From: Nymphaea colorata
Lineage: Eukaryota; Streptophyta; Magnoliopsida; Nymphaeales; Nymphaeaceae
Assembly: GCF_008831285.2 (NCBI RefSeq)
Contig: NC_045141.1
Location: forward strand, 18,844,848-18,908,847
Reading direction: 5' to 3'
Length of the DNA stretch: 64,000 nt
Part shown: one piece after another, positions 1 through 64,000 of the stretch
Layout: every line of letters begins with the position of its first letter
How positions within the stretch are numbered: position 1 is the stretch's first letter
Notes under the pieces: generated by a model
Told to the model about the DNA's origin: nothing
Database searches by the model: none
What the model saw: only the letters and a program-made list of their open reading frames with translations
Program-made: the position numbers and the translations under genes

Positions 1-674
1 TAAAACTAAACCCGAATCTGAATTCAACTGGATGTTTATATACATCCGAATTCGAATTCAATTGGATGTCATTTCTTAAATCCGGATTAGATTTGATTTT
101 TTTATCGAATATTAAACCTGTTTTTTATATACAATTTTTTTTGAAACATTTCCGTCAGATATCTAATTCAAATCAGATATATTTGACAACCCTATGTAAC
201 ATATGATCAAGAGCCCCGGTGGACCCAATTTGTTCCCCGGAGTTTTAGAATCATCCTTTGTTCAACAACTGGGCCTTGAGTCTCTTTACTTAGTGTCCCT
301 CAATAAAAAAGTTCTAGCTCTACTACTGCTGAAAAAAATTCAATTGCCTCCTATTGTTATGGGTTAAAGGAATAGTTCTCAAAAAATTTCAATTGTCTCC
401 TATTGTTATGGGCACGAATTGCTACACATTTCATCATACATCCAAGTAAATGAATGAAATTGATGTCATATCACCTATTTATTAAGTTGAAGCAATCCGG
501 TGACATAGTTCGGGAGCTATTGAGAAACACTAAATCTACAATAAAAATGCATAAATGAACATCATACTAACTGAACTTTGTTCCACAAAGCCTAAGCAAG
601 GAAGAAACCTTACAAAAGATGCAAAGTGGAGATCAAAGCAGTGGAGTGTATTCTTATTCTGATGATGATTAGCA
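1..674. other. AT-rich intergenic sequence
   Basis: No coding block is visible. A short phrase built on gaattcaattggatgt occurs twice near positions 1-70. The right part is the 3' flank of the minus-strand dehydrogenase gene and probably holds its 3' UTR. Confidence 0.5.
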
Positions 675-2078
675 TCATCCGTTCAATGGTTTTAGATGAG
701 ATCCAATGGTGAAACCCCCGTCGATCACAAGGTTATGGCCGCTGATGTACTTGGAATCATCACTGGCAAAGTACAAGGCGGCCTCTGCGACGTCCTCTGG
801 CTTAAGATTCATCCCTTTCAAGAACACATGCTTGTTGGTTTCAGTGTAGAACTGAGATTCATCGACACTGTTCCCTCCGGTGAACAGAGGAGTCAAGACT
901 GCATATGGGGACACGCAGTTGACTCTGATGCCAAACTCCCCCAGGTCCACCGCCATGCTCTTGCACAGGCCGGCAACCGCATGCTTCGACGTGCAGTAGG
1001 CGTGGCGCGATCGGCCGGCCTTCACGGAAGCCACGCTCGCCGTGAAAATTATGCTGCCTTGCCTCGCCGGAATCATGACCCTGGCGGCGTGCTTGGCTCC
1101 GAGGAAGCCACCGACCACGTTGACGCTCAAGACCCTCTCGAACATGGATTTCTCGATATCCGGCACGCTGGGGCACGACGGGCCAATGATGCCGGCGTTG
1201 TTGTACATGATGTCGAGCTTGCCGAACTTTGCGACGGTGCCATCGATGGCACCGGCCACGTCTTGTTCGATGGTGACATCGCAGTGGAAGTACATGGCGT
1301 CGTCACTGCCGTCGGAGCTCATTTCACGGCAGGCTTGCCGGCCAAGCTCGTCTTGGATATCGGCGATCACTACCTTGGCGCCGTGGCAATGGAACAACTT
1401 GGCAGTGGCCAGACCGATTCCGCTAGCTGCACCAGTTATAAGCGCTACTTTGCCTTTTAATCTGCAATCAGAGGGTTCATTTTTGAGTTCCATCGAGAGT
1501 TCAGTCATTTGTTCTATCAGATGATAAATTGCAGCTACTTTAAAAGTGTACTTGATCTGGTTTCTACTGTTCTTATTTTTAAATTTTAAAGTGAATTTCC
1601 AATTTTTTATCTTCAATTCACGTTCTTTACTAAAGAAAACAGTGAAATCTTCTTTGGGTACAAGAAATTTTTACACAAAATCTCTCATAAACTGATTTGT
1701 TTCGTCATGAAAGAAGTTGGCTACAATCACATTCACCCCATCTCTCTCTCTCTCTCTCTGTCTACAATGTAAAGAAAAAGAAGGGATATTTGGTGGAAGA
1801 TCTCAGAATTTCTGGAAATCTTGGCATGTTTTTTCTAGATATGTAGCATGATTGACAAGCAATCTGTTCTATTGTTTTCTATACCATTCTAGTTGAAACA
1901 GGGGGACCCCCATTTTTGGTAGGTGAGGCAAGCAACTGAAGATTAGTAAAAGAAACCAAACAAGAATAGAGAAACCAGTACATTGAAACACAGTTGGAAG
2001 CTTTATCTGAATCAGAGGAAGACCAACTCAAAAAATCTGCTACCTTTGTGCGACAGGATCGATTCGGGTGGTACTCAT
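675..2078 (-). CDS. Short-chain dehydrogenase/reductase, SDR110C-like (copy 1)
   Basis: Two exons on the minus strand: exon 1 is 2078-2044 (35 bp, ATG at 2078-2076) and exon 2 is 1461-675, separated by a 582-bp GT-AG intron; the product is 273 aa. The open frame of exon 2 runs upstream to 1616, but the real start is taken in exon 1. That exon ends in phase 2 and restores an Arg-Leu-Lys-Gly junction identical in structure to the paralogue at 14.9 kb. Visible motifs: nucleotide-binding TGAASGIG at residues 21-28, Asp46 after the second strand (NAD rather than NADP preference in this family), NNAG at 99-102, and the tetrad Asn126, Ser154, Tyr167, Lys171. Length and motifs fit plant classical SDRs of the secoisolariciresinol dehydrogenase, xanthoxin dehydrogenase and terpene-alcohol dehydrogenase type, which oxidise alcohols in specialised metabolism. 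The substrate cannot be read from sequence. No break is seen, so it is probably functional. Confidence 0.9.
1741..1760. repeat. (CT)n microsatellite in SDR copy 1 intron
   Basis: A short run of tctc repeats lies inside the intron between 1462 and 2043. Nothing else is recognised in this intron. Confidence 0.7.
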
Positions 2079-2948
2079 CTCTAACAAGTGAGGAAGAATG
2101 AAATCCTTTTCCCTTTCTTCTTCTTCTTCTTTCTTCTACTGACATGCACATCGGGATACCACAGTAGCCTTCTACGGGCAATTAGAATATAATACCGTGG
2201 GGAGCCTAACTTCCTGCAGTAAAAATTGACGACAACCTTCAACCAGATCCAATTCATTTGTCCATATATCAGACATTTGCGGCAGTCCTTGTTGAGGTAA
2301 TCTTTTGACAAGTGGGAGAGCACTTTGATATAATTGTTAATTACCGGTAGTTTCTAATGACATTTCAATACAAACTCCTTTTTTCTTTTAATGGTGAAGC
2401 ACCAAATTCTTCCATTGACTTGCAATATGAAGAAATGCCTTCATAAGATGCAAACTTTCCACTTGTAAATTCAATCTGCATCACCTGTGATTAACAGATG
2501 CCGATGCAATCCAAGACCCTGAAAGCACGGGGAATTGGGGAGGAGAGGGCTTCAGGATTCATTTTCATATGGTAGGTTGTTAACCTCTTGCTCAGAGTCG
2601 TCGAATTTATATGATCATTGCCATGCATATTTGATGGTAGAGTTTGGTCTAAGCTCTAATCTAATTTACTACATCAGCACACACTAGGATAACAAACAAA
2701 AAAGAAATAAGTCAGCCTCAGCTGGCACATATCCGTATTCGTTGCCATATTACTGCCAATATTGATATCGACAACACTTTATTCGATTGGTTATCTGTCT
2801 GCAAACTGCCAATGCTGATATTGACAACATTGCATTCGATTCAAAGGTAGCGGCACATCGAAACAGTATAAGCGAGTAACCCTGGTTTGATTTTCATAAG
2901 CATCAACTCTTAAAGCATGACAGTGGTGGAGCGATACGTACTTGGTTG
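2079..2948. other. Upstream region of SDR copy 1
   Basis: This is the 5' flank of the minus-strand dehydrogenase. A pyrimidine-rich tract (tttcttcttcttcttc, about 2113-2136) lies just upstream of the start codon; no convincing TATA box was found. At about 2750-2845 there is a degenerate tandem pair built on ctgccaatattgatatcgac and ctgccaatgctgatattgac. No gene is seen. Confidence 0.4.
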
Positions 2949-3340
2949 TAGTACCTGAGCATCCTGTCGGCCTGGTCCGGCTCGATAAGAGTCAGGCCTA
3001 GGTCAGCCAGATGCCTGAAACCCGGGCCCAGGTCCGATACCCGAACTCGGGCTATGCCCGGCCCCATTAAATTTAAAAATACATTATTAAATAAAATTAA
3101 TAAAAATTAAGAAAAAAATAAGTCCTCGAGCCTGCTTTTTCAGCCCGAGTCCGATCGGGCCGGATATCGGGTACTCGGGCCCGTTGCTCAGGCTTACTTG
3201 GTTGAGAGACATTCATAATGACATTTTATATGTATAAATATAAAAATTTAATGTTAAACAATATAAAATAAAGGTTTCATTTTTATTGAATTATGTGGGC
3301 CATTGCCCACACATACCCACATGTAACTTCGCCCCATAAG
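2915..3340. repeat. Dispersed repeat (family around gtgggccattgcccaca), interrupted by a MITE
   Basis: The left part (2915-2940, with a tggtggagcga motif) and the right part (3205-3340, with gtgggccattgcccacac) look like the two halves of one old repeat. They are separated by the MITE at 2949-3196 and its 8-bp target duplication. Related pieces carrying tagcggag and gtgggc motifs occur at about 22566, 57845 (reverse) and 58488. Confidence 0.45.
2949..3196. mobile_element. hAT-type MITE, 248 bp, with 8-bp target duplication
   Basis: The element starts tagtacctgagca and ends tgctcaggctta, giving imperfect terminal inverted repeats. It is flanked on both sides by cttggttg (2941-2948 and 3197-3204), the 8-bp duplication typical of hAT insertions. 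The interior has GC-rich arms full of gggcc/cccgg words around an A/T core. There is no coding capacity. It is nested in an older repeat. Confidence 0.75.
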
Positions 3341-6300
3341 CATGGTGTATCTCTTGGTTTCAACTCTTTGCGCAAGCTAAAGCAAGGTGTATCTCAATCA
3401 TGCATGGCACCTAAATAATGCGCTTCTTGAGGGTTCACGTCCGGATCTTCCTTCGACTAATTAAAAGAACAGTGGTCTAAGTAAACAATCAAAGCTCAAG
3501 ATTAAGCAGATCGATCTATCTGCATTGGATTTACGTAAACCGTATATGAGTCCAAGATGGGCTGTTCTTATTCTCTAGTACAGAACTTTGATTTGTGGCC
3601 AAGAGAAAGCAGCGTTGGTAGCTAGATGACGAAGGTTGACAGCTAAAAAAAATTGACATTTCAAGGAAAAAAGTGTCATGTACACTGGTCCACCAGCCTA
3701 ACCAACAACTTTTTTTGCTTTTTCTAGCCTGTCAGATAAGCACCACTGTCATTGTTGACACCGATGCCGCTCAAGAAAACTTTAGAGAAACTTTAGAGTG
3801 GTAGGAATGAACCAGGAAACTTTAGAGAAGATCTTGAAACACAGCTAAAAAGATTGGCAATAGTAAATCCCATAAGCCTTTTTCACCAAAGTTTTAGGCC
3901 ATTATTTGAAAGCAACGGTGTGGCTGTTAACCTTAATAATTTACCATAATTAATATAATAAAGGGATCAAAATATTAATGATAAATTCATTAATTTGCAT
4001 TACTTTTCTTAACTATACCTGATAAAATTAACACGAGTAACTATATCAGCATACCTTAGCTTTTATTAGTATTTAAGATAATTATGTGCTGATCATTTTT
4101 TTTTTTAATTCAACCAAGGTTACAAAATAAAAACTGATCGTATTATTAAGGTTAGAGCAATCTGTAAATATCGGTATTCATCACAATGTGCTCGGAATAT
4201 GCTGCTGACAGTAAATGTCAGCAAAATCTTGATCCATCAATTCCACATATTTTTATGGTGGCTCATCTAAGTGCATCAATGAAGCGGGTGAGAGTATGTA
4301 CCCAAGTTGGGGGTCACCTAACTTTGTTGAATTCCACTGGACTCTAGCTTACCTGGGAATATTAGTACTCCAAGTGATGGTACTTGGGAGACCATGACCA
4401 TGACATTTTTGGAAGTCATGGCAATGAAAATGTACTTTCCCAACCTCTAATTTTAACACCTACTCTTGAATAATGCATGTTTAGGGATCCAAACTTATAC
4501 CCACAAAATTAAATTAATGTGAGTGAAGGACAATTATTTTTGTGCATTATTTGATGTTGGAACAGTTCAATCAGCAGAAAAATCACCAACTTGTGGCTAG
4601 GGGGCATACTTTGGCACGCCTACACATTATTTGGAGCAGGTCATATGGGAGGCCACAGGTCCAAGTCCATTCCTTTTAGAACCTATAGACCTCCCACCCC
4701 TTGGTGTTTTTTTTTTTTCCCTAATTTTTAACGTGAAAAAATCACACATTATTTGATCGCACTTTTATGGGCCTTTTGGTAATGTGAGCACCAACCAATA
4801 AACTGTTTCATGAGTTTGTTTTAAAGATTGAAATATATTCATGAAACACTATAACATAGTATTCCTGAAAGATTAGGGTAGATTGATAAAACAATTTGTT
4901 ATTGTTTTCATTGTCAATTTGACATTAGAAACACCATGTGAGCATTATATGAATAAATCCCGAAGATTGAGCAGATTTGTGGAACATTTGTTCAAGCGTT
5001 TTATGAATTTTTTCCGTAGTTAAGATAGATTTATAAAACATTCACACCGTGTTTATAATTTCCCTATTGAACAAAACATATACGATGTCATGTCCTGTCT
5101 ATCCTGTCATTAGTGTTTATATCCATGCTTGATGGTTTTAGGAACAAAATACTATGTTTTTTTGTCTAGCGTTTATTTTTGTCATTGTCTATCTTATCCG
5201 TTCTGTACATTGTTTGATTTGTGTTATATCCATTCTACACGTTCTGTTCAATATTTGCATTATAATTGTTCCTTTTGTCCATTTGTTTGATAATCAGACC
5301 ACTCTGTTTTGTTGGTTTCACTTGTTTGTCTAATGTTTTCACAATTAGAGACACCATACAAAATTTATGAGAAAAAATCATTCATCATTTCTAAGTTCAA
5401 AAGAAAACAGTATGTTATATCAATAATATTATAAAATTCATAACAAAAAACAGATAAATCACAATCAACACAATTAATAATCCGGTCAACTCAAAATACT
5501 ACATAGAATACAAATAAAGCAAAATTAACTTCATAACTTCGAACAAAAATATTATCAAGGTTAGATGTTCAGATGTTCAAGTAAACATTTTATCAAATAA
5601 CGATGGCAACAAAGAATATCAATGTTGGTTGATGTGCAGTGTGAGCACATTCCGGCGACACTCTTGCAAACCTGGGGAAATTAGTGAGATTCACCTCCTC
5701 TTACCCCCAAGATTGAATGTAGATGGAGTGAATAAGAACAATCTATTGGATTGTTCTAAAAGAAGGCAAAAATACCTCTGGAGAAGGACGGGACAATTAG
5801 CCATTGCCAAGTCGATTCAAACGACGCCAAAGCAAGCACAGGTCAAGATTCAAAATTTCCCCTGTTGAAACTTTCAATCTCTTAATCGGTTCAATCTGCT
5901 ATCTCACCGGCGATTCTATATCTTCTCTGATCGATAGAAAATAGATCTTCTCTGATTGATAAAAGATTTTGGGCAGTGCTCGATCGTCACCAGTCGACCC
6001 GACCGATTAAACTGGGGGTGAAAAGATAGGACGGACAAGCGAAGGGTTTTCAATCTTTTAGCTTTTTCCTTTTTCTTGTTTACTCAACAGATTTTGCGTG
6101 ATTGAGTTTTCCGGTACAGTGAAAGCAGAGTGGACAACAATGCCGTGAGGGTTCTTCACAGCAAGAACAACTCTCCGGTTGAATTTTCTCCGATGTGGTT
6201 CTTGGTTTATGACAAAAATCGCGTTGATGTTGCTTCTCCTTTTGGGTATCCACCGTTCCATCTATAAGTCTTGGTGCCAAGATGGACGTTGTCAGTGATC

Positions 6301-6811
6301 CTCGTCTCATCTTTGAGGCCACCATTGTTGCGGAAAGTGGAAGGGAGGGAGAGAAAGATATATCAGAAAAACATGTTCCTGGAGGGTCTGAAAATGAGTC
6401 TGCCCCTCTTCCAGTTCTTCTTTGGTGCTTCTTCCTCATCTTATCGCCAAATTGCTAAGCTTTTTATGCTTAGTTGTGCAGTGATGTGGGGAAAATCGGT
6501 GTGTTTGTCAACATATCATGCTAACACCCCCCTTCAACCCTGGTTACGTTAACGATGGGGAGTGAAAGTGGCTGTTTGAGAGCTTTGGCCAAAAGTTAAG
6601 CGGTGATTTGTGGAAAATGAAACTTTGGGCGGTAGTTTGTGATTCGGCCAAAATTGGGCTGTCATCTAAAATTTTCAATATAAAATTCCAAAAGGATTGA
6701 ATAGGAAAATTAAACAGATCAACTTCACACTAAAAAATTACCAGTTTACTTTTCAGCAGGGCAGGAGACGAGCTAGGAATTTTTCTTTTAGAATGAGTGG
6801 AACAGTTCAGG

Positions 6812-6814
<3 letters not shown>
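3341..6814. other. Intergenic, no recognised gene
   Basis: AT-rich sequence with poly-T and poly-A tracts. The block at about 5625-6560 is less AT-rich and holds several short open frames (for example 5629-5868 and 6271-6552). None shows a recognisable domain or consistent splice structure, so I treat it as old transposon or non-coding sequence. Confidence 0.4.

Positions 6815-6867
<53 letters not shown>
6815..6867. repeat. (TA)n microsatellite, about 26 units
   Basis: Uninterrupted alternating TA over 53 bp. Confidence 0.95.
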
Positions 6868-6870
<3 letters not shown>

Positions 6871-7226
6871 CCCCATGTGCATAGCCATCTTTCAAAAGCT
6901 TTAAATTTTTTTTCTCTCTCTTCCTCTCTCTCTCCCTCTGCTTGATGGGTACTTTGTCATCCTAACTTGTCTCCTTTGAATGTAAGGGATGGCGTCAAGG
7001 GATGGAGTCAGGAATTTTTCATTGCAGGATCAAACTAGGGTTTTAAAATTTTTATAGGAATAAAATTTTTCAAATTAATACATATGTTAAAGTAAAATTT
7101 TCAAACTTTACATATAAATTTTTGAATTTTTGAAATCTGAGGAAAGGAGGTAACCAAGGCTCTTGCTGCCCCCTGACTCTCTCTCTCTCTCTGGCAAGCT
7201 AGGGATAGAGAGAGAGGGGTCCCTGC

Positions 7227-7812
7227 CATATTATATCTAAGAAACTAAATTAAACTCTCATAGTGGTGCTACTATCTGCATGAGTATGCAAATGATTTAC
7301 ACACAATACAATAATTGTTTGGGATATGAATTCAAGAAGTTGGATTTACCGAAAATGAATCACATTCAATTGTTAATCAGATGCAAATATGCCATAACAT
7401 TTTTTCCTAGCAAATCGGTTATTTAACTGCCCAATTTTTTTAACATCAAAATCTAATATACAGGTAGAAATTCAGATACGTTTCTATCTTTTTGTTATTT
7501 GAGAATGAATTCCATTGCAAATCAAATTAGGCACTATTTGAATGGTCAAATATTGTTTTAGCAAAATCAAACGCAAATATGACCAGTGAGATCTCTACTT
7601 TGCTGAACGATGTGGTCTACCGACCACAGCTCATACTTCATAAACATCAGTCTACAGCCTATTTTCTTGAATTCAGTTTAAAATAACATTTTTTCATACG
7701 TTAAGGGCTGTTTCTCACCTAAATTTCATTGAATTGCATTAATACAAAGCAGCTAATCTTACCAACTAGTCTGTATCTTTTACATCAGTTCAACTGTGCC
7801 TGAACATGTGCA
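7227..7812. repeat. Long direct repeat, left copy (partner at 13389)
   Basis: This block is alignable by eye over its whole length with 13389-13942, about 6.16 kb downstream and in the same orientation. Shared landmarks include the phrases aacatcaaaatctaat, acaggtagaaattca, cataaacatcagtctaca, aatacaaagcagcta and ctgaacatgtgca. No coding frame spans it. It is either an old transposon fragment or a relic of tandem duplication of the dehydrogenase locus. A weaker match exists at about 20480-20670. Confidence 0.7.
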
Positions 7813-8132
7813 CTACGTCAAATTGCGCTTATAAATGGCTGCCGCACCTGTGTCGCACATGTGTCAATGCTAATGTTAGTGTTGGTGCTTCTTCCACACA
7901 ACACATCTACTTCGATCAGCCGAATTGGGTCAAAACTGACTATTTTAAATGTGCGCATAGCTAAACTATCTCTAACACAAAAACTTTATATGTAAATATA
8001 AGTAAATAAGGATACTAAACAGTCACATAGCTATATAACAAATCATTTATATACATATATATACATCATTGCTGCATTCACACCTATATATTTTTTAAAT
8101 GATCGCATCCACGCCCTCCACCCCCATGTTAC

Positions 8133-8312
8133 ATACAGGGGCGGAGGGGCGCGTAGGCCATGGCCCCATCCTGGCTAATGAAAAAAAAAATTACATTGAA
8201 AAAAATATAATTTTTCGCCATGTATTTTTTGGATTTGAATTCAATTTGGCCTTATCCAGATCCAGAGGTTGGACTGTCGGCCCTTCCTGAAAAAAATCCT
8301 GACTTCACTCCT
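8133..8312 (+). repeat. Dispersed repeat carrying ggccatggcccca, copy A
   Basis: It begins aggggcggagg, has ggccatggcccca near its left end, an A-rich stretch and a tttttggatttgaattcaa segment, and ends in a gcccttcctg-containing tail. It is homologous to 11500-11690 (reverse strand) and 36471-36603. The ends resemble the common plant non-autonomous element whose edges read like gggcggag. The exact termini are not fixed. Confidence 0.5.
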
Positions 8313-9068
8313 GGTTACATAGCATGTGCATGATGCAGGAAAAGGACATGAGCATGCACATCAAGTTGAACTGGCACCTGCTTTATTGAGATGGACATGC
8401 AAAATCTTGTGGTAAAGGCAATGAAAGGGTATGAACCTTTTGTTATTTTTTTATTTCCAGTAGTTCATCTTTCACATCACTTTCTTGGTGCCAACTGAAC
8501 ACGTGAAGCATGCAAAGAAAGGGCATGAACAGTGAGTTTATTTGGCACCACCTTCCGAAATCCTGTGGTAACAACAGTAGAAGTTTATTTTTCACACATT
8601 GCCTATTTGTTCTTTCTTTTCCTTCAAAAGGATCGAAGGCAGAGTTGAGGTCAGATCTACCAGTCTATTCTAAGGCTGTCTCCAGAACAGCAGGAACAAA
8701 AGGGTCCTGTATGCTTGCTTTTTTTCTGGAACAAAGATAATTTCGTCTTTTGGTCGTCTCTCAGGAAGCTAAACTGGCAGTCATGCTTGTTCCTTGTTTG
8801 ATTCATTAAGCTGGAACACGGGTGGAGAAAGATCTCTGTGGCAACTCATCGTCTTTGCCCCAGCTGAGGCATGTTTAAGAGAGTTGCAGGGATGGATAAG
8901 AATCACTGTGGCAGCCTTTGCCTTCATTTTTGCACACCCAAAGATGTAATCTGAGTTTTCTGGTTAGCAAAAGGAAAAGAGGAACAGTAAAAACTTTTTT
9001 TGGTGGTTGAAAAAAAAAAAAGACATGGCTATGTTCTTGACAGAAATGATAATGTTTTTAACATATAA
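8313..9068. other. Intergenic, no recognised gene
   Basis: Contains two loosely similar stretches with catgca-rich words and 'atcctgtggtaa' (about 8320-8430 and 8495-8580), suggesting a decayed duplication. No coding block is supported. Confidence 0.35.
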
Positions 9069-9746
9069 TGTAATGACCTGACCCGACCCATTCTTAGGGT
9101 CGGGCTCCTGATCCGATGGATCCATACCCGTCCCCTAGCAATTTCTGTTTTGGCTCTAAAAAAGATAAGAACCAATACAGCCAAACACTTTAACAACCAT
9201 TTTTATAAATCTTTGAATGTTTCTCACAATCTTCAATATAGGACTATAAGACACACATGTTCACGCGTGTGGGACCTCAGGTATAAGTGTTGAATCATGC
9301 TTTGATACCAAAGTAATGACCCAACCCACTTTCACGTCAGGTTCAGACTCCTGGTCCAACGAATCCCAACTTTCATCCGAGTAATTTTGGTTCCAACTCT
9401 AAAAAGACAAGGAACCAGTCAAAAACATGATAACGAGTCACTTGTCAGATTGGCCGGACTGGCCCTAAATTGCCTCAAAAAGATGATAACGAGTCAAGGT
9501 TGGCCCATTTTGCCCCTAACTAGGCCCATCTCGCCCTGACTTGGCCTGAATCGCTTGATTTTGGTTATTTTAAAATTCAACCAAGTCGATGAGTCAACTC
9601 ATTGACTTGATGACCTCGTTATCTGCCGTTCGAGTTCGAGTTACGGGTTTGCGATTAGGACAATTAACCACTTTGACAACCTTCTTTATAAGCTTGTAAA
9701 GACTTTTTACAATCTTTAATATAATACTAAACTTTAGGGTGTTACA
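9069..9746 (-). mobile_element. TRIM retrotransposon (two short LTRs) with 5-bp target duplication
   Basis: The element starts TGTAATGACC and ends GGGTGTTACA, flanked by tataa on both sides (9064-9068 and 9747-9751). Two related LTRs are visible: 9069 to about 9250, and about 9311-9746. Between them gctttgatacca at about 9299-9310 is the reverse complement of a primer binding site close to that for initiator methionine tRNA, so the element reads on the minus strand. The 9311-9746 LTR is lengthened by about 210 bp of unrelated sequence (about 9436-9650) whose edges carry gataacgagtca twice. There is no coding capacity, as expected for a TRIM. Confidence 0.75.
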
Positions 9747-9968
9747 TATAATATATGTGTCACATCAAAATGCATCATTTGAGTAACTATAGGAGAATGG
9801 ATGAGCCACAATGTCCCAAACTTCCTGTTTAATCGTAAGATGAGCTGGGTGGTTGAAGAACCACAGTTGATCTATACTCCTTGGGATTGTAGGTGATCTC
9901 CACTCCAAGTCAGCCTAGGAGGTTAATAAATTGTGGCACTAAATGATGTCAATATCTCTACCGGTTGA

Positions 9969-10140
9969 GTGAAGAAGTGCTGGAAAGTAAGACGAATGTG
10001 CCCATTAGATCACAGATGCACCTCAAACATTATTCTATCTATTGTGGGCAAGCTGGGTTTAAGCAGAGAACTTCGAGGAAGTTGTACCTTTTCCTGGTGC
10101 TGCTTTTGCCTTACCACTTGTTCTCTTAAAAGCCAAAGAC
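9969..10140. repeat. Fragment similar to SDR copy 2 3'-flank sequence
   Basis: The words 'gatcacagatgcacctcaaa', 'tgtgggcaagctgggttta' and 'agcagag' appear in the same order as in 14100-14200, which itself resembles 17440-17520 downstream of SDR copy 2. This suggests debris of an extra duplicated unit. Confidence 0.4.
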
Positions 10141-10158
10141 TTATGTTTCTCAATAACG

Positions 10159-10452
10159 TTAAGTTGCGTTTGTTTCGCCACATATTTGAGATTTAGGGTG
10201 ATATGAGATTCCTAAGATCCCAAGTCTATGGATTTAAAATCCAACCACTCCCCTTTTCCATCTGACCATAAATCTATTGTTTTTAACATGTAGCATGGAT
10301 TTCATGCAAAGTTGTGTTTGTTTCGCCACAGATTTGAGATTTAGGGCGACATGAATCTCATGTCTATGGATTTAAGATCGAACCACCCCCTTGTCCCATG
10401 TGACCTCAATTCTATTGTTTTTAATATGTAGCATGGATTTCATGCTATTGAG
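10159..10452. repeat. Tandem duplication, two units of about 145 bp
   Basis: Unit 1 (about 10159-10308) and unit 2 (about 10309-10452) share tgtttgtttcgccaca, ttgagatttaggg, tctatggattta and tagcatggatttcatgc in the same order. No coding frame. It may be a MITE-like element. Confidence 0.75.
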
Positions 10453-11499
10453 ATCCTCAGTTTAAACAAACTGAAGATCTTTCAAAACACACCTTTTTAT
10501 GTAGCCTCGAATCTAAATGCAACCTAACTTCTTCTGATCAAACGCTGTTGAAAAAAAAAAAACCGACGAAAGCAAACTACAGTGCTAGTGAGTGATAAAT
10601 GATCAGTCGGCTTGGTCATTATTTAAGTTCCTATAGCCATAGTTGGTGAGCATGTGCAAACACCAAACCAATAATGTAAAAGCAACACTGCGTTGCTGGT
10701 TTCTTCTCAACATCGTTCCCCGAGTTCGACCCAGCACTCACTACTTAATAACTACCAAATAAATTATCTGGTGCGTGCAAGGTTTCAATTGGCACTACAC
10801 CGCAAAAATCTTGCTATATTGAGGCCAAGAAACTCATCATATTAACTTTTAACCCTAGTATTGCCAATGTCAGCATCGGTGTGACAATGGTTGGACATAA
10901 TTTTGGTATTCTCTTAATGTGTGGATTCAATAAGAGATTCATATTTGACTAGTAATTAGATGCAAATACGATACATCAAATATTAAAATTTTCTAACTTT
11001 GGTACATGTAAAATTTGGATATGATAATGTATTTTGGCCATTCAAATGTGAATCTGAATATTTTAATATTATTATACTAGCTTATGTTTGATTCAAACAT
11101 GACCTCTTGACACCCTTGTGGCGTATTGGCAGATACATATCTGTTTACAAACTTTTTTAATTTTTACATCTAAAAATTAATTTAAAAGTAATTGACAAGC
11201 AAAAATTATTGTTTTTAGTTTGTATTTGGTCCAATTTCGAGGTATATACAGTCAATAACATAAGCTGATGTGATCCAATATTGACAATTAATACTGCCAA
11301 TCTTGTTCACAATTAAGGCTCTTAATTTCAACCCCTTACCATGTGGATAGTGCTTGTTGGCATTTTCATTTGAAGTAAATTGTGGAAGAATTACAGAAAG
11401 ATAAGTTGATTCCAACTTCTGCATTTGGGGGATGCCACAATTGATTCAGCCAGCAGCTGGTAGGTAGCCAGTTGGTGTCATCAAATCAAGTGGTACGGA
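10453..11499. other. Intergenic, no recognised gene
   Basis: AT-rich. It holds fragments that recall other parts of the locus, such as ccaatgtcagcatcggtg at about 10866, which recurs at about 14585 just upstream of SDR copy 2. Confidence 0.4.
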
Positions 11500-11690
11500 G
11501 CGAGAATCTTTTTCAGGGGTGGGGCAAACGGTCCATCGAACTTATCCGGGTAGGGCCAAACTAAACCCGAATCCAAAAAATACATTACACAACTAAAACT
11601 TTTAAATTTTAATTTTTCTTTTTCAATTAGCTGGGGTGGGCCCACGGCCTGAGCGAGACCCCTCCCTCCACCCCAGGTAGTAGGGAAATG
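11500..11690 (-). repeat. Dispersed repeat carrying ggcccaccccagct, copy B (reverse)
   Basis: Read on the minus strand, it aligns with the repeats at 8133-8312 and 36471-36603: a G-rich left end, gggcccaccccagct, an A-rich stretch, a tgtattttttggatt word and a tail ending in ccccacccctg. Confidence 0.5.
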
Positions 11691-11704
11691 ATACCAAGGG
11701 GTTT

Positions 11705-11960
11705 TAAGCAAGGTTGAACATTGAGCCGAGTATCTGATGGGTACTCGGTCCTTGACTGAGGCTCAAGCCCTAAATTTGGGCATCAGGCCAGTCCCATAAT
11801 CGGGTCAGGTCAGACTAAGTTAGTCTAACAACTTATTCAAATCTTTATATATATATTGTGACAATCAGACTGGGCAATGGGCCGGGTTAGAGCTGCAGGC
11901 ATGAGCTATAGCTCGGCCTGAGCTGACATCCTATTGGGCTGGCCTGTCTCGATTGTAAGA
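11705..11960. repeat. GC-rich MITE remnant(s), gggccgggt type
   Basis: Rich in words like gggccgggtt, ctcggcctgagc and gggtactcgg around an AT core, as in the hAT MITEs at 2949 and 58949. Ends and target duplication are not clear, so this may be one or two damaged copies. Confidence 0.4.
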
Positions 11961-12169
11961 AAAATAATATCAGAGATAAAAAGAAATATAGACAATGCAC
12001 TTAACGTGGTTTGGCTTCTTGCCATACAAGTTAGATTTTTCCATACAAGTATGCAGTTTAAAGTCACCCATAATTAAACATTGTTTATGGTGGTTACAAT
12101 CAGTTTCCCATTCCTTATAACTAAATCCACTTTCTTTTGAGTAGTCTCTTGTATTGCTGTCAATGTTGT

Positions 12170-12770
12170 AAAAGGCAATAAGGTGAGGCGAGAGGTTAAT
12201 TGAAACATAAGCTTTATGGACAAATTTGTGAATTATATAATATCTATAAAAATACTAACAAAACTGAAAAAAATGACTACAATACGAAGCATATCAATAA
12301 AGAACAATACACTACATATACAAACCACAATAATTTGTAAATCCAAAGACACAATGTCCTAACTTAATCAGTACAGCAAATGCTTGTGTAATTGGCCCAT
12401 AGCACTACCTATCCTAAAGAGTCAAAATGTTCTAATGAACTATTCAAACAGACAAAATCATAAGTTGTGCACTACCAACATTGTCAAACAAATAACCAAA
12501 ACTAGTTAAACCAATATTCAGAAGATAAAATCAACTAAGCATATTGAAATGTCTATATGTACAAAAATGACAAAAAGTAACAAATTTATGCAATTACATG
12601 AGATTTAACAAAGTTCAAATGTCTTTTGAAAGCAATTGGTCAATTGTATCTTCATCATTGGCATCTTCTTTAATAAAGAACAGCTCCTCTTCATTTGAGT
12701 CATTCATATATTGGATAGGCCTCTAGGCTTTACTTGCCTTCAAGCACGTTACAGTTCTCCTCAACATTTA
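12170..12770 (-). pseudogene. hAT transposase C-terminal remnant
   Basis: On the minus strand at about 12735-12625 a frame reads through an acidic tail (MNDSNEEELFFIKEDANDE, then DTIDQLLSKDI and a stop). This style of tail follows the dimerisation domain in plant hAT transposases. The sequence beyond (12620 down to about 12170) would be its 3' non-coding end, closing in aaggcaataaggtgaggcga. No upstream catalytic region is recognisable. Assignment is inferred from composition, not from a conserved motif. Confidence 0.3.
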
Positions 12771-13388
12771 GAATGAAATAAAAAAATCAAAAACCAACCT
12801 AATCTTTGCAAATCTTTGATATAATCATTCTAGCATAAACTTAATTTCTCCCTCTCTCTCGTTTTATAATAGGCAACTGAAGTATTTGGCTTCTCGCAAT
12901 TGAGCTGTCATTAATGGACTCCCCCATCTTATCCCTTTCTTGCTATATCGAATACCATTTTCTTTTGTCGAAATGCATCATTTAGTCTACACTTTGCTCC
13001 TTGTCCTGATCTAAAAAATTAACACAAACAGCATGACTCTGAAATATTTAGATCTACACCTTTCATAACAACCAGCATATATGAACATGATAAGCATAAG
13101 TTGATCAGCTCATGTTTTACATAGTCAAATGCATTCAACATTAGTAGAGCATGTGGGTCATGAGATTGTGACGTGCAAACATATGAATAAAATTCAAAAG
13201 TCCTTAATGTGAGCGCAAGAATAATTAAGAACATCTGATGAAGAGTAGCATGAACCCTTAATGTGAGTGCAAGAATGACACGCACGCCTGAGAAAGAAAT
13301 GGACAGTTCTAACTTCTAAACTTTGCAAGTCCCAGCACCGGCTATCTCCACACATACAGAGCAAGAACAAGAGAGAGGGCAGTCAGTC
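12771..13388. other. Intergenic, no recognised gene
   Basis: AT-rich. Two short similar phrases 'cttaatgtgag(c/t)gcaagaat' occur at about 13204 and 13257. The small open frames are unsupported. Confidence 0.4.
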
Positions 13389-13942
13389 ATATTATACCTA
13401 AAAAACGCACTGAATTCAACTGAGCTTAACCCTACTGGTGCCAGTATCAGCATGAGTATGTCAATGATTTAGACACACCCCAATAATTGATTGGGTTCTG
13501 AATTCGTGAATTCAAGTAGTTGGATTTATTGGGAAGAATCACATTTAATTAGTAATAAGATGCAAATATGGTATAAAAATTTTCTCAGCAAATCTGTTAT
13601 TTAAATATCTAATTTTTTAACATCAAAATCTAATGTACAGGTAGAAATTCAAATATGTACCTATTTTTTTGTTATTTACATACGAATTCCATTCCAAATC
13701 AAATTAAGCAATATTTGAATGGCCAAATATGGTTACAGCAAGATCAAATTCAAAGATGATCAGAGAGATCTCTTGTTTGCCCAACGATGTGGTCTGTGGC
13801 TCATAAACATCAGTCTACAACCTATTTTTTTTCTCAGCTAGAGTTATTTGAATCGCATTAATACAAAGCAGCTAAATCTACCAACTAGCCTGTTTGCATT
13901 ATTCATCTTTCACATCAATTCCACGGTGTCTGAACATGTGCA
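13389..13942. repeat. Long direct repeat, right copy (partner at 7227)
   Basis: See the copy at 7227-7812. Immediately after this copy, 13949-14210 resembles the 3' flank of SDR copy 2 (gaacaactttatga, tataaaatgcta and a following ttgtgggtaac word), tying the repeat to the dehydrogenase locus. Confidence 0.7.
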
Positions 13943-13948
13943 GCAAGT

Positions 13949-14700
13949 GAACAACTTTATGAAATATAAAATGCTAGCTTTCCACGTTGCTCAATGCTAA
14001 TATTGAATCTTAAGCGCTTCCCAAGGAAAACATCAATCTTATGACAATTAACATAAAAAAGAAAGAGCAGCTTTGTGAATTGCTATAGAGTATGACAAAT
14101 GTTTCCATCAGATCACAGATGAACCTCAAATCTTGTTTTTTCCTTTGTGGGTAACCTGAGTTTAGGCAGAGTTTGCTAGAAGGTATCTTATCAAGTGCTG
14201 CGTTTGCTTTTTTTTTTTTTTTTTTCTAAGCAGAGTTTAAGGGCAATTCTTGGAGTTTTTCCAAAGTTTATATTCAGATAAGAGCCACCCTTCTATGATT
14301 TTTTCGAGCAAGCTGATGTAAAGGCAATATTTACCATATAGGGCCCCTGCCAATATGATGCACAGCCAATATATATCGGTCCATTGCCAATATGATACAG
14401 GGCCAATGCATGTGTACATTTTCTTTAAAATCAATTTAAAGTAAGTTTTAAGTTTCCAAAATTCTAAAGAATGAGGCAATATTTATATATGCCATACCAG
14501 TGATCAAACTGTTGATACCGATGTATACAACAATGCTTGTTACCCGAATGAAAATGCAATGGACATGGCTATGTTCTTGGGAGGCCAATGTCAGCATCGG
14601 TGGGTCAATGCTTTGATTGAATTTCACAGTTCAACAAGCAGCAGGTAGTGCCCTCCAATTTGATGTCATTTTGGTGGCTTCTGTTGGCCATTTCGACCAA
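13949..14700. other. SDR-flank-like debris and upstream intergenic sequence
   Basis: The left part (13949-14210) is a copy of sequence found downstream of SDR copy 2 at about 17011. The middle has a poly-T tract (about 14209-14226) and small repeats of gccaatatgat (about 14350-14400). No coding block. Confidence 0.45.
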
Positions 14701-14783
14701 AATTTCTAAACGAATATTAGTTGGAGACTGATTAACTGCATCCACAACCATTGGTTGGATGGGATAGGTGCGCACGTTTTATC

Positions 14784-14790
14784 TATAAAA
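14784..14790 (+). promoter_or_regulatory. TATA box of SDR copy 2
   Basis: tataaaa in the context tctataaaaag, 97 bp upstream of the start codon. This leaves room for a transcription start near 14815 and a 5' UTR of about 70 bases. Confidence 0.65.
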
Positions 14791-14886
14791 AGCCATATGC
14801 ATTTGAACTTGGAGAAGCCAGGAACTTAAGAAGTGCAGAAGCAGCAACAACAGAAGAAGGGTTTCTGTTCCAAGTGATTCGATAGG

Positions 14887-16790
14887 ATGAGCAGCAGCCA
14901 ACTTGCTTCCGTTGCCCAAAGGTTTGTGGTTATTTCTCAGCTTTTCATTAGTTGGTACCTCTTTTTTTTATCCTTTAGTTTGCAACTTATTGTGCTGTTT
15001 CTTTATCTCAACTTTCCTTAACATTGTTCTGTTTTTGTTTTGGGAGGAGTTTTCCTTCTTGTTTGAACTAAAGTAGAGATGGACATGTGAAATTTCTTTT
15101 ATGCTTTTTTCTTTGGCTGGCTTCAAACTTCACAAAATCATGCACCTAGCAAAAAGGGGGCTCCCCTGTTTCCGGGTATTAAGGAGTACTTTGCGTGTAG
15201 ATAGCAGTTTCAGCAGCGTTCCATGTATAGGTCTCTGTTTCACAGTAAAACTATGACTGTCAAAAATCCTATATATGGAAGAAAGTTTGCTCCGAAAGAT
15301 TCTGTCTGTGGATTCAAAAAGGAAAATCCGAAAGTTTCACCAAGAATTCTTTAACTAATATGTTTCTAAACATCGCGGAAAAGGGCACATGATATTTTCA
15401 GCCAAAGAACGACGAATTTTGAAATCTGGTGTTCTAGCTTCTGCGGACACTAACAGGTTTCCTTCAAACATTACAATTTTCTCACAGTAAAATTGTACCT
15501 GTCAAGAATCCAATATATGGAAGAAAGTTGCTCAGAAAAATTCTGTCAATAGATCAAAAAGAAAAAACCGCTTCTTTAAAAAGTTTCACCAAGAATTCTT
15601 GAACTAATGTGTCCCTAAACATTATGGAAAGGGCCTATGATATTTCCAGCCAAGAAAACAGGGATTTTGAGAACCTAGTGTTCTAGCTTCTGCTCACACT
15701 GACAGGTTTCCATCATACATCGCTGCTTTCCTCAAAATTTCAGCCGCTATTAGCCATATGGGTGGCCTCACTGAAGATGGGAGCAAAGAGATCGTCCAAT
15801 AAAGCATGTAAATTGGTTAGAATATGGTTTTGAGTCCTGGTTTTAAATATATAACAAGAAGCTAGCAGAAGAACAATCTAGAGCATAGAAAACACAATGG
15901 CGGCTTCAAAATGCTAATAATGTGGGGATTGTTTCAAAATATTGGAGATATTTATGACTGGAATCTAGGCAACCCCAAACTGATAGACCGAGTTCCGTGT
16001 ATATACTTGAAGGCTAAAAGGGAAAGTAGCACTCATAACCGGCGCAGCTAACGGGATCGGCCTAGCTACAGCCAAGTTGTTCCATCGCCATGGCGCCAAG
16101 GTAGTGATCGCCGATATCCAGGACGAGCTGGGCGAGAAAGCCTACCATGAAATTAGCTCCAATGGCGGTGACGGTGCGATGTACGTCCATTGTGATGTCA
16201 CCAGTGAAGAAGACGTAGCCGGTGCCGTTGATGGCACTGTTGCCAAGTACGGCAAGCTCGATATCATGTACAACAACGCCGGCTACACCGGTCCGTCGAA
16301 CCCAAACGTGCCGGAGATTGACAAGACCCTATTCGAGAAGCTCTTGAGCGTCCACGTAGTTGGTGGCTTCCTTGGAGCCAAGCATGCCGCAAGGGTCATG
16401 ATTCCGGCGAGGCAGGGCAGCATAATCTTCACGGCAAGCGTGTGTTCCGTCTTAGGTGGCCTTGGCCTTCCGGCGTACTGCGCATCAAAGCATGCGATTG
16501 CGGGCTTGTGTAAGAGCATGGCCGTAGATCTTGGGCAGTTTGGGATCAGAGTCAATTGCATATCACCATATGCTGTGTTCACTCCTCTTATATCTGGATT
16601 CACAAATATGAATGAATCTGAGTTCTACAATGAAGCAAGCAAGCATGCCTTCCTGAAAGGGGTGAATCTTAAGCCGGAGGACGTAGCTGCAGCCGCACTG
16701 TACTTTGCAAGTGATGACTCCAAGTACACAAGTGGTCACAACCTTGTTCTGGATGCAGGTTTCACCATTGGTTTGAGAGGCAATTATTGA
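14887..16790 (+). CDS. Short-chain dehydrogenase/reductase, SDR110C-like (copy 2, altered tetrad)
   Basis: Exon 1 is 14887-14921 (35 bp) and exon 2 is 16013-16790, with a 1091-bp GT-AG intron; the product is 270 aa. The start is fixed by the small first exon (MSSSQLASVAQ), whose split Arg codon joins LKGKVALITGAANGIG in frame. The gene is a close paralogue of the minus-strand gene at 0.7-2.1 kb, with the same intron position and phase. Motifs: TGAANGIG 21-28, Asp46, NNAG 99-102, Ser154, Tyr167, Lys171. The fourth tetrad member, Asn126 in copy 1 and in most classical SDRs, is His here (SVHVVG, codon cac against aac). The usual Gly-Gly near the C-terminus is Ala-Gly. The open frame is undamaged, so the protein may be made but with altered or lost activity. 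Predicted role otherwise as for copy 1, an NAD-dependent cytosolic alcohol dehydrogenase of specialised metabolism; the substrate is unknown. Confidence 0.9.
15238..15720. repeat. Tandem duplication inside the intron of SDR copy 2
   Basis: About 15238-15475 and 15480-15720 share, in order, cacagtaaaa, atatatggaagaaag, agtttcaccaagaattct, 'tgatattttc/cagcca' and gtgttctagcttctgc. Units are about 240 bp. The duplication explains much of why this intron is almost twice as long as its partner in copy 1. Confidence 0.8.
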
Positions 16791-16794
16791 GGAA

Positions 16795-17500
16795 GTGGCC
16801 CTGTGAAAGGATATGGACTGTCATTTTTATTAGAACCCATGGAGAAGCACACAGTGAACAGCACCATCAGCATTGGATGAATAATGATGGATGCTTCAAT
16901 GCTTGTCATCTACCTTCTAGTTCTAGCCAAAGAAATAAATGGAAAGAGAGGAAACAGAAAAATGGTTTACTGTTTAGCTTGCAGAAGATGTTGGCTTCTG
17001 CAAGCACCAGGGAACAACTTTATGATATATAAAATGCTAACTTCGCGTTTTCAATTCAAGGAAGAACCCATGTGAAAAGATAATGGCTAATTTTTATTTG
17101 AACCTATGGCGAAGCACCCAATGAACAACATCATTGGATGAATAATGGCTGATGCCCTCAACTCATTTGGGTACGCAGAACGATGCTTGTTATCTATCTG
17201 TTACCCAAAGAAATAAATGGAATCAGAGAAAAAGGAAAAATAAACAGAAAATGGATTCGAATTCTGGTTTGTAGAAAGCGTTTGGCTTCCGTAAGCACCA
17301 GGCTGCAAGAAATTTTTGATACATAAAATGCTTGATAGCCATTTTGCTCAGAGCTAGTGGACAATCTTAAAGTGCATTTTAATGAAAAAATCGATCTTAC
17401 AACTAACTGCAGAGAGTAGAAACAGTTAATTTTACAATTGCTGTAATGTAAGATGAATGTATCCCTGTGACATGCACGGCACCTCAAATGTTGTTTCTCC
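16795..17500. repeat. Tandemly duplicated 3' flank of SDR copy 2
   Basis: The block at about 16800-17070 is repeated at about 17070-17360: tgtgaaa(g/a)gata, 'attggatgaataatg', 'caaagaaataaatgga', a ttggcttc word and 'taaaatgct' recur in order. A further copy of its right half lies upstream at 13949, and weaker traces at 9969. The first unit probably contains the 3' UTR. Confidence 0.7.
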
Positions 17501-18068
17501 TTTTGTGGTGTGTCGGGCTTTGACCATTGCCTAATAAAACGTGAAATAAAAAATATTTAAAAAAACACAAAAAGCAAACCGTCTTTTCTCATTTTTCCCC
17601 TTCTTTTATTTTTCATGTTCTTTTGTAGTTTTTAGTTACCATTTTTTTTCTTTACATTTTATTTTTAAGATTTTGGCCATCTTTTTTCTTCAATGATTAA
17701 TTGCTTTAAGATTTGTCTAAATTTTTCCCATAGAAAACAGCTTTGTCGTTTTATATCCATACAAAAACTCACTGTTTACGATATTGCTAGGTATAGTTTT
17801 GACAGCATTCTGTATTACTGAACTCTTAGAAGCGCTTGGATGCATACGCCGGCCACCAGAGTTGCTAACTATTGTCTTGCCGCTTTGTCCTCTCTGTTGC
17901 GAGATATCGGTATCACCGCGTTACCCCTGTGATTCTCCTGTCGCGTTGTGGCTGAAGCCTGTCTCCACCTTGCTTTCTCTCCTTCCTTACCTCACCACCC
18001 ACATTAGCTCCCCCTTTTGTGCTCTATTTTTTTTTACTTTTTAAATGCCATAAATGCCAACATGTGAT
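17501..18068. other. Intergenic, no recognised gene
   Basis: T-rich. The 86-codon open frame at 17784-18044 shows no domain, signal peptide pattern or splice context and is not called. Confidence 0.4.
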
Positions 18069-18218
18069 GTTTGTGTTATTAGTTTCTCATTTATTTTATT
18101 TTTTTCTTATTTTTAGTTTTTCTAAAATTTTTAAAAAATAACAATTTTTTTTTCAAGCTCACCATATTATATTCCAGAAAAACCTCGCCATTTAAAACTT
18201 AGACATTTGTGACTATCA
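18069..18218 (+). mobile_element. MITE related to the hAT element end at 47.7 kb
   Basis: The segment from ttgtgttattagtttctc to catttgtgactatca matches 47580-47749 (the right end of the hAT element) over about 150 bp, and in reverse orientation 55754-55893. Shared words are ttagtttctcatttatttta, ttcaagc(t/c), ccatattata, aaaacctcgcc and tttgtgactatca. The left boundary is not clear. Confidence 0.55.
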
Positions 18219-18889
18219 ACTACTAACTCATTAACTGTTAGTGGAGGATCTGGACGGCAAAGTTTTTACAAATATGGTCATTACTTTAGTGTTGCCGATA
18301 TTTGGTTACTTACCGACGTGACAACTCTCTACCGCGGATTTACCACTCTCTTTCCCCCAACCAAAAAACAAAATGCCAGTTTTACGGAAACTTGACTTTG
18401 TGAAAACTAAATACACACTGAAAAAGGAATGTTGAAGGCAAAACGATGTTTCTCCTCCAACAATGCCTTTTTTGGTTTGTTTGGATGGCTATAAAACAGA
18501 GTTCTTAGAAAAATGAGTTTTCCGAAAACACTGTTTATATTAGGGAGTGAAAAAACTACCGCCTCTAGTTGTTCATCTAAAAACCAGTTTTTGTTTGTCC
18601 ACCAAAGAAAAAAAATGCTTTTCAAAACTCATTAAAAAAAATCAGTTTTACAAAACCAAGTTTTCTAAATAAGCATTTTTTTCAATCTGCCATCCAAGCA
18701 CTGCCTGTGTTTTAATATTTTTAAGAAAATTAATTTTGTAACTGTTGTCATCAAACCTAAACCTAACAGGTTTCATGTACCAAACACTCCAACCGCCCTT
18801 TTTTTTTTTGGAGTACTTTTCCATTCCATTCTTACCATTAGAATTGACAGATATTGGATGTTGTGGTGTTGCATAATCACTATGCATAG
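18219..18889. other. Intergenic, no recognised gene
   Basis: A/T-rich, with a cluster of frames on the minus strand that have no family features. Confidence 0.4.
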
Positions 18890-19290
18890 GTAGAGGTGCC
18901 GATCTAATTGTCCTGCCATTTCAACCAGTCAAGCCAACTCGAGTTAAAACTCCATTCGAAGTCCACTCGTGAGTGAGTTTGAATCAAGATATGAACTCAT
19001 TTAGTTTAGGACTTGATTAAACTTGTGATAAGACTTCCTTTTTTATCACAAGTAAAAAATTACCCCGACTGTCTTCTCTTTGAAGCTGGGAACACGCATG
19101 TTTAGCATTCAAAACTGAATGTTTCATTATATGATAAAAATATGTTTTTCTTTTTATACATGACTCAGCTAAGCTCCAGCCAAACCTTGGCTCAAGCTTA
19201 GCTGAGCGAGCTCGATCTCTTTAAGCTCTAGCCGAGTCAAGCTCAAGTTAGCCATCGACTCAAACTCGACTCATGAACAGCCTTACACAT
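18890..19290. repeat. Probable non-autonomous DNA element rich in gagctcga/agctcgac words
   Basis: The right half (19160-19290) is built from gctcaagc, gagctcgatc and gactcaaactcgactcatgaa, ending in a gaacagcc motif that is common at the edge of plant hAT-like MITEs. The left edge near 18890 is uncertain and no clean target duplication was found. Confidence 0.35.
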
Positions 19291-20860
19291 AAACAAGGGA
19301 AACAGAAATAATGAAAACGATGAGTAGAAATTTGAGCCATAGTTTTATCTGATTAACAAATCGGACAAAAAACCAAGGTAGTGGGTCCGGACTGGCCTCA
19401 GTAGGGTTGGTCCCTGTTAATTTTTCGCACTGTTTAGGTTGAAAGCAAGAAGCTTTTTTCTTTTTTTCAAGTTCATGCTGACCTACTTGTACATACTGAA
19501 AAGGTATCTTACTCGTCTTTTTCATAAAGTGCTACAACTTAGACTTTTTAAAGTTATATTCATCAGATAAATTAACTTTCACAGTGACAATGAAGCCCTA
19601 TGTGATCTTCTAGCTTATTTTCAACGTTACTGTTAGTTTAGTGAAAGGTGTAAATGCATGAGTTATGTTTCACCCAAGAGGAGACCTATTTTCGCTCTGT
19701 CCGATCATGAACTATCTCCATTTATAGGGCTATGGAATTCGCCTGAAGTGCTGATTGGAAAACAATCCATTGTCAGATGTTTTGCTTTGAAGAACGTGGC
19801 TCTTCACAGCTTACTGGTAAGTATGATGCGCGAGAAATGATGGTACTTGTAAAAGAGAAAAAGTAGGCATTCCGGTCTCTATTTGTAGAGGAGAAGAAGT
19901 AGACATTAAAGACCTAGCAACTAAGATTCTTTTCCACGTAATTTCACTTAAGAAATGGATTCCAACCTTAATTTTGGTGGTAAGTTTAGCTATCTTTTAT
20001 CCATCTATTATCTATGAGAATAGTACTGACAATATCCGCACCAATATGTTCATAACTATTTACACCTAAGTCACATTGGTACTTCAATGAGATCCTTCAT
20101 AACCATGTTACTGCACCCATATCTAAAATGGCTACTTGAACATATTTAAGTATTTTTCTAGCATGAACTACTTAATTTTACTTGATTTTTTGTTAACTCA
20201 GTTTCCATTCTGGTTTTTAGAGTTATTGTACATTGATACATATAGTTTTTATTTATATCACTTGCTTATTTAAATGTTGCTTTCTAAAGTCATCATGTTT
20301 GTACCCGTATTTCTATACTCATACCCAAATCATACTTGTGCCCGCCCCCTTGCGACTTGATAAAGAAAACAGCATTGATCTATTAGCAATATCTGTAGAC
20401 ATGGTATGTATTTTTTTTGTGGCCAATGAGATAATAAAATATCCAATTATCGTTAACGCTTGGATTCAGTACGTGTAAAATTATGGATATAGTTCTATAT
20501 TTCTGTTATTCGAGTACGATTCCATTACAAAAACAAATTAAACAATCTTTCGGTAGTCAAATATCGGTTATCCATATGCCTTATTCAAAATCTCTAGTTC
20601 ACTGAATAACATGGTCGATGGCACACGTTAGACTACAACCTATTATCTATTTACTTTATAGTTTAAAAAAATAACACAAAAAAATGTTTTTCTTTGTCGA
20701 CCAATATCATTTTGCCAACAAAGCAATACCACATGTACCTGGCTGGTAGGCAACTGGTATTGGTTATGGATGCTGCTCGACTTAGTTGTACCAATGGGCA
20801 AGGCCTAGGTGACATATATTATAGGTCCATCAATCGATGCTTTTCATAGAAATCCACTTC
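19291..20860. other. Intergenic with one exon-like open block
   Basis: At 19658-19818 a plus-strand frame reads MSYVSPKRRPIFALSDHELS and continues 34 residues to a consensus splice donor (ctg followed by gtaagta). No family is recognised and no partner exon was found. The rest is AT-rich, with a weak third copy of the 7.2/13.4-kb repeat at about 20480-20670. Confidence 0.25.
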
Positions 20861-20867
20861 TACGTTG

Positions 20868-21090
20868 GGTGGTCTGGGCAACGGGCCAGGTATCCAAGGA
20901 TCACCTGGCTGGACGAAATTCGATTAATTTTTTATTATTTTTATTTAATAATAATATATAATTTATAATTAAAATATATTTTATATTCAAAAATTTATTT
21001 TATATTTAAAAATATTTTTATTTTAATGACTTCGGGTATCGGGCCAAGCCCAAGCAAAGGTTTCTACCATCTGAGATGCCCAGGTCTACT
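20868..21090. mobile_element. hAT-type GC-ended MITE
   Basis: GC-rich arms (ctgggcaacgggccagg and gggccaagccc...gatgcccaggtc) flank a long A/T core. The ends tctgggca and tgcccagg are roughly inverted. It is of the same style as the elements at 2949 and 58949. No clean target duplication. Confidence 0.5.
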
Positions 21091-23489
21091 TACAATATAT
21101 GTCAGCTAATAAAAATTCATCCCCAAATATGACCTAATAGAAAATTAGAAATCCACCTATGCCTTGTGTAGGCTCCCTTAACATGTCACCTAAATCTCAC
21201 CCGTTTGTACAAATGGGTTAACTGGTACTAAGAACCACCGCCCACCACCAGCAAGATGGTATCTAATCGACAGAAAAAAAAATTGCGTGTTCATTATTTT
21301 AAACTGAAAAAGAAATAGAAAATAAGTTGTAAGACTTCAGCAGCAGCACTCGCAAGCCGATATCTCAACTTCGACTAGAAGCCAGCTGCTCAATTCTGCC
21401 TCTTTTTAGGTAAATATCACCATTTGTTAATAATAAATTTATTTTTATTTCCCACTTACGGCTATTATATTTAACATATTATGAGAACCTTCGTATCCAA
21501 GGTTTCTATTATAACCTTCTTTGGGCAAGGAGTCCCACTTCGCTCTCTAGCAATAGAACTCTCACCTAGTTGCTACTCTTGGATGGCACCTAGTTTCCAC
21601 CTGGCGAGTCGACGATAATTTTGTGGATCTGGCTTCAATTTTACAGTCTGGAAAGAATGTGCTTAGCTGCAGATTAGAGGTCGGATGGCGATTCTTAGTG
21701 CTAATAAGAAATGGAAGAACTGGTTTAATGGAGTTTGGAAATGGCCGCTACTGTAGTCATCAGAGTTGCAATAATTCTGTCATAGCCTTCTTATCTGATT
21801 ATGGCAATCTGATCAGTTAATCTCCAAAGCCGTTGGTGGGTCTCAATTAATGTGCAAACTCTGAAAGGGAGAATCCAAAGTCTAGGATTGTGATGATTCC
21901 GCAAATTATGATCTGCTAAGAAATTCCAGTATTGTTTTGTAATCCTCCCTTCTGGATGTTTTCTTGGAAGTTGTGTTTAGGTTCTAACGAAGGGGAGGGC
22001 CTTCCAGCCCTATTTTTGTGGGGAAATAAAAGGAACCCTAGACAAGTTTTCCGGATCATCAAACAACTTTTGTGTTGATTATGTTCTTACCTTTCCCCTT
22101 TTTCTTTTGGTGGTGGTGCTGCTGCTGTTGCTCCTGTTGGAGCTGCTGCGACGCCCATACGTTTCACCTGTTGAGGTATATAATTAGGAGAGTAGAAGAA
22201 ACTATGAAGGGGAAAAGAAAAAAGTAGAAGCAGAAGAAAGTGAAAGGAAGCTATTAGGCCTAAGACTTTCTCAACTTTGCAAAAAAATTTTGAGGCAAGA
22301 AAACGAAAATGATTCTCCTTCTCCACGATTATATGAAACAAAAGGGAGACTGAACAAAATAATAATGGACACCACAATCTACCAACATTTACAACTCACC
22401 AACTCGTTTTGAAGGTTTCGACCTACCATCCTTCGCTTCCCCATCATGGAAGTCATAAATAATATGACAATATTTTTAGGGGTTTTTGGTTTTCTCTCTT
22501 TCATATTGGCGTAATTTGAGGCTCAGAACTCATTAACCATCCGTTTTTTTTTTTTTTCTTTTTACTTCAGACAGTAGCGGAGGCAGAGTGATGTGGGTCA
22601 TTGCCCACATCAGCCCACAGAAGTTTTTATAGCTACTTCCTTAACTTTTATTTATTTATATTCATGTGTTGCTTAAAGTCTAAAAGTTAAACTACAAGTG
22701 CTCCTTAGCTAGAAATTTCTTGCTCCACACTAGCTTCAAACCTGGGGAGAGAGAGCAATTCGTTTTATGAATAAAACCTAATTATCAATGAGGTGTAAAT
22801 AAAAAAAATTATTCATGATGAAGGTAGAAACCTTCTAACGTTGTTCAGCTGAGCCTTAACGTCCACGGTCCTGCTTATACCCTTTTAGATTTTTTTCCTG
22901 TCTGATATTAGATGCACGTCTCGCTAGAGAATGTGATTGTTAACATTTTACAAATTAAGAGATCGTCTCTCCCAAATGGTGGCTGATCTCAATGAACAGG
23001 AAGAGCATGCCAATCTACACCACTAGGCATATTGGTTACACTTGATTCTACTCGGGTACAAGTTTTGGAAACTCGCCTTCATCCTTGTCATGTTGTGTTG
23101 TTCTTACAAAACCAAGCCTTCCAGCCTTAACTAATCGGACCAGATTTAAGTAGTAGATCTTTCCTTGGATATTGGACTTTGATCTCTTTTTTATAGTTTT
23201 CTTTTTTCTATTGACAAATTAACTTCGTTTCAAATAGCTTATGATTTAGTATTTACATCTAAATGGGTTAAATCAGTTGAATGTTTAATCCATTTAAATG
23301 CAAAAAAACTTTCATTTCTAAGCCTACAGTTATCATCAGCGACAATGCAGTCCAGCCTCCAATTCTAAATTCATAATGCCACATGCAAGCAATAGAACCA
23401 TCAATGTAGATATCATACATATAACTAGGAACCATGTTCACATCTTCAGAATAGAAAAAAAGGAAAGAAAAGGCAATGATGCAAAGTAC
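21091..23489. other. Intergenic, no recognised gene
   Basis: Includes a tggtggtggtgctgctgctg-type triplet stretch at about 22109-22150 and, at about 22566-22740, a copy of the tagcggag/gtgggtcattgcccac repeat. The open frames at 21623-21820 and 22087-22377 have no recognisable features. Confidence 0.4.
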
Positions 23490-24059
23490 TCACTCCATTT
23501 TCAACTGCATCACGGCATCATAGAACTTTCCATTGTAGTTCTATTCCATGCTTGAGGTGATGAGATATTGATCCTGTTTCATTACTCTTTATCTGAAAGA
23601 GGGCTTCCAAGGGCGAGTGCTTTGTGAAATTAACAAGAGGGCTTTGTTCTGACTGACGTGACTTTAAGCAATTTGAACTTGCGATCCTCAAACGAAAAGC
23701 CAGGTCTGCGAGCAAGCCTACCAATGTGGACTACGCGAGCCCAAAAGCGAGGTGAGAATGATGGAAAATCCTTTAGAATTCAATTTTCTGCATTTTGTTC
23801 TCTTACAGATCAAACTAAAGTAGCCACCTTAAGAGACTCAAATAGATACTAAGCCCTCATGGCATCAAACACTTGCAAGTTTCAAACGAACCATAAAAAA
23901 TGGATACACATATAGCAGTTTACAATGTCTATCACTCGCACCTGGTAACAAAAGTGCAGCAGGAAACTATAGTACTTCTACTGCAAAATGATAAAAAACT
24001 CGGCAAGAAACAGAGCAAATATGAATAGTGTAAAAGAGAACGAAGAAGGAGCAGCATAT

Positions 24060-24165
24060 TACTGGCATTGACATGCATATGCAGTATATTTTAGAATGTA
24101 AACAGAATGAAAACACAGACATGCAAATGCAGTCTATTTTAGCATGTAAACAGAATGAAAGCACT
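24060..24165. repeat. Short tandem duplication, two units of about 53 bp
   Basis: The phrase acatgcatatgcagtatatt...gtaaacagaatgaaa is repeated as acatgcaaatgcagtctatt...gtaaacagaatgaaa. Non-coding. Confidence 0.75.
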
Positions 24166-24336
24166 CAGCAATACAAGAACCTCCTGCTGCTTAGAAAGCC
24201 CTACTATCACTAGCATTATATCATGAACATAATAAAATCCAGAAGGGTGAAAAGTTGTTCACAAAACCTAGAAATAAGCTTCAATTGGACCTGCAGAAGC
24301 TCGCTAATTCAGATCCAGAATTTGGGGCACAACATC

Positions 24337-27300
24337 TGTAACGCTCATTGTTTTGGGCAGGTCGGGTCAGATCGGAACCCAGACCCGGACCCGAACCCTT
24401 GGCGTGAAAGAGCCCGACGCGAGGGCTCTTCTCCCTCGCCTTTCCCTCTTTTCTCTCATCTATCTCCTGGGTACTCACAGCCAGTGCAGAGAAGAAGAAG
24501 ACGGAGGTGGTGCAGGCGGTGGCTCGACCGGCAGCGGCGGAGGTGGTGACGGCAGCAGTGGAGGTGGTGACGGCAGCAGCGTGGGTAAGCTCTCCTCTGC
24601 TGCCCTATCTTCTCCCTCTCTCGTTATTTCTGCTGCCTTTCCCGTTTCCTCTTTTTCCCCTTTCGTCTGCTCTCCCTCGCATCTCTCTCTGCCCACGCTC
24701 ACTCTTTCTCTCGTCTCCTTCCCCTTTCTCATTCACGCTCACCTCACTGCTGGCCTTTTTCCCCTTTGACCGAACCCTCTCCCCTATCAGTCCCCCTCTG
24801 TTTTTCTCTCTCTCTCTCTCTACTCGACCTCCCTCTCTGTCCACGCTTCACGCTCTCTCCCCATTTTCTGCTTGTTTTTCTATTTTCTCCAATCGAGCAC
24901 TCTCTCTCACTGATTTTCACTATTTTATCACTGTTTGATCCGATTTCAGCTTGGGGATTTGTCCTCCCCCTCGTAACAGCGTTTAGAGAAGGCGAAGGCC
25001 TTGGTGGTGGCGGCATTGAAGGATTTTAGCCATTTGGGGACCACTTAGACTCGTGAGGTGGCTGCCGGGAGGATTACAACAGTTTAGACTTTCAAATTGG
25101 GGTGAGCAAGGAGAAATTGAACCTATTTTATGATATATTTTTCTTTGGAACTCGTATAATTATTGTTTGAGCATGCTAGAAGGTAGAATTGATAGTTAGG
25201 GAAGCATGCAAGCGATTTTGCTTTTGGGGAAAATGTGGGGTTATGATGGAGAAGCGATGATTCATGTGTTTGTTGATCTTTTAAGCATGATGAGTTGATT
25301 TTCGAAGTAATAGAGAAGCATGGTAGCGTTTATATGGCTGTGGGGAAGATTTAGGACGGTTTTGATGAGCGTGTAGCACACATTCTGGTGAACGGGTGCG
25401 TCTTGGAGTTAAACAGGGAAAGTGTACGTAAGTTGGTTGTGCCTTTGGAGTTGACGCCTTGATTAAGAAAAAGAAAGTTTGGAGAAAGGCGTTTGTGATA
25501 GATGGATTGATGGCTTTGAGTTTTGACTTTTGTTGGCACGGCTAGAAGTTGGGAAGTGGCCTATTAGAGGGCTTGTAGGTCGACACTACCCGTCGACACC
25601 CTCTTGAGGCGATGACACGTGCCTCAAGGATTTTGTTTTGTATTTGTTTGAATTGCTTAGGTATCTAGTAGGAATCTTATCATTTGTTTATGTTTGCAGG
25701 TATCCCGGGCACGTCCCGTCGACCTTGAGTTCGAAGCTCAAGGAGTTTTGAAGAGTTTTGTGAGCGCACCACATGTATGGCGACATTCCAGGCAAATCCC
25801 TGCTTGGGGCAAATGTGTGATTGTGTGCTCCTAGGATCAAGGGATCCTAGGATTGTGATGTTAATTGATTGACTGCTTTGTGAATGAGTATATGTATGTT
25901 GCTTATATGATATGAATGGGTTAGAAAGATTATTAGTCATTTGTTTTGAAAATGTTACGCATTGGCATGTGCATGCTAGAATTGATAGATGAGGCGGGGT
26001 ATCGAGTCGAGTGTCTCCTCGACCCCAATTGTGCATTAGAAAGCATTATAGAATGATAACTGCATAGGAGAGCTACGAGCCAACCGCAGATCGAGACTAC
26101 TCTCTGTGGATTGGCTAAGTTTTTCAAAGAGGTGATTGACGTGATTGATGTGAGGATTGATATGAATGTGTACGTTGTTGCATATGCATTGCCATGGGCA
26201 ACAATGCAAATGGATGAAATAGAGGGTAGTTGTACTCGTATTGTATGACGGCTAGCAATAACTGTTACTGTATGTATAGACCTCGTGTGGAGGCATTGGG
26301 AGGTGTAAGTGCACTCGTAGGGTGTATTAACCTCATGTGCTAGCCAGTCATCTTGTGAATGAGTAATGATAATGATAAAAAAGAAAACAAAAGGATAAGA
26401 GATGAGAGGCCAGTGGGATGTGGCTGTGTGTTTGGGAGACGTCCCGTTCTCGCCACTGGTCTCGCCTGTCAGAGCGCAGGCGGTGCAAGGCCCCAGGGTT
26501 CTGTTGTGTGTTGTGCTTGGAGCGTTGGACTCCTGCCTTCCCAACCTGGGTGTCCTAGGGAAGGCTGAGTATCTCACCTTGGACTTCACACATCCAGGGA
26601 TGAGTGCTCTACCGCTGCAGCGGGTGAAATGGATCCATACTGTTATGGGCCACCACGGGGGTTGTCTCTCGGCTGTAGGCCGCCCGCGGTGTGCATGTGC
26701 CTGTGTTGCACCCACAGGAACTGTTAATGCACTAAAGTTAATGAAAATGTAATGTGTTTGATAGAATGCATGTGACTGACGTATATGTGATTGATATGAA
26801 TGCAAGTGTTATGTTTAAGCATGCTTCGCATGTGACTGATGTTGTGTTAGTGTGGCCATCAAGTGGCTTTTACGTGTCGTACTCTGACACGACATGACGA
26901 TAGATGAGTTGATATTTGTTCTTTTATTTGAGCCTTACTTGAGAGAGTTTGACATTTTCCTAGCTTGTTGTCATACTGCGAAGGCTGAGCCTTCAGTTGT
27001 TTTCTTTTTCATGTTTTGGCGGACCCGGGGCAACAGGTTGAGCAGATGGCTTCACTCACGTCCTATTGGGGAGGTTTTGGGATTGTCGTTTGTAGTGTCG
27101 GCGCGTTATGTTTTGGTTTTATTGATGTCTTCTTTTTGTTAGGCATCAATGTTATGATTTTGGGGCATTTTGGTCATGCACATAGATGTGAATTTGTATG
27201 AAACAAAATGATTATATAAATGAAAGTTCGCCCCATTTTTTTGAATTGCTTGGCTCATCGTCTTTTTGAATTGTTAGGTAGTCACACCTCGATGCTTTAT

Positions 27301-27350
27301 GTTTAGAAAAAAAAAAAAGGGTTTGTGGGTTAAAAGGTCGGGGTGTGACA
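24337..27350. mobile_element. Solo LTR, 3014 bp, Ty3/gypsy-like, with 5-bp target duplication
   Basis: The element starts TGTAACGCTC and ends GGGTGTGACA, with TG...CA ends and short inverted termini. It is flanked by acatc at 24332-24336 and 27351-27355. There is no internal coding region, so an element was reduced to one LTR by recombination between its two LTRs. The interior is GC- and CT-rich at its left (24350-25060), where long open frames appear on both strands; these are compositional. The size and the tgtaac...gtgaca ends fit large gypsy LTRs of the Tekay/Del kind, but the clade is a guess. The element is probably fairly young, as the ends and duplication are intact. Confidence 0.85.
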
Positions 27351-28834
27351 ACATCAGCCAGAAATGTGTTACATACATGCACTATTGGCATTTAATGCAT
27401 ATCTAGCAATGGAAAAGTACATTCACGAAAGAAAGGTGAAAGTTATACCTCTTTTATATTCAACTTGGTGAACACCTCTTGCACAACATTGAAATTCTGG
27501 ATCATCATCAAAATTGACCTAAAAAAATTCCTACAAATAAAAGAAGAAACATAATGGATAAGAATCTCCACATCCAGCATAAAAAATAAACAACACAATT
27601 TACAAGCAAGGCCTACTTTGCGATTTCAAGAAAAGAAGCTTTTCGTGAGCAAGTGATTTTCCCTATCAATGAGGAAGAAAAGGGTGTGGAAGGAAGAAAG
27701 GAAAGTCAAAAAAGAAAAGTACCTCAGAGGCTTGCAACACCATTTAAGAACAACAACTGCTTGTGAGTCACAAATCAAGCACATTTAAAGAAAAGCCTAT
27801 TCAACCTTACCACATCCAATTAGATTTCCAAAATTGTAAAGAGAAATAAGACAGAAAGCCCTTAGTATAACACTGTGCCCTTCCTGCAGCCTTTATCTTA
27901 GCTCCCTGCAACCATTATTAATTAGAATAGAAAAAGAAAAGTAAACACAAACATAGAAGAGCAAAGTACCATCAACAAATTTTAGCCCCACACGTACCAA
28001 AAGAAGAACATTTGCATCTACATAATACCACCAGGCCACTGTGAACTGAATAGTGCTCTCCAAGTTTCATTGAGGAATGTCTTTCCGTGATTTTCAATCT
28101 CCTCATGCAATAAAGAGACATCATTTTGCCAGTGTCCTTATGAGGGTCTGACATCAGCCGGCTGCCGAATGTGGCTGGATTTTTTTTTTCGTCTCGCAAA
28201 AAACCGTGATATAAGGTGCATCAGTGACCACAATTGCTCGGCCATGGTCTTTTAGGAACAAAATGCACCTTTCACGACAGTTTTTAGCGATACAAAGTAG
28301 AAACTAAAGACCATCAAGCCACATTCGGCTGTCTGATTTCAATTTTTCTCTTTTTATACATATATAGAAGCGAATCCTGCCAATGTAGCTAATCAAATAC
28401 AACTTTTTGATAAAATACTAAAGTCTTCATCATTTATTTAGGTAAGATACCTTCTCTTCGAAAATTAATCTGAGGTTGCAAGATCCTTTCAGCCAAAATT
28501 GAGCTTGCATCTAAGAAGCCATGCGAGTACCTAAGCAAAAGATAGATTTTTTTTTTTTTACCAGGTAGAAAAAATGTAATTTCAAGTTTCCACAGAAGAT
28601 ATGAGAAAATTTACATCTCCAGAATACTGGTTAGAAAAAATCAACCCAAGAAACAAGGCAATTTTACCCACATCTCCATGTCTCCTCCATATATTCACCA
28701 AGTTACTGCCATATTTTTTTTGGCTTTGCTGCCATGCTCCTTTCTCAAACAAGTGATCTAACAGAACTATGATTAGCTTCCATGTCACTAATTCTTGTCT
28801 GAGTAATGCTCAGAGCCGTATCTCTTGGTGCCAT

Positions 28835-29501
28835 ATGAAAGCAAATCATAACCAAGAATATGAAAGCAAATCATAACCTAGAAAGTTGAAAACTTTTGAA
28901 CAAATTATAGAACAAGAGAAAAACAGCCGATGGATGAAATGGACCTGCAACGGGTAACAGCTTAGAAGGTAAAAATTCATTCTTTTGGATTTGCAACCAA
29001 AAGCCACACTAGGTGAAACATGACTGGATTATGCAAACAACTTTCCAAGCATCTACAGCAGTTTCATAAGTAGTGACTGAGAAGAGAAGGAAAGAGCCTT
29101 AACTTTCTTAGAAACCATTTAGCAACATAACTAATCTTTCATAGAAATTGCAGTTTCATTTAGCGTGTGCAACAAACCCTTTAAGCCACTACGTTTCACC
29201 TTAGTGGAAGTGGAAGAGTGAGGTCTCATAAGTGCTTCTAAAGATGGCACTCACAAGCATTAATCAATGTCCAGTAAGCATAACGATGTTTGGAAATCAT
29301 TAAGCAAATTAAAGATACAACCTTAAGTGCCCCTACTCATTCCTCAACGCTAGTTATTTTCCCTCAAACATTTCTAAAATTTGCAATAATTTACACATCA
29401 TTCTTGAGAATTCATACATGATCCTACTATTACAATATATATATAATCCAACCATTCCCAAGCTTCCTTCTTCTAACTATAACCGTGAAACATATTTTTT
29501 G
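28835..29501. other. Intergenic, no recognised gene
   Basis: AT-rich, with a short direct repeat 'atgaaagcaaatcataacc' at about 28836 and 28861. Could be the 5' flank of the possible minus-strand gene. Confidence 0.4.
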
Positions 29502-29713
29502 CATTGTCACATACGTCTGGTACGGGTATCATACGGCAAGGAATTTCTCGGGTATAATACGGCAAAGTTGTATATCTCGGGAATATCTCAGGAAAATCTC
29601 GGCAAATTTTTTAAAAATTTAAAACATTTAATAAACCCCAAAAACTATAAAAAAATAAAAATTAATAAAAAAAATATGAAAAAAATGTGTATAATACGCG
29701 TCTTATGTGACAA
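29502..29713. mobile_element. MITE, 212 bp, with inverted termini
   Basis: It begins cattgtcacata and ends tatgtgacaatg, with the inverted repeat continuing imperfectly inward (gtatcatac against gtataatac). The 8 bp outside each end are attttttg and attttttt, a near-match to a hAT-size duplication. Words such as ctcgggtataatacggc link it to the repeats at 18.1, 47.7 and 55.8 kb. Confidence 0.65.
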
Positions 29714-30114
29714 TGATTTTTTTGGGCAAGAAATATGTGGGGCTATATTGATGGTACCAAAGAAGACCCTCAACTTACTCTTACAAAGAAAGTAGATGGA
29801 AAAGAGGTAGAATTGACTAAAAATGAGAAAGAAACTACTCGTAATGAACATAATAAGTGAAAAGCATGGAAATGTGAGCATCATAAAGCCATTTATTGGC
29901 TTCAAGCTGGAGTTGATTCAACAACTCAAGCACAAATATCAAATTTTCAACTAGGGTCAGAAGCAAGCAATTATCTAAAAGAAACCATTATATTGAAAGA
30001 TGATGGCCACAAAGCCAAGTTGAAAAAGAGTATTACCTAATCTAGCAAAGAGAAAGAACTATTAGAGAATACCATGGGGAGATCATGCTAAGAGAAAGAA
30101 CTATTAGAGAATAC
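29714..30114 (+). pseudogene. Broken Ty1/copia-like Gag fragment
   Basis: From 29738 a plus-strand frame reads WGYIDGTKEDPQ and later KAIYWLQAGVD, followed by a segment ending ASNYLKETIILKDD, and stops at 30040. It has one internal stop (tga after NEHNK). The pattern of Trp-Gly-Tyr-Ile-Asp-Gly, a second Trp-containing helix and a Tyr-Leu-Lys segment is that of the copia Gag (UBN2) domain. No zinc knuckle, protease or LTR is seen. The last part holds 'agagaaagaactattagaga' twice (about 30048 and 30091) just before the satellite starts. Confidence 0.5.
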
Positions 30115-33100
30115 CTTATCTAATTCAAAAATTGTTCGATATCGATCTATCTGTGGGTTTAGATCAGTAGACTTACCTGATCCATAAATTGTTGGATTTT
30201 GATGTAGTTGCGGGCCTAAATCAATGGTCATATCAAATCCAAATATTGTTGGATTTGGATTAGGTTGTCGGTCCAAATTAATGGTCTTATACAAGATAGA
30301 AATTGTTGGATTTGGATATAGTAGTGGGTGTCGATCAGTAGTCTTATCTGATCCAAAACATGTTGAATTTGGATATGGTAGTGTGTTTAGATCAATGGTC
30401 TTATCTGATCCAAAAACTATTAGGTTTGTGTCCGGTTGTAGATAGATAACATCAATCTTATCTGATCCAATTATGGTAGTGTGTTTGGATCAATGATCTT
30501 ATCTAAGTCCGAAGTAGCTAGATTAGGATCTAATTTGGGTCGAGATCAGTGGCCTTATCTGATCTAAAAAAAATTGATTCAGATATCATTGTGCATATAT
30601 ATAGTGGTCATATCTAATCCACCCATTGTTTAATTTGGATCAAGTTGTCAATCTAGATCAATGGTCTTACCTGATCCAAAAATTGTTGGATTAATATATT
30701 GCAGTGAGTCTAAATCAATAGTCATATATGATCGTACATTGTTGAATTTTGATATGGTAGTGGGTCTCAATAAGAGGTCTTTTTTGAGCATCAGTAGTCT
30801 TATCTGATGCAAAAATTGTTGGATTTTGATTTGGTTGTAATATAGATCAGGAGTCTCATCTGATCCAAAAATTATTGGACTTCAATCTCGTTGTAGGCCA
30901 GCCAGTAGTCTTGTATAATCTAAAGATTCTTAGATTTAGATTTAGTTGTCGGTCAAAATCAACTGCCCTATCTGACCTAGAAACTATTGGATTTAGATTC
31001 GGTTGCGGGTATAGATCAATGGGGTTACCAAATTCAAAAATTGTTCGATATCGATCTATCTGTGGGTTTAGATCAGCAGTTATACTAGATCCACAAATTG
31101 TTGGATTTTGATGTAGTTGTGGGCCTAAATCAATGGTCATATCAAATCCAAATATTGTTCTAATTGGATTTGGTTGTCGGTCCAAAGTAGTGGTCTTACA
31201 TAAGATGGAAATTGTTGGATTTGGATATAATAGTGGGTGTCGATCAGTAGTCTTATCTGATCCAACATATGTTGACTTTAGATATAGTAGTGCGTTTAGA
31301 TCAGTGGTCTTATCTGAGCCAAAAACTATTAGACTTGTGTCCGGTTGTAGATAGAAATCAGCAGTCTTATCTGATCCAGTTATGGTAGTGTGTTTGGATC
31401 AATGGTCTTATTTAAGTCCGGAATAGCTAGATTTGAATCTAATTTTGGGTCGAGATCAGTGATCTTATAGATCTAAAAAAAATTAACTTAGATATGGTTG
31501 TACTTATATATAGTGGTCTTATCTAATCCAGCCATTGTTGAATTTGAATCACGTTGTCAGTTGACATCAATGGTCTTACTTGATCTAAAAATTGTTGGAT
31601 TAATATATTGTAGTGAGTCTAGATCAACACTCATATATGATCCGTAAATTGTTGAATTTTGATATGGTAGTGGATGTCAATGAGTGGTCTCTTCTGAGCA
31701 TCAGTAGTCTTATCTGAAGCAAAAATTGTTGGATTTTGATTTGGTTGTGATATAGATCAGGAGTCTTATTCGATCCAAAAATTATTGGACTTCAATCTCA
31801 TTGTAGGCCAGCCAGTAGTCTTGTATAATGTAAAGATTCTTAGATTTAGATTTAGTTGTCGGTCAAAATCAATTGCCTTATGTGACATGAAAACAATTGG
31901 ATTTAGATTCGGTTGTGGGTCTAGATCAATGGGCTTACATGATTCAAAAATTGTTCGATGTCGATCTATCCATGGGTTTAGATCAGTAGTCTTACTTCAT
32001 CCACAAACTGTTGGATTTTGATGTAGTTGTGGGCCTAAATCAATGGTCATATCAAATCCAAATATTGTTGTAATTGGATTTGGTTCTTGGTCCAAATTAG
32101 TGGTCTTACATAAGATGGAAATTGTTGGATTTGGATATAATAGTGGGTGTCAATCAATAGTCTTGTCTCATCAAAAATATGATGACTTTGGACATGCTAG
32201 TGTGTTCAATGGTTTTATCTGATCCAAAAACTATTAGACTTGTGTCTGGTTATAGATAGAAATCAGCAATTTTATCTGATCCAGTTATGGTAGCGTGTGT
32301 GGATCAATGGTCTTATCTAAGTCCGAAATAGCAAGATTTGGATCTAATTTTGGGTCGAGATCAGTGGTCTTATTGATCTAAAAAAAAATAACTCAAATAT
32401 GGTTGTGCTTATATATAGTGGTCTTATCTAATCCAGCCATTGTTGAAATTGGATCAAATTAACAGTCGAGATCAATGGTCTTACCTGATCCAAAAAATGT
32501 TGAATTAATATATTGTAGTAAGTCTAGATCAATAGTCATATATGATATGTAAATTGTTGAATTTTGATGGTAGTGGATCTCAATGAGTGATCTCTTCTGA
32601 GCATCAGTAGTCTTATCTGATGCAAAAATTGTTGGATTTTGATTTGGTTGTGATATAGAACAGGAGTCTTATTTGATCCAAAAATTATTGGACTTCAATC
32701 TCATTGTAGGCCAGCCACTAGTCTTGTATAATGTAAAGATTCTTAGATTTAGATTTAGTTGTCGGTCAGAATTAATTCCTTATGTGACCTGAAAACAATT
32801 GGATTTAGATTCGGCTGTGGGTCTAGATCAATGGCCTTACCTGATTCAAAAATTGTTCGATGTCGATATATCTGTGGGTTTAGATCAATAGTCTTACCTG
32901 ATCCACAAACTGTTGGATTTTGATGTAGTTGTGGGGCCTAAATCAATGGTCATATCAAATCCAAATATTGTTGTATTTGGATTTGGTTGTCGGTCCAAAT
33001 TAGTGGTGGATGGAAATTGTTGGATTTGGATATAGTAGTGGGTGTGGAACAGTAGTCTTATCTGATCCAAAATATGCTGAATTTGGATATGGTGGTGTGT

Positions 33101-36100
33101 TTAGATCAGTGGTCTTATCATATCCAAAAAACTATTATACTTGTGTCTGGTGGTTGGAGATAGAGATCAGCAGTCTTATCTGATCCAGTTATGGTAGTGT
33201 GTTTGGATCAATGGTCTTATCTAAGTCCGAAATAACTAGATTTGGATCTAATTTTGGGTCGAGATTAGTGGTCTTATCTGATCTAAAAAAAATTGACTCA
33301 GATATAGTTATGCATATATATAGTGGTCTTATCTAATCCAGCCATTGTTGAATTTGGATAGTGTTGTCAATCTAGATCAATGGTCTTACCTAATCCAAAA
33401 ATTGTTGGATTAATATATTGTAGTTAGTCTAGATCAATAGTCATATATGATCCGTAAATTGTTGAATTTGGATATGGTAGTGGATCTCAATGAGTGGTCT
33501 TTTTTTAGCATCAGTTGTCTTATCTAATGCAAAAATTGTTGGATTTAGATTTCGTTGCGATATAGATCAGGGGTCTTATCTGATCTAAAAACTATTGGAC
33601 TTCAATCTCGTTGTAGGCCAGCCAGTAGTCTTGTATAATCTAAAGATTCTAAGATTTAGATTTAGTTGTCGATCAGAATCAATTGTCTTATCTGACTTGA
33701 AAATTATTGGATTTAGATTTGGTTGTGGGTCTGGATCAATGGGCTTACATGATTCAAAAATTGTTCGATGTCGATCTATATGTGGGTTTAGATGAGTAGT
33801 CTTACCTGATCTACAAACTGTTGGATTTTGATGTAGTTGTGGGCCTAAATCAATGGTCATATCAAATCCAAATATTGTTGTAATTGGATTTGGTTGTCGG
33901 TCCAAATTAGTGGTCTTACATAAGATAGAAATTGTTGGATTTGGATATAATAGTGGGTGTCGATCAGTAGTCTTATCTGATCCAAAATATGTTCTTTGGA
34001 TATGGTAGTGTGTTTAGATCAGTGGTCTTATCTGACCCAAAAACTATTAGACTTGTGTCCGGTTGTAGATAGAGATCAGCAATCTTATCTGATCCAGTTA
34101 TGGTAGTGTGTTTAGATCAATGGTCTTATCTAAGTCTGAAATAGCTAGATTTAGATCTATTTTGGGTCGAGATGAGTGGTCTTATATGATCTAAAAAAAA
34201 TTGACTCAGATATGGTTGTGCATATATATTGTGGTCTTATCTAAGACAACCATTGTTCAATTTGGATCACGTTGTCAATATAGATCAATGGTCTTACCTA
34301 ATCAAAAAATTGTTGGATTAATATATTGTAGTGAGTCTAGATCAATGGTCATATATGGTCCATAAATTGTTGAATTTGGATATGATAGTAGATCTCAATG
34401 AGTGGTCTTTTCTGAGCATCAGTTGTCTTATCTGATGCAAAAATTCTTGGATTTTGATTTGGTTGTGATATACATCAGGAGTCTTATCTGATCCAAAAAT
34501 TATTGGACTTCAATCTCGTTCTCGGCCAGCCAGTAGTCTTGTATAATCTACATATTCTTAGATTTAGATTTAGTTGTCGGTCAGAATCAATTGTCTTATC
34601 TGACCTGAAAACTATTGGATTTAGATTCGGTATAGATCAATGGGCTTACCTGATTCAAAAATTGTTCGATATCGATCTATCTGTGGGTTTAGATCAGTAG
34701 TCTTACCTGATCCACAAATTGTTGGATTTTGATGTAGTTGTGGGCCTAAAGCAATTGTCATATCAAATCCAAATATTGTTGTATTTGGATTTGGTTGTTG
34801 GTCCAAATTAGTGGTCTTATATAAGATAGAAATTGTTGGATTTGGATATAGTAGTGGGTGTGGATCAGTAGTCTTACTTGATCCAAAATTTGTTGCATTT
34901 GGATATGGTAGTGCGTTTAGATCAGTGGTCATATACGAGTCTGAACTTACAGGATTTAGATCTAATTGTGAATCGAGATCAATGGTCTTATCTGATCCAA
35001 AACTATTAGATTTGTGTTTGATTGTAGATATAGATCAGTGGTCTTATCTAATCCAATTATTGTTGGATTTTGATCTAGTTGTGAGTTTGGGTAAATAGTC
35101 TTGTCTGGTCGATAAGTTGAGAGCTTAGGACATGGTAGTGAGCCTAAATTGGTAGTCTCATATGAACCGAAAATTGTTGAATCTAGATATGGTAGTAGGT
35201 CCCAATCATAAGTCTTATCTGGTCCAAAAATTGTCAGATTGGGATCTAGTAGTGAGTTTAGAATAGTAGTCTTATCAAACGCAAAAATTGTTGGATTTGG
35301 ATTTACTTATGGGTATATATCAGGAGTCTTATTTATTGGACTTCAAATTGGTTGTATCAACTGTGTTGTCTAATTTGAAAACTATTGAATTTAGATTCAG
35401 TTGTGGGTTTAGATCAATTGGCTTATCTGATTCAAAAATTGTTGAATATGGATATGGTAGTGGGTCCCGATCATGGGTCTTATCTAATTCAGAAATTGTT
35501 AGATTTGGATCTAGTCATAGGTTTAGAACAATGGTCTTATCTAACGCAAAACTTGTTGGATTTGGATTTGGTTGTAGGTGTACATTAGGAGTCTTATATA
35601 ATCTAGAAATTATTTGACTTTAAATTGGTTGTAGGCCAGCCAGCAGTCTTATATAATGTAAAGATTGATAGATTTAGACAGTCGTCTGTCGGAATCAATT
35701 GTCTTGTCTAATTTGAAAACTAGATTTAGATTCAGTTGTGGGTCTGGATCAATGAGCTTATCTGATTCAAAAACTATTGAATATGGATCTATTTGTAGGC
35801 ATAGACCAATGATCATATTTGATCCAAAAATTTGTTGGATTTGGATCTGGTTGTGGGCCTCAATCAGAGACGTTGTCAAATTTAGATATTGTTGGAGTTT
35901 GATATGTTAGTGAGTATAGATCAATAGTCTCATCTGATCCAAAGATTGTCGAATTTAGATATGGTAGTGTGTTTGGATCAGTGGTCTTATCTAAGTCTGA
36001 AATTGTTAGATTTGGATCTATTGTGGGTCAAGATCAGGGGTCTTATCTGATCAAGTTTTTGTTGGATATGGGTTTGGCTGTCAGTCTAGATCAATGGTCT

Positions 36101-36646
36101 TATCTGATCCAGTTTTTGTTGGATTTGGGTTTGGTTGTCAGTCAAGATCATTTGGTCTTATATGATCCAAATATTGATTGATTAAGATACGGTAGTGAGT
36201 CTAATCAACAGTCTTATCTAATCCAAAATTTGTTGAATCTAGATATGGTAGTGTGTCTTATCTCAGTCTGAATATTACTGGATTTGGATCTAACTATGGG
36301 TTCAGATCAATGGTCTTAATTTATACAAGATTGTTGGATTCATATATGGTCGTTGATATCTATTAGTGGTCTTAATGATCCAATTTTTGTTGGATTTGGA
36401 TCTTGTTGTCAGTCTAGATTAGTGGTCTTATCTAATCTAGAAATTGTTGGACTAGGATATAATAGTGAGCAGGGGCGAAGGGAGGGGGGGGGGCCTAGGC
36501 CATGGCCCCACCCTGGCCAATGAAAAAAAAAACTTTTACATTGAAAAAAAATATTATTTTTTAATCACTATATGTATTTTTTATATTTAAATTCAGTTTG
36601 GCCCATCAATAGCCTTATCTAATATTGAAATTGTTGAATCTAGTTG
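30115..36646. repeat. Satellite array: ~53-bp units in ~905-bp higher-order repeats
   Basis: About 6.5 kb is built from variants of one unit of roughly 53 bp, with cores such as agatcaatggtcttatctga, 'tccaaaaattgttggattt' and ggatatggtagtgggt. Groups of about 17 units form a higher-order repeat. The marker ggccagccagtagtc occurs at 30897, 31806, 32709 (variant), 33616 and 34524, i.e. every 903-909 bp, and a diverged copy appears at 35634. The right third (35.1-36.6 kb) is less regular. A dispersed repeat (36471-36603) is inserted near the right edge, after which satellite sequence resumes for about 40 bp. Open frames of 60-109 codons occur on both strands because units are near multiples of three; I regard them as by-products. 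Confidence 0.9.
36471..36603 (+). repeat. Dispersed repeat carrying ggccatggcccca, copy C, inserted in the satellite
   Basis: Begins aggggcgaagg, followed by a run of G, ggccatggccccaccctgg, an A-rich stretch and ttcagtttggccc. It is homologous to 8133-8312 and to the reverse of 11500-11690, but lacks their right tail. Confidence 0.55.
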
Positions 36647-37380
36647 TAAAAAAACCAAATTCTCAAAGGTGGTGCTATATTTTAAAACAATTTTTTATCT
36701 AGTGAAAATTCTATCTACAGAACATCAGCTACAATTCCTCGACTACTTCAAAATTTGTCCTAAAAAGATACTAAGTTCTCTAAGAAAAATTGATATTAGC
36801 ATGCTAAAAATAATCAATTAAACAACCAAATTTGAAAATGAAACACAAATAGTATATTCTACTCTATTCCCACATGTCTAATCACTCCTTGCACTTTAAG
36901 CTCAATAATTCAACAATTCATGCCAGAAAAAGGCAATTTAAAACCACTAATCATATAAACACTAGGAAAATGAGGAAGACTAAGTTGAACCCTATGTTTA
37001 CTAACTACAAGATATAAAATCTCACACAAAGAAACAAATCAAAGGATTAAAGCAAGTAAAAATACTTACCTTTCCACCAGTTCCCTGCAAGACTAATGAG
37101 AAAGATACAAACTTCCTAAAAGAAAGTGATGAATACTAAATAATGTTGCAAATCTAATCTAAGAAACCCAACCAAAAATTGGTTTAAAAGTTCGAGATCA
37201 AGAAAAAAAAACATAATTTATGGAAGTGGTTTCATATTTTTAAACAATTTTTTAATCAATTGAAAATTCTGGCATAAAAAATGCTACTAGCATGTCAAAA
37301 ACAGAAATAAACACTTGATTAAACAAGCAAAACTCAAAAATCAAACACAAATAGCCTATTCGAACAGCCACAGCCACACC
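36647..37380. repeat. Direct duplication of about 200 bp in AT-rich sequence
   Basis: About 36655-36865 and 37190-37365 share 'tttaaacaattttttat', agtgaaaattct/'ttgaaaattctgg', 'ctagcatg(c/t)', 'caattaaacaa' and aaacacaaatag in order. Non-coding. Confidence 0.55.
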
Positions 37381-39250
37381 TACATTGGCACTTGTACCCA
37401 TACTGATGTGACACAGGTATCCAAGAAACATATTATATTACTCTTTTATATATTTTGCATCAATATTTTCTTTTGACTTACCTACATTGTTTGTTTTTTT
37501 GGCTGTAGTAGCAATTGGTTAGTTCTACTCCAAATGTCTTCTTTATTCAGTCTACCAATAAGGGACTGTTCTTCCCATATAGCATCTGTTCCGAGTCCAG
37601 TTTCTATGATCATGTAAGAAATATATTCAGGTTTTTATTCCCTATGGTGAATTTGACAGTGATAATTGAGACTTCAAATTGGTGATTGCAAGGCTATGAT
37701 TCCTTGCCATGTTTTTGCTCTTGTCAACAACAAGAGTACAATCCTAATTCTTTGCAAATTACAATACCATGGCTATATTTGGATTCTTAATAAAGATGGA
37801 CCCCACTTGAGGATAAACAAATCACAACTTTTATGCAAAGCAGCTATCTTTGAGGTACCCTTTTTCTAGTAAAACAAGAACTTTCCACTTAGTTATATCA
37901 GCCATCTAAACTTTCAGTGTTTTGACCTTCTTAGGAACTTGTAGAAACTAGAAGTAATCAAGATCATAAAGTTTCATGAAGATGGAAACAACAAGACTCT
38001 CACCATATGTTAGATGCATGTCTGTAGAAACTTCATAGTTTCCACATCCATGTTTTTTCCCTGATGAGATTTTGTCAATGAAACTTTTTTCTGACGCATA
38101 GGGACTTACCTTTTATGCATTTAGAATCTAGTTCTGTGATTGTAGAAAGGCCACTCTCCGGGTGAGATTTGCATCCAAGTGACATGTCCGATTGTATGGG
38201 TCCAGCAACATGCATGTGAGCTAGCAATTAACACATTTAAGCAACAAAATCAGCCTTACTCATTCTCAAATATTTTGTACATTTCATAAATAGTGCACAT
38301 GTAGAGCTTCCATCTTATCTACCATAACATTCATTACACATGTGACAGTTCAAACATATAATATCTTCAACTAGGGCCATAACGTTAACTATGCATGCAA
38401 ACGAGTTACAAATATACCATCTTTTGAGCTAGTTATATGTGCATTTCTTAGGAACACAAGCACATTCATGGACAATATCTTCAATAACATAAAAACAACT
38501 ATAAAGTCTTCCAATAAATTTCACCTTCATTTGCCTTTGAAAAAAAAAACACTCTAGAATGAAATCACCTCTGGGACATGAAGGCAGATAAGTTCATAGA
38601 TCTATCTCACTTGGTTACGATGGAAGCCAAAAAAGATTCACCGAGCATAAAAGCAAAGCAAAAGTCCAATATTCACATAACATGTGGTACATAAATAATG
38701 TGCTCATGCAACTAATTTCATCATGTGTCATATAGGCTATAGGTCAATAATCTCGCATCTTGAAACATTGCACCAAATTACCAGAAAATCCTATAGATAT
38801 AGCCTGCTAAGATTACATCTGATTGAATACACTAATCATTTATAAGAACATAGCTTTTGATTTTTCAACCAAGATGAAGAGAACAAGGTTCCCAATTCAG
38901 TACTTATGCAGATGGCAGACTGTTGTAAGTTTCATTTGGAAAAATTAGAAATATTACACCACCTCCTTTCATCAATTCCTACAGGACCAGCCCAGTCAAA
39001 GCACCACATCATATGCCACCAAATGGTGCTTTATCTCAGCCTTTTTGGGGTCTTAGGAAGATGGCCATCAAGGTATTCCTTATCAACTATTTCTTGCATA
39101 AGCTGTAGTCCTCGTGAGGTGGAAAATGATAAACAAATCTAAGTTACAGCAAATTATCAGTGTCGAAAACTGGCAATAATATCGAGACGAGTACATAAAA
39201 AAACATCAAAAGACAAGCAAGGAGAAATTTCAGTTCAGTGTAGCGTAGTG
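37381..39250. other. Intergenic with weak exon-like blocks
   Basis: At about 38954-39073 a plus-strand frame reads TPPPFINSYRTSPVKAPHHM then PPNGALSQPFWGLRKMAIK up to a possible donor. It looks protein-like but matches nothing I recognise and has a stop just upstream. The frame at 37666-37869 is also unassigned. Confidence 0.25.
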
Positions 39251-39261
39251 TTTAAAGCAAT

Positions 39262-39905
39262 GTTATAAAAGGCATAGCGTATCGCGTATCGGTCAGGCCG
39301 ACCTATACGCCGTATTGTAAAATTAATTTTTTAATTTCAAAAAATATTTAAAAATCAGAAAAAAATAGACAAAAATCTGAAAAAAATGAACAAAAAATCA
39401 GAAATGAAGAAAAATAAAAAATGTATTCAAATATAAAAAAAGATCATTTATGTGGAACATTCATGTGTATACTATCAACAACACATTCAAAAATAAGAAA
39501 TCAAATATTCAAATTAACATAATAAGCATCCATCACAATTTTAAACTTGAAAATTTTATAAAATTTTAGGACTGAGTCTTAAGACTTGGAGTTTTGGGAC
39601 TTAGATTACATCACAATTTTATAAGTTCAAACATACAGTTATCATCTTTCATGATTCAACGATGATATCTTCCAAATTGATGAATCCTCGGTTAATTTTT
39701 ATGAAAATAAGCCAAATCTCTCTCTCCTATGTCTATTGGAGCCTTTAAATACAAAAAGAGAGAGGGAGGAGTGTTTAAACTTTTAAAAAATAAGAAATTT
39801 TATGTTTTCTCCCGTATCGTACGATACGGAGGTGTATCGCCCGTATCGTACGATACGGGCGATACGCACGCGTATCGTGTATCGAACACGTATCCTATAG
39901 GTTTC
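39262..39905. mobile_element. Probable non-autonomous element with cgtatcg-rich ends
   Basis: The left part (39265-39310) has gcgtatcgcgtatcggtc, and the right part (39812-39900) has repeated cgtatcgtacgatacg and cgcgtatcgtgtatcg. A/T-rich sequence lies between. Ends rich in the same short word in opposite orientations suggest a MITE-like element. No target duplication could be fixed. Confidence 0.4.
39834..39865. other. Perfect 32-bp palindrome
   Basis: Centred between 39849 and 39850, with arms built on cgcccgtatcgt/acgatacgggcg. A shorter copy of the core (cgtatcgtacgatacg) lies just to the left at about 39813-39828. It could form a cruciform or a strong RNA hairpin. Confidence 0.9.
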
Positions 39906-40658
39906 GTCGACCAACAGAAGTGTGTTATATCCATCATTTGCAGTCATTAAGAAGTAGACTCCGACAAAAGTCAAATTGACAATAAGCAGCCTGCCAGTCC
40001 GACCAACTATACTGCACCACCCAGATATGATCAATAAGTAGATTTATATATTTTTATATTAGTTTTTATACGAACCATCCATCTAAATTAAATCAAACAC
40101 TTATATTGATTATGATGGATCCAAGGTATGACGTACTTGTGTTTATACGTGAATTGTAGAATAATATTGTTGATTGTGGAGGCAAATGTATAAAAATGAA
40201 AGGATAAAAAAAGAGGGTCTTAAAAGAAGGGTATATTTATTTTATGGAAGGTATTTTTTGTTATTTTTTATTGAAAATAAATTGCAATTCGAGAGATTAT
40301 CTTAAAATTGAGTGCCTGTTTCTTGACTTTTAAAAATTAGACTTGCCCAAATATTAGACGGTTTTTTATATATTTTCATAAATTTGCTATGACAATCTAT
40401 TAAAATTACTTATACATGTTGAAATCCATTTGATACACCGGATCGTTTAGAAGAACGATATGGCTCCAGTATCAATACCCACAATATTGACCCAGAGACG
40501 GCAATCGCACCGACCAAGAACCGAACCTCGATATCGAATATTTGGATCAGATCAAGAAAGCAAGTTTGAACACCCAGTATTGGAACTTACGTACTGACCC
40601 GACCCGTTTAACTGGACGAATCAGATTTGATGGCGGTATTGCTCTCCTAGTCATCCTC
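39906..40658. other. Upstream region of the C2-domain gene
   Basis: No coding block. Composition becomes GC-richer after about 40480, toward the promoter. Confidence 0.5.
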
Positions 40659-40666
40659 TATAAATA
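40659..40666 (+). promoter_or_regulatory. TATA box of the C2-domain gene
   Basis: tataaata in a cctctataaatac context, 104 bp before the start codon, leaving a 5' UTR of roughly 70 bases. Confidence 0.7.
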
Positions 40667-40762
40667 CTCGGGAACGCCCGGATCCGTCGAGTTCTTGTGT
40701 TAGTTCCCACCGAGTCTTCGTCCTCCTTGACTTCTCGCCTGTCGGATTCTTCCCGATCCAAA

Positions 40763-41334
40763 ATGCCGATCGGCAAGCTCGAAGTCCTCCTCGTGGGAGC
40801 CAAGGGGTTGGAGAACACGGATTTCCTCTGTAAGGAAAAAATTTCTGTCGTCATTCTTCCTCTCTTGTTTTTTTTTCCTGATGGATCAAGATCCCGGCCC
40901 TCTGCTTGCAGATTGATTGTTCTCTGTTTTCCTTTCGATCTTTAGGCTTTAGCTTGTTGCTTTGACGTATTTTAAATGTTAACCTTGGTCTGCCTCTGTA
41001 GTTCTAAATCGGTTTCTGTAGTTCTAAACCTTGGTTTGCCTTTTTTCTGAAGAAAATGAGTTTTGACGGGCCTTTACGTGTTATGTGCATACGTGAGATC
41101 GATTGTCCTGCCTTTTTGTTATTGAATTTTTCTAATACCTGTAGATACCATCACAACTTTGTTCTGATTTCGTGTAGATTGTGGCAATGCGTGCCATTTA
41201 CTCGCTGATATTATTCTTTCTCCTGTTGTTTAACTGTTTTCTTTTTCCAAGATGGTTTTATTTGAGCGGTGTGGGAATTGGGATCTACCTATTCCTATAT
41301 GTGTAATGTGTGTGTGTGTGTGTTTATGCTCACG

Positions 41335-41368
<34 letters not shown>

Positions 41369-43321
41369 GCTCCAGTGACACCAGATTAATTGTTGAAATT
41401 GTACAGGTAACATGGATCCCTATGTGGTCATTACATGCCGTACACAGGAACAGAAAAGTAGTGTTGCGTCAGGTATATGTACAACTTTTCCACTCTTTCT
41501 GTTGGTTAAGCTACAATTTTCTCCTATTTATTGAGTAATGTTGTAATTCAAGGGTGTCAGCTTCTGAAAAGATAGGTGTAATCTCCTTGCAGTTATTGTT
41601 TCCTGCCGTAGGTCCAGGTTTATTATGATATTCATGTTAATTGTTTTTAACCAAGTTCATGTACATATTATAAATCCTTGAATAGAGTTGCACTAGGCTC
41701 ATGTTTCATGTGCATGTCTGTTGCTACATTGCAGGAAAAGGAACTGAACCAGAATGGAATGAGACATTTTTGTTCAACCTTTCTGAAGGAGTCTCTGAAA
41801 TTTCCCTTAAGATAATGGATAGTGACAATCTCTCTGATGATGACTTTGTTGGACAAGCCAGGTAAGGAATTATCATCATTCGTTGTCTTCAGTGGGTCAC
41901 CAATTCTTGAAGGCCAGTGACTTGTTGATTCTGAATCCCAGATGACCAAGGAAGAATTGTAGACTATTTCTATTATAGGGACTTGCATTTCTTCAGGCTT
42001 GCACGAAACTAGTGAATCGAAATTACCATTTTTTCCCCCCTAAATCTAGTGAACAAAATTCTCATTCTTTTAAATCTTTAAACAGAAAATACTGGTTGTC
42101 AATTGCTAAAAGGGCTCTAACTGAATATCTACTATCCAAATTAATCAGCGACCTTTTTATCCTTGTTAACTAGTTCAAAAGATCTTTCACAACTTCTGCC
42201 GCGCCACCGCCGTTATTTCTTTAAGTAGGGGATCACCTGTCTCTTGTTAATGTAAAGATAAGTGCACATGCAGTAGCAAGTCGAAGTAAATTGTGAATTG
42301 AATACTTCATAATCAAACTTGTGCTGGATTTTGTTTGTTGCAGCATCCCTTTGGAACCTTTATTCACTGAGGGAAGCCTTCCTCCGGCAGTTTATAATGT
42401 GGTCAAGGAACAAAGATACTGTGGAGAAATCAAAGTAGGACTGAACTTCATTCCAGAGGTAACTTTTCTACAGTTTTCTGTTAGGCTGGAGATCAATGAT
42501 CATGAATGTCTACTGAGAAATTTATCTCCTGCGCGAATGTTGAGGCTTTCAAATTAGGCAAATTTGCGGAAGCCACCTCTTGCCTCAAACTTGACTTACA
42601 GGCCGTGTGTTTGGTATGAGGAGGGAAAGGTACCTTTGTTAGATAATGTAATTGTGGTATCCCCCTCAGAAATCAAAATTCGTTTAATAGGAGTGCCTGA
42701 GATGGGTGGAATTGGGACGTTCAGTTCCCACACGTGTTTTGTCTTGGTGGACAAAACAGCGAAACTGCCTATTGTTTGATGAAATTAAGAACGAACAGGG
42801 TGTCCTGCGCCTTAGGTCCAAGTTATGATACGCGTTATTTCATGTCCCAAGAGCCAGTTTGTTAGGACCAATAGGGATTAGGATATAATTTCCATTCATA
42901 TTGTTGTTAGAAAAGCTCATTTATGCTTGCATATATAAGGACTATATGTAATTGAATTAAAATATGTAGTATATGGTATTGCGTTTGGTTCCCCTCGCTC
43001 AAGAAACCGACAATGCAGATGCGGCAGCCCAAATACCGCATCTTCGTGATATAGCTTTGCAGTAATGAGGGAAGGTTGACGCGACATGGATTATATAATC
43101 TTTGTCTGTAGCAAAGTAAACCTAAGAAATGCAAGCCCAAAAGGGTGCATCCGTCGAAACTTTTTGGTACTTAGTAACAAAATCAACTTAAAATATTAAA
43201 CCTGATTGTTTTCTGTCTCTGTCTTTGTCTCTCTCTCAACTTCTTGATGGTGCAGGAACCAAGATATACTGAAAGGTGTTTCGAGCAAGAGGACTTCGGC
43301 GGCTGGAAGGAATCATCATAA
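40763..43321 (+). CDS. Small C2-domain protein, elicitor-responsive protein 3 type
   Basis: Five exons joined in phase with GT-AG introns: 40763-40829, 41407-41472, 41735-41861, 42344-42458 and 43256-43321; the product is 146 aa. It begins MPIGKLEVLLVGAKGLENTD, the standard start of this plant family, and a single C2 domain fills residues 4 to about 122. The likely calcium ligands are present: Asp20 and Asp26 in loop 1, and Asp73, Asp75 and Asp81 in loop 3 (the second Asp cluster before FVG). The short C-terminus is acidic and aromatic, ending in Trp-Lys-Glu-Ser-Ser. There is no signal peptide or membrane segment. Family members are cytosolic proteins that bind membranes or phospholipids in response to calcium and are linked to pathogen or elicitor responses and to phloem proteins. 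The gene looks intact. Unusually, the last codons and stop form the start of a tandem repeat in the 3' flank. Confidence 0.93.
41307..41365. repeat. (GT)n and (GA)n microsatellites in intron 1 of the C2 gene
   Basis: A gtgtgt run at about 41307-41323 and an agagag run at 41337-41365, 42 bp upstream of exon 2. Confidence 0.9.
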
Positions 43322-43384
43322 AAGAACTGTACTACGCCAATTTTGGGTTTCTGAACGTTTGGAATGAACATTGTGTTGAATTAA

Positions 43385-43418
<34 letters not shown>

Positions 43419-43745
43419 ACATATGATCGATCTGATGGATATCGGGAAAGAGAGCTGAAGGAATCCTCATAAAAGAACTGTAGCATGCTAACTGTGGATT
43501 TTTGAACATTTGGAATGAACATTGTGTTGAATTTATCTCTCTCTCATCTGTTTTGTGCAAGTATAGATCGATCTGATGAGTATCGGAAAGATAGTTGAAG
43601 GAATCCTCGTAAAAGAACTGTAATATGCTAATCGTGGTTTCTGAGGAGTTGGAATAAAAGCCCAGGTTCTCTCTCTGTCTCCCAACATACGTATTCTTTT
43701 CCTCCAAGTATAGATCAATCTGATAGATACCGGGAAACAACGAAG
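43307..43745. repeat. Three tandem units of about 140-150 bp spanning the C2 gene stop codon
   Basis: Units start at about 43307, 43456 and 43596, each with aaggaatc(a/c)tc(a/g)taaaagaactgta. They continue through a tttggaatgaacattgtg-type segment (units 1 and 2), a pyrimidine microsatellite and a gatcgatctgat-type segment. Unit 1 contains the last codons and the stop (43319-43321). Units 2 and 3 keep the same Lys-Glu-Ser-Ser-stop reading. A (TC)n run lies at 43388-43417. Confidence 0.85.
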
Positions 43746-44689
43746 TATGATCAATGATACTACATTCAAATGCCAACTTCAAACACAAGATACAGGTGAA
43801 AAATGCTTTATCATATGTATGCTTAGAAATCCTTTATTTTTTCTCTTTAGAAATTTCCAAAGAAATGTAAATGGTTTTGATATTGTTAAAACAGTTTAAC
43901 TTCTTTTACTATCAGAGACACACACTTTAACCTGTCACTAACCGAAGTTGCAAAGTTGCCAACTTTAAATGATTCCGATACGGATCAGCCGAGCTCATTA
44001 TGCACGTGTTTGAATGTGTGGACGAAGCGTCTCTTTGCAATACTTCGAGGCACTGGGATATCCGACGAAGAAGCCGGTGTCTTGCGGAGGGAACGTTGGA
44101 GATGGGTATCTGCCTGTCTGGCGACAACTTGTATGGGGTACCATAACAAAAACTCCGTCCCCAATTCGGAAAAGGTACGACTAAGATTGCCAAAATGGTT
44201 CGGCATAACCAAATTGAACCCTTTTCTTTTTGCAACTCAAACCATCCAGTTTAGTCTTTTCTCTGTGTATTTCTGTTTTTGTTTCCTCAAGGGCGGCTAA
44301 AAGCAAAGGGGGAACATGAACGTCTATGGGCTTTTCTTGCTTGAAAATCCTAGGTTAAATTCCGTTTCTCCCTATGTTATTTATGACGTTATAAAAGCAG
44401 AATTTGTGACTGTTATTGCTGATATTTCGTGGTAGCAGTAAAGTAAATTGCAATTAATTTTTTCCATCAGCTATCTCAAGTGTTGTTGCCAATATTGGAG
44501 AGTTTCACATAGCGCCCTAGTAGGCGTACCAACCTATTAAATAAATTTATACCTCATAGCATTATAGCAGTTGATTATTTATGTTGGTCTTCTGCTGTGG
44601 TTGAGACTTTAGAAGTATCTTCTCATAATTTTTATTTCGAACGGTGGCGTTAACTGTAATTTTGGAAAGTTTTATATGGTAGTTTACTA
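43746..44689. other. Intergenic with a protein-like fragment at 43990-44178
   Basis: Plus-strand frames here look protein-like in pieces: ELIMHVFECVDEASLCNTS in one frame (reminiscent of an F-box start) and SLQYFEALGYPTKKPVSCGG continuing to IRKR in another, up to a possible splice donor at about 44176. The frame switch suggests a decayed gene fragment. I do not assign a family with confidence. Confidence 0.25.
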
Positions 44690-47600
44690 GTTTGGGTAAA
44701 AAATGAATAAAACGTAAAACTTAAAAACATTTCCACGTTTCGAGTCTTCGACAAAGGTGGCGGACGAGCTTTTTTAGGGTATAGGGTTTTCAGCGTTGGG
44801 AACGTTAACGGCGGAGCAGACCGGCGTCTTTTTTTACGTCGAGTTGCAGCAACATTAAACCTCCGACGGACTGGTGCATTTCCCGGCACCGTGCCGACAG
44901 CTTTCCGGCACCGTGCAGACCTCCGACAGCTACATCCGACTACGCTCGCGTGCTCAGGTAGGATTTCCGTTTTGGTTTCTACTTTTTGTTTATGTCCGTT
45001 AGTTTCTAGTTTTTTGTTTTCAATCATTAATTTCAAGTTTTTGTTTTCTGTTAAGTTGCATATGTCTGTTAGTTTTCTACTTTATAGTTTATACTTTATA
45101 CCTCTTGTTTGAGTCGATTTGCATATGTGCATTAAAAAGTAGAAACTGTGTCGCTGTTAACTTTGTAGTTTGTACGTTTGTTACTTTGTTAGTATTTTTT
45201 TTTTTTTTTTACCTTTACGGTTTTACTTTATCATTTACATATGATTTTTTAAAGATGAAACGAGAGTCAGATTTTATTGCTTCAGGACCTCACGTGTTTG
45301 ATACTTGATAACTGCAGAAAATGCCTAGATTGAAGGATATATTTTGGTCACATGCAATTGAAAGTGATGAAGGGAGTTGACTTGCAAATTTTGTTCTGAG
45401 CATATACCAGAGGAATTGTACGATTTAACATTTAAGTATCATTTGGCTGGGATTCACGGGAACAATGTTGTCGCATGTCGTAACGTGCCTGAAAATATCA
45501 AGCAAATGGCAATCAAAGCTTGTAGAGTTATTGAGGACAGACCCGTGAAGAAGGGGAGAATGCAAAGTGGAAGTGGATCACATTTAAGTGTAGGTTCATC
45601 ATGTTCAGTTAACAATTTTTTTCGTGGAACTTCGTCTGAAGGAGGAACAGAACAGGACAAGGCCAAAAACAAACAATTTCAGGCATGATGAAGAAAGTGA
45701 AAAAGGATTTTGTAGATAAACTTCTTCTTAAAGCTATTGTGTTGAACAACTTACCTTTCAACTTACTTCGATCAGTGGATTTCAAGAATTTTGTTGTTGG
45801 TGCTACAAACTTTGGCCCACGATATATTTTTCCAAGCACTGAAATAACAAGAACGAAACTACTAGATGAAGCAAAGAAAGATGTTCTATTATACGTTGAT
45901 GAAATGAAGAAAACATGGACACAATATGGATGTACAATTATGTCTGGTATTTGGAAAGATACGATTAAAAACAGGTCCTATATAAACTTGTTTGTGAGCT
46001 CTCTAACAGGCACCATATTTTGGAAGGCAAGTCATGTTGAAAAAGGTCCTAAAAATGCAGAATTTATAGTTGACTTTTTATCTTCAACTATAGAAGAAAT
46101 TGGGGCAAACAATGTCCTACAGATTGTTACCGATAATGGAAGCAATTACAAAAAAGCAAAATATATTCTTGAAGGAAAATAACCAAACATTTTTGCTACG
46201 TCTTGTGCTGCTCATTGCATTGACTTAATGCTTAAAGACATTGATAGTTTAGAAGATGTGGCAAATATTATGTGCAAAGCAAGGCAGATTGTCAAGTTCA
46301 TATATAATAAGCAACAAGCTTTAGATATAATGAGAACTTATACAAAGGGAAAGGAGTTGAGGAGGCCTGGTGTGACTAGATTTGCCTCCCAATTTATTTG
46401 TTTGGATTCTATCTTAAAACGAGAAGAGGGCCTCAGGTTTATGGTTGCCTCCAATGAATGGAGACATGTAGAAGACATTGAAAAAAATGATGCAAAAGAA
46501 CTTACAAGCTTCGTTCAAAATGAAGATTTTTGGAGAAAGGGAAAAGAAATAATCAGGTTTGTTGAACCATTAGCGAGAGTACTAAAGATGGTAGATGGGG
46601 AAGGGGCCACAATGGGTTATTTATATGAAGCACTTGATAGAGCTAAAGAAGCTATCAAGAATGCAAGCAACGGCAGGAGAGAAAAATATATGCCATATTG
46701 GAATATAATTGATAAGAGATGGAATCGTAATTTGCATAGTCCCATACATGTCGCAGCAGCTTATCTAAATCCTCATTTGTTTTGGAATAAAATAGTAAAG
46801 ATGAATGAAGAAGTTTTGAAAGGTTTGAACTTAGTAACAAAAAATCTTCTTCATGAGGATTCTGCAGATATGGGTCTTGAATTGATCAAATATCACAACA
46901 GAAATCCTACATTACTTCGTGATGGGTTAGCCATGAGTGTTATTGACATTTATCATCCTCTCATCCACGTAAGTGTCTCACTTTTACTGAATTGTTGATG
47001 ATTGGTTAAATATTTTAATTACAAATTTACAACTGTATGATTCACAATTTTGTTTGTTTGTTCTTTAAATAATGTTAGTTGTTTGGTGGGAGATATTTGG
47101 ATCTTCTGTTCCTATTCTTCAAAGAGTAGCAATCAAAATTTTAAGCCAGCCATGCAGTGCATCAGCTTGCAAAAGAAATTGAAGTGCATTTGAAGCTGCT
47201 AATACGAAGAAGAGAAGCAATTTTTTACCATCTAGATTAACCGATTTGGTATTCATTAGAATGAATATGCATTTGCAAAGCATGGCTGCAGAAATAAAGA
47301 AGATAAATGCAAATCCAATCTATATTGACCATGTGAATCCATTTCCAGAAGCAGAAAATATAGAGGTTGGCTTGTCTTCAGATTTAGAAGAAGAAGATGA
47401 TGAAGAATGCAGACCAAGTAGAACAAATGAAGAAGATGACTCTACTTCATGGGGTGAAGATTAATGATGGATATGTTCTTTTTTTTTATTTAAGAATGAT
47501 TTAAATTGTGTTGCAAAGCCATGAGGGCTATAAACTTGATATTACTTATGCATTAGTTCGATTCTGATTCTGATTCTCGTTGTCTTATTAGTTTCTCATT

Positions 47601-47749
47601 TATTTTATTTTTTCCTAATTTTTAGGAATTTTTTAATATTTTTTATTTTTTTAAAATACCGTTTTTTTTCGTATTTTTCAAGCCCGCCATATTATACCCG
47701 AGAAAAACCTCGCCGTTTAAAGCTGCGAGATGTTATTTGTGACTATCAG
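44690..47749 (+). mobile_element. Degraded hAT transposon
   Basis: Extent inferred: a GC-rich, 5'-UTR-like block with a possible donor (about 44755-44958), the transposase pseudogene (45321-47464), and a right end at about 47580-47749 shared with the MITEs at 18.1 and 55.8 kb. The right terminus runs to tttgtgactatca. A matching left inverted repeat and the 8-bp target duplication were not found, so the left border is uncertain. Confidence 0.6.
45321..47464 (+). pseudogene. hAT transposase (BED finger, DUF659, hAT dimerisation), broken
   Basis: Order of parts: an MPRLKDIFWSHA start, a BED-type zinc finger (TCKFCSEHIP...HLAGIHG), a DUF659 region ending in VTDNGSNYKKAKY-like sequence, an AHCIDLMLKDI segment, the C-terminal part, and the dimerisation motif (WWEIFGSSVP...LSQPCSASACKRN) with an acidic tail. 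Damage: a frameshift at about 45375, another at about 45670, a stop at 46180-46182, and a stop replacing the usual Trp of the RNW motif at 47180-47182. A normal-looking intron lies at about 46970-47078. The first acidic residue of the usual MSDGW motif is also missing (MSGIW). It cannot encode a working transposase. Confidence 0.85.
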
Positions 47750-50250
47750 TTGCACTAATATCCTGGTGGGACCTTTGAAAGAAATGTGTTGATGCATATG
47801 TTTGAATAGTATGTTTGGAGATGTTTGGTCGCCTAGCTTGTGAAAATTTGATTTGCATAAAATACAGCTTGGGGTGCAGAGGAAGAAAATTAAACCTGTC
47901 ATATGAGGTTCACTGGCTTTGTATTTGCTATCCTTAGTGCTGTCACTAATGTTAGAGGTCAGTTTGGAGGAGTGATGATGATTAGATTCATAACTACTAA
48001 GTGTGACTCCACTGGTTGGCAAATGACTAGCAGATTACCTCAAAAGCTTGCCTTTGAAGACGGAGGTCACATACTTTGTTCAGAAAAGGCAAATGTGAGA
48101 TGCCATAGCTAAGAAATGCCATAATGAATAATGCTCTTCCCAAATGGCATGCTTCCAAAATGGGCAGTGTCACCCTTTTTCCAAGGGGAAGTTTGAGGAA
48201 TTACTCTCCAACGAATCCAATCATCGGTCAACTACAATCAGAAATTACAAATGCATACTTGTGTGAAATGGTTGCTGGCATCATCAGTCATCACATGAGG
48301 GCTTCAAACAGACTGAAGTCAAGATCAGAGGTTGTAAAAAGTTGCAGGTATCTTTTCACTCGCAATGTATAAAAAATAAGGTTTTGTATCAGTATTTGAT
48401 ACTATTTTTGGGATATACTAATGCTGCTATAGTGCAGCCACTTGTTTCATGAATTACTTGCAATTAAATTCCCTTCCTTCAAGTAATATGGTTTGGTGAC
48501 TTGACTCGCTTCTACTTATTAATTCATATACATTTCATATTCATAGATGTTATCTTTAGATGCAATGTGTCTTACATTCAGTTGATTGATTCTACACTTA
48601 TCTTTTACATCTTTCCATTGCTTCCTATCTGTTTCTTTTTCTGTTTCTCTTACGTTTTTAATCACTCAAAAGCTTATCCTGCTTCATGCTTTGTGCTACT
48701 TTTCAATATTCACTTTTCTGCTTGTGCTTCATGGTCTCTTTTTATGTATATTTCATGTTCTAATTATGGATAGAAGACTCTGTAAGGGTTGTTTAACTAG
48801 TAGTTTTACGTTTTGAAATTAGTTTTCTATTAACTCTACAAAACTTGTAAATTAATTATCTGTGTTTGCCCATATATTTCACATAAATTCCTGTTGAATG
48901 TTGAGAGCCTGCCTTACAAAGTGATGATCATGATCAGGGGGAAATTTTAAACCTCTTCCTCAAAGTTATTGTTTCTGATGATTTTTTAGAAGTGCACTGG
49001 CATGGAAATGTTGGTTGGGGATGTGTCATTTTTTCTGGCCAGAGGTAACTACCTGAAAATTTGCTTTTCAAGGTGGTGTTATCTGAAAATCTGCTTGCAA
49101 GGTGGTTCTGTTTGAAAATCTGCTTGACTTTGGCATGCCTTCGGTAAATTTCAAGAGTTGGAATTTCTTTTGGTTGAATAAAATAAATGATGATTTTCTT
49201 TTTTCTCTTGAAGTTGAATGCAGCATAGAGAAAATTCACAAACATGTAAGGAACGGGGTATACATAGCATTAAAAAAAAACACGATCAGTTGCCATTCCT
49301 TCTTCAAACCAAATGGTATTTGTGGTTGTTAAGAGCTACAACATGACAACGGTGATCCCATGCCCATCACTCAAATTCTTGTGCCTACTAATGTGCCACT
49401 GAATGTGATGTCCAGGTGTGCTAGCCATGGATCTGTTTTCTGACAATAATTCCTCTCCTGCTCATAAGTATGACCTGTAAATGCTCCTCGCAGCTGCAAA
49501 GACAACTGAAATGCTCAGAATGTCTTCTTAGTAGTGGTAATATTTGTGAAGGCTTTAGGGCATTTAGGAATACATCTGGTGGCACTGTTGTTTCAGAACT
49601 CGTGCATAAGAACTTAAGGTCAACTAATTTCTCTATCTATTGGATGGTGATTTTTACGGGCTTTTGTTTCTTTTTCGTTGATTACTGAAATGTTTGTTTA
49701 ATCTATTTGTTCATTTGTGTTCTTTTATACTCTAAATATATTTAAGTTTTCCAAAAATCTTTATTCCCTTTTTTCCTTTCACTTTTTCTTTTGACGGATC
49801 TGCATGTGTGACTAGAAAATCAGGAGACAGGGTGGATGTAAAAAAATTGGTGAGAACTTTAGTCATTCTATTGATGTACAACTTTACAGTAATAGCTACC
49901 CAAGGAGAGCAAGGTCCAAATTGGTTAATCATAAGTGCTTAGTGCCATCAAGTACAAAACCTTCAGAAAGATGATAATTGAGTAATAACTGCGTATTAAA
50001 TCCTCCAATGGGCGTTAAATCAATCATTTGGTCTCTTATACATGGGAAAGATTGTTTACTTTTATTTGATCATATAAGAACTCTATGAACATACAGTTCC
50101 AGAAAAACCCAAAATTCTGTTACTTGAAAAATAACCTGTAGTAGCTGCATACCTTTTTGTATGTTGATTATGTGTAATTTGTGGAAGGCACCACAATCAC
50201 TACCCAGTCCTTGTGATTTGCATAAGCTACTGAATGATTAGGCAGCTCTG
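47750..50250. other. Intergenic, unassigned open blocks
   Basis: Plus-strand blocks at 48124-48347 (MNNALPKWHASKMG, ending at a donor-like gcaggtatct) and 48938-49047 (GEILNLFLKVIVSDDFLEVH, ending at agaggtaact) are protein-like. No family is recognised and the two cannot be joined convincingly. The right end is the 3' flank of the CLE gene. Confidence 0.3.
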
Positions 50251-50493
50251 TCAGTTGTGAAGCGGGTTGGGGCCTCCTGGTACAAGCCTTTTCGAGACCT
50301 CGTATCTGCTGTTGGTGACCTCACTGCTAGATTGTGGAGCATGATGAGAATCTTTTAGCAGGACCATCGTTCTCCACTGGTCTCCGGCTTTACCAACTGC
50401 CAGTTTCCTGCAGGCGGTGTGATGGCTTGGCGCAAAACCAAGGAGAAGAATGAGCAGCAGCAAGCAGACAAAAGGAATCAGGCTGACTCTCAT
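50251..50493 (-). CDS. CLE signalling peptide precursor (CLE9/10-like)
   Basis: Intronless frame of 80 aa. The N-terminus is a clear secretion signal (MRVSLIPFVCLLLLILLLGF, residues 1-20, then a small-residue cleavage zone). A variable polar middle follows, and the last 12 residues (69-80) are RLVPGGPNPLHN, preceded by Ser-Lys and followed at once by the stop. This is the CLAVATA3/ESR motif, with the conserved Arg1, Pro4, Gly6, Pro7, Pro9, His11 and Asn12. It differs only at position 5 (Gly for Ser) from the Arabidopsis CLE9/CLE10 peptide as I know it. Family knowledge: the precursor is secreted, trimmed, hydroxylated at Pro4 and Pro7 and perceived by LRR receptor kinases; CLE9/10-type peptides act in vascular and stomatal-lineage development. 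No break is seen. Confidence 0.93.
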   Translation of the reverse strand: MRVSLIPFVCLLLLILLLGFAPSHHTACRKLAVGKAGDQWRTMVLLKDSHHAPQSSSEVTNSRYEVSKRLVPGGPNPLHN

Positions 50494-50623
50494 GGTTTGG
50501 AAATGGAGGCTGTGGTTGAAGCCTGTTAGGAGCAGAACTCCTAGAATGGGATGATGGGAAATGGAAGCAAGGAATAAATGTTAGATGGGTTTCTATGATG
50601 AGGACAATGTAAGCTGTAATACA

Positions 50624-50631
50624 TATAAATA
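50624..50631 (-). promoter_or_regulatory. Possible TATA box of the CLE gene
   Basis: On the minus strand the sequence reads ctatttata, about 131 bp upstream of the start codon; no other candidate lies closer. Confidence 0.4.
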
Positions 50632-52777
50632 GACTCTGTTATGTTGACCTTGTTGTCCCCCTTCATATCCAAAGAAACACGCTTTGACTTTGCATATTGT
50701 CAAGCGAAGCTTGCAGTAACAATAATATCAAAGAAAATCCTTTCTTACGTATCTGCAGGCTTTCCTTGACATGTTTCCCTGTTTCCGTTAAAAATAAGCA
50801 GCTTGTAACTGGGGATATGTCTGCAGAATAACAGGGAAATTTCCATTTAGTGGCCCACTGTTGGCTGTAATCCCAACAGAGGCCTCAATTCTTGAGAGTT
50901 TCCAATACTATGATTTTTCATCGGCAGCTGCTTATAAAGGGCTACTTTTAGTGTTTAAAAATTTCTTGGAACTGAGCAGTCTCCATTGAAAAAATTGAAA
51001 AACATAAAACAACCTTTAACTAAAGGCCCTTCTTTTACTGGTGTTAGCAAAAATGAGCTGGTATCGGGAAAATCGGAGAACACAAGAGGTTATGGAAAAG
51101 CTTGAAAACGGAAAAATCTTTTGGCAAGGTAATGGACATATTTCACAGACATTTATCTGTGTTTTTTGTCTCTCTCTGTCTGCATCATGTACAATCAACA
51201 AGTTTATGAGCTACTCTAAAATGCCAGCATATGCTGAGGCCGAGGCTATAATTGGTAGGGATGTACAAGTCCTTTTCCTTGCAGTATCAGTGACAGTAAC
51301 AAATGCCGTCATTCAATAATTTGAAGGATCATGATCTCAGAAGCTTCCCTTGCAAACTCAGAATCGATCTAGCAGCCATCCATGAAGATGGACGGTGCAC
51401 GAACCTGGTAGTGATTGCACGCCTTGTTAGGTGGACCATAGGCATAGAAACCACAACAACCGCTTGTGAATTACAGACCATGGCATTGATGGCCAGACGG
51501 GCCAAAGTTTTTTATTCATCTCATTAGGGATCTTGTTACATTTTTCCTTAGATCGGAAATTTATGATGTTGAAACTTCTTGTCTTTTCTTTTGTTTTTCA
51601 ATCTCAAGGTGGAAGACCTGCCAAACAAGAAAAATGTAAAAAATCTGAGGTGAAAGCCTTCTGAACTCCAATAACTTTTACCTTGTTGATTCCTTTCTCA
51701 TTTGATCTTGTGCTTAAATTGTTTCTTTAGCGAGTTTCTGTATTGTGATTAATAGCTGGCTTAAGACCTTCAAGTTGGAAGAGGTTGAGACTTGAGAGCC
51801 TGATATCTAGAATATACATTTCTTTTAAGTTTCTTGGTGTACAAGAGAGTGATGCCCATGGATTTGAGATCGAGTCACAAGGTAAATATATATTTCTTGA
51901 GCCGTACAAGCTTGAAGAAGTTTAAGATGATGTTTTCTATCTTTTTCTATATAAAATCATGCTACATTTATCTTTTCTTTTTCTTCCGTTCATCTTCTTT
52001 ACTGTATTTTTTTTCTTTTTTTTCCTGCGCATGCTTGGATTAGAATGTCAAAGCTTTGAATTTTGATTGGCAATTTCACTTTAAAAGAGTTTGAGTGGCA
52101 ATAAGACTCTATTTGGAAGCTCTCAAGAGAGAGATGTTGAATGGAGGATGAATTTTTATTTGGTTTTCATTGCTGCCCACGTACCTCATTTATCTCTCCA
52201 ACTATCTCAAGCATGGACCTTAGAGAGAGAAAATATAAATACGAATGGAGATGAGAGTGGAGGTGGGCAATTTTGAACCACATCCCGTAGTCTGTCTCCA
52301 CGTCCTATTTAAGTCTCCATCCTGACTGCAACTACAACTTTTCATCTCCATCTTAACTCCTGCTACCAAGCAGAAACAACAGGAAGAATTCTCCCAGCTT
52401 CCAATGATGGACCAACTTTTTGAGTTTCGTGTTCAACAACTGGGAGTTCAAAATAATGATGTTGTCCTCGTAAGGCATGATGGCGATTCGAGGTCACTCA
52501 GCTGGCGGTCTAGTTTATTAAGTATTCTTCTTCGTCTAGAAAGAAAATAGAACAAACAAAACGAGCAAACTTCATGATTATATTTACGCAATCGTCGTTG
52601 CCACAGTTGAGAAGTTGTCCGTTTGAAGGTGAATTGCCAAACCTTCCCACCGAAATTTTTGTTTCTTCTATCTCTTCTTCTTGACATGATAGTTCAAAAT
52701 TGTGGAAATCCAAGTAGAGACGGTTTATGTATTGAGCATAGCAGCCACGTTCTTCTTCAATTTTCTAAGGCCAATAA
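50632..52777. other. Upstream region of the CLE gene and intergenic sequence
   Basis: Holds an unassigned 74-codon frame (51303-51527) preceded by a tccttttccttgcag acceptor-like stretch, and T-rich tracts at about 51970-52025. No recognised domain. Regulatory sequence for the CLE gene is expected in the left part. Confidence 0.35.
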
Positions 52778-53172
52778 TGTTACTTGGCAGATCTCAACCT
52801 GCCTGTTATTAGCAGCTTTTGTTAGAGCCCCAGAAAGGTTAGCGAGTAGGGGAACCAATCACTTAACAAGCTCTTTTTATAAGTCGCTTAAGATTCTTCA
52901 TAATATTAAATATAAGACTATATTCTTGGGGTATTACAATTTGCCTCCTCTTAAGACACACACATTCGCATGTGTCGGAGGATCTAACCGATTTCATTCC
53001 AAATGTCACGATCTGGTTTGCTGTATCCTAAACCCCTCCTAGCAGCTTCAGTTCCAGCTCTAAAAAAAAAAAACTAAGAACCAGAACAATCAATCGCATA
53101 ACAACTTCTTTTATAAGTTTTATAAGATTTTTTATAGTTTTAAATAAGAGACTAAACTTTTGAAGTGTTACA
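52778..53172. mobile_element. TRIM retrotransposon, 395 bp, with 5-bp target duplication
   Basis: Two related LTRs: 52778-52938 (tgttacttgg to ggtattaca) and 53004-53172 (tgtcacgatc to agtgttaca), with a 65-bp interior. Both contain the series 'aaccaatca/agaaccagaac', ttttataagt, 'aagatt' and taagactata/'gagactaaac' in order. The target duplication is aataa (52773-52777 and 53173-53177). The interior (acacacacattcgcatgtgtcgg) resembles the interior of the TRIM at 9069-9746, so both belong to one family. Confidence 0.75.
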
Positions 53173-53177
53173 AATAA

Positions 53178-55753
53178 CCTTAGAGGTCATTTGATGGCAT
53201 GACATAGTTTTTCATAAGTATGGCAGTTCTCATAAGTGGGAATAGTATATCTTCAACTTGGTATCGCCCTTTAAGCCCACAAAAATCAAACTAACAACCG
53301 AACTTCACTGGCCCGCCCAGTTCCGTCATGCCCCTCACGAAAAGATTTGGCCTCCATCGAAGTAAGTATACAAACTTGAAATTTCACAATATATCCGAAA
53401 AAAGTTTCCGCGTTTATCAAACTGGGCCGAGATTGTACCTTCTTGGTGCATAATAACAAGATTAAGTCTTGGTTTTCAACTTTACATTCATCGACTCCTT
53501 TGCATTACATTGAAGGTATAAGTACAAAATTTTACAAAGATAAACCTTATACGATATTAACTAATCCTATATTAAACATTCAAATCAGGTAATATGTTTT
53601 AGGACATAACATATTTTTCTTAGCTTTTCTGGGCCACAAATATTAAATTTTCAAGAAGCTAGCGTTTGGAAAGATAAAAGTACAAACATTTACTGATCCG
53701 GATGCCAGAGAGTGGCACGGAATCTTGAATGAGGGTCCACGCGGAACCGTGTTTGAACAATCTCTAGGATCTCATGGGCCAATAGTTCTGCCGTTCTTTT
53801 TTCCCACAGTTGGAGGTCTGGCGTCATGTGGATCTGTTGGCTCTGAATCCACCCATGGAAAATGGAGACAGTTGCAGGAATAAATAAATGGGAAAATTTT
53901 GTCGAAGCTTGAAGCGTGTACCAGCAACTAATCGAATACGTGTTTGCAACGTTACAGGCCAACTTCTTCTTGTAAACTCGTTTAAAAATTCACTGTAGAA
54001 CTTATTTTAAATTATGTGATGCCGACTTCGGTTTAGAGTCTTAGACAAGTAAAAAACACATAAAATGAAATACCTGTATGTCATTTTTTTTAGTTTATGC
54101 GGAAGTTTCTTGTTTGGGCTGCACTTTTTGCTATAATCTCAAAGGAGGAACTCATGTTTCTAGTTTTTGGAATTAAGACTCACATTTGTTTAACAACTCT
54201 CTTAAAGAAGTTTCTAAAAACTGACGCAACCGATAAGTTTTTTCATTCCAAGTTTGATGGGTAGGAAATTTTTTTACAAATTTCAATTTTATTTCCAGTG
54301 CTACAGGATATTTCCTGCCCTAAAAGAAAAAAAGGAACCTAAAAAAAAATCTTATAAAATTAAGTGAAAATACCCTTATGATAAAATGCGTAAACAACCT
54401 GTATCATAATGATATTTTCAAACTCTAATCTGATGTTAATCCCACCATCAGAGAAAAATAGAGGTCCTCTCTTTATCCCTAAGGTCCAGAACTGCATAGG
54501 CACCGTACTATATCTAAACTCGAGTTTTTTAAAAATAAAAAAGCCGTCATGCCATTGTGGTAGTATCTTCAAAACAGGATGCAGCAAGATGTTTGTTGTT
54601 TCTTTTATACCTCTTCTTGTTTGTTTGCATGACATTTTTTATATGTTTAAAATTTATGTTACAAATTAGTTAGCATAAACAATAAAACCTACCAGGATTT
54701 TTCACTTTTTATTTGTACATTATTGAGATGAGAAGATGGTCAGCTTCTATTTTAAATAATAAATAATTGAAGGCTGCTTTAACGGCTTTTCTTTAGGGAA
54801 AAGAAATCCTTGTCACACACTCTTTGTTGTATTTTTATTAAGATAATTTTATAGATATTAAAACATTAAACAAATATAAGTGGTATACAAATAATTTTTC
54901 AACAAAGCATTATATAAGGTACTAAGATGCATATGCAAGTACACATCTTCAAAATATTGATGATATTTGTTACTTTGATGCCATTTTTCTTGTTCGTCAT
55001 GCTTTTTCAAATCAACAATAAGTACAGATCTTTGGGACTAGAAAGAAGGTACGCATTTTTTTTTTCTTTCAAAAGCTCAAGAATATACTTGAACAAACTT
55101 AAGAATAACTTAAACCTAGTTCAAATATGTAATTAATCATCAATAAAACTTAGGTTCAATTCAGAAAAATTACAAAAATTGATCCCTAGAATATGCTTCC
55201 AGACAAACAGTTGAATGTCTCCGGAAATTACCCTCAATTGTAATTATATATACTTACGTTTTATTAAAAGAATCTATCTAATATTATATTAACTCATAAA
55301 AACTGGGAACCTGATTTTTCTTCTATTAATGTCACGTTCGCTAGGCAAAGACACTCCGGTTTTTGTTCTCTAAAGAAAACGGTTAAAGAATAGAGTCAGC
55401 GGTTCTTCACGTTATAAACGTATTAATATATATTATTTTTCGGTCTAAATTATAGCGAAATAATTGAAGTGAATTCTTTTATGCTGAGGTTCGTGGTAAG
55501 TTGTCATTGCCCGTTAGAAAAGCATGGACCACGACCAATGCCGATCTCGGTAAAGGCCAACCTACTGTGCCTAACTCATGACCACATCGCCGCCACCTTC
55601 TCTAGAAAACCCATTGTTTAAAAAAATAAAATGAATAAATTACAAAAAATGCGTTCCTTTTTGGCAATTTCTATTTATATCATTGTTGTCAGTGTAGGTA
55701 TGAATAGTGAATTAATATGTAATTTGATATACATAATCAAGTCGCATAATTCA
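53178..55753. other. Intergenic, no recognised gene
   Basis: AT-rich. A 90-codon minus-strand frame at 53690-53962 (ending AELLAHEILEIVQTRFRVDP and 14 more residues) is protein-like but unassigned and lacks a conserved context. Other frames look random. Confidence 0.3.
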
Positions 55754-55893
55754 TAGTCACAAATAATGTATGAGAGTTTTAAATGGCAAAATTTTTCTTG
55801 GGTATAATATGATAGGCTTGAAAAAAATAAGATTTTTTAAAAAAATTTAAAAAACTAAAAATAAAGTAAATGAAAAAATAATAACACAAACAT
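55754..55893 (-). mobile_element. MITE related to the hAT element end at 47.7 kb (reverse)
   Basis: Read on the minus strand it runs from ttgtgttattattttttcat to tatttgtgactatgaatt and matches 18069-18218 and 47580-47749. Shared words are ttcaagcctatcatattata, cccaagaaaaa and gccatttaaaac. Confidence 0.5.
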
Positions 55894-57229
55894 CAAAAGA
55901 TAAGTAGATTTGCAACAAATGAAAAATGAAAAATGAAAAAAAAAACTGTTTGACATTGTTTTTTCATTTTTCACATTAAAAAAACACATTTTTTAAGTTT
56001 TAAATGGCATTTCATTTTCTCACATTTTTTCACATTTCTTTCAAAAATAACGTGTTTTTTATCACTATGGTTCACATTGATTTGACGAATATTCCTAACT
56101 TATGTAGGCAGAGTAGCTTCACATTGTGTTAGAAAAAGTATAACAGGAAGAACAAATAATAGTGCACATGCTTCTATAAAATTAAATGATTTTATGTCTA
56201 TTAAAATTTCATTCAAAAATCAAAAGCCTATTTGTTTTTTTATACAACCTTATTTGTTTGCCAGCCATGTTTGAATGACACCCTAAAATAAGCAAAATGC
56301 GGTTTTAAGCATGTCAGGGTGATTGCCAATTAGTGTTATGGAAAACCCGTCTTTTAACTCGAGTGTTGCACTTACCACCGTTTACAGGTTAAAATAATAG
56401 CATCCTAAAGTACACCAACGACCATGAGATTTGAACCTCAAACCTCTTACCGCTTACCATAATAACTCAAGGTCGAGCATTATTGTTATTTGCCAAGTGT
56501 TGTCGTAATTTTTAATTCTGCTCAAATAAACTCACTCAAATGTCTAGTTGGGCTAACTTTAACATGCTTGATATCGACTTTAATCCAGCTTTTATTCACA
56601 TTGAATTAGTATACATCAATCTATATTTAATCCTTACATTTAGAAATAAACAAACCCTAGCGTGTAACATGAAAAATATTATATTTCAAAAACATTTTGA
56701 CAATTTAGATAAACAATTCCACAAACTTGTGTCCTTATTGATTTTCCAATAACATGCATGTCATGTAGAAAGAGATTGCTGTCATTTTCCCACTCTGGTG
56801 GTTCGTCTTTTCGCAATCTCCACAAACACAAAGCAACATATTTGACTAAACGGTAGCTTGTAGGCTTCGAACTCGTGACATTCCGTGCTCTTGGTGACTT
56901 TTTCGGGAACGGTTGCCCTTTCAAGAGACTTTGACAAATACATTCCCCACATCTTCTGGCAAGCTTTCAAACCGTCGGAATTTGAACAGGAACAAGTTGT
57001 AGATGTTGCTGGGCTTTGACAAATGATTAATTGGCTCAGCAATGCGAGGTAGACTAGATAGAGAGTGATTTATTTGCCAAAGTTTGATCTCGAAAGTGAC
57101 TAGACAAAGAGTGATTTCCTATCAAAATTTGATTTCGAAATTCCATGAAAAGAAGGTTTAGCCAACATAAGGTGTTTGATTCTTATAAGAATAGTGGTGG
57201 TTTGGCTGGGAGAGTCATAATCTGTCAGT
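55894..57229. other. Intergenic, no recognised gene
   Basis: A/T-rich with an a-rich/t-rich potential hairpin at about 55915-55985. The minus-strand frame at 56782-57042 is unassigned. Confidence 0.35.
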
Positions 57230-57335
57230 TTAATTTTTGTAGATGTTACTCATCTGAATTGCAAATGGTGGATATCTACAGGTTATTTTTGTAGATGTTA
57301 CTCATCTAAATTGCAAACGGTGGATATGTAATGCT
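57230..57335. repeat. Tandem duplication, about 58-bp unit
   Basis: 'tttttgtagatgttactcat' followed by ct(g/a)aattgcaaa(t/c)ggtggatat occurs twice in a row. Confidence 0.85.
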
Positions 57336-57432
57336 TAATTGACGGGTTGAACTGCTTTTCCCAAAAATTTCTTTTCCGAGTGTACTGCTTGGAATATCTT
57401 CTCTCCATGTACAACTATGGAAAAAGTTGAAG

Positions 57433-57536
57433 TGCATAACTTTTCCCATACCATCAAAGAGTTTGAACTAAAAATTGGAATCATAGATTTCCCATACCAT
57501 CAAAGAGTTTGAACTAAAAATTGGAATCATAGATTT
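57433..57536. repeat. Perfect tandem duplication, about 50-bp unit
   Basis: The phrase from ttcccataccatcaaagag to aattggaatcatagat is repeated with no visible change, so the duplication is recent. It is followed by a cttcttcttcttt tract. Confidence 0.9.
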
Positions 57537-57779
57537 TCTTCTTCTTCTTTTTTTGTCGCGCTTGCTTGGCAGGTATTCGTGGTTCCAATTCCAAACCTAC
57601 TCTTCTCCTTAAACTTCTTTTAAGGAATGAAAAGTCATTTTGGTTTTTAAGGGCATGTCTGGAGGCTCTAACTCTACTTGATTCGAGCATGAGAGCCCTT
57701 TGGTGGGCACAAAAATTTCTTCCTAAGGGGTACTATTATTTTATGTGTAAAGAAAAAGGTAAAACAGAATAAAAGTACC

Positions 57780-58700
57780 ACACTGTGTAAATAAAGCAAA
57801 TTTAGTAATCTGGCACATGCAAGTGCCCCACATCACTCACAACATGGCTCCGCCACTGCCAATGGCGAAAGTGATTTGATTGTGCCAAACAGCCTTCTCA
57901 TGTTCGGAAGGTTAGGCTAATCTTTGTGTCGGTGATCAAGAGGTTGTCTTGGTAAGCAAGGGAGAGGCGACCAATGGTTTTTCACTAAGGAGCACTTAGA
58001 AAATGGAGCCACGTATGGGCCGGACCTACCAAAAATATTTAATATAGATACGACAAGATGGTCGGGCAATGAACCTGCTCGAGGATAGGCGTCTTACCTT
58101 TTATTGCAATGAATGACTAAACAAGAGAAGCAAAATCAAAACCACAAAAGAATAGAGTAGGACCAACTAGGAGCATGAGAAAAGACCTGTTAGAAGATAG
58201 GCCAAGACACTACCGAATCTTTTAGAGCAAGCGAGTAATAAGAGATTGTTTAGGAACAATAACATTATGTCATTGTCACATGCATCATATTAAAAAATTA
58301 ATGAGATTATTAAGCATTTTAACATATGTTTCATGAATCTGTCTCAAATTTTTGAAGCAAATACATGAAACAGTAACATACAGTTACTTTTCCCAAACAG
58401 TGCCTAAAGTAAAAGAGCAGTCAGTGAGCAAATTTTGAATCAACTTGAATTTAAGTGGATGAAGCCTCATCCTTTAGACAGGGAAACAGTAGCGGAGCCA
58501 TATGTGGGCAACTGGTATGTGCACTTGATCGCACCAGCCCACAAAATTTGATGATTTTACATATTAGATGCCATCAACCATTTGCAACTTTATATTCATG
58601 GATGCTCCTATGAATCTTAAATTTGAATTCGAAATTTCTAGCTTCACCAATGAAAGATGGTCGTTCTGCTCCATTTGAACTAAAAATGTGCCTTCGTTGC
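57780..58700. repeat. Fragments of the tagcggag/gtgggc dispersed repeat
   Basis: Reverse-oriented at about 57795-57862 (ending catggctccgccactgcc) and forward at about 58488-58680 (aacagtagcggagcc, tgtgggcaactgg, cagcccacaaaa, and 'tagatgcc'). The same family as 2915-3340 and 22566-22740. Nothing coding lies between. Confidence 0.45.
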
Positions 58701-58948
58701 CCTGAATTTCCTGCTCTTAGAATAGAGTATTGATAAATAAATCTGCACTTCCTAAAGTTGTCAAAATGACGTACTTGAACAACAGTCTGCAGTTTCCCTC
58801 GTCATGGAGAAAGAAATAAAGAACTTGATCTTCGGTAGCAGTACACGCGTGTTTTCTGATTGCATGCATCCACTAGATCGGATCAAAGATGTCCGCCTTA
58901 TTATGTTTTAAGGGTGGTGTCATCATTCACGTCAGCACCCCCCACAAT

Positions 58949-59049
58949 TAAGCCTGTGCATCGGGCCGGGCACCTGTTATCGACCCGACTCGGGGGCCAA
59001 GTCTGGGTCTGAAAAAAAAGACATCGGGCTGACCTTTTACCCAGGCCTA
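58949..59049. mobile_element. Small hAT-type MITE, about 101 bp
   Basis: Starts taagcctgtgca and ends tacccaggccta (inverted with two mismatches). Flanks cccacaat (58941-58948) and cccacaca (59050-59057) look like a slightly damaged 8-bp duplication. GC-rich, with cgggccggg and cgacccgactcggg words. Confidence 0.6.
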
Positions 59050-59630
59050 CCCACACAATACATAACCTGCTCTAGATCTGCTCTAGATCTAAAAGGTTTT
59101 GTGCATAAACTTGTGAATTAGCATTATTTAAGGTTCAATTCGATCCAATTTCTCTATCTCTCTCTTATAATTCAAACTCTTTCTTTACTACATTTTCTAT
59201 TTTCTACCTTAAAAAGGCCGCGTTCTAGGTAAATTTATCAAGATATTCTTTTATGGATCCATTGTGGATGTAAAGGGAGATCTGCTGACATTTTTAGCTT
59301 TCATCATTTCTTCATGTTTTGTAAGAATAGAACTAATTTAACTTATGAATCTCATTTAAGTCTTTTCAGTCAAATGTAATAAAAAAATTGGATTTAATTA
59401 TTAATCAACTGTGCCCATAAAGATCCGCGCATGTAAATCTGGAGTTTTATGTTCAATGAACTTCGGTTTCAATCTAAAAAACAAGTCCAAATAGGATTCA
59501 GTATAATGAGAATCCGATTCAGTATGGTTCGGTAAAAACGGAATTGAATCCGCAGCGGAACAGCTACGGTAGTGGCCTCCATGGTCCGGAGATTCCACAC
59601 ATCAGGAGCGTTGGTTGCAGAGAGAGAAAG
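59050..59630. other. Upstream region of the RmlD-like gene
   Basis: AT-rich, with a CT-rich patch at about 59150-59185. The coding frame of exon 1 is open back to an ATG at 59544, but the start used here is 59631. Confidence 0.45.
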
Positions 59631-62600
59631 ATGAGTGAGGAGAGGAGGAAGGTGTTGGTGGTGGGGGGAACTGGCTACTTGGGCCAGCATCTGCTTCAAG
59701 AGCTCGCCGGAAAGCCGTATGACGTTGCTTTCACGTACCACAGTGCTACCAATGCTCCGGCGTCCCTCCTTCAGGCGCTGCTCCCCTCACCACCACGCGC
59801 CTTCAGGCTCGACCTCCAAACCGGCGAAGGACTCGACCTCATTGCCGACGCTTTGGGACCAGTAAGTTGCAGCTCGATTGAGTCCCTCCCCTCGCCTTCC
59901 AATTACTCGCCATTTTGTTGATCCGCGCCACCTGAATCTCATTCACTCCCGCCTCTCATGTCCCCACTGCCGACGCCCGTGCTCTGGCAATAGAGGCCAG
60001 CAACAAAATGGGCATCTTTTTACATGTTTCATGGATGATTTAACAGCAAGACCCACCAGTTAGTGGCGCAAGTTCAAGGATAACATGAAGATTACAGTGT
60101 GCTGGAAGCTATCTCTTTTTATGTCTCCCATTGTTTCTGTCGTTGCTGATGTGAAGTAATGTTGGTTTTCAGCCCCATGTAGTTGTCAATTGTGCGGCGA
60201 TTTCTGCTCCACGTGCTTGTGAAATGGACCCTGCGGTTGCTATGGCCACTAATGTTCCTTCCTCCCTTGTGAAGTGGTTGTCAAGCTTCAGTGATTTCAA
60301 GCCTCTTCTGATTCACTTATCAACTGATCAAGGTGAGATTGGCTTCATCTTAGATTTGAGACTATCGAGCCAAATGCTGATCAAACGTAGGGTTCAGGCT
60401 TCATTCGTTGGGCCTCATTAGGGATTGGTTATGATCTCATAGTCTGTAATCATTCTGTCATCTTTTTCCTGTCGTGGGTTACAAGTTGTCGCATGAAACA
60501 AGCATCACCAGGTTCAAAATTAATTCCCTACTTTCCTTTATTAATTTTCCATTAAATAAATGGAAAAATAGTCATGGAAACGAACAAGGGTGGCGGAAAC
60601 GATTTGGATCATGTCAACTTAGTAGTGTCAGTGTCATGTATGCGTGCGTCTATCTTGCTGTGTAACATATTTGTTTTCTTTTCCCTTTTTTTTAGGAGAA
60701 ATAGCATCTCTGTGAATAATAGTAGCACATAGCCATAAAGTTGGCCTGGTTATTCGCAACATTAAATCTTGTACGCATAATAAGCCATGCTTCCTATAAT
60801 TTTTTTTTTTTGGTTCTGAATGAGGATTTTTTTCCCTAAGGAGAGTACGTAGAAGGTGCATATAAACATTGAAAGCATGTTTCCACGCAAGGGGAATGGT
60901 TTCCTGTGTGATGGGAAATGGGTTCCTCTCCTCATCAAAAGCAGGCTGGATGCATTTATTGTAGGTTCTTTATAATTTTAGAGATTGTAGGTCTCTGATT
61001 TTGAAAATTGGCTCCCCTTGTGAAAGTAGACAATGCATGTGAATGAAGCTCAAGACTACTTGTTGCTCATATCCTGCTCTACTCTCTGTGCGTCAATGTT
61101 GTCCCTAGTCAGTGTTTAGCAAAGGAAAGTGCTGCTTTCATTTGTTTCTGATGTTGTTTCTTTATTTTAGATTGCTTGTGAATCATTTTGCGCTGGAATT
61201 TTTTTTTGTTATTTCTGTTCAAGGCCTATCATGGTCCTAACTGCTGGCAATCAACAGTTTATGAGGGTGTAAAATCCTTTTACAAAGAAGAGGATGATGC
61301 AATACCTGTAAATGTCTATGGAAAATCAAAATTGGCTGCAGAGTTATTTATCTCTTCAAATTATTCCAATTACGCAATTCTAAGAAGCAGTATAATTTAT
61401 GGCCAGCAATCTGTTTCACCCGTTAAGAAGTCTCTTCCTATCCAGGTGCATAACTGTTCCCCTATGTGCATTGCGTGTTGTATACATTTTCCTAGTGATG
61501 AGGGTACATATTCTTATTCTTAGAATTGAGACTGACAATTCAAAGTTCATGAAAAAAGTCTTTTTTTTTCCTCCTTGGTTGCTGATAAGTTGGGGAAGAC
61601 AATGAACGGTAAACTTATTTGATCTAGACTGTGACTAAAAAATGATGATCTCCATTTGGGATCTGTAGGCTGAGAATAAAGACAAAACATGTTTTGTAAC
61701 ACCCACGTGTGTGGAAGGACTTGGAAAATAGTCTTCTATCGAAGAGTTTGATAAATTTTCATTGTCATACCATCTTGTGTGTAAGACTTAAGCCTTGTAA
61801 CTCATGTGTGTGGAAGGACTTAAGAATAGTCATACACCAAAGAGTTGAAAAATCTTCAGGATTTATTTACCTGTGTGTCATTGGGTGCAGAGTCAAGCTT
61901 GTTACCGTAAAACTAGAAGCCTTCACAAATATCACCAATAAGAAGGCTTCACATAGATTTCACTCAAACTGGTTAATCACCAAAATATTGCCTAATCACT
62001 TACTAGTTACTCGTCATATTTAAAAGGGATATAGTAACACTCACAATGAGTAATAAAAGGCATTTATTACGTCCTTCATGGCATCAATGAGTGCATTACT
62101 AATGCAATGAGGAAAGCTCCTTATATCACATGAGGGCTGATATACCGTTGGAGTGCCCAACGGCTGGATGACTAGCCGTTGGGTACTCCCAACGGCTAGT
62201 TTTACATCAGGTGAAATATAAATAATGATTGCAATAAATCAAGGACATTATGCATGAAAAATATATATACATATAATATAATTGTGCATGCACACACATA
62301 CATATATACACAATCTACATTTTAACACTCCCTTGCTAATCAAACTTACAATATGACCACTGAAAGTTTGCCGAAGCAGAACATCAACAGGGTCCCATAG
62401 AGCTTTGGTAAAGAAAACCATATTTTGATGCTACATATGGACGATATACAAGAGTTTTTTAGAAGGCTTCTCTAACATATTGGGAATCTAGTTTTATATG
62501 TTTAGTCCATTCATGAAATGGTTGGTGGTTTCTAATGTGAATTTTCATATCATGGTGTAGAGACTTTAACCAGATAACCCCGAAGGCCGAAGTAGTGATG

Positions 62601-63619
62601 TCCATACTCTATATTCTGCCTTAGCAGATGATAGTGACTTTTTTTGGCTGCTTCTTTCATTAGTCAATGTCACCTAGAAAAACACAACTGTAGTTGCTTG
62701 TCTAGCATTTATATCTCCACAGTCCACCTCAATCAATATTTGTGTATGCAATCAAACATAAAGAAGGGGAAAGTGAGAGTTCCTTATTTGTTCTTCTTTC
62801 ATGTTTCAGTGGATTGATGGTGTCCTCTCTGAAGGCAAAGAGATCGAGTTTTTCCAGGATGAATTTCGCTGCCCAGTATATGTCAAGGATGTTGTTGATG
62901 TCATCTTAAGATTGATTAAGAAATCAATCTCAGGTATGAAAATTTGGAGTTTCATAGTATCTGACCTTTATTTATCATATTTGATGTATTCGAAGTATGG
63001 GACAATGACTGGTTTGGTTGATGTTTTTGAACTTTTTGGCTTCTTTTTCTTTTTCTTTTTTTTTTTGAATACACGGCCAGCTTACCCTGAATAACGTGTT
63101 GCTTGGGGCTACCTGAGTTCATTTCTGGAGACCAAGTTTACTCTTCTATGTATTTTCTTGATTATTTTAGCAACTCAAAACTGTGGAGCCTAGTACCTCA
63201 AGAAATATATCATATGTTACAATATTCATCTTAGACTAGAGGATCCCCTTACATGAAAATCGTATGCATAAGTACTTTACAAGGGATAGCAGAAATGGAT
63301 ATTTAAGATTTTGTTCACTGGTGAAGGTAGCCTTATTTAAACATATTGATCAGCATTGCATGCTGTTGCTCAGAAATCTCTCTAACCATTGGGAAAGATT
63401 ATTTGAAAGTTGATTCTCAAGTTTTGCATGCAATCCGTGATATGTTTATGCATGTGAATTAAGAATTACCTTTTTCCTCTTGCTACAGATGGTGAAGACA
63501 TGCAATTGCTTTTGAATGTTGGTGGGCCTGACAGAGTTTCTCGTGTGCAAATGGCAGAAGCTGTAGCTGCAATTAAGGGATATGATATGTCATTGATCAA
63601 GCCTGTGCCTGCAGCATCT
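59631..63619 (+). CDS. RmlD/MAT2B-like NAD(P)-binding Rossmann-fold protein (3' end outside the window)
   Basis: Five exons join in phase: 59631-59861, 60173-60332, 61258-61445, 62810-62933 and 63489-63619, giving 278 codons so far. The next exon was not found in the last 380 bp and should lie beyond 64000. Motifs: GGTGYLG at residues 12-18 (dinucleotide-binding glycines), NCAA at 83-86, STDQVYEG at 127-134 (the Ser-Thr-Asp-x-Val signature of the dTDP-4-dehydrorhamnose reductase branch), and Tyr151-x-x-x-Lys155. The family is extended SDRs related to RmlD and to the regulatory beta subunit of methionine adenosyltransferase in animals. The plant role is poorly known and the substrate is not readable. 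The start at 59631 is favoured because the preceding 29 in-frame codons from 59544 look like leader. Intron 3 (61446-62809) carries a copia remnant. Confidence 0.88.
61695..62327 (-). mobile_element. Ty1/copia LTR (3' LTR of a truncated element)
   Basis: On the minus strand it runs from TGTTAAAATGTAG to GGGTGTTACA. Directly upstream (minus sense) lies a purine-rich tract, agcaagggag, in the position of a polypurine tract, so this is the 3' LTR. An inverted pair ccgttgg...ccaacgg is visible at about 62143-62206. The outer target duplication could not be confirmed, because the other end of the element is gone. Confidence 0.65.
62328..62763 (-). pseudogene. Ty1/copia RNase H / pol C-terminal remnant
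   Basis: Minus-strand pieces match the end of copia polyprotein in order: LIAYTNID...GG, YSCVFLGDID, KKQPKK, IWLKSLHHDM, FHEWTKHIKLDSQYVREAF and FFTKAL, followed by SKGVLK next to the polypurine tract. Several stops and frame changes break it. All upstream pol, gag and the 5' LTR are missing; the break at about 62763 lies only about 46 bp from the splice acceptor of host exon 4. Confidence 0.75.
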
Positions 63620-64000
63620 GTTTGTTTCCCCTTTTCTGATCAACCCATTCTACACATCTAGAATAACTGCTTAGCAAACTAGCAGCAGATGTTTTTCCAC
63701 TTGTATTATCTGGAACTGGATAACAAACAGAACATGTTTTTAATAGGAATGGCTTAAATAGAAAAAATATATGCTTATTATACTGCTTCAGGTTCTTGTT
63801 GTGTCTGGATATTGAAAAATAGTATAGCAGGATATTCATCTCAATTGGGTTTTGGACAACCTCATACTCTTGGAAATTTCAGATCTGTGCAAGGACTGTG
63901 AATTGGCTGTTGTCATATTGGCAACCACAGTTCCCATTCAATTTATAGAAAGAATGTGGAATTCCCCAACAATTGTTGATCAACAGTGTTTCTGAAAGTG
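63620..64000. other. Start of intron 5 of the RmlD-like gene
   Basis: Begins gtttgttt after exon 5. No further exon fitting the family was found before the window end. Confidence 0.5.

Follow-up and report, generated by a model that had tools for sequence, protein, structure and literature searches.

The window analysed here, a 64,000-nucleotide stretch of Nymphaea colorata contig C4 (NC_045141.1, positions 18,844,848 to 18,908,847), contains a tandem array with open frames on both strands and a gag remnant at its edge. The array raises the question whether it encodes a protein, forms the inside of a transposable element, is kept as functional non-coding DNA or is satellite DNA without such a role. 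The array is very probably a relict of a satellite (i.e., minisatellite-like) family with a 57-bp unit that is dispersed over the genome at low abundance, and at this locus a block duplication was followed by a burst of amplification of 16 units and then by neutral decay.

Unit, higher-order repeat and reading frames

The tandem array is real and occupies positions 30115-36643 of the window, where 57-bp units follow one another head-to-tail over 6.5 kb. In a self-comparison by lag, the strongest period was 57 bp, followed by 114 and 171 bp, while the long lags of the array were 1810, 2718 and 909, and a lag of 53 was absent from the 25 best lags below 300. The earlier note had given a unit of ~53 bp, with many units near 54 bp or 18 codons; the unit is instead 57 bp, or 19 codons, and the lack of diagonals at 53 bp formally counts against that note solely because the period is 57. 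Tandem Repeats Finder returned 12 rows inside the array with periods of 55-58 or 114 bp, among which 57 was the commonest. Wrap-around alignment to a 57-bp profile yielded 116 units, 51 of them 57 and 31 of them 56 bp long. Given that the final two or three aligned units (36478-36650) fall on an insertion and the array's tail, there are ~113 true units, so the tandem array as first described stands, with its count of ~120 lowered to about 113. The insertion (36473-36604, borders drawn by eye) is unrelated to the units, G-rich and then A-rich, and interrupts the array shortly before the last partial unit (36605-36643, plus strand).

The first 80 units form five copies of a 16-unit, ~905-bp higher-order repeat (30115-34635, plus strand), which was delimited by the identity of units at lag 16. 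Over the first 83 units this identity was 0.877, compared with an overall unit mean of 0.656 and with a maximum of 0.702 over 200 random unit orders at all lags below 50. The successive copies start with their unit 0 at 30115, 31015, 31925, 32827, 33735 and 34636, and their spacings of 900, 910, 902, 908 and 901 bp agree with the ~905-bp period proposed earlier. The marker followed along the array in the earlier note recurs exactly at 30896, 31806, 33616 and 34524; its copies at 32709 and 35634 each have one mismatch. The sixth copy, which opens the remainder of the array (34636-36472, plus strand), is kept in part, to ~34920, with a mean identity of 0.722 between copies 5 and 6. Irregular and more diverged 57-bp units, including the diverged marker at 35634, follow from about 34921, where the identity between copy 6 and the next 16 units falls to 0.644 and the 16-unit order is no longer found. 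The five copies are nearly equidistant (identity of 0.848-0.900 in all pairs; divergence between higher-order copies of 0.092), as expected after a single burst without later homogenisation. Both the two levels of periodicity and the local amplification suggested earlier are thus confirmed, in the form of the 57-bp unit and the 16-unit repeat.

Because 57 bp equal 19 codons, frames stay open on both strands, and the peptides quoted earlier do occur, RSMVLSDPK on the plus strand at 30389 and 34976 and DLGPQLHQNPTI on the minus strand at 31131 and 30222. A repeat protein with ~19 residues per unit would fit this length, the presence of three open frames among the six of the consensus unit (by eye) and the longest stop-free stretch of 180 residues on the minus strand. 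Stretches of at least 180 residues, however, were also reached by 42 of 500 random unit orders, and the 24 stretches of at least 60 residues are matched by the 24.0 (SD 3.1) found on average when the units were randomly ordered 200 times. A length divisible by three is found in just 57 of the 113 units, the substitution rates in the three codon phases (0.071, 0.100 and 0.104) do not differ significantly (permutation p 0.17), and Pfam found nothing above cut-off in the repeat reading frames of related loci. That the array encodes such a protein is therefore scarcely credible, and the coding repeat was rejected, as was the idea that these frames might carry meaning: reordering the units yields as many open frames, and the codon phases give no significant signal. 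The window array shows no sign of protein coding and is a non-coding satellite. It should be noted that open frames mean little in any tandem repeat whose unit length is a multiple of three.

A dispersed family and its flanks

In the Nymphaea colorata assembly (407.77 Mb, 783 contigs), the 18-base core GGTCTTATCTGATCCAAA with up to two mismatches gave 1,653 matches, compared with 18 for its reversed control, while a two-unit consensus gave 276 and a strict 34-base pattern 44 matches. By hand count, there are at least about two dozen array places among the matches listed, on C1-C6, C9-C12 and the small contigs C50, C382 and C657, so the array is not the isolated one that had been implied: the dispersed family occupies about two dozen places, of which this is one, and a paralogous array lies at the same site on C9. 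At the 13 loci read for this purpose, 864 profile matches correspond to 303 core matches, and extrapolation from this ratio puts the family at ~4,700 units, which make up 0.07% of the assembly. Elsewhere in the genome its arrays measure from 0.5 to more than 14 kb, and all lengths read are in the range of kilobases, compared with the megabase arrays with centromeric histone that mark centromeric satellites.

The best short lag was 57 in 14 of the 15 arrays read (at C12:20.9 Mb barely above 39) and 39 in the array at C1:18.6 Mb. The best longer lags differ by locus: 227 at C9:24.9, 488 at C2:22.0, 708 at C11, 834 at C1:31.5, 1224 at C3, 1238 at C10, 1267 or 721 at C2:8.0, 1289 at C5, 1303 at C6, 1546 at C12:14.5, 1581 at C657, 1679 at C9:12.3 and 1187, or 398 by Tandem Repeats Finder, at C12:20.9 Mb. 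Blocks of units alternate with non-unit spacer in 7 of the 15 arrays. One spacer family is common to C1:31.5, C2:8.0, C11 (~340 bp of spacer per 706-708 bp), C12:14.5 and C657, and a second one to C5 and C6.

Units were compared across 13 loci (608 units; two loci omitted, long arrays truncated to 3,500 bases, and units excluded if they had more than 12 gaps). Their identity averages 0.63-0.79 inside a locus and 0.70 from one locus to another, and the locus consensus sequences are 0.825-0.982 alike, a range that is helped by the alignment of all units to one profile. The unit variants are therefore old and for the most part common to the loci, while each locus has higher-order repeats of its own, with differing ages.

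Between higher-order copies, divergence by substitutions alone could be measured at 13 of the 15 loci (C3 and C1:18.6 lacked a usable piece). It is 0.007 at C12:14.5, 0.015 at C5, 0.036 at C657, 0.086 at C11, 0.11-0.12 at C2:22.0, C1:31.5, C12:20.9 and C2:8.0, 0.15 at C6 and at C4 (whole array with its irregular part included), 0.18 at C10, 0.25 at C9:24.9 and 0.26 at C9:12.3. This range, from 0.7% to 26%, indicates that the loci were amplified at different times. Homogenisation was not seen at the level of the unit; the higher-order copies are near-identical at C12 (0.7%) and C5 (1.5%). The arrays at C12:14.51-14.69 Mb, with a compound repeat of 1,546 bp and 0.7% divergence, and on C657 were the youngest arrays and are candidates for an active source.

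On its left side, the window array abuts a broken copia-type gag remnant (29732-30087, plus strand; Pfam PF14244, E 0.001), which is also found on the C9 paralogue. The match has 19.3 bits, below the curated cut-off of 24.1 bits, so the copia gag relic noted earlier is present as a sub-cut-off match; the gene-bearing setting ascribed to the array has likewise held up. On the right side follows a flank module (36664-37360, plus strand), which is common to several arrays of the family and to places without arrays. The family could accordingly have spread by transposition, with the array as the internal tandem-repeat section of an LTR retrotransposon or of a DNA element carrying captured gene pieces. 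The gag remnant adjoins the array on both C4 and C9, the C2:7.99-Mb array is immediately preceded by a broken copia pol, and the same module follows arrays on C4, C9, C1, C2 and C11. Beyond the module at C2:7.9984 Mb there is a fragment like residues 91-148 of ribosomal protein uL2, with similar DNA at C1 and C9. Module and arrays occur together at six of nine places read, so spread within a larger mobile unit is possible; at the other three (C6:0.43, C10:6.00 and C2:8.01 Mb), however, the module has no units beside it. Two of two other copies of the gag relic that were read also carry no units within 5 kb, which leaves the suggestion that the array might be the interior of a known transposon unsupported. 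The neighbouring copia parts differ between loci, the homology between C1 and C2 continues for more than 10 kb without a common end, as in a duplicated chromosome segment, and the arrays of C10, C12:20.9 and C1:18.6 Mb share no flank with others as far as read. In an unsystematic look at the loci read, neither terminal repeats nor target-site duplications appeared. Taken together, an origin of the array as part of a transposable element is unlikely.

Several features of the flanks were observed in passing. Pfam scans of flank frames (nine and four proteins) gave copia domains and sub-threshold matches only, and a frame downstream of the C1 locus resembling a transporter exon was dropped after Pfam and PDB gave nothing. 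At C10:6.00-6.02 Mb, the downstream module repeats six times, every 3.65 kb, with no satellite units in the 6 kb read, indicating that a different large tandem repeat uses it. Positions 29502-29704 of the window have at least 30 matches of 82-89% identity over the assembly and are part of a high-copy repeat, and related tandem motifs with TACGATACGG are found at 39811-39878. The window also contains a DUF659 domain (45685-46179; PF04937, E 2e-29), which is typical of hAT-type transposases, in a frame broken near 46180-46228.

The paralogous block and the order of events

A block at positions 16123-38312 of the window (plus strand) runs collinear with C9:12288049-12307818, apart from insertions and deletions on both sides. 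The window also has a pair of related genes, or pieces of genes, for short-chain dehydrogenases (Pfam PF13561) in mutually inverted orientation, at 675-1613 (minus strand) and at 16077-16787 (plus strand), and the latter opens the block. Like the window array, the C9 array is flanked by the gag remnant on one side and by the downstream sequence on the other. When its units were compared by lag, the best lags were 30, 15 and 5 rather than 16, and in this comparison the 16-unit repeat of C4 was not seen on C9; C9 units 40-45 match C4 repeat positions 12, 13, 14, 15, 0 and 1 in order. The flanks of C4 and C9 differ by 0.125 over seven chosen pieces (5,596 aligned bases), which is a minimum because collinear pieces of lower identity (69-77%) were left out. 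Given that the C4 higher-order copies differ by 0.092 and that the C9 array occupies the same site, the array appears to predate the duplication of the block, and the 16-unit repeat looks somewhat younger than this duplication. Since 0.092 and 0.125 are not far apart and the two sequence classes may mutate differently, burst and block duplication could be close to each other in age. With Nymphaea colorata as the host, the duplication shared by C4 and C9 postdates the whole-genome duplication at KS about 0.9 (PMC7015852; PMC9601493).

The best-supported order of events is as follows. A locus of these units would already have stood beside the copia gag remnant when the ~22-kb block was duplicated between C4 and C9, and a group of 16 adjacent units on C4 would later have been multiplied as one into five head-to-tail copies, probably when misaligned units underwent unequal exchange or slippage. 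Since the burst, the C4 array has been neither homogenised nor amplified again, and ordinary mutation has altered it, most rapidly at G and C. Separate amplifications took place at other times in the other loci of the family; some of these are very young, and in some a foreign spacer was caught up in the repeated segment. For the family as a whole, an old array of units would thus have been dispersed and duplicated with its block, and groups of units would then have been amplified locally, with or without spacer.

Mutation, possible function and known relatives

With the ancestral base taken as the majority of the five higher-order copies, and columns left out if they were tied or had fewer than four letters, 210 changes have occurred since the burst. 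The change per base is about threefold higher at G and C (0.085-0.089) than at A and T (0.026-0.029), and G>A together with C>T accounts for 88 of the 210 changes. The faster decay of G and C matches the expectation for methylated DNA and suggests that the array may be methylated. Over the 57 columns of the unit, the changes are spread with a chi-square of 54.1, compared with a mean of 54.3 and a maximum of 96.7 in 2,000 neutral simulations, and no unit position showed an excess or deficit of change in this test. The window array therefore shows no sign of constraint since the burst and mutates like neutral DNA.

These results bear on whether the array is kept as non-coding functional DNA, for example as a protein-binding platform, a small-RNA source or an insulator. 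Such a function would be consistent with the upkeep of the 57-bp period and the unit consensus across many loci, with the seemingly better conservation of left-hand unit positions across the family and with the folding of the consensus unit, which is better than that of shuffles (z -3.19). The neutral pattern of change after the burst argues against it, as does the behaviour of the predicted pairings. In the 608 units, the pairing of the hairpin GATCCAAA/TTTGGATC is 0.615, barely above the 0.605 of column shuffles, 2 of 300 of which reach 0.615. A second small dyad, ATCAG/CTGAT, pairs at 0.818 compared with 0.789, above all 300 shuffles, which ignore the relatedness of units; when its strongest covarying pair alone was retested in 198 non-redundant units, the association was lost (Fisher p 0.55). 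Kept non-coding function would thus be quite improbable, judged from the letters of the array and its relatives.

Two structural candidates were set aside. A hairpin with covariation has a good consensus fold, yet its gain in pairing is slight and the dyad pair failed the retest, and a structured RNA, RNA gene or spacer found 0 Rfam matches at the gathering cut-off among 7 sources (120,000 bases).

The left part of the unit seems to keep its G and C positions better than the right part family-wide, and this difference is not predicted by a purely neutral history. A DNA-binding factor, or the packing of three units (171 bp) per nucleosome, might conceivably have kept the 57-bp unit recognisable across the dispersed loci, so that these re-amplify repeatedly from one unit while relics like the window array decay unconstrained, although we regard this as a rather remote prospect; under it, the kept element may alternatively be a 39-bp core, which is the whole unit at C1:18.6 Mb.

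The relict satellite locus favoured here belongs to a known kind, the satellite families with local higher-order repeats, and the window array is ordinary satellite DNA. No described 57-bp plant satellite was found in a search of mainly open-access papers. Like plant satellite and minisatellite families with higher-order repeats, the family has head-to-tail non-coding units, locus-specific higher-order repeats, arrays on several chromosomes and a divergence that rises with the age of the array. It differs from them in its very low abundance (~0.07%, extrapolated), its short unit, its gene-bearing surroundings at C4 and the spacer inside the higher-order unit of several arrays. Dispersed euchromatic satellites (reviewed in PMC10048060) likewise form short arrays scattered outside the main heterochromatic blocks, while the present family is known from sequence alone. 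The family resembles satellites that arose from tandem repeats within LTR retrotransposons (PMC7004042) in that copia remnants touch its arrays at some loci, and differs from them in that the other gag-relic copies read here (two of two) are free of units. Cen-42, named in the genome paper of Nymphaea minuta (PMC13254204), is also a tandem repeat, in the genome of a possible relative, and its name suggests a different unit length.

What the family provides is a dated series of independent amplifications of one unit in one genome, from the arrays of C12 and C5 with their near-identical higher-order copies to the relics of C4 and C9, and such a series should be useful for measuring the birth, expansion and abandonment of satellites in plants.
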